DNA of 43,963 nucleotides, taken from positions 1 through 43,963 of the forward strand of contig JACYMC010000048.1 in the NCBI GenBank assembly GCA_015272195.1. The letters run 5' to 3'. This document shows, one piece after another, positions 1-43,963 of this stretch. The DNA is from Candidatus Sericytochromatia bacterium. GTDB lineage: Bacteria; Cyanobacteriota; Sericytochromatia; UBA7694. A model generated the notes under the pieces. That model worked only from the letters and a program-made list of their open reading frames with translations, ran no database searches and was not told where the DNA came from. The first letter of the stretch is position 1, and each line of letters opens with the position of its first letter. A program made the translations under genes and the position numbers.

Positions 1-85
1 ATGAAGACAGCACCGCTAACGTAACCCATTGGGGTAAGCGTAGCTTGAGAATCCCTTTCCTTTAGGGAGGGGAGTATGTCAAGAA

Positions 86-658
86 GTGGGTTTACTGTCG
101 GCGGAACACCTTGCTGTATCACCGTCCCGAGGTTTTGATGATCTGGATGCTGCCCTGGAGTGGGTAGAAAATGCACTTTTGCAGGAGGCGCAGCTTGTTC
201 GCCAGGAAGAGCGCAGTCTGACCCTGGCCGAAATGGAGCTTTTTAAAGGCCGAAAAGCAACAACCATTGATGATCTGGCGGCTTGTGTGGTCATTCGGAG
301 CTATGCCAGTGGTGTGCGTATTTTTGCCCGTGGTGATCAGGGCGATGAGTTGTTTTTGATTCGTAAGGGAGCCGTGCGGATTGATCTGCCTCTGGAGAAC
401 GGCCAAAGCCATCACCTTTCGACATTTGGTCAGGGTGATTTCTTTGGCGAAATGGCTTTTCTGGACAGGCAAGTCCGCTCTGCTGATGCGGTAACATCTG
501 AAGCCACCGAGCTTTATGTGCTTTCCCGTCAGGCCTTTGATCATTTTGCTGAGATACACACACAGACTGCTGCACATTTGCTGGAAGGTCTTGCGCGTGT
601 GCTGGCGACCCGTCTTCGGGATACCAATACTGAGCTTCGTTCTTTACGCCTCAGCTAA
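86..658 (+). CDS. Cyclic-nucleotide-binding domain protein resembling the C-terminal tail of a SulP/STAS transporter (possibly N-terminally truncated)
   Basis: GTG start; 'GFDDLDAALEWVENALL' resembles the post-STAS segment of SulP-cNMP fusions; cNMP core 'IFARGDQGDELFLIRKGAVRI...FGQGDFFGEMAFLDRQVRSADAVT'. Confidence 0.7.
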   Translation: MGLLSAEHLAVSPSRGFDDLDAALEWVENALLQEAQLVRQEERSLTLAEMELFKGRKATTIDDLAACVVIRSYASGVRIFARGDQGDELFLIRKGAVRIDLPLENGQSHHLSTFGQGDFFGEMAFLDRQVRSADAVTSEATELYVLSRQAFDHFAEIHTQTAAHLLEGLARVLATRLRDTNTELRSLRLS

Positions 659-911
659 AAACAGCCAAGGCGCTATCCGCTATATGGCGATTTAAGTTAT
701 ACTGGCTTACAGTGATCCCTGCTGCCACTGCAGCCTTTTGCTACGGACTCTTTGCTCAGCCCGCCGTTAAATCTGACGGTCTGGCTTCTGCCTGATACTT
801 AACAGGTGTTTTTCTTAACTCATCACCTGACGCATGCGGAGCATTTTTCCCGCGTCTGGCCCCTGCATCACCATCCTGGGATCGCGATTTTAACGCATTC
901 AAAGGATACTT

Positions 912-2594
912 ATGACATTTACCGCATTTGATTTTCGCCCTGAGCTGCTCAAGGGCATTCTGGCTGAAGGCTACGCCCAGCCCACTCCGATTCAGGCCCA
1001 GGCCATTCCTGCTTTGCTTCGGGGCGAAGACATCATTGGCTGTGCCCAGACCGGCACGGGCAAAACCGCAGCCTTTGCCCTGCCGCTGCTGCAAAAGCTG
1101 GACCTGAGCCAGCGTCAGCTGCAGGCACTGATCATCACCCCGACCCGTGAGCTGGCCGAGCAGATCGTGCAGAACATTCGTGCTTATGCCCAGTTTATGC
1201 CCCGCCTGCGCTGCCTGTCGATTTATGGTGGTGTGGGCATCAACCCCCAGATCAGTGAGCTGAAAAAAGGCGCCCAGATTGTGGTGGCCACACCGGGCCG
1301 TCTGCTGGACCACCTGCAGCAAAAGAATCTCAACCTCAGCACGATTGACTATCTGGTACTGGACGAAGCTGACCGCATGCTGGATATGGGCTTTTTGCCC
1401 GACGTGCGCCGCATCATGAAGCAGGTACCGTCTGAGCTTCAGACCCTGCTGTTTTCAGCCACCATGCCCCCGGAAATCGAAAAACTGGCCCGCAGTTTTA
1501 CCCGCAACGCCCAGCTGGTGATGGTGGCTCCGCGTAACACCGCCGCTGAAAGCGTCAGTCAGAAAATGTACAGTGTTGAAAAAGGCGATAAAATGGCCCT
1601 GCTCAGTCTGCTTCTCAGCGAGCAGCCGGTGGCTTCGGCAATTGTTTTTTCGCGCACCAAGCATGGGGCCGATCGCATTGCCCGCAAGCTGGCCCGCCAG
1701 AACTTTGCCGTGGCCCGCATTCACGCCAACCGCTCCCAGAATCAGCGCCAGGAAGCGCTGGACGGCTTTCGGGCCGGAACCTATAAAATTCTGGTTGCCA
1801 CAGATATTGCCGCCCGAGGCATTGATGTCGACGGCATCTCACACGTGATCAATTACGATACCCCTGCCCATGCCGAAGATTACGTGCACCGCATTGGCCG
1901 CACGGGTCGTGCTGAAGCCACGGGTTCCGCCTGGACATTTACCAGTGTGGATGAAGCCAAATACCTGCAAAAGATCGAAAAGCTGATCGGCAAAAAAATT
2001 CCCCGCGCCAGCCTGCCCGATCTGAGCGCTTTTGACGAGGCCAGTCTGACCCCTGCAGTCTCTCTGACCAGAAGCACGCCTGTTAAGTCTGTGGCCAAGG
2101 CTTCTTCAAAATCTCCTGCAAAGGCTGCTCAGCCGGCCGCTTCAGGCGCTGTCAGAAAAAGCACTGCCCGCCAGGCGCCCAGAAAGGCGTCAGCTCAGCC
2201 CCAGAGTAAAGCGGCACAGAAGCCCCTTTCAGAGCGTGCCACCCGTGTGGTTTCAGGTGCAGCGAGTGCCTTTGCAGCGGCCGAAAAAGCCCCGCTGAAG
2301 CCGTCACGTCAGAACACAGGCCCTTCCCAGCGTCCCCTGCGTACCGTGCGCAGCGCCAAAGCCGATCTGGCCGCTGACTTCCGCGAACCCATCGGTGATG
2401 TGGACTACCTTGAGGATCTGGATGCCCAGCCCCGGAACCGGGATGTCAATGTCTGGCCTACCGACCAGCCCAGCACCGCAGACCGTCGGACCCAGGGTCA
2501 TGGTCGTCCGCGTCAGCAAAGTGCTGGTCAGGGCCGTGGTCGTGGCACCCAGTCTGCCCCCCGGCGCAGCCGCAGCCAGCAGCGCGCCCACTGA
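912..2594 (+). CDS. DEAD-box ATP-dependent RNA helicase (RhlE-like) with basic low-complexity C-terminal tail
   Basis: AQTGTGKT, PTRELAEQI, DEAD, SAT, HRIGRTGRAE motifs; Ala/Ser/Lys/Arg-rich tail. Confidence 0.93.
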   Translation: MTFTAFDFRPELLKGILAEGYAQPTPIQAQAIPALLRGEDIIGCAQTGTGKTAAFALPLLQKLDLSQRQLQALIITPTRELAEQIVQNIRAYAQFMPRLRCLSIYGGVGINPQISELKKGAQIVVATPGRLLDHLQQKNLNLSTIDYLVLDEADRMLDMGFLPDVRRIMKQVPSELQTLLFSATMPPEIEKLARSFTRNAQLVMVAPRNTAAESVSQKMYSVEKGDKMALLSLLLSEQPVASAIVFSRTKHGADRIARKLARQNFAVARIHANRSQNQRQEALDGFRAGTYKILVATDIAARGIDVDGISHVINYDTPAHAEDYVHRIGRTGRAEATGSAWTFTSVDEAKYLQKIEKLIGKKIPRASLPDLSAFDEASLTPAVSLTRSTPVKSVAKASSKSPAKAAQPAASGAVRKSTARQAPRKASAQPQSKAAQKPLSERATRVVSGAASAFAAAEKAPLKPSRQNTGPSQRPLRTVRSAKADLAADFREPIGDVDYLEDLDAQPRNRDVNVWPTDQPSTADRRTQGHGRPRQQSAGQGRGRGTQSAPRRSRSQQRAH

Positions 2595-2598
2595 AACC

Positions 2599-4239
2599 TT
2601 ACCAGAGCGTGCTCCAGGCCGCTGTATTTTGCAGCGGCCTGAGGTCCTCATCGGCCAGAATTTCGGCTTGTGTCAGGGCATAAGGTGAGGTCAGGTGCTG
2701 CTTTAAATAGGCCAGTGCAGGGTCGTTCTGCCCCAGGCGGCTGTGCAGACAGGCCAGATCATAAGCCGCCAGGCCGGGGCAGTGCGTTTCGATCTGCTCA
2801 AAGTCCTGCAGCGCAGCAGGCAGATTGTTAAAATCCAGCACCTGTAAAAAGCCGCGCAAATACAGCGCCTGAATCAAAGGCGCCTCCGCGCTCAGCACGT
2901 CGCCAGCGGTCACGTTTTCAGCAAAGGTTGTGATCGCTGCCGTAAAGCTTTCGAGCGCCAGCTCAGACTTTTGCTGGCTCTGGTAGCACAGGCCCAGCTG
3001 CAGATCAATGTTGGCCAGTGCCAGGGTGCTATCTTCGCTTTGGGCCAGTCTGCGGGCCTGTCTGAAAGCCTGCTGGGATTTGGTGGCTTCGCCCTGTTCC
3101 AGCAAAAGACCGGCTCGGCCCAGATAGCCTTTCATCAGGGTTTCCTGAAAATGGCTGCTGCGCGGCGTCTGGCTGCGCTCCGCGCAGCGAATGGCATCGG
3201 TATAAAAGGTCAGGGCATCTTCAGGCAAATCGCGCTCGCGGCAGAGATCGGCCAGGGTCAGCAGGGGTTCGACCAGTCCAAAGGCTTCGGTGCGCTGCTG
3301 CTCCAGTTGCAACACGCTGCTGTGAATTTCAGCCAGGGCATCCGGGCTGGCCGAGTCCTGATGTTCCAGCAAAAAAGCTGCCTGTAAGAGGGCATACTGG
3401 GCCCAGATCCGTGGGCTGCGACTGTGGGCCGCCTGCATCAATTGCTGATAGCTGGTATAGGCCTCCGCCGTCTGGCCGGTGGTGGTCTGAAGCTGGGCCA
3501 ACTGGGCCAGCACGGGCAATAAGAGGGGCTGCTGCTCAGGATCCGGCGCTTTTAAAAGGGTCTGATGGGCCTTTTTCAGACTGCTGATAGCTGCGGAGGG
3601 CTGCTCCAGTTCCTGCTGCAGCAAAGCCAGGTTGAGCCAGTCCTGGGCCATATCTTCCAGATCCGGTTGCTGGCCCAGGGTCTGCAGCTGAAACTGCAGG
3701 GACTGCTCCAGATCAGCCATGGCCTCAGGATGCTGACCCAGGGCCTGATAGACCTGACCGCGCTGGCGATGGGCGATCATCAGGGAGTTCGCCAGGGTCT
3801 CTCTGGCGATCAGGGCCAGCGGATTGAGCAGGGCAATGGCTTTGTTGTAGGCTTTTAGTGCCTGTTTATAGGCTTTGGTTTGCTGGTGAATCCAGCCGGC
3901 GTTCAGCTGGGCAAGACCTTGCATGCGCAGGGAATCAGGCATGGGCAGCAGCTGAATATCTGCTTCCAGAATCGTGAGCACCTGCTCGTAAAGGGCCAGC
4001 GCCTGAGGATACTGGGCGGCTGTGGAGGCCTGTTCAGCGGCCTGGGTCAAATCCAGCAGGGTCTGCCGCAGGGCCTGTTCAGCTTCTGAAAGCACAGGCA
4101 CCGCCGGGCCTGTCTGTGGTGTGGCTGCCGTTACCTCTGTGTTTTTACGCAGGGCAATGCTGCGGTTATGCGTATCCTGACTCAGTTTCTGCACAAAGTT
4201 CTGGCTGATAGCGCGGCGGGAGCGGCGGGTTGAAGGCAT
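2599..4239 (-). CDS. Tetratricopeptide-repeat protein
   Basis: 546 aa, repeated TPR-like helices (e.g. 'AQLNAGWIHQQTKAYKQALKAYNKAIALL'). Confidence 0.8.
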   Translation of the reverse strand: MPSTRRSRRAISQNFVQKLSQDTHNRSIALRKNTEVTAATPQTGPAVPVLSEAEQALRQTLLDLTQAAEQASTAAQYPQALALYEQVLTILEADIQLLPMPDSLRMQGLAQLNAGWIHQQTKAYKQALKAYNKAIALLNPLALIARETLANSLMIAHRQRGQVYQALGQHPEAMADLEQSLQFQLQTLGQQPDLEDMAQDWLNLALLQQELEQPSAAISSLKKAHQTLLKAPDPEQQPLLLPVLAQLAQLQTTTGQTAEAYTSYQQLMQAAHSRSPRIWAQYALLQAAFLLEHQDSASPDALAEIHSSVLQLEQQRTEAFGLVEPLLTLADLCRERDLPEDALTFYTDAIRCAERSQTPRSSHFQETLMKGYLGRAGLLLEQGEATKSQQAFRQARRLAQSEDSTLALANIDLQLGLCYQSQQKSELALESFTAAITTFAENVTAGDVLSAEAPLIQALYLRGFLQVLDFNNLPAALQDFEQIETHCPGLAAYDLACLHSRLGQNDPALAYLKQHLTSPYALTQAEILADEDLRPLQNTAAWSTLW

Positions 4240-4337
4240 GGCGGGTTTTCCTTACTCAATGCGGGTCTGCTGTCTGGGAGCTGCTGTATATAGCTTATAC
4301 CCGATTGCCGCCACTGCCAAACATCTTCCTGTGCTAA

Positions 4338-6345
<2,008 letters not shown>

Positions 6346-6407
6346 ACAGTGACGCAAGCCTGTCGCAATGTGCTATTCTGAGCGTATCAAAGAGTCCAGA
6401 TAAAAAA

Positions 6408-7913
6408 ATGACCGTTTGTATCAGCGCCCAGGATTTTCACACGTATTACAAGCCCTCCCGCTGTCAGCGGCGGGTGCACCTGATTCACCATCCGCCACCG
6501 GACAGTGATCCGGTGGCCGTGGCGCATTATTATGCCCATGCGGCTGAAGCCGATCGGCACGTGGAACGCTATTATTTTAAACGCCTGAGCCGCCCCCAGG
6601 ATCTCAGCCAGCTGCCCGAAAAAGAGCGTCTGCAGGCTTCGATGGATGCCGTGCTGCGTCAGGAGCCCGTGATTTATAAGCCTCTGTTCAGCTACACCTG
6701 GAAGTACAAGGGCCGTCGCCACACCCTAAAGGCAGAACCCGACTTTCTGATCTGGGGCGAGGACGGCTACAGCATGCGCCATTGCCGCATGGCCAAAAAA
6801 ATTTCCCGCGACAATCACCCGGATATTTTCTGGATCAGCCAGTTTCACGGCTGGGTGTATCAGCAAATTTTCGGTGAGCCCCCTGCCGCGCTGGAAGTAG
6901 GCAACGCCACCGGCGAAATCAGCACCCTGCCCTTTCTGGAAGAAACCCGCCTGACAGACATGCTCTGGCAGTTGGTGACCTGGCGCCAGTCGCGCAAAAT
7001 GCCCTATCACCCCGTCAGCTGGACCAAGTGCCAGAGTTGCCACTTTCGCGATTTTTGCTGGCAGCTGGCCGAACAGAATGAAGATATTTCGCTGGTACCC
7101 AATCTGGAGTCGTCTCTGATTCTGGACCTGCGAGACCAGGGCATTACAACCGTTTCGCAGCTGTGCGAAAAACACACCGTCGACAGCCTGGCCCGCTATG
7201 AATGGACCGAAAGCCAGACCCCGCGCAAAATTGGCGCCAAAAAAGCCCAGAATATGCTGCACATGGCCGAGTCCATTCTGACCCAGAAGCCAATTTTAAC
7301 CCAGCGGCCCCGCCTGCCTGAGAGCAAAAACTGGCTGATGTTTGACGTGGAGGCGGTGCCGGCCCGGCCGGGCCAGCCCGAAAAGGTCTACCTCTGGGGG
7401 CTCTATCTGATGGGCGAGCAACACCAGAACCTGCAGCTGATCAGCCAGACCCTGAATCGCCAGGCCGACCGCGACAACTGGTTTGCCTTTCTGGAGCGCA
7501 TGCGCGAGCTGTTTGACACCTACGGTGATCTGCCCTTGATCCACTGGGGTAACTTTGAGTCGGCCTGTATCAAGCTCTACATTAAGCGCTTTGGCGACCG
7601 GCGCGGCGTCGCTCGCCGCATTCAGCGTAATCTGCTCGACTTTTTTGAGGTCCTCAAAGCTTCGGTGGTGGTGCCCATACCCAGTTACAGCCTCAAGGTG
7701 CTCGAAAAATACGTCGGTTTTGTGCGACCGGATGAAGACACTGGCGGTTACTGGTCGGTGGTCAATTATCTGAAGGCGGCCTCCACCAAAAATCAGGCCC
7801 GCCGTGAAGAGATTATGCAGCAGCTATTGGCTTATAACTGTGCGGATTTAGAAGCTATGTGGGCCGTGATGTGCTGGTTTCAGGATTTATTGCATCAAAA
7901 TCAGGTGGCCTGA
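6408..7913 (+). CDS. TM0106-family RecB-like nuclease with C-terminal RNase H-like (YprB-type) domain
   Basis: N-terminal Cys 'PSRCQRRVHL', 'CQSCHFRDFC' (Cx2Cx5C), 'EPDFLI'; C-terminal 'FDVEAVP...HWGNFESACIKLY...YNCADLEAMW'. Confidence 0.8.
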   Translation: MTVCISAQDFHTYYKPSRCQRRVHLIHHPPPDSDPVAVAHYYAHAAEADRHVERYYFKRLSRPQDLSQLPEKERLQASMDAVLRQEPVIYKPLFSYTWKYKGRRHTLKAEPDFLIWGEDGYSMRHCRMAKKISRDNHPDIFWISQFHGWVYQQIFGEPPAALEVGNATGEISTLPFLEETRLTDMLWQLVTWRQSRKMPYHPVSWTKCQSCHFRDFCWQLAEQNEDISLVPNLESSLILDLRDQGITTVSQLCEKHTVDSLARYEWTESQTPRKIGAKKAQNMLHMAESILTQKPILTQRPRLPESKNWLMFDVEAVPARPGQPEKVYLWGLYLMGEQHQNLQLISQTLNRQADRDNWFAFLERMRELFDTYGDLPLIHWGNFESACIKLYIKRFGDRRGVARRIQRNLLDFFEVLKASVVVPIPSYSLKVLEKYVGFVRPDEDTGGYWSVVNYLKAASTKNQARREEIMQQLLAYNCADLEAMWAVMCWFQDLLHQNQVA

Positions 7914-7970
7914 AGTCTCTGATACGCTGAATGGGGTACAATACAGCAGTTCAGTCTGAGGAGATTCCCT

Positions 7971-8789
7971 ATGAAGTCATCATTGCGTCTGACCGCCACA
8001 CTTACATCCACCAGCCTTCTGCTTGCGCTTCTGCTGAGCTGTACGGCTACCCAGGTGCCGACAGGCACCGTGCCGGATGATCCCAGCGCCTCCCCCAGCC
8101 CGGATGCTTCCGCTTTACCGGTCAATCCGTCACCAACAACAGCGCCGGACACCAGTACAATGCCTACAGCAACGCCTGAACCCAGTATTACCCCCTTTCC
8201 AAGCGGGCAGGCCAGCCCCTCTGCCACGCCCCTGCCGACCCCCACGCCAATTTACAGCGGCAGTGGTGACAATCTGATCGATCTGAATTTCCGGGCCCGT
8301 GTGATCACCGAAGGCCGTGAGGTTTTGCCGGTGGTCAATACCACCTTCAGAGCCGATCCTTACGATCTGCGCGCCCTGCGCCAGCAGGTGGCCGCCCGAA
8401 ATAATGCCGGCCCCATGCCTGTGGCTCCTTCTCAGTTTGAAAGCAAATACCAGATCGAAGAAAAGGTCTGTACCAGCAGTGGTTGTACCACCCAGGCTGG
8501 TGTAGACCTGGAAGCCTATCAGGAAGCTCTCAACCGCTACCGCAACAGCATTCTGCCTGACTGGGAAGCCCGTGCTTATGCTGGCCTGGTGGAAGCGCGC
8601 AGCGAAGCGGCCAACGGCCGTCAGAGCCTGAGCTTCAGCACCGATCAGAATGGCGAAGCCACCCTGCGCTTGCCGGCCGGAAACTGGTATTTTAACGGGC
8701 GTTACAGCACCAGCGGTGCGGTGGTGATCTGGGAGTCTGTACCTTTTGAGGTGCTGAGCACCACCCGATCGATTGAACTGGTGCGCTGA
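7971..8789 (+). CDS. Predicted lipoprotein with Pro/Ser/Thr-rich linker
   Basis: Signal peptide with possible lipobox 'LLLSC'; linker 'SPSPDASALPVNPSPTTAPDTSTMPTATPEPS'. Confidence 0.6.
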   Translation: MKSSLRLTATLTSTSLLLALLLSCTATQVPTGTVPDDPSASPSPDASALPVNPSPTTAPDTSTMPTATPEPSITPFPSGQASPSATPLPTPTPIYSGSGDNLIDLNFRARVITEGREVLPVVNTTFRADPYDLRALRQQVAARNNAGPMPVAPSQFESKYQIEEKVCTSSGCTTQAGVDLEAYQEALNRYRNSILPDWEARAYAGLVEARSEAANGRQSLSFSTDQNGEATLRLPAGNWYFNGRYSTSGAVVIWESVPFEVLSTTRSIELVR

Positions 8790-8796
8790 GGCCCCT

Positions 8797-9768
8797 GTGG
8801 CCCGGCCCCGCATTTTTCTGAGTCAGCCCCTTGAAGCCCAGGCCCAGCAGTTGCTGGCAGCCTGGGCTGATCTTGTTCTGGGCACAGAGATTGCACCGGC
8901 TGATCGTCTGTCAGTTCTGGCAGCTTGTGATGGGGCCGTCACGATGGTCTCAGACCGCCTGGATGCAGCGGCTTTTGAAACCCTGCGCGCTTCGCGTCTG
9001 AAAATTGTGGCAAATTACGCTGTCGGCTACGACAACCTGGATCTGCCCGCCGCAACGGCGGCGGGCATCTGGCTCAGCAATACGCCCGACGTGCTGAGTC
9101 AGGCTACCGCTGAAATGGCCTGGGCGCTTTTGCTGAGTCTGGCCCGCCGGGTGCCTGAAGGCGATCAGCTGGTCCGCGCCGGTCAGTGGTGTGGCTGGTC
9201 CCCGGACCAGCTGCTGGGCCACACGATCTCCGGCAAAACCCTCGGTCTGATCGGCGCCGGGCGTATTGGTCAGTGTATGGCCGCGCTGAGTCAGGGCTTT
9301 GGCCTTAATATCCTTTATTTCAGCCGTCAGCTCAGACCCGATTTTGAAGCCCGCTATCAGGCCCGCTGGCTGCCCCTGGACGATCTGCTGCGCCAGTGCG
9401 ATCTGCTCTCTTTGCATCTGCCGGGTGGGGACGAGACCCATCACTTGCTGAATGCAGAGCGTCTGGCTTTGTTACAGCCCCACTGTCTGCTGGTCAATAC
9501 GGGTCGGGGCACGAGCATTGACGAAGCCGCCCTGGTGACGGCCCTCCAGCAGGGAAGACTGGCAGGTGCGGCACTGGATGTCTATGAATTTGAGCCCGCC
9601 GTCAGCGCCGCTCTGCGGGCTTTACCCAATGTGGTGCTGACGCCCCATCTGGGTTCTGCCACCCATGAAGCCCGCCGGGCCATGGCCCGCTGTTGTCTGA
9701 ACAATCTGCAGGCAGTCTGGCAGGGGCTGCCACCCCCCCAGGCTTTGAATCAGCCTCTGCCGCTTTAA
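8797..9768 (+). CDS. D-isomer-specific 2-hydroxyacid dehydrogenase (glyoxylate/hydroxypyruvate reductase-like)
   Basis: 'GLIGAGRIGQCMA', 'LLVNTGRGTSIDEAAL', 'LDVYEFEPAV...LPNVVLTPHLGSAT'; GTG start at 8797 preferred over the TTG at 8773. Confidence 0.88.
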   Translation: MARPRIFLSQPLEAQAQQLLAAWADLVLGTEIAPADRLSVLAACDGAVTMVSDRLDAAAFETLRASRLKIVANYAVGYDNLDLPAATAAGIWLSNTPDVLSQATAEMAWALLLSLARRVPEGDQLVRAGQWCGWSPDQLLGHTISGKTLGLIGAGRIGQCMAALSQGFGLNILYFSRQLRPDFEARYQARWLPLDDLLRQCDLLSLHLPGGDETHHLLNAERLALLQPHCLLVNTGRGTSIDEAALVTALQQGRLAGAALDVYEFEPAVSAALRALPNVVLTPHLGSATHEARRAMARCCLNNLQAVWQGLPPPQALNQPLPL

Positions 9769-9774
9769 AGCGAC

Positions 9775-9804
9775 AAAAAGCCCGGAGGGCTTAGCGCTCC
9801 GGGC
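9775..9804 (-). terminator. Rho-independent terminator of the 9832..10404 gene
   Basis: Perfect 8-bp stem GCCCGGAG/CTCCGGGC (9780-9787/9797-9804) followed on the minus strand by TTTTT. Confidence 0.8.
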
Positions 9805-9831
9805 AGATGAAGGGTGGGTTGAAAGATGTGT

Positions 9832-10404
9832 TTAGAAACCGCTGGTCAGCTTTTTGCTGAGCTGGCCGCCGACCACGCCGCCGACTGCACCGGCTGCGAC
9901 AGTCACGACCGTACCAAAGACGCCGGTCACGCCCACAGCGCCCATGGCCATATTGGCGATACCGGCAGCGGTCACGCCGGTCAGGCCGCCGACAGCGCCA
10001 CCGATGCTGTCTTTGACCACATTGCCGACAGCTTCAGAGCTGTCGATTTTGCCGGTGGCCACGCCCACACCGTTGGATACAGCTGAAACACCGGCAGAAA
10101 CCAAAGCAGAGATGCCAGCACCTTTCAGGCCGGTTACGGCAGTGTTTTTGAGGCCGCCAAAGAAGCCTTTAAAACCGTTGCCGAACATGCCTTTCATGTC
10201 GGTGGCCATTTTGCTGCCGAGTTTGTAGCCGGCAAAACCGCCGCCGCCAGCGTGGGCCACCATGGAGCTGATGTTGGTAAAGTCGGTTGAAAAGGTGCTC
10301 AGGCCGCTGCCGCTGCTGCTCTGGGTATAGCTGCGGGGCGCGGGACTCTGGTAGCTGCTCACATTAGAGATATAGGGGTTATAAGCGGCGGCTTGAATTT
10401 GCAT
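9832..10404 (-). CDS. Glycine-rich hydrophobic protein, glycine-zipper-like; uncharacterised
   Basis: 190 aa; 'AGAVGGVVGGQLSKK', 'GGAVGGLTGVTAAGIANMAMGAVG'; followed by a strong terminator on the same strand. Confidence 0.65.
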   Translation of the reverse strand: MQIQAAAYNPYISNVSSYQSPAPRSYTQSSSGSGLSTFSTDFTNISSMVAHAGGGGFAGYKLGSKMATDMKGMFGNGFKGFFGGLKNTAVTGLKGAGISALVSAGVSAVSNGVGVATGKIDSSEAVGNVVKDSIGGAVGGLTGVTAAGIANMAMGAVGVTGVFGTVVTVAAGAVGGVVGGQLSKKLTSGF

Positions 10405-10611
10405 TTGAACATTTTCCTTTAGCTTTGGTTAATAAGCTTATAGTGGAGTTAAATTTAGAACTTGCTAACTTAACGTTAAGAAAAGGTTAAATATTTTACC
10501 TTGCGATAAGCTTGCGGAATTTCAGTCATTGCCAGATACCGAACGGCTGCAAAACATGCTAAAAATCAGATCAGTCTTTAAACGCTTTGAAATCAAAAAG
10601 AGGATCCAGAC

Positions 10612-10983
10612 ATGCCTGAGTTAATTGTTGCCCCCACAGTCATTCCTGCACCGGGTGAGCCGCCCAAGCAGATTCATGAATATGTGGGCCGGCTGAATAC
10701 ACAGGATGCAGATGTCAGCGTGGCCCATATGGTGGCGCCCGGTGGCTGGCAGGAGCCGGGCCAGCAGCCGGAATTTAAAGAAATCACGGTGGTCCTGCAA
10801 GGGCTTTTGCAGGTTGAGCACGCTGAAGGTGTGTTGCAGGTGCGGGCTGGCCAGGCCGTGATCACCCATCCGGGGGAGTGGGTGCGCTACAGCACCCCTG
10901 AGGCTGAGGGAGCCGAATATCTGGCTATCTGTCTGCCGGTCTTTTCACCCGACACGGTGCACCGCGATCCGGAAGCGCCTTAG
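10612..10983 (+). CDS. Cupin-domain protein
   Basis: 'GGWQEPGQQPEFKEITVVLQGLLQVEHAEGVLQVRAGQAVITHPGEWVRYSTPE'. Confidence 0.75.
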   Translation: MPELIVAPTVIPAPGEPPKQIHEYVGRLNTQDADVSVAHMVAPGGWQEPGQQPEFKEITVVLQGLLQVEHAEGVLQVRAGQAVITHPGEWVRYSTPEAEGAEYLAICLPVFSPDTVHRDPEAP

Positions 10984-11002
10984 TCTGGAGACCTGATGCA
11001 AA

Positions 11003-11044
11003 ACAGCGCCGACTTTTGCATTAAAGTCGGCGCTGTGGGTTTTT
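11003..11044. terminator. Bidirectional intrinsic terminator between the cupin gene and 11057..11701
   Basis: Perfect 14-bp stem ACAGCGCCGACTTT/AAAGTCGGCGCTGT (11003-11016/11023-11036); TTTTT on + (11040-11044), TTTT on -. Confidence 0.88.
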
Positions 11045-11056
11045 GCGGGCTGAAAC

Positions 11057-11701
11057 TCAGGCGGCCACGGTACTCAGGTCGGGGCGGGGTGCGGCCTGAA
11101 GCAGAGTCTCGACGGTACTGACGGCGTCAGCGCCGGCCAGATCGGCTTCGAGGGCCTCGAGATTGGGGTTGTTCAGCAGTGGGGCGAAGCTTTCTTCTAA
11201 GAGGGTGCGCCAGTCGCTGTACCAGCTTTGGCTGTCCATACGACCCACAATGGCGGCTTCCATTTGCTTCAGAAAAGCGCGGGCCTGCAGCTTTTCGTCC
11301 AGGGCAGCCGCGTCAATCTGGCCAGCCTGCTGTTTGCGGATCAGTTCATTCAGGGTGCTGAGCGCCCACTGAATGGCTACATATTCCCCCAGCAGGGCTT
11401 TAAACTCATCCGCTTTGCCGGCACTGGCAGCGGTGCCCAGCACCTCGTCCAGCATTTGAACCAGTTTGAGGGGCAGCGCTGAGGCGCTGCCGGCTTCGCC
11501 ATTCAGATAACCCAGCACAGCTTCGCCGGTGCGGGTATCCTGGTTTTGAACGCCCGTGTTGATCACGTCCGTCAGCTCGGCCAGCATCTCGTCGATAATG
11601 CCGGTCTTTTTTTCTTTTTCGGGGGAAGTGGTGGTCTGTGCCGGTGCCTGATAGGGCATGGGTGGCACAGTGGCTGTCTGGTTGACAGATCCTGAATACA
11701 T
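11057..11701 (-). CDS. Uncharacterised protein, 214 aa
   Basis: AAGGAG ribosome-binding site upstream of ATG; bracketed by a terminator and a structured leader. Confidence 0.6.
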   Translation of the reverse strand: MYSGSVNQTATVPPMPYQAPAQTTTSPEKEKKTGIIDEMLAELTDVINTGVQNQDTRTGEAVLGYLNGEAGSASALPLKLVQMLDEVLGTAASAGKADEFKALLGEYVAIQWALSTLNELIRKQQAGQIDAAALDEKLQARAFLKQMEAAIVGRMDSQSWYSDWRTLLEESFAPLLNNPNLEALEADLAGADAVSTVETLLQAAPRPDLSTVAA

Positions 11702-11894
11702 AAAAAACTCCTTTGTCTGTTTGCAGATAGTCGGACCCGAGTCGTATTATCTGCCCGTTCTTTGACGGGCCTGTCCGATTTAATCAAAACTAAACCTTGA
11801 TGCAACAGGAACGAAAACGAGCTGGGTTTCAGGTCAACGCTTGATTTGGTTTTGTGTTTTCTTAACCTAATCACAAACTTTTTGCGCAAATGGC

Positions 11895-11923
11895 TTGGCC
11901 CTCCTGCTTAAACCCGTTATAAT
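11895..11923 (+). promoter_or_regulatory. Sigma70-type promoter for tRNA-Gly/rpsD
   Basis: TTGGCC (11895-11900), 17-nt spacer, TATAAT (11918-11923). Confidence 0.6.
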
Positions 11924-11968
11924 GATCTTTGCCTTATGATGGCCTTTTTACAGGCATAAAACAGGCAC

Positions 11969-12041
<73 letters not shown>

Positions 12042-12141
12042 CCTTGGAAGTGACTTCCAAACCCAGAGACCGGTGCTTTTATCTGACCTCAGGCATGGCC
12101 TGGGCTGGATTCAGCCGGCTCAGAATAAGAAAGGAATCCTA

Positions 12142-12771
12142 ATGAGTCGTTATCGTGGACCCAAAGAGCGGATTACCCGCGCCCTTGGACTGAACCTCTT
12201 TCTGAAAGGCAAACGCTATGAAGCGGGCAAATCTGCTTTTCACAGAGGTCGTAACTTCCGTCCAGGCCAGCATGGCAAAGGCCGCCACAAAATTTCTGAA
12301 TACGGCCTGCGTCTGAAAGAAAAACAGAAGCTGCGCTATATGTACGGTGTGTCTGAAAAACAGTTCCGCCGTTATTATGATGAAGCTGTCAAAGGCAAAG
12401 GCACAACCGACGAACGCTTCCTGCAACTGCTGGAGCTGCGTCTGGACAACGTGATCTACCGCCTGAAATTTGCCACCACCCGTGCCCAGGCCCGTCAGGT
12501 TGTCAGCCATGGCCACGTGCTGGTCAACGGCAAAAAAGTCGACATTCCCTCTTACAAGGTGAAAGCCGGCGATAAAATCGAAATCAGAGAAAAAAGCAAA
12601 AAGTTTGTAGCTGAGGCGATCGAAGGCTTTGTGGGTGAAATCATTCCCGAATGGCTGACCTCTGACACCGAAGCCCTGAAGGGTGAAGTTGTCAGCGTGC
12701 CTGAGCAGGAGCAGATCGATACCAGCAAACTGATTGAAGTGAACCTGATTATCGAATTTTACTCCAAATAA
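12142..12771 (+). CDS. rpsD: 30S ribosomal protein uS4
   Basis: 'MSRYRGPKERITRALG...RPGQHGK...LELRLDNVIYRLKFATTRAQARQVVSHGHVLVNGKKVDIPSYKV'; start at 12142, not the track start 11929. Confidence 0.97.
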   Translation: MSRYRGPKERITRALGLNLFLKGKRYEAGKSAFHRGRNFRPGQHGKGRHKISEYGLRLKEKQKLRYMYGVSEKQFRRYYDEAVKGKGTTDERFLQLLELRLDNVIYRLKFATTRAQARQVVSHGHVLVNGKKVDIPSYKVKAGDKIEIREKSKKFVAEAIEGFVGEIIPEWLTSDTEALKGEVVSVPEQEQIDTSKLIEVNLIIEFYSK

Positions 12772-12856
12772 GTTCCGCTGGTTGGTGCGGCCATCTCTTC
12801 AGATGGTGCCAGCGTGCTGGCTCTCCATAATAAAGGGCCAGGCATCAACAGATTTG

Positions 12857-12884
12857 GCCCTCTGGTTTTCCAGAGGGCTGTTTT
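12857..12884 (+). terminator. Intrinsic terminator downstream of rpsD
   Basis: GCCCTCTGG-TTTT-CCAGAGGGC followed by TGTTTTG. Confidence 0.75.
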
Positions 12885-12902
12885 GTGTGAAGGGAAGTTT
12901 TT

Positions 12903-13235
12903 ATGGACTTTGACTATCTGGAATCCTGGCAGCAGCGCGCCGGCGCTGAGAACCGAGCTTACAGCATGTCGCCAGAACTTTTGAAGTGGATTGAGACAGA
13001 GCTTTTACTGCGCCTGGAAGTGGTGCGCCTGGCGCATCCAGATAAGCCTGTAGAAGTATTTTTGACCCTGCGCACCTTTAAAAAACAACCTTTGTTTGTG
13101 CTGGGCTATCGTGAAGAAGAGAGCACCAGCTTACTGGAGGTCTGGTGCTTTCGCATGGTGCCGCCAGCGGAGCAGGGCCATCCGGGTGTGCAGCTGGTTC
13201 TGGACCGCGCGCCGCTGAAAGAAATCTTTGGCTGA
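12903..13235 (+). CDS. Uncharacterised protein, 110 aa
   Basis: Intact ORF with a GAAGGGAAG ribosome-binding site upstream of the ATG; no family recognised. Confidence 0.55.
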   Translation: MDFDYLESWQQRAGAENRAYSMSPELLKWIETELLLRLEVVRLAHPDKPVEVFLTLRTFKKQPLFVLGYREEESTSLLEVWCFRMVPPAEQGHPGVQLVLDRAPLKEIFG

Positions 13236-13260
13236 TATTTTGATGCGTCGTGTAAACGCC

Positions 13261-13289
13261 TTGCGTTAAAAGGTGTTTTTGCGTATAAT
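13261..13289 (+). promoter_or_regulatory. Promoter upstream of 13346..14263
   Basis: TTGCGT, 17-nt spacer, TATAAT (13284-13289). Confidence 0.5.
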
Positions 13290-13345
13290 TAGTGCACTTT
13301 CGCGCTTTTTTGAGTGCAAACTAGATTGATGGGTGTTTTTAAATC

Positions 13346-14263
13346 ATGCGTATTCTGTGTGCCCAGGCTGAAACCTATGCCGCGCTTCAGCCCCTGTTAG
13401 CATTAGACCGGTACTTTCCCAGTCTGCTGGAGCTTGAGGCCTATCTTTGTCGCCAGGCCGAAACAGGTGTTCTGAATGCCAGCCTCTTGCTGGATCTGGA
13501 TGATCAACCCCTCAAGGCACATTTTCATAATTTCCTGGCGCGCCTGCACGCCCTGAGTGGTCAGCCCGTCAGTCTGCTGGCTTCTGAAGCGGCCCTGACT
13601 CAGCTGGATAGCACCCAGCATGTCCATATACAGGCGATTCTCAAACGCCCCTTTGCGGAGTTGGAAGTGGCCACCCTGGCGCGTCAGCTGAGCCAGCATG
13701 AGGCCCAGCGCCAGCTGGTTGATGAGCAGACCCGTCGTCTGGGCCTGCTGGTTCATGAAAACCGCATGCTGCAGCAGCGACTCAGAGAAGAATCTCCCTT
13801 TGAACCCGGTACAGGCTTGCTGCATCGCCAGGCTTTGCTGAACTGTCTGCACAAAGAGTGGCGGCGGGCACACCGCTATCAGCAACCCCTGTCGGCCATT
13901 GCCCTCTCTTTTGAGACCGCTCAGGCCGACAGCCATGCTTATGCGCAGTTTGAAAACACCCTGATCAAGCGCCTGAAAGCTGTTCGTAGTTTTGATATCG
14001 TGGCCCATTATGCGCCGCAGACCTTTATTTTGCTCTTGCCGATGACCTTTTCAGAAGGTGTGCAGGCGCTGAGTGCCCACTTCCGCAGCCGTATTTATCT
14101 GCTTTTGCGCCAATATGGTCTGGAGCAGGTGACGCTGACCTTGCAGTGCCGCTCAGAAATTCCTCAGGGTCACCAGGACGCCACAGGCTTTTTGCAGGCT
14201 TTGCTGCAGCCGGCCTCCGCCGGCAGTGCCGGCCCGCGCGCCCGTCACCTGACCCTGGTTTAA
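13346..14263 (+). CDS. Protein with N-terminal receiver-like region and degenerate GGDEF domain
   Basis: 'TGLLHRQALLNCLHKEWRRAHRYQQPLSAIALSFE' matches the GGDEF N-terminal pattern; signature reads 'HYAPQTFILLLPMT' instead of 'RYGGDEFxxLLP'. Confidence 0.6.
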   Translation: MRILCAQAETYAALQPLLALDRYFPSLLELEAYLCRQAETGVLNASLLLDLDDQPLKAHFHNFLARLHALSGQPVSLLASEAALTQLDSTQHVHIQAILKRPFAELEVATLARQLSQHEAQRQLVDEQTRRLGLLVHENRMLQQRLREESPFEPGTGLLHRQALLNCLHKEWRRAHRYQQPLSAIALSFETAQADSHAYAQFENTLIKRLKAVRSFDIVAHYAPQTFILLLPMTFSEGVQALSAHFRSRIYLLLRQYGLEQVTLTLQCRSEIPQGHQDATGFLQALLQPASAGSAGPRARHLTLV

Positions 14264-14321
14264 GCCTGACATTTCCTGCCGCCTTCGTGTTAAGATCAGA
14301 AAAAAGCGTGAGGCTTTCTGA

Positions 14322-15014
14322 ATGCTGAAATCCCTGCTCTGCGGCCTGGGCATCGCACTGGCTTCGGCTGCACTCGCCTTTCCTGTGCCAGTCCGGGCTT
14401 ATGTTCCCATCGACGACCACTATCTTTGTGACTTTCCCCAGCCGCTGAATGTATACCGTTATTTTCGCTGGTATCCACAGGAGCTGCCGCTCAAGGTCTA
14501 TATTCCTGAGCCTGATTTTGGGCAGAATCAGCAACTGGCTTACCGTGAGCTGGTCTCTGCGGCTTTTATGCGCTGGCAACAAAAGGTTCCCACGTTCAAG
14601 TTTATGATGGTCGCGCAGCCAGAAGCGGCAGATATCCGCGTGGTCTGGCATGAGCACTTTCCTGAAAGTGAGTCAGCATGGGGTAAAGCCATGTTCCCCA
14701 CGCCTTATCGTACGGCTGAAGGCATCCGCCATCGCAGCCAGATTCACCTGGCTATCCGTCCCCAGAAGGGCACGGGTTTTGTCAGCGGCAGTCAGGCTCT
14801 GTTCAGTGCCGATGAGCTGCTGGCCATTGCCACCCATGAGGTGGGGCATGCGCTGGGTTTGCCGCACAGCCGCAACCGGGATGATATCATGTCGAGCCAT
14901 ATTTACCGGCTGGTGGCCAGCTACGAATGGGAGATCACACCCCGTGATATGGCCACGCTGGTGCGGCTTTACACCCTGCCCTGGGAGCTGGAAATACCAC
15001 CCTGCAATGGCTGA
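14322..15014 (+). CDS. Secreted matrixin-like zinc metalloprotease
   Basis: Signal peptide; 'HEVGHALGLPHSRNRDDIM' (HExxHxxGxxH + Met-turn). Confidence 0.85.
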   Translation: MLKSLLCGLGIALASAALAFPVPVRAYVPIDDHYLCDFPQPLNVYRYFRWYPQELPLKVYIPEPDFGQNQQLAYRELVSAAFMRWQQKVPTFKFMMVAQPEAADIRVVWHEHFPESESAWGKAMFPTPYRTAEGIRHRSQIHLAIRPQKGTGFVSGSQALFSADELLAIATHEVGHALGLPHSRNRDDIMSSHIYRLVASYEWEITPRDMATLVRLYTLPWELEIPPCNG

Positions 15015-15741
15015 ATCTGAAGATATCCGTCTCAACAAATATCTTGGGCTCTGTCTGGGCTTGTCCCGGCGTGCGGCCGACCGCCTGCTGGAAACAGGCC
15101 GCGTGCAGCTCAACGGTGTGGTGGCAAAGCCGGGCCAAAGCCTGAACCCTGAACGGGATGAGTTGATATTTGACGGCCAGACAGTCCGACCGCCGCAGCG
15201 CTTGCAGTATCTGATGCTCAATAAGCCCGAAGACTGTCTGGTCACCCGGCAGGACCCCCAGGGCCGTCGCACGGTCTATCATCTGATTCCCACGCACTGG
15301 CAACACCTGCATCCGGTGGGACGTCTGGATCGTGACAGTTGTGGCTTGTTGCTGCTGACCAATGACGGGGCCTTAAGTCAGCGCCTGTTGCATCCCCGCC
15401 ATAAGGTGCTCAAATCTTATCGCGTGCGGGTCAATCAGCCTGCGACGGCAGCGCAGCTCCAGCAGCTCTGTCAGGGTATTGCACTGGACGAAGGCCGGAC
15501 CCAGCCGGCCCGTATTGTCTGGCTGCCGGGCACTTCTGACCGCAGCTGGCTGCGCTTTGAGATCAGAGAGGGCAAAAAGCGCCAGATCCGGCGCATGTGC
15601 AAAGCGGTCGGCCTGCGTGTGCTGTATCTGCAACGCGATAGCCTGGGGCCCATTCAGCTGGGGCAGCTGGCCGAAGGCCAGTGCCGCTTGCTCAGTGCAG
15701 CTGAAATTCAGCAGCTGCAGCGGGCCACTGGACTTCAGTGA
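15007..15741 (+). CDS. RsuA/RluB/RluE/RluF-family pseudouridine synthase
   Basis: S4-like 'IRLNKYLGLCLGLSRRAADRLLETGRVQLNG'; 'HPVGRLDRDSCGLLLLTNDG', 'EGKKRQIRRM'; start overlaps previous stop (ATGGCTGA). Confidence 0.93.
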   Translation: MAESEDIRLNKYLGLCLGLSRRAADRLLETGRVQLNGVVAKPGQSLNPERDELIFDGQTVRPPQRLQYLMLNKPEDCLVTRQDPQGRRTVYHLIPTHWQHLHPVGRLDRDSCGLLLLTNDGALSQRLLHPRHKVLKSYRVRVNQPATAAQLQQLCQGIALDEGRTQPARIVWLPGTSDRSWLRFEIREGKKRQIRRMCKAVGLRVLYLQRDSLGPIQLGQLAEGQCRLLSAAEIQQLQRATGLQ

Positions 15742-16361
15742 AAGGCAAAGGCTTCCGGGTCCAGCATCAGCTCCAGATAAACCCCATCACGCCGGGCCAG
15801 CAGCCAGTCGCGCAGAAAAGGCTCGATATCTGAGGGCGTGAGAATCAGAGGATCCTGACCCTGCAGCAGCCCGGCTTCCTGGGGGGCTTTGAGGGTATTC
15901 TGCCAGAATTTGCGCCAGGTGGAATCTGACCATTCTTTGAGCACGGCACTCTGCGCGCGCTTGTCTTCAAAAAAGGCTTCGGCGCTTTCGCGCGGCAGCG
16001 CGTTATTATCTTCAAGCCATAAATCCCGCACGGTTTCTTCCATAAATTCGCGCAGCAGACGGTTCTTTTGCAGCATGATGTAAAAAAGCGCCAGCCGAGC
16101 GGTGCTTTCGTCGTAGTTATTCATTAAGCGCAGCAGATCGGTAGGCACCTGTTCCAGCCGAAAGCGGATGGCCCTCAGGTAGGTCTGGGCGGTCGCTGCA
16201 CTGCGGGTGCGGAACATGCTGTTTTCAAGCACCGTACGGGCCACGGTTTCCCACTCCCCGTGTTCCAGCAGCAGTCGGGAGCAGATCAGGGTCTCATCAA
16301 ATAAAAAGGGATGGTTGGCAATGCTGACTTCATAGTCGCGGCATAAGAGATGGTCTAACAT
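15735..16361 (-). CDS. BrxA (DUF1819)-family-like protein
   Basis: 'VLENSMFRTRSAATAQTYLRAIRFRLEQV...LQKNRLLREFMEETVRDLW...FFEDKRAQSAVLKEWSDSTWRKFWQNTLKAPQEAGLL' follows the remembered BrxA family pattern. Confidence 0.7.
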   Translation of the reverse strand: MLDHLLCRDYEVSIANHPFLFDETLICSRLLLEHGEWETVARTVLENSMFRTRSAATAQTYLRAIRFRLEQVPTDLLRLMNNYDESTARLALFYIMLQKNRLLREFMEETVRDLWLEDNNALPRESAEAFFEDKRAQSAVLKEWSDSTWRKFWQNTLKAPQEAGLLQGQDPLILTPSDIEPFLRDWLLARRDGVYLELMLDPEAFAFH

Positions 16362-16371
16362 GTGCGTGGGC

Positions 16372-17442
16372 TCATTCTTCTCTAAAATATTTTAAAACGT
16401 CTTTTTGCTGTAAAAAAGCCATCATTTGGGGAATGCTTTGTTCCAGCTTGTTAAAAATCGTTTCCAGTTTCTCCTGATCCTGATTATAGTGCCGGTAAGA
16501 TAAAATCAGGGCGTTGTTCCATTCCTGTTTTTCGAAGCCGGCATAACCCTGGCTGCGGATTTGAGGCAATACCTCCTGCACATAGATCTGCTTCAATTTT
16601 TGAATGGTGGCGACTTTGTCCTCTGCTTTGTTGGCTTCAAAGCGATCGCTGGTGTAAATCGCATTCAGCTCATCATAAACCCGATTGATAAAAGCTGCAA
16701 AGACTTTTTGATCGGCTAGCTTCTGCAGGGCGTTCTGGTATTTGTCAGAACCCTTGCCGTAAGTATGGGCGTAAAAAGCCAGCGCACCCTGGTTGCCGAT
16801 AAAGCTTGCCATGTTTTCGTTGAAGGTCACTTCACCCGGTACCCAGTGGGTGGCGTGTACACTTTCGTGAATCACCGTGTTGATCAGATAGTTTTCGCCG
16901 TAGCCGAACATGGTCGACAGCAGCGGATCGTGAAACCAGCCTAAGGTGCTGTAGGCTGGTGCCGGCCGAAAATGGGTTTCATAACCTTCGTCCTGCAGTT
17001 TGCTTTCTTCGGCTTTGCCCATTTCCAGATCAAAAAAACCTTTATACGGCACGGTTCCCACAATCGGGAACCACCAGGTATAGCCGCCAAACGAAAGGGG
17101 CGGCGAAGCGGTCAGCACCATCACCAGATAGTCGCGCTGCAGATCCACATAGCGGCTGTAGTTCTGGGTCGGCTTCAGCTGCAGTTCTTTTTCGGCAAAG
17201 GCTTTGACCTGTTGCACCAGGCGCAGCTGCTGTTTCAGCTGGGCCGGGCTGCCGGGGTTTTCAAGCACTTCACTGACGGGCTTGCCCGTCAGCAGTAGCT
17301 CGGCCTGGCCTTCAGCCGACTGCCACAGATAGCGCGCAGCATCCGGAAAAATCAGCGCCCAGGCAGCGGCCAGCACGGCAGAGAGTCCAAGGCTCAGCCC
17401 CAGGCCCCGCAGGCCCCAGCGCAGAATCTGACGCCAGGGCAT
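16372..17442 (-). CDS. Predicted membrane-anchored aminopeptidase (COG4324/PF10023-like)
   Basis: N-terminal TM; 'AYSTLGWFHDPLLSTM', 'INTVIHESVHATHWVPGEVTFNENMASFIG'. Confidence 0.8.
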   Translation of the reverse strand: MPWRQILRWGLRGLGLSLGLSAVLAAAWALIFPDAARYLWQSAEGQAELLLTGKPVSEVLENPGSPAQLKQQLRLVQQVKAFAEKELQLKPTQNYSRYVDLQRDYLVMVLTASPPLSFGGYTWWFPIVGTVPYKGFFDLEMGKAEESKLQDEGYETHFRPAPAYSTLGWFHDPLLSTMFGYGENYLINTVIHESVHATHWVPGEVTFNENMASFIGNQGALAFYAHTYGKGSDKYQNALQKLADQKVFAAFINRVYDELNAIYTSDRFEANKAEDKVATIQKLKQIYVQEVLPQIRSQGYAGFEKQEWNNALILSYRHYNQDQEKLETIFNKLEQSIPQMMAFLQQKDVLKYFREE

Positions 17443-18059
17443 CAGGCCTGTAGAATGGCGTGAACTTTGGTGATCAGCATGTCCATGGCCACCTGGTTGC
17501 TGCCGCCTTCTGGGATCACAATATCCGCAAAGCGCCGGGTGGGATCAATAAACTGCTGATGCATGGGCCGGACGGTTTCAAGGTACTGGTGCAGTACAAA
17601 GTCAATGGAGCGACCTCTTTCGAGCACGTCGCGCTGAATGCGCCGGATAATCCGGATGTCGGGATCGGTATCCACAAAGATTTTGATATCCAGCAGGTCC
17701 CGCAGGCGCGGGTCCGAGAGCACCAGAATGCCTTCGACCAGAATCACCGTAAAGGCATTCACGGTTTTGGTGCCCGTGCGGGTAAAGGTTTTAAAGTCGT
17801 ACAGCGGCTGCTCAACAGACTGACCGGCCTGCAGCTGGGCCAGATGCTCCAGCAAGAGCTCGTTGTCAAAGGCTTCAGGATGGTCAAAATTCAGCTTGGC
17901 CCGCATTTCAAAGGGCAGGTGGCTGAGATCTTTGTAATAAGAGTCCTGCTGGATATAGGTCACGCGCTCCGGGCCGACGGTTTCGAGAACATTGCGGGCC
18001 ACAGTGGACTTCCCGGAGCTGGAACCCCCGGCCACGCCAATAAAGTGTACTTTTTTCAT
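17442..18059 (-). CDS. udk: Uridine kinase
   Basis: 'FIGVAGGSSSGKSTVA', 'YIQQDSYYKDLSHLP', 'NFDHPEAFDNELL', 'VILVEGILVLSD'; ATG at 18059. Confidence 0.94.
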   Translation of the reverse strand: MKKVHFIGVAGGSSSGKSTVARNVLETVGPERVTYIQQDSYYKDLSHLPFEMRAKLNFDHPEAFDNELLLEHLAQLQAGQSVEQPLYDFKTFTRTGTKTVNAFTVILVEGILVLSDPRLRDLLDIKIFVDTDPDIRIIRRIQRDVLERGRSIDFVLHQYLETVRPMHQQFIDPTRRFADIVIPEGGSNQVAMDMLITKVHAILQA

Positions 18060-18106
18060 GAACTCTATTATACCCAATGGCCGCTGATTCCAGCAGGACT
18101 CTGACT

Positions 18107-18865
18107 TTACTCTTCCAGCACCAGCTGGCCAGTGCGGCGTTTGAAGGCCTTTTCCTGTACTTCTTCGGTCTGAAACAGCAGGCGCCACCACCAGGGCACC
18201 AGCACCGCCCCCAGCACAATGGCCAGGCTGGGCAACAGCAGGCTTTCGCCGGGCAGATGAATCAGCCATTTGCCAAAGCCATAGAGCCAGCTGAAGAGGG
18301 TGGTGGCCACTTCATTGCTCAGGGCTGATGTGCCTGAAGCAAGATCCAGGCCTGTGCGGCTGATCAGGCTCACAATCGGCTGGTACAGGCTGCCCGGCAG
18401 CCAGTTGTGCCAGTGCAGAAAAATTTCGGCAATCCGGGCGGCAGCCACCAGTACCATGGCCATGACGGTGCAATTGATGATCGTGCCGTAGTAGACGGCT
18501 TTTAAAATGCGCAGGGGCATGACCCCTTTGCCGCTGTAGCGAATGGCGGTCAGCTCAGCATCGGTTAAGACATTCGCACGGCGCCAGAGGGCACTCATTA
18601 AGATGTCCATCATCAAAAAGGCAATGCCATAGATCCAGAGCCGCCAGATCATAAAAATGCCGCCAGTACAGATCAAGCCGGCCACCAGCAGGGGGGTGTC
18701 GGCAGCGTACTGGGGCGCGGCCATCGATAAGCCGGCTTTCCAGCCTTTGAGGCTTTTTCCGGCCAGAAAGTATTCTTCCAGGTTGGCTGAAGCCTTATCC
18801 TGTGAGGCAAAGCCTGAGGCCACGCTGTAGACAATAAAGGCAAAAACAATCAAGAGATCGCTCAT
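18107..18865 (-). CDS. Sodium:solute symporter (SSS) family protein, apparently short/truncated
   Basis: 'EEYFLAGKSLKGWKAGLSMAAPQYAADTPLLVAGLI...WRRANVLTDAELTAIRYSG' SSS N-terminal pattern; only 252 aa. Confidence 0.65.
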   Translation of the reverse strand: MSDLLIVFAFIVYSVASGFASQDKASANLEEYFLAGKSLKGWKAGLSMAAPQYAADTPLLVAGLICTGGIFMIWRLWIYGIAFLMMDILMSALWRRANVLTDAELTAIRYSGKGVMPLRILKAVYYGTIINCTVMAMVLVAAARIAEIFLHWHNWLPGSLYQPIVSLISRTGLDLASGTSALSNEVATTLFSWLYGFGKWLIHLPGESLLLPSLAIVLGAVLVPWWWRLLFQTEEVQEKAFKRRTGQLVLEE

Positions 18866-18887
18866 GCGGTATCCTCCTTGCTTTTAC

Positions 18888-18915
18888 AGCATAACGCGCA
18901 AGCGGTTTTTGTCAA
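18888..18915 (-). promoter_or_regulatory. Promoter for the 18107..18865 symporter ORF
   Basis: Minus strand TTGACA, 16-nt spacer, TATGCT; AAGGAGG ribosome-binding site before ATG. Confidence 0.55.
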
Positions 18916-19052
18916 AAATCAGCGCTTTTGATAAGGACCAGCAAAAGAAGATATACCTTTATACACGAGGCTTTGTCGATAGATTCAGAGAGGCTTGTTG
19001 CTGCTTTAATCAGATGCGCCGACGCTGCTTTGAACCACAGATCAGCTTTGAT

Positions 19053-19886
19053 TTAAAGCATGTCGGGCTTAAGGTCGGGATCCGCCAGGGGGACCGGCCA
19101 GTTGTGCAGATTGGGCTGCAGCAGCTCCAGGCCCAGAGCGGCCGGGTAGAGTACATTGTAGAGATACAGCCCCTGGGGCGGGGCCGTGCTGCCGCTGAGC
19201 TGGCGTTCACCGCTGGCCAGCGCCTGCTGCAGCTGCTCAGGGGGCAGTTTGCCCCGTGCAATATCCACCATCGTACCCACCAGGTTGCGCACCATATTGT
19301 ACAAAAAGCTCTGGGCAATGATTTCGAGTACCCAGAAGCCCTGCCACTGCCAGGCGTGGCACCAGTGCACGCTGATATCATAGCTGTCGCGGTAGCTGCC
19401 GCTTTTGCAAAAAGCCTGAAAATTATGCTGGCCCTGCAGGCTGAGCCAGCTTTGCTTCAGGCTTTCAAAATCAAGGTCGTAGCGGCACTGCCAGATGCTG
19501 TTGCGCAGGTGCGGATTCTGTGTGCTTTCATGGGGACGCAGAATATAGCGGTAGTGGCGGGCCAGCGCACTGAAGCGGGCGCTGAAATCAGCCGGCATCT
19601 CCCAGGCCTGCACGGCCCGTACATTGCCGGGCAGCATGCTGTTGAGTGCCGGCGCCAGGCGATCGACAGGAAAGTCTTTTTCGGTTTGAAAATTTACCAC
19701 CTGGGCATAGGCATGTACGCCGGCGTCAGTCCGGCCGGCACAGCTGATCCGGGGCGCGTGGCGCAGCAGACGTTCAAGCACAGTCTGCAGCTCGGCCTGT
19801 ACGGTGCGGGGCTCACCGGGCTGAATCTGATAACCGTTAAAATCTGTGCCCTGGTAAGTGATGTGTACAGCAAGATTACGAAGCAT
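19053..19886 (-). CDS. truA: tRNA pseudouridine(38-40) synthase TruA
   Basis: 'YQGTDFNGYQIQPGEPRTVQAEL', 'CAGRTDAGVHAYAQVVNF', 'FLYNMVRNLVGTMVDIARGK'. Confidence 0.96.
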   Translation of the reverse strand: MLRNLAVHITYQGTDFNGYQIQPGEPRTVQAELQTVLERLLRHAPRISCAGRTDAGVHAYAQVVNFQTEKDFPVDRLAPALNSMLPGNVRAVQAWEMPADFSARFSALARHYRYILRPHESTQNPHLRNSIWQCRYDLDFESLKQSWLSLQGQHNFQAFCKSGSYRDSYDISVHWCHAWQWQGFWVLEIIAQSFLYNMVRNLVGTMVDIARGKLPPEQLQQALASGERQLSGSTAPPQGLYLYNVLYPAALGLELLQPNLHNWPVPLADPDLKPDML

Positions 19887-19894
19887 GTTTTGTT

Positions 19895-21067
19895 TTACTG
19901 ACGCCCGGCTTTGCGGGCCTCATAGGCTTGCAGTACGGCCTGTATCAGCGCCTGGGTATTGTTTTCCCATTCGCTGCGCCAGGGCAACTCCAGGGTTTGA
20001 ATCTGGCTGGGCTGTTTGGGTGGATAGTAGCGAGCGTTGATTTTTTTGTCCGGGCTGTTTTCTGCAGACCACTGCACCCGAAAGGTCAGCTGGTCATAGC
20101 TGAAGGTCAGATACTGCAGCGGACCGAGTTCACCGGTTTCATAGTTGGGCAGTGGAATGGGGGTGGGTGAAGGCACGCTCAGATCCAGATCCAGCTGGCC
20201 CAGATTGCGGCGGGCGCGCTCCAGGGCTTTTTCTTCTTCAGTCAGCCCATTGTCATCGTCAAAGCGATCGGTGCGGATGTCCAGCTCGGTATTGATGCGG
20301 GGCTGGTAGCCAAAAGGGTTATCCAGGCTGGGATCAAAGCGTCGGATATTGCGGCTGGCTTTGTCCAGATCCTGACCAAAGTTACCAAAGCGGATGCTGT
20401 TACGCGGCGTATTGCTGTCGGGTGGCGGGCTGCTGTTGTCTTCCGGCGAGTTTGCATCCGGGTTAGCGGCATCAGAACCCTGGGTGTTGCTGGGGAGCTG
20501 TCCGAGGCGTTTGGCCTCCTGCTCATAGCCCACCATAAATTCCTGGTATTCGCCCCAGGATTTAAAGCCAAAAGGCAGCTCTTCGGGCACGTCCAGACCC
20601 TGATTTTTGAGCAGTTCGGCCACGCTGTCTTTGGCCGTTTGTTCAGCGGGCGGTAAATCGGCCACCTGTACAGAAGCCGAAGGTTCGGGTGAGGGAGACT
20701 CAGCGTTGTTTTCAGGACTGGGCGTGGCGCTGGGCTGCGGTGCTTCAGTGCCAGCCTCAGGCGGTGCGCTGGGTTGGGGCGTGGGGGTGGGTGTGGGCTG
20801 CGGTCGGGGGGGTGGGGTGCTGACCGGTGCAGGCGCTTCAGCGACTTCAGGGGGCGGCTGAACGGTTTCAGGGGGCGGTGCAGGCTCGGGCAGGGCATCG
20901 GGCTCAGCGTAGTCGTATTCTGGGCTGGCTGGCGGTGGGCTCGGCGGCAGGTTGACGGCCTGGACCTGAATGGGATCTTCTGCATCCATCATCTGGGCGT
21001 TGAGGGGTTGAAAAGCGCTGCTGGAGGCGACGGCAATCAGGATGAGACCGTGTAGAATCAGGGACAA
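19895..21067 (-). CDS. TonB-like Pro-rich envelope protein (N-terminus uncertain)
   Basis: Hydrophobic N-terminus, long Pro-rich stretch; the same frame is open upstream to the rplS stop at 21191-21193. Confidence 0.6.
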   Translation of the reverse strand: MSLILHGLILIAVASSSAFQPLNAQMMDAEDPIQVQAVNLPPSPPPASPEYDYAEPDALPEPAPPPETVQPPPEVAEAPAPVSTPPPRPQPTPTPTPQPSAPPEAGTEAPQPSATPSPENNAESPSPEPSASVQVADLPPAEQTAKDSVAELLKNQGLDVPEELPFGFKSWGEYQEFMVGYEQEAKRLGQLPSNTQGSDAANPDANSPEDNSSPPPDSNTPRNSIRFGNFGQDLDKASRNIRRFDPSLDNPFGYQPRINTELDIRTDRFDDDNGLTEEEKALERARRNLGQLDLDLSVPSPTPIPLPNYETGELGPLQYLTFSYDQLTFRVQWSAENSPDKKINARYYPPKQPSQIQTLELPWRSEWENNTQALIQAVLQAYEARKAGRQ

Positions 21068-21190
21068 AAATACAAAAAGAGCAAAAACAAGCTTTTCCCG
21101 TCGCTGCGTGTGCTGTCTCTTGCGGAGCGCAGTGGGCAGATGCTGACGGGAAAAGATTTTTCTGATTGTAAAGCGTTTCAGAATGGCGCT

Positions 21191-21553
21191 TTAAGCCTTT
21201 TTGGTTTGCTGAATTTCGCGGATGCGGGCAGATTTGCCGCGACGCTGACGGAAGTAGTAAATCCGTGCGCGACGAACTTTACCGCGACGCTTCACTTCAA
21301 ACCGGGCCACACGGGGAGAGTGGATCAGAAAGGTTCTTTCTACACCCACGCCCTGAAAGACTTTGCGCACGGTGACGGTTTTGGCCACGCCGGCGCCCTG
21401 AACTTTCAGCACAACGCCTTCAAAAATCTGAATGCGCTCTTTGCCACCTTCAACAATTTTAGCGTGCACGGCAACCGTGTCACCTGAGGTCATTTCAGGC
21501 AGATCGCTTTTCATGAAGGGCTGTGTAATTTCTCTGAGTAGTTGTTGACTCAT
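21191..21553 (-). CDS. rplS: 50S ribosomal protein bL19
   Basis: '[37 protein letters not shown]...[19 protein letters not shown]'. Confidence 0.97.
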
Positions 21554-21571
21554 CTGCGTATTCCTTTCCCG

Positions 21572-21829
21572 TTAGACGACAGGGTAGACGCTGACTTTGC
21601 GTCCCCGACGTCCCCGGCGCTCAAATTTGACGGTTCCATCAATCAGTGAAAACAGGGTATAGTCACGGCCCATACCCACGTTCTGGCCGGTGTGAAAGTG
21701 AGAACCGCGCTGACGGACAATAATGCCGCCGGCTCTAACGTCCTGACCATCATAGAGTTTGACGCCCAGGTACTGCGGATTGCTGTCGCGGCCGTTTTTA
21801 CTGCTGCCTACACCTTTTTTGTGTGCCAT
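21572..21829 (-). CDS. rpmA: 50S ribosomal protein bL27
   Basis: '[62 protein letters not shown]'. Confidence 0.98.
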
Positions 21830-21844
21830 TGTCTTTTTGTCTCC

Positions 21845-22159
21845 TTATCCCAGACGAATGTCTTCGATCATAACGCGGGTGTACCGCTGACGGTGCCCGA
21901 CTTTGCGCTGATAGCCCTTTTTGGGGCGGTACTTGAAGGAAACCTGCTTTTTGCCTTTTTGTTCGGCCTTGAGAATTTTGCCTACAACAGCGGCGGACTC
22001 AAGCTGGGGGGTGCCCACTTTGGTCTCTTCGCCGTTGACGACCATCAGCACGGGGAATTCAACCGTGCTGCCTTCTTCAGCATGCAGGAGCTCCAGATCT
22101 AACCAGCGGCCTTGTTCGGCTTTGTATTGTTTTCCACCACTTTTAATGATTGCGTACAT
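21845..22159 (-). CDS. rplU: 50S ribosomal protein bL21
   Basis: '[25 protein letters not shown]...[24 protein letters not shown]'. Confidence 0.97.
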
Positions 22160-22331
22160 GTTAGATCACCTAAAACCTGATAAAAATTCGAATCTCGAAA
22201 AAGTATGCACCCCATCTTAGCACACGCGCTTAAACGATGGCTAGCTGAAGTTAAATGAATAGATAACCGGGATTTAAATTTCGGTGGCCATACTATTTGG
22301 GATGCCACGGGAACTGTATTCCCGACAGGCT

Positions 22332-22340
22332 ATTATAACA
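22332..22340 (-). promoter_or_regulatory. Extended -10 promoter for rplU-rpmA-rplS
   Basis: Minus strand TGTTATAAT (TGnTATAAT), about 170 nt upstream of the rplU ATG. Confidence 0.55.
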
Positions 22341-22472
22341 CCGCTGGCCCCGGAATGCGGAAGCGGATTGCGGGATTTTAAATTTTCAGTCCTGGTAATC
22401 CGTGGCACTTTCAGGCCTGCCGGCTTCATGTTACATTAGAGATCATAAGCAATCAAACCGGGTGTTGAGACC

Positions 22473-22775
22473 ATGAAAACCATGAAAGTGATTCTGGCGG
22501 CGCTGTTCGTCTATCTCTCTGTCAACTGTGTGAATCTGATCAATCAGGAGCTGCGCCTGCAAAAATACCATGCCCGCCTGGAGCAGGATATGGCTGTGGT
22601 CAAAGCACAGCAAGCCCAGCTGAAAGCTGAGCTGGCCCATTACAACACGTCTGAGGGAGTAGAAGAGCTGGCCCGCAAGCGCCTGGGGTATTTCAAAAAA
22701 GGCGAAATTCCCCTCCGGGTCATTGAATCTACCCCGGCAGATGCCGCTCTCTCTGATACACCAGCGGTCAACTAA
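22473..22775 (+). CDS. FtsB/DivIC-type septum formation initiator protein
   Basis: Single TM + coiled coil 'RLEQDMAVVKAQQAQLKAELAHYNTSEGVEELARKRLGYFKKGE'. Confidence 0.8.
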   Translation: MKTMKVILAALFVYLSVNCVNLINQELRLQKYHARLEQDMAVVKAQQAQLKAELAHYNTSEGVEELARKRLGYFKKGEIPLRVIESTPADAALSDTPAVN

Positions 22776-23641
22776 TGTCTCCTTACCAGATCGCAACCTT
22801 TTACCGGTTTGTGAGTTTGCCTGATGCGCCTTTTTTACAGTCTCACTGGCTGGAACTGGCCCAGCAGCATCACTTAAAGGGCACCCTGCTGATTGCTCAT
22901 GAAGGTCTGAATGCCACCCTTGCAGGCACGCCCTCTGAGCTGCAGGCGTTTCTGGACTTTTTATGCGCTGATCCCCGCCTGGGTGACATGCCGATCAAAT
23001 TCAGTCAGGCTGAGCAGCAGCCGTTTGCCCGGCTGCGCGTGCGTTTGCGCAAAGAAATCGTAAATCTGGGTCTGCCCGTGGATCCGACCCGGCAGGTCGG
23101 CACCTATGTGCCGCCAGAAGAATGGAATCAGCTGATCGCCTCACCTGACGTGCTGCTGATTGATACCCGCAATGATTATGAGTATGCGATTGGCACCTTT
23201 GAGGGGGCCGTAGATCCGGGGACAGAAGCCTTCAGTGACTTCCCGGATTATGTCAGTCAGCATCTGGACCCTGCCCGCCACAAGCGGGTGGCCATGTTTT
23301 GTACCGGCGGCATTCGCTGTGAAAAAGCCACCGCCTGGATGCTGTCACAGGGCTTTGAAGCGGTGTATCACCTCGAAGGCGGGATTCTGAACTATCTTGA
23401 AAAAATCCCGCCTCAGCAAAGCCGCTGGCGTGGTGAGTGTTTTGTTTTTGATGAGCGTGTGTCGGTGAATCACGCCCTGCAGCCTGGCACGGCCACGCTC
23501 TGTGAAGCCTGTGGCGCCCCCGTGCTGGCGGCAGAAAAAAAGCAGCCGGGCTATGAGGCCGGCGTTGCCTGTCCGCGCTGTGTCGATCAGCAGACGGCAG
23601 AACAGAAACAGGCCCGCCGGGAGCGCTTTCAGCCGGCTTAA
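22775..23641 (+). CDS. trhO: tRNA uridine(34) hydroxylase, rhodanese family (UPF0176)
   Basis: 'LLIAHEGLNATLAG', 'LLIDTRNDYEYAIGTFEGAVDP', 'MFCTGGIRCEKATAWM'. Confidence 0.93.
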   Translation: MSPYQIATFYRFVSLPDAPFLQSHWLELAQQHHLKGTLLIAHEGLNATLAGTPSELQAFLDFLCADPRLGDMPIKFSQAEQQPFARLRVRLRKEIVNLGLPVDPTRQVGTYVPPEEWNQLIASPDVLLIDTRNDYEYAIGTFEGAVDPGTEAFSDFPDYVSQHLDPARHKRVAMFCTGGIRCEKATAWMLSQGFEAVYHLEGGILNYLEKIPPQQSRWRGECFVFDERVSVNHALQPGTATLCEACGAPVLAAEKKQPGYEAGVACPRCVDQQTAEQKQARRERFQPA

Positions 23642-24336
23642 CCCCGTTCGGTTGCGGGTTCAAACCGGATTCCCCAGTGTTTTTCGAAACCTTTGCAGAT
23701 ACATTGCGCCAGGGTCTGGTGATCCGGTACAGGTGTCAGGTGGGCGGCCAGATCGGTACCGGATGGAGAGGCTTCAAAAATAGTCTGCAGCAGCTCGCGA
23801 TGCAGCTGACGGTAAATAACGGCCTGGATCAGCAGATTTTTGCGGCTGCGCACCTGGGCGGCGCCGAGCAGTTTTTGATTGCCCAGGCAAATATCTGCTG
23901 CTGTGGTGTGTTCCAGGCAGCTGGGGGCTTTGAAACGCCCTGCTTCCGGCTGGTTATATCCCAGACTGGCGTTTAATCCCAGCATCTGCAGCCCGCAGAT
24001 CACGCCTGCAGCAAAGGCCGCAAAGCTTTGTGTGACGTTACCTTGCAGTGGGCCGCTGTGAGGCGCGACCAGGCTGAAGGTCAAATCGCCGGCGTGCAGA
24101 ATGGCCTGACCGCCCGTGGGCCGGCGCACCACAGGAATATTCAGGGTCTGCAGCCGCTCATGCAGCACTTCAGAAAGGCTTTGAAAGCGGCCAATCGAAA
24201 GGGTGGGAGCAGACCAGGTATAAAAACGCAGCAGGGGTAAATCGCTGACCGGCTGGAAGTCACTGTAGGCCGCCTGATCCTGTTGCATCTGACTCGCGCC
24301 ATCAGCAGGCGGGTCAAAGCGGTACCGCCAGATCAC
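23638..24336 (-). CDS. Lipoate-protein ligase A / lipoyl transferase family protein
   Basis: 'VVRRPTGGQAILHAGDLTFSL', 'LGNQKLLGAAQVRSRKNLLI'; GTG start. Confidence 0.88.
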   Translation of the reverse strand: MIWRYRFDPPADGASQMQQDQAAYSDFQPVSDLPLLRFYTWSAPTLSIGRFQSLSEVLHERLQTLNIPVVRRPTGGQAILHAGDLTFSLVAPHSGPLQGNVTQSFAAFAAGVICGLQMLGLNASLGYNQPEAGRFKAPSCLEHTTAADICLGNQKLLGAAQVRSRKNLLIQAVIYRQLHRELLQTIFEASPSGTDLAAHLTPVPDHQTLAQCICKGFEKHWGIRFEPATERG

Positions 24337-24662
24337 AGATCTTTGATGGTGTCTGGCCGGTACTCGTGAATATCAATCACTGTGGGCAGCTGGCAGAGAG
24401 TCTTGCGCTCCACCGCGTGGGCTTTGATCTGCATGCGCAGGCCCTCACGCAGAATCTGGGGGCTGGGGGTGATCACTTCGTATTTGTAGCCGTTATCGTC
24501 AATAAAAATCCAGCAGGTTTTGCCCTGGTATTCAATCGTACTCATGCGGCCGTGCAGCTTGATTTCCTGGTCGCTGCAGGCGCTCAGGCCCAGCATCAGA
24601 CCCGGCAGCAGCAGTGCCAGCATGCGGGAGCAGAGACGGTGTTTCACGTGTGTTGCCTTCAT
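24333..24662 (-). CDS. Small predicted lipoprotein
   Basis: Signal peptide with lipobox 'LSAC'; 4-nt overlap (GTGA) with the downstream lipoate-ligase gene. Confidence 0.65.
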   Translation of the reverse strand: MKATHVKHRLCSRMLALLLPGLMLGLSACSDQEIKLHGRMSTIEYQGKTCWIFIDDNGYKYEVITPSPQILREGLRMQIKAHAVERKTLCQLPTVIDIHEYRPDTIKDL

Positions 24663-24697
24663 GTTTTAAAATAGGGTTAGAACAAAATCACCCTGCT

Positions 24698-24706
24698 ATT
24701 ATAGCA
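24698..24706 (-). promoter_or_regulatory. Extended -10 promoter for the small lipoprotein / lipoate-ligase pair
   Basis: Minus strand TGCTATAAT (TGnTATAAT). Confidence 0.5.
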
Positions 24707-24726
24707 AAAGTTTTTTGGCGCTGATT

Positions 24727-25824
24727 TCAGGTCATCACCATATCATCGCGGTGAATCACCACCGGCCCGGCTGTATAGCCCAAAAGTCCCGCGATATCTT
24801 CGGAGCGGTGGCCAGCAATCCGGCGCAGTTCTGCTGCACTATAGCGGCTCAGACCACGTGCCACCTCTTTTTCAGCGCTGAACACGCAGACCGTCTGTCC
24901 GCGGTCAAAATCCCCTTCTACGCTTGTGATGCCAGCGACCAGAAGGCTTTTGCCATCGCTTTGCATGGCATGGGCTGCTCCCCGGTCCACGTTCAGGCGA
25001 TGGCTTTTGAGCGTATCTGACAGAATCCAGCGTTTGCGTGCTTCCAGTCTTTGCATGCGGGGATGAAACCAGGTTCCCAGCTGCTCGTTGCTGGTGGCCC
25101 GCAGCAGCATATTGGGTTCAGCACCGTCCAGAATCCGCACCCCCACGCCGGCGCGTGTAGCAATATCAGCGGCCTGGATTTTGGTCTGCATGCCACCTGT
25201 CCCCCTGTCGGAGCCCACACCACCGGCCAGTTGCCAGATTTCCGGTGTAATCTCCGGCACGTCAGGAATCAGTCGGGCACCGGGGTTCTGCTGGGGCGCT
25301 GCGGTGTACAGGCCGGCAATATCTGTACAGATGATCAGCTGTTCGGCTTCCACCAGTGAGGCCACATGGGCGGCGAGGTTGTCATTGTCGCCAACCTGGA
25401 TTTCTTCAATGGCGACCACATCGTTTTCGTTTGCAATCGGCAGCACGCCCTGCTCAAAACATCCCTGAAAGGTGGTGCGGGCATTCAGGTAACGGCGACG
25501 ATCGCTGAAATCAGCGCGCGTCAACAGTGTCTGGGCGACTTTGAGATCATACAGTCCGGCCAGTTGGGTATAAAGATGCATCAGCTGGCTCTGGCCAATG
25601 GCGGCCAGCAGTTGTTTTTCGGCCAGGGTGCGCTTGCGCGGCGGGAAGCCGAGATGTTCCCAGCCGGCCAGTACAGCCCCTGAGCTAACAAGTGTCACAG
25701 CCCAGTCGTTTTGCTGGAGCTGGGCAATCTGGCGCATTAAATCCACCATGCGCGGCCGGTTGAGCCGGTCGCTGCCGGCACTCAGCACACTGGTGCCGAC
25801 CTTGACTACGAGACGACGCTGCAT
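24727..25824 (-). CDS. proB: Glutamate 5-kinase with PUA domain
   Basis: 'LVVKVGTSVL', 'VTLVSSGAVLAGWEHLG', 'ARTTFQGCFEQGVLPIANENDVVA...GDNDNLAAHVASL', 'GTGGMQTKIQAADIATRAGVGVRI'. Confidence 0.96.
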   Translation of the reverse strand: MQRRLVVKVGTSVLSAGSDRLNRPRMVDLMRQIAQLQQNDWAVTLVSSGAVLAGWEHLGFPPRKRTLAEKQLLAAIGQSQLMHLYTQLAGLYDLKVAQTLLTRADFSDRRRYLNARTTFQGCFEQGVLPIANENDVVAIEEIQVGDNDNLAAHVASLVEAEQLIICTDIAGLYTAAPQQNPGARLIPDVPEITPEIWQLAGGVGSDRGTGGMQTKIQAADIATRAGVGVRILDGAEPNMLLRATSNEQLGTWFHPRMQRLEARKRWILSDTLKSHRLNVDRGAAHAMQSDGKSLLVAGITSVEGDFDRGQTVCVFSAEKEVARGLSRYSAAELRRIAGHRSEDIAGLLGYTAGPVVIHRDDMVMT

Positions 25825-25827
25825 GTA

Positions 25828-26631
25828 TCAGTCACCATATAAAAAGTCCAGAGCGGCCGGCAGGCGGCGGGACCAGGATTGTTCATTGTGTTGTCCTTCA
25901 GGATCGATGACCCATTTTAACCGCTTCTGGCGTCTGAAGCCCAGATTATTGAGTACTTCAGCCATCACTTCGCTTTGTTCAAAGAGCAGTTGGCCAATAT
26001 GCTCGTGGCCGGGCTCGCTTTCTTTTTTTCCGTGATCCAGATAAATTCTGGCTTCAGGATGGGTCTGGCCCAGCATGACCGCTTCAAAAATATGAAAGCT
26101 ATCAGGCCACAGGGCCGGCGACATCACCAGGGCGCTGGCAAAGGTTTTGCTGGCATAAAACAAACCATAAAGGGCCAGCAGGCCGCCCAGTGATGAGCCG
26201 CCAATCAGGGCTGGGCCGGTGTTCAGATGCAGCTTGCGCCGGGCTCGGGGAATCAGCCATTGCCCGAGCCAGTCCAGCACAGCCTGGCCCTGGCCTGTTT
26301 TGCCCGGATACGGCGGCCAGGGACTCATTTCAGCGTCGCGGTCGTGGCCGTGATGCAGCGCCAGCACTACCGGGACTGTGGCCCCCCGGCTGGCCCGTGC
26401 GTTCAGAATATCGTGCAGATGCCAGCCGCCGGCCAGGGTGCCGGCATCATCAAACAGATTCTGGCCATCAAAAAAAATCGCCAGTGGCCAGTTTTGCTGG
26501 CTTTTAAAATAGTCTGGCGGCAGCCAGAGCGACACCGGTCGGGCCTCCGTCAGGCCCGGAATGCTGACGGGCTCAGAGGTGTAGACCAGGCCGCTGAGAT
26601 CGCTGCGGCGCCTAAAGGGCAGTTCTGACAT
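25828..26631 (-). CDS. Esterase (enterochelin esterase-like alpha/beta hydrolase)
   Basis: 'WPLAIFFDGQNLFDDAGTLAGGWHLHDIL', 'ALIGGSSLGGLLALYGLF'; ATG at 26631 preferred over 26706. Confidence 0.82.
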   Translation of the reverse strand: MSELPFRRRSDLSGLVYTSEPVSIPGLTEARPVSLWLPPDYFKSQQNWPLAIFFDGQNLFDDAGTLAGGWHLHDILNARASRGATVPVVLALHHGHDRDAEMSPWPPYPGKTGQGQAVLDWLGQWLIPRARRKLHLNTGPALIGGSSLGGLLALYGLFYASKTFASALVMSPALWPDSFHIFEAVMLGQTHPEARIYLDHGKKESEPGHEHIGQLLFEQSEVMAEVLNNLGFRRQKRLKWVIDPEGQHNEQSWSRRLPAALDFLYGD

Positions 26632-26688
26632 CACAAACCTTTCTGTGCCTTGCTGTGCAGGCGGCACTGAAGCAAAGCGCGCTTTTGC

Positions 26689-26697
26689 TGATATAAT
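26689..26697 (+). promoter_or_regulatory. Extended -10 promoter for the HD-GYP gene
   Basis: TGATATAAT (TGnTATAAT), 33 nt before the ATG. Confidence 0.5.
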
Positions 26698-26729
26698 AAA
26701 ACACATTCTGTGCCCTGAGTTATGCCGAC

Positions 26730-28688
26730 ATGAAAAAATATCCGCTTTTTTACCTGCGTCCCGTGTTTGATACGGTCATGCATCAGCTTCAACCCTTGCT
26801 GGAGGCGCGCTTTGAGTGCCTGGGTTTTCACAGCAGCGACATGCCTGTAATGCTGCCCGAACAGACGGGCCCCTGGGTGCTGCTGGGCGACCAGAGCAGT
26901 GTCAGTGCCGTGCTGCAGCATGCCAATGGGGCCCGTGCGGCCTGTGTCCTCTATCTGGAGGCGGGTGAAAGTGTCGACCCGCTCTGGATTCAAAAAGATC
27001 AGCTGGTGGACTATACCCAGGGCCTGCCGGATGCCCAGCGCCTGCTGTTTGCGCTTAACCGCACCTACAGTCAGTTTACCCAGGCCCAGCAGCTGCAGCA
27101 GCTGTCACAGCAGCTCAGCATTCAGCATGAGCGCCTGCGGGAATTAAATGCAATAGGTGCGTCTCTGTCGACCGAGCGTAATCTCGATCGCCTGCTCGAT
27201 AAAATTCTGGCCAGCTGTATGGAGATCACGGCTTCTGACTCAGGCAGTCTGTATCTGGTTGAAGCCCGTCATCATGAAGCTGAAGAACAGCACTTTCTGC
27301 GCTTTAAATGGGCCCGCAATCAGAGCCTGGTGGTGGACTTCAGCGAGTTTACCATGGAGATGAATGAGCGCAGCATTGCCGGGGCCGTGGCCGTACAGGG
27401 CAAGCCGCTGAACATTCGCGATGTTTACAGCATCGGCAACGATGTACCTTATGGTTTTAACAAAAGTTTTGACCAGAGTACAGGCTATCGCTCCAAATCC
27501 ATGCTGACTGTGCCCATGACCAATCCCAAAGGGGAAGTCATCGGGGTGCTGCAGATGATCAATAAAAAGCAGCATGCCACCCGGCCGCTGGAGCTGGGCA
27601 ATGAAGCCGCCCTGCAAGCTGAAATTCTGAGCTATTCTCAGGACGATGAAGAACTGCTCTCTTCTCTGGCCAGCCAGGGGGCCGTGGCGATTGAAAATGC
27701 CCGACTTTATGCCGCCATTCAGCATCTGTTTGAAGGCTTTATCCGGGCTTCAGTACAAGCGATTGAATCCCGTGACCCGACCACTTCGGGTCACTCTGAG
27801 CGTGTGGCGGTGTTGACCACTGGTCTGGCTCAACAGGTTGATCGCATTGATTCTGGCCCTTTTGCACAGCTGCGCTTCAGTCGCGATGATCTCAAAGAAA
27901 TCAAATATGCCTCCCTGTTGCATGATTTTGGCAAAATCGGCGTACGTGAACACGTGCTGGTCAAAGCCGAAAAGCTCTATACCCATGAGCTGGAAGCCAT
28001 TCAGGCCCGTTTTCGGCTGATTGCCAAAAGCCTCGAAAGCCGCTATCACGCTGACAAGCTGGAGCTGCTGATGCGCCTGGGGCCAGAAGCGGCCCAGTCT
28101 GAATTTGCGGCGCTTGATCAGCGTTATCAGCAGCAGCTGGCTGCCCTGCAGCAGGATCTGGGCGCGATTTTACAGGCCAACCGCCCGTCTATTCTGGCCC
28201 AGGAAGTATCCGAGCAGCTGGCCCAGATTCAGCAAAAGGTCTTTGAGGTTGACGGCGAGTCCATTGCCTTGCTGGCCCCGTTTGAGTTGTCACGCCTGTC
28301 GATTTTAAAGGGCTCTCTTGACAGCGATGAGCGCAAAGAGATTGAGTCTCATGTGACCCATACCTTTCACTTTTTAAGTCAGATTCCCTGGACCCGCGAG
28401 TTGCGCAATGTGCCTCAGATTGCCTATGCCCATCACGAAAAGCTCAACGGCAAAGGTTACCCGTTGGGTCTTTCTGCCACAGAGATTCCTGTGCAGTCCA
28501 AAATGATGACCATTGCCGATATCTATGATGCCCTGACCGCCAGTGACCGCCCCTATAAAAAGGCTTTGCCCGTGGCTAAAGCCCTCGATATTCTGGGTTT
28601 TGAGGTCAAAGATGGTATGCTGGACGCTGAGCTCTACAAAATATTCGTTGAAAGCCGGGTTTATGAAGCGATTGGCGCTGAATCCTGA
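26730..28688 (+). CDS. GAF domain + HD-GYP domain phosphohydrolase
   Basis: GAF 'MLTVPMTNPKGEVIGVLQMINK'; HD 'KYASLLHDFGKIGVREHVL'; 'AYAHHEKLNGKGYP'; 'IADIYDALTASDRPYKKA'. Confidence 0.9.
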   Translation: MKKYPLFYLRPVFDTVMHQLQPLLEARFECLGFHSSDMPVMLPEQTGPWVLLGDQSSVSAVLQHANGARAACVLYLEAGESVDPLWIQKDQLVDYTQGLPDAQRLLFALNRTYSQFTQAQQLQQLSQQLSIQHERLRELNAIGASLSTERNLDRLLDKILASCMEITASDSGSLYLVEARHHEAEEQHFLRFKWARNQSLVVDFSEFTMEMNERSIAGAVAVQGKPLNIRDVYSIGNDVPYGFNKSFDQSTGYRSKSMLTVPMTNPKGEVIGVLQMINKKQHATRPLELGNEAALQAEILSYSQDDEELLSSLASQGAVAIENARLYAAIQHLFEGFIRASVQAIESRDPTTSGHSERVAVLTTGLAQQVDRIDSGPFAQLRFSRDDLKEIKYASLLHDFGKIGVREHVLVKAEKLYTHELEAIQARFRLIAKSLESRYHADKLELLMRLGPEAAQSEFAALDQRYQQQLAALQQDLGAILQANRPSILAQEVSEQLAQIQQKVFEVDGESIALLAPFELSRLSILKGSLDSDERKEIESHVTHTFHFLSQIPWTRELRNVPQIAYAHHEKLNGKGYPLGLSATEIPVQSKMMTIADIYDALTASDRPYKKALPVAKALDILGFEVKDGMLDAELYKIFVESRVYEAIGAES

Positions 28689-29440
28689 TGGGGTTTGATA
28701 CCTCTGTAAATGGTCGCAATGCCGCCGGTCTGTTCTTCAGCCAGCACGTCTGAAAAGCCGGCGGCCAGCATGCGGTCGCAAAAGTCCTGGCCATACGGAA
28801 AGCTTTCAATGGTCTGATTCAGGTAGCGATAGGCATAGGCATCTCCTGAAACCAGCGCGCCCAGCTGGGGCAGGATATGCCGCAGATACAGCAGGTAACC
28901 CTGTTTGAAACCGGGAATTTCGGGCGTTGAAAACTCCAGGACCAGACCATAACCGCCGGGTTTGAGCACCCGCTGCATTTCGCGCAGGGTCTGATCCAGA
29001 TCCGGTACGTTGCGAATGCCAAAAGAAATGGTCACCGCATCTACGCTGTTATCTTCAGCCGGAACCTGCATAGCGTCACCAGTTTGCAGCTGGATGCGCT
29101 GCTCCAGGCCTGCGGCGCTGATTTTTTTGCGCCCCTGACCCAGCATTTGCTCCGCCAGATCCATGCCCGTGACCTGGGCCACGTCGCCATTATGCTGACA
29201 AAAAGCCAGCGGTACGTCAGCTGTACCTGTGGCCAGGTCCAATACTTTCAGCTCAGGATGGGGCGGTAGCATTTCGGCCAGCCGCCGTCGCCAGCGCAAA
29301 TCAATGCCCATTGACAGGGTGTGATTTAAAAAGTCATAGCGGCCTGCAATGCGGTCAAACATTTGCCAGACGCCCTGGCGTTCGGGTTCTGAAAGGGGGG
29401 GTGTGGACTGTTTCATAACTTCATTATGCGAAAGAAACAT
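28661..29440 (-). CDS. ubiE: Demethylmenaquinone/ubiquinone methyltransferase (alternative start 29416)
   Basis: 'MFDRIAGRYDFLNHTLSMGIDLRWRRRL', 'VLDLATGTADVPLAF', 'ISFGIRNVPDLDQTLREMQRVLKPGG'. Confidence 0.94.
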   Translation of the reverse strand: MFLSHNEVMKQSTPPLSEPERQGVWQMFDRIAGRYDFLNHTLSMGIDLRWRRRLAEMLPPHPELKVLDLATGTADVPLAFCQHNGDVAQVTGMDLAEQMLGQGRKKISAAGLEQRIQLQTGDAMQVPAEDNSVDAVTISFGIRNVPDLDQTLREMQRVLKPGGYGLVLEFSTPEIPGFKQGYLLYLRHILPQLGALVSGDAYAYRYLNQTIESFPYGQDFCDRMLAAGFSDVLAEEQTGGIATIYRGIKPHQDSAPIAS

Positions 29441-29601
29441 CTGGCCCGCAATGATTTACACAAGCGCAAGAAGTTTTAAGTAAGTATTTTTTTATCTTTA
29501 AAATTTTTTAGTGTGGCGCAGCTGGGCTTCAGTCACAAACGATAAGAATGACGTGACAACTTGTCTCTTAACCCTTATTTTGCTTCCTGAGAGAGATTGA
29601 T

Positions 29602-30129
29602 ATGCTGACCATCCAAGCCCACCTGAAACACGCCAAGCCCTTTTATATTTGTCTGAACGCCACTTTGCTGCTTGCCTCTTTGGTGTTGCTCACTGGCTGT
29701 GGACCCAGTCCTGCCCGAACCCAGGGCCCCCAGGCCCAGCCCAGTGCTTCGGCTGCGCCGACAGCGCGTCCCACCCCCCTGCCTTCGGCTGCGCCCGATG
29801 CACCGATTCAGGCGATTCTGACCAGTCAGGAGCTGGAGTTGCGGGTCAGTGAGGAGCTGATGCTGATTGGCGATGTGCGCCTGGCGAACGGGCGGCAGGT
29901 TTCTTTTGATGCGGTGATGAATCAGCTGCAACTGGAAAATCAGAATCCTGACCTGCTTCAGTTGGATTTGCAAAACCGGATCATTCGGGCCTTAAAAGCT
30001 GGTACGGCAACCGTTCTGATTTCTGCCCGCAACCAGCCTGAGTTGCGCGCCCGCATTACCGTACAGATCGCCGCTCTGGCGGATGCTATTGACCCCAATA
30101 TTGCCCTGGTAGACGTGGAGATAGACTAG
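29602..30129 (+). CDS. Predicted lipoprotein with Ig-like (BIG2-like) domain
   Basis: Lipobox 'LTGC', Pro/Ala-rich linker, 'RIIRALKAGTATVLISARNQPELRARITVQI'. Confidence 0.65.
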   Translation: MLTIQAHLKHAKPFYICLNATLLLASLVLLTGCGPSPARTQGPQAQPSASAAPTARPTPLPSAAPDAPIQAILTSQELELRVSEELMLIGDVRLANGRQVSFDAVMNQLQLENQNPDLLQLDLQNRIIRALKAGTATVLISARNQPELRARITVQIAALADAIDPNIALVDVEID

Positions 30130-33100
30130 TGAAATTCTTTTGGCCCCTGCTGCTCGTTTTCAGCTTTTTATTCAGCGCCTGTCAGGCTGATACCCCGACA
30201 TCTCTGGGGCGTACGCCCCAGCCAGCCCAGCCTGTAATGGCGGCCCGCAAGCCGGTTTCGCTTTCTTCAGGTTCAGGCGTGGGGTTGACCTTGCGCTGGC
30301 CGCAGCCCAAAGCCGGCTTTGGGGTCAAACAGATTCCTGAAAATGCCCGCGAAGTACAGTTGGAGCTGGTGGAGCAAGGGTCTTTTCGTATGCTCTATCG
30401 CGCCACCCTGACCCGTGAAGACGTCAGCAATGGTGTGGTGACCCGTCAGATCCGGGTGGATATGCAGGGTGCCAAAGAAAAAGATGTTACCTTGTATGTG
30501 ATTGCCCGCAACGATCTCAAAGCCATTGTGGCCCGGGGTGAAAAAGCCTTTAAGCTTAGAGCGGGTGAACGCATCCAGGTGCGCGTCAGCGTGTCTCCTA
30601 CCGGTTCTTCTGTTGTCATCGGCGGCGGTGGCGGCGGCGGTGGCGGCGGTGGTGGCGGCGGTGGTGGCGGCGGTGGCGGCGGTGGCGGCGGTGGCGGCGG
30701 TGGCCCAACTGTGCCTGTACCAACACCGACCCCTTCACCCGTGGGCTATGTTCTGAGTCCACTGAGCAGCACGATTTCCTTAAATCTTAACGAAGCGGTT
30801 GATATTCCGATTAAAATCTGGAATGGCAACTCACCCTATACCTGGCGGATGCTCAATCCTTCCACTGTATCGGCTGTACCCGGATTAGCTGTTTATGATG
30901 GATCCGGTCAGAGTGGAGAGCTCAACAAGCTTGTTTTAAATACAGATAAAGCCCAGCTTGAAGACACCGTTTATCTGCGCGGCACACCCACCCAGGAAGG
31001 CACCTATAGCCTCAGCCTGCAGGTCACCGACAGTATGGATCCTCAGCGCACGGTTCAAAAGACCTATACGGTTGAAGTACGTGGCCTGGAAATCAGTCCC
31101 GATACTCTGGTTAATCCGGAGTCAGGTCAGCCATACTATCAGCCTTTAAAAGTCCTTTACGGCCAGGGGCCATTTGAGTGGGAAGTTTTAAACGAAAGTG
31201 CTCCGCTTCCTTTTCAGCTCGCCCAGTTGGATGACAGCGGCAACGAGGTCGTTCTGTTTAACAGCCAGATTCCACCTGCCGTGGAAAACACCAATTATGG
31301 TTTTACGATTCAGGTGACCGAGATCAATACAGGACGCACAGCTACCCGCACTTTTGTGGTGGGCTGTAATCAGGCGGCTTTTGCGACCTATCGCGCCCAG
31401 CAGCCTGTCGTCAATAGCGTCACACCCAAAGCTGCCGGCAACAGCGGTCCCCAAACCATTACCATTTCGGGTGCTAACTTTGATGCGGGTGCTGTTGTAC
31501 TCCTTGATAAACTGGTGCTGCAGGCGACGATTACGCCCAACAGCATTACAGCGACGGTGCCAGCTGGTGTAAAACCAGGGCGTTATAATCTGATTGTGGT
31601 GAACCCCCACCCCCAGTTGGGACGCCTTGAAGGCGGTCTCTCACTGGCCTATGAGGTTCAGGATACAGGCGGCTTTGTTTCCAGTCAGCCTGTGATTGAG
31701 GCCATTTTTGCGCGTTCACAGCCTGTGATCAGCGAAGGCCTGACCCAGGAAGAACTGACCGCTCTGCAAGAGCAACTGGCCCAGCAATTGCTGACCTCCA
31801 ACGGCACACCACAGCGCAAAGTTGATCAGTTTTTATCTCCTTTTACCACGGTATTATTGGTAGGCAATAATTTCACCCCTGACTCCCGCGTATTTTTGTT
31901 TGAATTTGCCTTGCCAATGGTTTATGTGGGATCCAATCAAATCCTGGCCGTGGTACCCACAGGTCAGATCTTTTATGACCTGGGGCCTACACCCCATAAC
32001 TTTCTGACGGTGGTCAACCCCAACCTGGAACGCAACGAGCTGATTCAGGGTGCGATCGGGGTTGAACGCTGTACCCAGACAGCTGCTCTGGGCGAAGAAG
32101 CCCTGGCTGTTTGCAACAGCACGATCGTTCCTGAGAACTTTAAGTATCCTTACGTCTCTTATGTCTTTCCCCAAAAGGGGCCGGTGGATCAGGACCAGGT
32201 CATTTATGCCAAAGGTTGTGGCTTTGGTCGGCCTAACACCTTTAAAATGTCGACCCTTACCGGCAACCTGACCCGTAATGTGCAGACCCCCAACCTGGCT
32301 GCCCTGTCGATTCCCAAAGATAAGCTGTTTCCGAGCGAAACAGCCTACGATATTATGGCCTACCGTTTAACCGAAGCTTTTGATGTTGAGTTAAGCAGCA
32401 CGGCCCCCAATGTCTTTACGGCCCTTAACAGTGATCTGACCATCAGTGCCTGTTCGCCTGATTCTGTGCCCGTAGGAGCGACCAAGGGCATCAATGTTCT
32501 GGGCACGGGGTTTGTCTCAGGCATGTCCGTTCAGTTTGAACTTGAAAACGGCACCCCGCCGCTGGGCTTTCCGGAAGGAGAAACCTATGGGGTATTCCCT
32601 TCGGTTTATACTATTACCCCCCAGCCGAATCTGATTGTTCCCATTATCCCGGCGGGCATGCCTTCGGGGACTTATACCGTCAGGGTGACAGCCCCTGGCG
32701 GTCAGAATGTGGTTAAAACGGGCTGCTTCAGTGTTTCTCCCGGTACCCTGCCTGCGCCTGTGATCACGGCTGTTTCCCCCACATCGATTTCCAATGATGT
32801 GCCCGAAGAAGACAATGTCAGCGTTACACTGACCGGGCAAAACTTCTTACAGGGGGCTGCCATTTATATTGGTGGTGCCCAGGTTTTTGATGGTAGCGGT
32901 GCGGGATCTACCCAGATCAATCTGGCCAGCGCCAATTTCCGCGGCTTGCCACCCGGCTTTTATCCTATTTTTGTTGAAAACCCGGACGGCCAGCTTGCTG
33001 TGCTGGGCAATTGTGCGGATTATCCTGATCTGAGCTGCACTCAGTCTCAGGGCATTGAAGTGGTCACCGCAACCTGTGCTGATGAGAACGACTGCAGTCC

Positions 33101-35072
33101 TGCCCCTGTGAATGACCCGCCTCAGATTGTCTCTGTGGATTTCAGCAACAGCCCTTATCCTTCTTTGATGCTGGAGGTCTTTCAGCAGAGCATTTCGATG
33201 GTGGTAGGTAACGTGCTGCCTGGCGCGTTGCTGCAATTAGTGGAAGCGCAGGATGCGCCCTATCGTCCAGATGATGCCTTTTTGACCATTACCCAGATCA
33301 ACGGTAATAACGTCTCTGCGCGTATGCCCAATATCCTTGGTGCGGCCGCACCGGGTAAGGATTATTATGTGCGTCTGGTCAATTCAGACGGGCAGATGTT
33401 TACCTACCCTGATCCGGTTAAAGTGATCAACTCCCTGCCGCCGGTGATTGAAACCGACTTTTCAAATGATCCCAACCGCTGTGGTGCCATTTGTCCCAGC
33501 GGTGCACCCAACGCTACGGACATTGACGTTCGCATCAATGGGGTTAAAATTGGCGGGGGGCGTCAGACCAACTTTGCCCGTAACCCGATGAACTCTGCTG
33601 TATTTTTGGAGTCCAAAGCGGATCCCAATATCCGGATTGCGCTGAAAAACGTGCGTTCCTACGATGAAGTGATTTTTGGAACGGTTCCTGAAGCCATTCT
33701 GGCCGGTGAGTACCGGGTGCTGGTCGTCAATCCCGATGCCCAGACCAACAGCAACAGCAATTGTGATGCCTGTGCAAAAGCTGAAGTGACGTATACGGTC
33801 AGCGATCTTTCGCCCAGCTGGTTTAAAGACCAGGGCATGCGTATGCCCCGCTTTAACGCCATTGAGCAAACCGGTATTAATGGTGAGCATGGGCGCGTGG
33901 GCGCCACTTCGGTAACGGGTCGCAATGGCCGGATTTACTATTTTGGCGGCAACGATGGCCGCAACTGCTTTAACCAGCTTTATGCCAAACTGATCAGCTA
34001 TTCTGCGACGGAAGGCTGGCGTCAGTGGGCCACCATGCCCGGTGATGAAGCCACCCGGCGGCGCATTTATCACAGCATGGCCTGGCGTCAGGGGGCCACA
34101 GAAGCGGATGACCGTATCTTTGTCTTTGGCGGATTGAATATGAGTAACTCAGCCCTGGGTGTTTGCCCCAGTAGCTTTGCGATTCAGTCCTTCCACAGCG
34201 ATCTCTGGGCCTATTCACCGGCCAGCAACAGCTGGCAGGAGTTTACACCTGCTGCGGGCAGTCCAAGTCTCCCTGAACGTTGGGGAGCGGGTATGCACTG
34301 GGATCAGACCCAGTCCGCCCTTTATATTGTCGGTGGACACGGTGGCATTGCCGTGGATGGCGGCGTTGTGCCCAGAATCTACAAAGCGGTGCTGAACTTT
34401 AACGACAACACCTACCAGCTTTCGGAGTTGCCCAATAATCCGGCAGCCCCGATTGCCCAGACCACCACCTGTCCGGGTGGTGGGACCTGTTTGCGTGCGT
34501 ATGACTATCGCGCAAATCTGATCAGTGACGCAGTCAACCGACGCTTTTACATCATGGGTGGCACCAACTTTTATCAGTCAGGTGAGGCGGTGGCCGGTGT
34601 CGTGGCCAAGGAAATCTGGGCCTTTGATGTGGCCAGCGAAAGCTGGACCCAACTGACCCAGAGCGGTGTGACTTATGCCCACCGCCGCGAATCGGCTGTG
34701 GCACTGGATCCCGCGACACAGCGTCTTTATCTGGTGATGGGGCAGATCCCGCAGAACGAGACCAATGCCGAATCCAGCTATAGCTGGCCCAATGGCACCA
34801 CACAATATGAATTGATGGTGGGGCAGCTCAGCGGGACCTGGCCCAATCTCAGTCTGAACTGGGGCGGTGATCCGCTCACGTTCCCGATGACCCGGCGCAG
34901 ACAGCATGTGGCCAACTGGTCCAACGGCCGTCTGTATGTCTTTGGTGGCCTGAGTGCACTCAATAACGTGCACCTGTACACAGGTGGGCCGACCAATCCA
35001 TTGGAGCCGGGCGGCACGCCCAACGCTTTCCACGATCCGGCCACAGACATCTGGTACCATGTGCCCGACTGA
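30129..35072 (+). CDS. Giant predicted lipoprotein: polyglycine linker, IPT/TIG domains, C-terminal Kelch repeats
   Basis: Lipobox 'FSAC'; G28; 'VNSVTPKAAGNSGPQTITISGANFDAGAVVLLD'; Kelch 'GRIYYFGGN', 'RIFVFGGL', 'RRFYIMGGT', 'GRLYVFGGL'. Confidence 0.85.
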   Translation: MKFFWPLLLVFSFLFSACQADTPTSLGRTPQPAQPVMAARKPVSLSSGSGVGLTLRWPQPKAGFGVKQIPENAREVQLELVEQGSFRMLYRATLTREDVSNGVVTRQIRVDMQGAKEKDVTLYVIARNDLKAIVARGEKAFKLRAGERIQVRVSVSPTGSSVVIGGGGGGGGGGGGGGGGGGGGGGGGGGGGPTVPVPTPTPSPVGYVLSPLSSTISLNLNEAVDIPIKIWNGNSPYTWRMLNPSTVSAVPGLAVYDGSGQSGELNKLVLNTDKAQLEDTVYLRGTPTQEGTYSLSLQVTDSMDPQRTVQKTYTVEVRGLEISPDTLVNPESGQPYYQPLKVLYGQGPFEWEVLNESAPLPFQLAQLDDSGNEVVLFNSQIPPAVENTNYGFTIQVTEINTGRTATRTFVVGCNQAAFATYRAQQPVVNSVTPKAAGNSGPQTITISGANFDAGAVVLLDKLVLQATITPNSITATVPAGVKPGRYNLIVVNPHPQLGRLEGGLSLAYEVQDTGGFVSSQPVIEAIFARSQPVISEGLTQEELTALQEQLAQQLLTSNGTPQRKVDQFLSPFTTVLLVGNNFTPDSRVFLFEFALPMVYVGSNQILAVVPTGQIFYDLGPTPHNFLTVVNPNLERNELIQGAIGVERCTQTAALGEEALAVCNSTIVPENFKYPYVSYVFPQKGPVDQDQVIYAKGCGFGRPNTFKMSTLTGNLTRNVQTPNLAALSIPKDKLFPSETAYDIMAYRLTEAFDVELSSTAPNVFTALNSDLTISACSPDSVPVGATKGINVLGTGFVSGMSVQFELENGTPPLGFPEGETYGVFPSVYTITPQPNLIVPIIPAGMPSGTYTVRVTAPGGQNVVKTGCFSVSPGTLPAPVITAVSPTSISNDVPEEDNVSVTLTGQNFLQGAAIYIGGAQVFDGSGAGSTQINLASANFRGLPPGFYPIFVENPDGQLAVLGNCADYPDLSCTQSQGIEVVTATCADENDCSPAPVNDPPQIVSVDFSNSPYPSLMLEVFQQSISMVVGNVLPGALLQLVEAQDAPYRPDDAFLTITQINGNNVSARMPNILGAAAPGKDYYVRLVNSDGQMFTYPDPVKVINSLPPVIETDFSNDPNRCGAICPSGAPNATDIDVRINGVKIGGGRQTNFARNPMNSAVFLESKADPNIRIALKNVRSYDEVIFGTVPEAILAGEYRVLVVNPDAQTNSNSNCDACAKAEVTYTVSDLSPSWFKDQGMRMPRFNAIEQTGINGEHGRVGATSVTGRNGRIYYFGGNDGRNCFNQLYAKLISYSATEGWRQWATMPGDEATRRRIYHSMAWRQGATEADDRIFVFGGLNMSNSALGVCPSSFAIQSFHSDLWAYSPASNSWQEFTPAAGSPSLPERWGAGMHWDQTQSALYIVGGHGGIAVDGGVVPRIYKAVLNFNDNTYQLSELPNNPAAPIAQTTTCPGGGTCLRAYDYRANLISDAVNRRFYIMGGTNFYQSGEAVAGVVAKEIWAFDVASESWTQLTQSGVTYAHRRESAVALDPATQRLYLVMGQIPQNETNAESSYSWPNGTTQYELMVGQLSGTWPNLSLNWGGDPLTFPMTRRRQHVANWSNGRLYVFGGLSALNNVHLYTGGPTNPLEPGGTPNAFHDPATDIWYHVPD
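30621..30704 (+). repeat. GGC/GGT tandem repeat encoding 28 consecutive glycines
   Basis: 84 nt of uninterrupted GGC/GGT codons, approximate 9-nt unit GGCGGCGGT. Confidence 0.97.
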
Positions 35073-35953
35073 TGCCTGAGCCGGTGGTGGGTCGACTGGC
35101 CCCCAGCCCCACAGGTTGTATGCATCTGGGCAATGCCCGCACGGCTCTGCTGGCCTGGCTTTTATGCCGGGCCAGCAGGGGGCGTCTGATTCTGCGCCTG
35201 GAAGATCTCGATACCCAGCGTGTGCGCGACTTTGCTTATGATGCGATTCGTCGGGATCTGGTCTGGCTGGGTCTGGACTGGGATGCAGAATATCTGCAGT
35301 CAGACCGGCTTGAAATTTATACTGCTTATCTCTCTCAGCTCGACACCTATCCCTGTTATTGCACGCGCAAAGAGATTCAGGCTGTCGCTTCAGCGCCGCA
35401 TGGCCAGGAGCTGGTTTATCCGGGAACCTGTCGCTTACACCCGCCACGTTCAGAACGCGCGCCTGCCTGGCGCTGGCGTGTTCCCGCGCAGACACTCCAG
35501 GTGCAGGATCTCCGTCTGGGCCAGCTGGTCCAGCATCTGCCTTCAGACGTGGGCGATTTTGTTTTACAGCGCAATGACGGCTGTTTTGCCTATCATTTTG
35601 CGGTGGTGGTGGATGACGGCCTGATGGGGGTTAATCAGGTGGTGCGTGGCGAAGATCTCTGGTCTGCAACGCCCCGTCAGGTGGCCCTGCAGCAGGCGCT
35701 GGGTTTTCAGCGCCCTATGTATTGTCATGTGCCCCTGATGCGTGATTTTCGCGGGCAGCGCCTCGCCAAGCGTGAGGGTGCCCCACCGCTGGCTGCGCTG
35801 CGCGAAGCGGGCGAAAAACCTGGGCGGGTACTGGCGGAGCTGGCCTGCAGCCTGGGTTGGACAGTACCAGCAGAAATCAGTGCCCAGGAGCTGCTGACAC
35901 ATTACGGTATGCGTCTGCCGGCTGCTTTGTCTAGGACAGCACCGTCAATTTGA
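35072..35953 (+). CDS. gluQ: Glutamyl-Q tRNA(Asp) synthetase
   Basis: '[23 protein letters not shown]', 'CYCTRKEI...YPGTCR' zinc ligands, lacks anticodon-binding domain. Confidence 0.92.
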
Positions 35954-36677
35954 CCCGCAGCACGCCCTGGCCCAGGTAGCCAATTTCTTTAAAGGCAGCG
36001 GGTGAGAGGTCGATCACACGCTGGGGTTTAAAAGGCCCCCGATCGTTGATTTTGACCACCACACTCTTTTGGGTGTCCAGATTGGTCACCAGTACACGCG
36101 TGCCAAAGGGCAGATGTTTGTGGGCTGCTGTCAGGCGGTGAACGTTATAACGCTCGCCATTGGCGGTCAGGCGACCGTGAAAGAAGCCGCCATACCAGGA
36201 GGCGTAACCGGTCTGATGCGCCGGGGCTTCTTTGAGATTTGCAAATTGCTGCAGCCGTTCAGCCCCAAGCTCGGTGCGCAGCTGGTTGGTGAGGGCCACC
36301 AGCGTGCTCAGCTCAGACTGTTTGAAGTACTGCTTCCATGCGGGATTCAGGCGTAAGAGCACCTGATTGCCGTAATGAATTTCATAGTGGTTTTTTTTCA
36401 CCACGGGTTGCAGCTGATGGGCCTGAAAGCTTTTTTGTTGGGCAATGGTATTGAGTTGACGGGCCAGCTTGAGCATATCCTGCTGTAAAAAGGGCGTCAT
36501 CTGTGTGGGAATGTTCTGAAAGCGCAGCGCCTGCTTGCCATTGAAGGTCAGGATGCTGCTGTTGGGTGGCGTTAGATAACCAAATACCGGGGGTGCTGCA
36601 GGCTGCTGTGCCAGGGCAGCGGAGGGCAGAACCAGGCCCGCAAGCAGTAAAATAAGCAGACTGGAACGGTAAAGCAT
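35931..36677 (-). CDS. rlpA: RlpA-like septal ring lytic transglycosylase
   Basis: '[44 protein letters not shown]...[10 protein letters not shown]'. Confidence 0.93.
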
Positions 36678-36884
36678 GTGCTTGGTTCTCCTATATTAAT
36701 TTTAGGTTATATATATACAAATGTTTGACTATAATAGATTAAAAATCAAAGCAATGACAAGAGATCGTGATCACGAATGGGATTGGGCTTAAAAAGTAAA
36801 TAAATTTAAAAGCTTGTGAAGGTAAGGCTTTTCACCCCCTCTAAGTCCGTGTGTTCAGATGCTGAAAAATCCGCAAACAAATCA

Positions 36885-36911
36885 TTGGCACTCTGATTTG
36901 GGAAGTGCTAA
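36885..36911 (+). promoter_or_regulatory. CIRCE operator (HrcA binding site)
   Basis: TTGGCACTC-N9-AAGTGCTAA against consensus TTAGCACTC-N9-GAGTGCTAA (2 mismatches), just upstream of hrcA. Confidence 0.92.
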
Positions 36912-36947
36912 AATACATCCAGGTTAAAATAATGTGGAAACCCTAAG

Positions 36948-38006
36948 ATGCGACTAGAATATCGTTTGTCAGAACGTAAAAAAGCCATTCTCAATGCCGT
37001 TATCCGGGATTACATCACCTATGGCGAGCCCCTGGGTTCCCGGACCATTGTTCAGCGCCATGGCTTTACCCTCAGCCCGGCCACGATTCGCAATGAAATG
37101 GCAGAGCTGGAAGAAGCGGGTCTGTTGTTACAGCCCCATACATCAGCCGGGCGTGTGCCTTCTGACAAAGGCTATCGTTTCTTTGTGGATCATCTGATGG
37201 GGGCTTATGTGCCTTCGCAGGAAGAGCTGATATTTATCCGGCGACTGGAGCAAACCTCCCGCGCCATTGACGCGATCCTCTCGCAAGCGACCCGTATTCT
37301 GGCCGAAGCCACCCAAAGTGTTGCCCTGGCTGAAACCCCCCGTTTGCGGCGCAACCACTTGCAGGAGCTGCACTTTCAGTATCTGGATCCTTTTTCGCTG
37401 GTGCTGAGTCTGATTTATCGCAATGGTTTGCGGCGCCAGTCGGTTCTGAAGCTGTCGCACAGTATTTATGATGGGGTACTGGACTTGCTGAGCAATTATC
37501 TGAATACCCAGTTGCGCACAACCAACTCTCTGGATGAGCTGTTTCATCGTACGGTCACCCTGCCGCTGGAGCAGGAGGTGCAAAAATACCGGGCCATTGT
37601 GATGGAAATGGTTTCTGAAATCTATGCCCAGGCCCAGCGCGATGAAAGGGTATATCTGACGGGCACATCATACCTCCTGCGGGAGCCAGAGTTTCAGAGT
37701 ATGGAGCAGGCTTACCCCATTCTGAGCTTTCTGGACCAGGAGCATTTTGTGCGTCAACTTTTTCACAGTGCCAGTCACGGAGTCCAAATTGAAGGAACAC
37801 ATCATGTATACTGCTTAATCGGTTACGAAAACACCCATGAGGAACTGCAGCATTGCAGCCTTGTTGCTACACCCTATTTTATTGAAGACAAGGCCAGCGG
37901 TATGATAGGCGTTCTTGGGCCGACACGTATGGATTACTCCAAAGTGACGGCAATTTTACAGACCGTCGCAAGCAATATCAGTCTCACCATGAGTAAACTC
38001 TTTTAA
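36948..38006 (+). CDS. hrcA: Heat-inducible transcription repressor HrcA
   Basis: 'LSERKKAILNAVIRDYITYGEPLGSRTI...LSPATIRNEMAELEEAGLLLQPHTSAGRVPSDKGYRFFVD'. Confidence 0.96.
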   Translation: MRLEYRLSERKKAILNAVIRDYITYGEPLGSRTIVQRHGFTLSPATIRNEMAELEEAGLLLQPHTSAGRVPSDKGYRFFVDHLMGAYVPSQEELIFIRRLEQTSRAIDAILSQATRILAEATQSVALAETPRLRRNHLQELHFQYLDPFSLVLSLIYRNGLRRQSVLKLSHSIYDGVLDLLSNYLNTQLRTTNSLDELFHRTVTLPLEQEVQKYRAIVMEMVSEIYAQAQRDERVYLTGTSYLLREPEFQSMEQAYPILSFLDQEHFVRQLFHSASHGVQIEGTHHVYCLIGYENTHEELQHCSLVATPYFIEDKASGMIGVLGPTRMDYSKVTAILQTVASNISLTMSKLF

Positions 38007-38024
38007 ACGTTATCTGGAGGCCCT

Positions 38025-38615
38025 ATGTCGCACGCTGAAGAATTGGAGTTGGAGTTAGAGATGGAAGAACAGGATACTGTCTTATTTGATGAAGAAAACG
38101 TGCCTGCCGAACCCTTCGCTGAGCAGGCAGAAGTTGCTGAAGAAACAGTCGCTCCCGCTGTAGGCGCGGACTCAGAGGAAATGGCGCTTTTGCGCACCCG
38201 CAACGATCAGTTGATGCGCATTGCGGCTGACTTTGAGAACTACAAACGCCGCCATGAGCGGGAAAAAGAAGACTGGGCAAAGTATGCAGGCCAGCAGGTG
38301 ATTGCCACCCTGCTCCCGGTCATTGACAATTTTGAGCGTGCCCTGCAAACTGAACCCAAAGCAGAAGAGTTTGAGAACTTCGTCGAAGGTGTGCGGATGA
38401 TTCACCGCCAGCTGGTGGAGGTGCTGGGCAAGGCAGGGGTGGAGGTCATCCAGGCTGTGGGTGAACCCTTTAACCCTGAGTTCCATGAGGCCATCATGTC
38501 TGAGGCCAGCGACGAAGTTCCAGATGAAACCGTTCTGGCCGAGTTCCAGAAGGGTTATGTGATGAACGGGCGCTTGCTGCGTCCCTCGATTGTCAAAGTT
38601 TCAAAAGAAGCCTAA
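38025..38615 (+). CDS. grpE: Nucleotide exchange factor GrpE
   Basis: '[21 protein letters not shown]', '[12 protein letters not shown]', '[19 protein letters not shown]'. Confidence 0.96.
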
Positions 38616-38652
38616 TTTTAAGAAAGACCGTTCCAAATCTAGGAGGAAGATC

Positions 38653-40545
38653 ATGAGCAAAGTTATCGGAATTGACCTCGGTACCACCAACTCCGTGGCA
38701 TCTGTACTGGAAGGTGGGAAGCCTGTTGTTATCCCCAACGCTGAAGGCAGTCGTCTGACCCCTTCAGTGGTAGCCTTCACCAAATCCGGTGAGCGCCTGG
38801 TAGGCCAGATTGCCAAGCGCCAGGCCATTACCAACCCTGAAAACACGATTTATTCCATCAAGCGCTTTATTGGCCGTCGCTGGGAAGACACCGAGCAGGA
38901 GCGTAACCGCTACCCCTACAAAGCCCAGCGCAGCAAAGACAATATGGTGGACGTCGAAGTCATGGGCAAGACCTACACCACCCAGGAAATCTCGGCCATG
39001 ATTCTGGGCAAGCTGAAGCAGGATGCTGAGGCCTATCTGGGCGAAAAGGTGACCAAAGCCGTTATTACGGTTCCGGCCTACTTTAACGATGCCCAGCGTC
39101 AGGCCACCAAAGATGCTGGCACCATTGCCGGCCTTGAAGTGCTGCGTATTATCAACGAGCCCACCGCCAGCTCGCTGGCTTATGGTATGGATAAGTCTGA
39201 TGAGCACACCATTCTGGTCTTTGACCTTGGCGGTGGTACGTTTGACGTCTCGATCCTTGAGCTGGGTGACGGCGTCTTTGAAGTGAAAGCCACCAGCGGT
39301 AACAATCACCTCGGCGGCGATGACTTTGATGAGCGCATCATTGACTGGCTGATTGATGAATTCAAAAAAGACCAGGGCGTGGACCTCTCCAAAGATAAAA
39401 TGGCCCTGCAGCGTCTGAAAGAAGCGGCAGAAAAAGCCAAAATTGAACTCTCTACCGTGCTGCAGTCTGAAATCAACCTACCCTTTATTACGGCGGATCA
39501 GACCGGTCCCAAACACCTGAACGTCAACCTGACCCGTGCCAAGTTTGAAGAAATGACGGCAGATCTGGTTGAAAGCACCATCAGCCCCATGCGGCAGGCG
39601 ATTGCCGATGCGGGTATGGACGTCAGTGATATTCACAAGGTGATTCTGGTGGGTGGTTCTACCCGTATTCCTGCGGTACAGGCAGCCATTAAAAAGTTCC
39701 TCAACAAAGAACCCGATAAAGGCGTCAACCCGGATGAAGCCGTGGCCATGGGTGCGGCGATTCAGGCCGGCGTTCTCGGTGGCGAAGTCAAAGACGTGCT
39801 GCTGCTGGACGTCACCCCCCTGAGCCTGGGGATTGAAACCCTTGGCGGTGTGTTTACCCGCATTATTGAGCGCAACACCACCGTACCCACCAGCAAGAGC
39901 CAGGTCTTTTCGACTGCTGCTGACGGGCAGACCAGCGTTGAAATTCACGTGCTGCAGGGTGAGCGCGAAATGGCCGCCGACAACAAAACCCTGGGCCGCT
40001 TTAACCTGGAGAACATTCCACCCGCACCGCGTGGGATTCCTCAGATCGAAGTGACCTTTGATATCGACGCCAACGGCATTGTGAACGTCAAGGCCAAAGA
40101 CAAAGGCACGGGCTCTGAGCAGAAAATCTCGATTACCAATGCCGGCGGTCTCAACACTGATGAGATCGAACGTATGAAGCGTGAAGCCGAGCAGTTTGCG
40201 GCTGAAGATAAAAAGCGGCTCGAAAAAGTCGAAGTGCGCAACCAGGCGGATACCCTGATCTATTCCACCGAGAAGAGCCTGCGTGAGCTTGAAGGCAAAC
40301 TGCCTTCGGATGAAAAAGCGCGGGTAGATGAGGCCATTACCGCACTGAAAGGTGTGCTTGACAGTGATGATCTCGAAAATATCAAAACCAAGATCAACAC
40401 GCTGAAAGACACCATGTATGCCGCAACATCCAAAATGTACAAGGATGACAGCGGTGCCGCAGGTGCAAGCGGCGGTGGCAGCGAAAGCGCCTCTTCGTCT
40501 GAAGACGACAACATTGTCGACGCTGACTACGAAGAAGTGAAGTAA
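38653..40545 (+). CDS. dnaK: Chaperone DnaK
   Basis: '[39 protein letters not shown]', '[13 protein letters not shown]'; AGGAGGA before ATG 38653. Confidence 0.98.
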
Positions 40546-40560
40546 TCAACGAGGTTTAAC

Positions 40561-41820
40561 GTGTCGAAACGAGACTACTACGAAGTCCTGGGCTTAGAGC
40601 GGGGTGCTTCTGACAGTGAGATCAAGCGCGCCTATCGCAACCTGGCCCGCAAGTATCACCCTGATATCAACTCAGCACCGGATGCCGAGGCCACTTTTAA
40701 AGAAGTGTCTGAAGCCTACGATGTGCTGAGTGATCCCCAGCGCCGTGCAGGCTATGACCGTTTTGGTCATGCCGGCATGGGAGGCCAGGGCTTTGGCGGT
40801 GGTGGCGGTTTCGATGGTTTTGGCTTTGGCGGCGGTGGCCTGGGCGATATCTTCGAAGCTTTCTTCGGAGGGGCCCGGGACCCGTTCCAGGGCCAGCGTG
40901 CAGGCGGACGCAGCCGCGCCGAGCGCGGGGCCGACCTGCGCATGGATCTTAAAATCAGTTTTCGTGACGCCATTTTTGGGGCCGATCGCGAAGTCGAGCT
41001 GCAGCATCTGGCTGTCTGCGAAAGCTGCAACGGCGAAGGTAAAGAAGCCGGTACAGAAATGGTCAGTTGTCCGACCTGCCGTGGCAGCGGTCAGATCCAG
41101 CAACACCAGCGCACGGCTTTTGGTACCTTCACCCATGTCACCACCTGCCCCAAGTGTAACGGCCAGGGTCGCTACCCCGAAAAACCCTGTCAGACCTGCA
41201 AAGGTCAGGGCCGGGTCAACAAAAAGAAAACCCTTAAAGTGCCCATTCCTCCGGGTGCAGATACAGGTGTGCGCCTCTGTCTGAACGGGCAGGGCGATGC
41301 CGGTGGCCGGGGTGGGCCACCTGGCGATTTATACCTCGTGCTGCATGTCGAGCCGGATCCTGAAGGCATCTTTGAACGCCGGGATCACGATATCTATACC
41401 GAAGTATCGATTGGTTATGCCCAGGCTGCTCTGGGAGATAAGATTGACGTGCCCACCCTTGAAGGCAGCACCCGCTTTGAGATCCCTGCAGGCACCCAGC
41501 CTGGTACGGTCTTTAAACTCAAAAATAAGGGCGTGCCTTACCTCAACGCGGCGGCCACCCGGGGGGATCTCTACTTTAAGATCAACGTGGCCGTGCCCAC
41601 CGATGTGAACCAGGAGCAGCGTCAGCTTTTGCAGAGCCTGTATGAGCTGGAGCGCGGCGATGGCAGTTCTCAGACAGCCAGCCAGGGTTTTTCATTCACT
41701 GAAGGGGGTGGCCTGGCCGAAGAAGCGACCACGGCCAGCAGCGCCAGCAAGAAAAAAGGCGGTTTCTTTGATATTCTCAAAGAAACCTGGAAGTCACATC
41801 ATCACGGCAAAGATAAGTAA
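40561..41820 (+). CDS. dnaJ: Chaperone DnaJ
   Basis: J domain 'DYYEVLGLERGASDSEIKRAYRNLARKYHPD'; four CxxCxGxG motifs; GTG start. Confidence 0.97.
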   Translation: MSKRDYYEVLGLERGASDSEIKRAYRNLARKYHPDINSAPDAEATFKEVSEAYDVLSDPQRRAGYDRFGHAGMGGQGFGGGGGFDGFGFGGGGLGDIFEAFFGGARDPFQGQRAGGRSRAERGADLRMDLKISFRDAIFGADREVELQHLAVCESCNGEGKEAGTEMVSCPTCRGSGQIQQHQRTAFGTFTHVTTCPKCNGQGRYPEKPCQTCKGQGRVNKKKTLKVPIPPGADTGVRLCLNGQGDAGGRGGPPGDLYLVLHVEPDPEGIFERRDHDIYTEVSIGYAQAALGDKIDVPTLEGSTRFEIPAGTQPGTVFKLKNKGVPYLNAAATRGDLYFKINVAVPTDVNQEQRQLLQSLYELERGDGSSQTASQGFSFTEGGGLAEEATTASSASKKKGGFFDILKETWKSHHHGKDK

Positions 41821-41823
41821 GGC

Positions 41824-42557
41824 TCAGGGGCTGTGACACAGCCTGGGCTGACACTGTTTGGCCTCCAGATAGAGCTCCTGCTGACAGATAAAGCGTCGCA
41901 CGCCAGCGGGCAGCTGCTTGAAGCCATCTCTACAGTTTTCTGGCTGACTGAGTGTTTTGCGGAGCGCTGAAGAACTGATGGCTGGCAGATCGCCCGTCAG
42001 TCAGATGACTTGTCCGTGCTATGTCAGCTGCTCGGTCTGCGTGGTGCTGACGGTCTGATAACCGGGTCTGTCAATCACCACAACATGACGGCTGTCTCCT
42101 GCTTTGGGGAGCTTTTGATAGGCCACAAGTTTATTAAATGAATCCGTGCCCATCAATTGAAAGTAACGGGTGTTTTCAGCATGTTGTGAGGCGATCCAGT
42201 GCAGTAAGCTGCCCATGGGATCCTGTGCATCTGCCTGCCAGATGTTCTGCAGGGTTCTGGCGGGAGGCAAAGCAATAAAGGGCAGATCTTTTTGCCAGGC
42301 ACTGACCATGTTGTAGCGCAGGGCAAATGGCGTTGCTTCCGGCTTATGCCCCGGACGGTAATTGGGCAGAAGATAAATCTGCTTCAGCCGGAGCTGGCCA
42401 TAAGCCAGCTCTAGCAGGGCCTGGTGGCCCAGATGCGGGGGATCAAAAGTACCCAAATGCCGATGCGCTCTGCTGCAGTGGCCTGCAGCGGCCAGATCAG
42501 CAGCAGCCAGAGGCTGCAGCTTAAGAGATAAGCCGCGATGTTTTGAAGGACTGTCAT
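41824..42557 (-). pseudogene. NadD-like nucleotidyltransferase with N-terminal signal peptide; one frameshift and two in-frame stops
   Basis: ATG at 42557 reads [34 protein letters not shown] then shifts frame to LGTFDPPHLGH...; TAG 42019-42021 and TGA 42001-42003 precede in-frame LTGDLPAISSSALR...LPAGVRRFICQQELYLE. Confidence 0.8.
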
Positions 42558-43795
42558 CAGCAGCGTTCAATAATGGTGGCAATGGCCTGACCGCCACCAA
42601 TACACAGCGTGATCAGGGCTGTACGCAGGTTCTTTTGTTCAAGGGCGTCCAGGGCTGTGCTCAGCAGTATGGCACCAGTGGCCCCGAGGGGGTGACCCAG
42701 GGCAATGGCGCCGCCGTAGACATTGACGCGCGCAGGGTCCAGATCCAGGGCCTGAATGGTTTGCAGGGGCACCACCGCAAAGGCTTCGTTGATTTCCCAG
42801 AGGTCAATATCTCCGACCTGCAGTTGTGCTTGTTTTAAAGCTTTGCGGGCTGCTTCAGCCGGCCCGGTCAGCATGATCAGCGGTTCAGAGCCGTGGGTGG
42901 CCATGGCCCGGATGCGGGCCCGCGGCTTCAGCTGATGTTGCTGCACGTAGTCTGCTGATGCCAGCAGCACGGCGGCGGCTCCGTCGACAATACCGCTGGC
43001 ATTGCCAGCTGTGTGCAGGTGCTGAATCTGACCGGCTTCCGGGTAACGTGCCAGAGCGATCTGGTCAAGGGTTTCGCCATGTGGGCCCACCGGGGTGGCA
43101 CCCATATCGGCAAAGGCGGGCTTGAGTGTGCTCAGGCCTTCGAGGTTTGTTTCCGGGCGCAGGTAGCTTTCATTATCCAGCAAAACGGCCCCGCTTTTGG
43201 GATTCTTGACCACAAACAGACTGCGCTGCAGCGCCCCTTTTTCAAGGGCGGTTGCGGCCTTTTGCTGAGAGCCCAGGGCAAAACGATCCAAATCTTCGCG
43301 GGTAAAACCATAGAGTGAGGCAATCAGATCGGCTGAAATACCCTGGGGCACCTGGGGCGTATGCTGACGCAGGGCCAGGTGATGCCCATCAATGCCCCCC
43401 CCGTCGGAGCCCAGCGGACAGCGGCTCATGCTTTCGACCCCGCCGCCGATCACCAGATCCTGATAACCCGATAACACGGCCATGGCGGCAAAATTGACTG
43501 CCTGCAGGCCTGAACCACAAAAACGGTTCAGGGTCACACCCGTGACCTGCTGGGGCCAGCCTGCGCTCAACACCGCGTTGCGGGCCAGATTGGCCCCCTG
43601 TTCACCGGCCTGGGAGACACAGCCCAGGATCACGTCATCCACGCTTTCGGCGGGCTGCCCGGATTTGTGTACCAGATGGTTCAGGGTCTGGCCCATCAGG
43701 GCCTGGGGATGCAGGCCTGAAAGGGCGCCCTGATCTTTTTTGCCGCGGGCGCGCGGGCTGCGCACGGCCTCCAGAATATATGCATTGCGTTGCAT
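42557..43795 (-). CDS. Acetyl-CoA C-acetyltransferase (thiolase)
   Basis: '[19 protein letters not shown]', 'NEAFA', '[15 protein letters not shown]', '[13 protein letters not shown]'. Confidence 0.95.
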
Positions 43796-43963
43796 GAGCA
43801 GACTCCTTTTTCCTTTTATGATACCAAAGCTTCAGCTTGACAGCTGAAGAATGCGTGTAGAGCCATTTTCAGTATTGGATAAGCCTGAAAGGGTTGTCCG
43901 CTCTTGTTTTAGGCGCTGAATCCACTTCCGTTTGCATGCCCCCAAAGTTCCCCCGTGCTGCTC

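Follow-up and report, generated by a model that had tools for sequence, protein, structure and literature searches.

NadD is the textbook cytosolic enzyme of NAD synthesis, and is taken here to be the nicotinate-nucleotide adenylyltransferase represented by TIGR00482 and PF01467 and by structures 1k4k and 1kam. Residues H19, H45, R46 and D109 are needed for NadD catalysis, and nadD is an essential gene in E. coli (PMC1249556). In E. coli NadD, H45 and W117 form stacking contacts with the nicotinate ring, Y118 makes a bond to the nicotinate carboxylate, and a double change of Y84 and Y118 shifts the NaMN/NMN preference toward NMN (PMC8035330).

The window analysed (the whole stretch of 43,963 nucleotides of contig JACYMC010000048.1, from a Candidatus Sericytochromatia bacterium) holds on its minus strand, at 42557-41824, what is most probably a gene for an exported NadD-like nucleotidyltransferase that was inactivated recently. 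The original prediction, made from the letters, had called this a decayed, exported NadD-type gene extending beyond an open reading frame that ends at 42019. Its layout was borne out, and its account of the frame break and its family assignment were revised.

Layout and coding evidence of the broken locus

The broken gene starts with an ATG at 42557 that overlaps the thiolase stop (TGATG) and continues in three pieces (Table 1). Frame A encodes a hydrophobic leader and comes to a stop 48 codons from its start. The core, in frame B, carries GTFDPPHLGH (HxGH), HKP, GTDSF, VIDRPGYQ (with the R of VIDRPG) and EQLT. Past the in-frame TAG and TGA, frame B still reads LTGDLPAISSSALRK...LPAGVRRFICQQELYLE, as far as a TGA at 41826-41824, with the motifs ISSSALRK (S-S-x-x-x-R) and LPxxVxxxIxxxxLY. 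The start codon, the signal peptide, both stops and the family C-terminal motifs beyond them in the same frame had all been predicted, and were confirmed by direct reading. The gap between the thiolase gene and dnaJ is filled exactly by the broken gene (window 41818-41826 and 42557-42560).

Table 1. Features of the broken locus and its neighbours (window coordinates)
Feature	Position	Strand	Evidence or remark
Thiolase, intact, acetyl-CoA C-acetyltransferase type	42557..43795	-	NF006090 532 bits, above cut-off; upstream neighbour
Signal-peptide piece, frame A	42456..42557	-	Hydropathy; codon log-odds 0.23
Frame break between IGI and GTFDP	42444..42458	-	Net 4 nt short compared with the family
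Nucleotidyltransferase core, frame B	42022..42462	-	PF01467 E 1.2e-11; codon log-odds 0.32
In-frame TAG	42019..42021	-	Direct reading
In-frame TGA	42001..42003	-	Direct reading
C-terminal piece past the stops, frame B	41824..42000	-	Motifs; codon log-odds 0.23; weak NCBIfam NadD matches at the right profile positions
dnaJ, convergent neighbour	40561..41820	+	Stop 3 nt from the end of the broken gene

Codon bias supported each of the three pieces as coding, in a log-odds model trained on 20 other long open reading frames of the window (true-frame 5th percentile 0.14; wrong-frame 95th percentile -0.12). PF01467 matched the core with 45.4 bits (cut-off 21) and the whole locus with 50.5 bits, and the core was 40% identical to a protein of a sister genus (genome G001; E 2e-33). 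Searched alone, the C-terminal piece gave weak similarity (E 0.03), and no sequence similarity was found for the signal-peptide piece; both pieces are supported by position, codon bias and motifs. The best 13-residue hydropathy of the leader was 2.14, compared with 2.05-2.78 in exported relatives and at most 1.64 in cytosolic NadD-type open reading frames. The n-region of the leader has no K or R, which is unusual for a signal peptide.

Between G-[IV] and G-T-F-D-P, every aligned relative, whether canonical or exported, has two residues, whereas the window has 2 nt there; the shortfall at the frame break is therefore a net 4 nt. The break itself was correctly predicted; the single missing nucleotide proposed for it was not upheld.

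Inactivation and its alternatives

The change of frame falls at the first Rossmann strand and leaves signal peptide and enzyme in different frames, and the two in-frame stops cut off the S-S-x-x-x-R motif. Under standard decoding, the present sequence would give no product both exported and complete. Loss of the gene would be tolerable, because it appears to be accessory, being absent from 16 of the 18 sampled genomes of the class.

It is quite unlikely that the lesions are sequencing or assembly errors and that the organism has an intact gene, encoding a working exported NadD-like protein. The assembly is fragmented (4.17 Mb in 273 contigs, 91% complete), the locus lies 1.4 kb from a contig end, and the C-terminal motifs are still recognisable, as this explanation would have it; but it needs three independent errors, including a net loss of 4 nt, in some 450 nt, whereas the thiolase gene, between the locus and the contig end, and the adjoining dnaJ are clean full-length genes, and the other neighbours are also uninterrupted. 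A real, recent pseudogene is favoured over error because three lesions fall within about 450 nt, with coding bias on either side of each, and the flanking genes are uninterrupted. The search for close intact homologues yielded a single one, that of G001, with 37% identity over the aligned stretch. The original prediction had named, as evidence that would count against it, orthologues that start within frame A and naturally end before the TAG; the G001 homologue is no such case, since a single frame, preceded by a signal peptide, runs through both motifs.

Expression of the pieces in altered form, either as a truncated cytosolic protein from a TTG at 42600 or through programmed frameshifting plus stop read-through, is highly improbable: frame B is indeed open from 42600 to 42019, but the resulting 193-aa product, ending at the TAG and being what an annotation would show, lacks both the signal peptide and the S-S-x-x-x-R motif, a motif that all 53 aligned sequences have, with small substitutions at most, and the family offers no precedent for recoding, its aligned relatives being read in a single frame.

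Relatives and the exported clade

The G001 homologue (L008 1288-3558) is intact and 756 aa long; its likely start codon is a TTG (L008:1438) preceded by AAAGGA. It reads MKTRLRNPAFFRAALLPLIFCLFLGLSRPAQA and then AHIGYYFGTFDP, with a classical signal peptide ending in PAQA followed directly by the NadD-like domain and then by a tail of about 450 aa. No family could be assigned to the tail (L008 2143-3555), and no relative of it was found in the 18 genomes of the class; a match to uridine phosphorylase was at chance level (E 2.3), and a single-sequence fold model of it was useless (pLDDT 33.5). G001, of another genus in the same family, was the only one of the 18 genomes sampled in the class with a clear homologue. 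The distribution is patchy, since G004, a second genome from the genus of G001, had no such match. Across 388 genomes of the phylum, three other matches at or below 1e-18 scored like ordinary NadD.

Both G001 and the host also carry a canonical NadD. Apart from the broken locus, PF01467 matched five times in the host genome; the three matches above the cut-off are a CoaD-like protein (L001), an RfaE-like protein (L003) and an intact 216-aa NadD beside hisS (L002), the last being the second nadD that the original prediction had suggested looking for. A recent duplication of the host's own nadD was rejected by the AU test. A mobile, phage or plasmid origin was also rejected, the best matches there being ordinary nadD (25-30% identity), and PADLOC gave no match. 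Thiolase orthologues in five relatives were 66-74% identical, and a conserved thiolase-NadD operon was rejected: none of the five had the gene downstream, and the G001 copy has other neighbours.

Exported NadD-like proteins, stand-alone or fused, occurred in about 5-6% of the sampled Bdellovibrionota genomes. The first member (L037, 720 aa) came from a Bdellovibrionaceae MAG in a scan of named genomes. Encoded at 6426-8588, it has a signal peptide, its N-terminal part weakly resembles IucA/IucC, and its NadD-like domain is C-terminal; assignment to IucA/IucC, which are siderophore synthetases, was rejected at just below the cut-off (24.4 compared with 25). Related genomes also encode this IucA/IucC-like part with no NadD-like domain attached. 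Searches of 141 and then 370 genomes around L037 added about 20 strong-scoring members, most of them secreted multidomain proteins (Bdellovibrionota members: L037, L145/L170, L158/L172, L173-L183, L186, L188, L190, L191 and L201). Three members (L186, L190 and L191) are stand-alone and share the window gene's plan of signal peptide plus NadD-like domain.

The domains joined to the NadD-like domain varied. A conserved N-terminal domain without an assigned family, VDLWNAHHRLVAY, precedes it in L145 (1504-2883), L158 (a 697-aa open reading frame), L173-L183 and L188, and the C-terminal regions of L158 and L188 have sub-threshold similarity to Fam20C or actin-fragmin kinase. The secreted L201 (a 796-aa open reading frame, minus strand) has about 570 N-terminal residues without a family before its NadD-like domain. 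Motif-based proposals of a SelO-like N-terminal part in L201 and a ParB-like one in L145/L173 were rejected, neither having a Pfam match. At E 1e-33, no member of the clade was found in 399 genomes sampled on the Pseudomonadota side and 396 on the Acidobacteriota side, which is weak evidence of absence.

A signal-peptide-like N-terminus was called, by hydropathy and eye, in 21 of the 23 aligned rows, the window included; the N-terminus of L184 was not seen, and L189 has no signal peptide. It is from these predicted N-termini that the group takes the name exported. The oddity of a signal peptide on a NadD-type enzyme, which the original prediction had pointed out, is not peculiar to the window copy, intact exported homologues being at hand.

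In maximum-likelihood trees of the 23 exported-group rows and 31 canonical NadDs, that of E. coli included, the exported group formed one branch apart from canonical NadD (support 99/97; 100/99 without long branches). Within it the window and G001 sequences were sisters (97/86; 98/93). Origin from the class's own nadD was rejected (p-AU 0.005).

Residues were compared by sequence alignment, in E. coli numbering, between the 23 exported and 30 canonical sequences. H16, H19, K46, G107, D109, R134, S180 and S181 were kept in 23/23 exported sequences, and R185 nearly always. Conversely, W117 was present in 0/23 exported and 30/30 canonical sequences (Y in the window), and G9 in 1/23 and 30/30. The S83-Y84-T85 (SYT) motif was absent from the exported group, and H45 was kept in 12/23 rows, window and G001 among them. 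Among the 22 rows other than the window, the first G of GGTFDP was replaced in 21 and kept in L190; in the window, this position falls in the frame break. By these alignments the clade has kept the catalytic residues and lost those of the nicotinate pocket.

With TIGR00482, the truncated window core scored 54.4 bits and the intact G001 protein 94.5 bits (cut-off 112.45), and both were also below the cut-offs of the other NCBIfam NadD models. A model of the L170 region (pLDDT 85) had the NadD fold by Foldseek. For the predicted NadD-type enzyme, NadD-like is the better term because the nicotinate-recognition residues are lost and the tree position is separate.

Possible function and comparison with NadD

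The intact proteins may be adenylyl (nucleotidyl) transferases that act outside the cytoplasm by the mechanism of the HIGH superfamily. HxGH and D109 would hold the metal and a nucleoside triphosphate, from which the nucleotide would pass to an acceptor phosphate, presumably of a molecule other than nicotinate mononucleotide. The source of the triphosphate is the main difficulty. The scarcity of ATP outside the cytoplasm speaks against an ordinary ATP-using enzyme at that site, except where the enzyme works inside a host or prey; prey would be a possible source in predatory bacteria, and for the window organism this is speculation.

Tentatively, and at somewhat less than even likelihood, the secreted clade, with NadD catalytic machinery and a changed acceptor pocket and often fused to secreted domains, modifies an extracellular, periplasmic or prey/host molecule and does not serve NAD synthesis. 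That the family is a true periplasmic NaMN/NMN adenylyltransferase, making NAD or a precursor from exogenous mononucleotide and ATP, is unlikely. Its best profile and fold matches are NadD and the catalytic residues are kept, with H45 in 12/23 rows, but W117 and SYT, on the pyridine-binding side of E. coli NadD (PMC8035330), are lost in all 23, every NCBIfam NadD cut-off is missed, and the hosts examined keep a canonical NadD.

This clade of mostly exported NadD-like nucleotidyltransferases is apparently undescribed, no description having been found in the open-access literature searched. Signal peptides, intact catalytic residues and the loss of the pocket, together on one well-supported branch, suggest that a second activity exists outside the cytoplasm, which would span Bdellovibrionota and non-photosynthetic relatives of cyanobacteria. 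Automated naming could mislabel the clade's proteins as NadD. As a probably dead gene the window copy is of modest interest, and the clade is the part worth following.

The closest relative of the window gene is the G001 protein, which likewise has its signal peptide directly before the NadD-like domain and shares the motifs LPNYxPxHKPxAxxF, QDP and GTDSFNKxVxYxKLP. It differs in being intact, in its extra C-terminal region of about 450 aa and in its gene neighbours. The exported proteins of Bdellovibrionota resemble the window gene in the signal peptide, in the residues lost and kept and in belonging to one tree group, with F/S-GTFDPxHxGH in most; unlike it, most are fused to other domains. 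With NadD the clade has in common the fold, GTFDPxHxGH, K/R46, D109, R134, S-S-x-x-x-R and the C-terminal LY. It differs from NadD in its signal peptide, in the first G of GGTFDP, replaced in the relatives (by F or S for the most part), in the lack of the SYT motif and of W117, in scores below every NCBIfam NadD cut-off, and in its separate branch.
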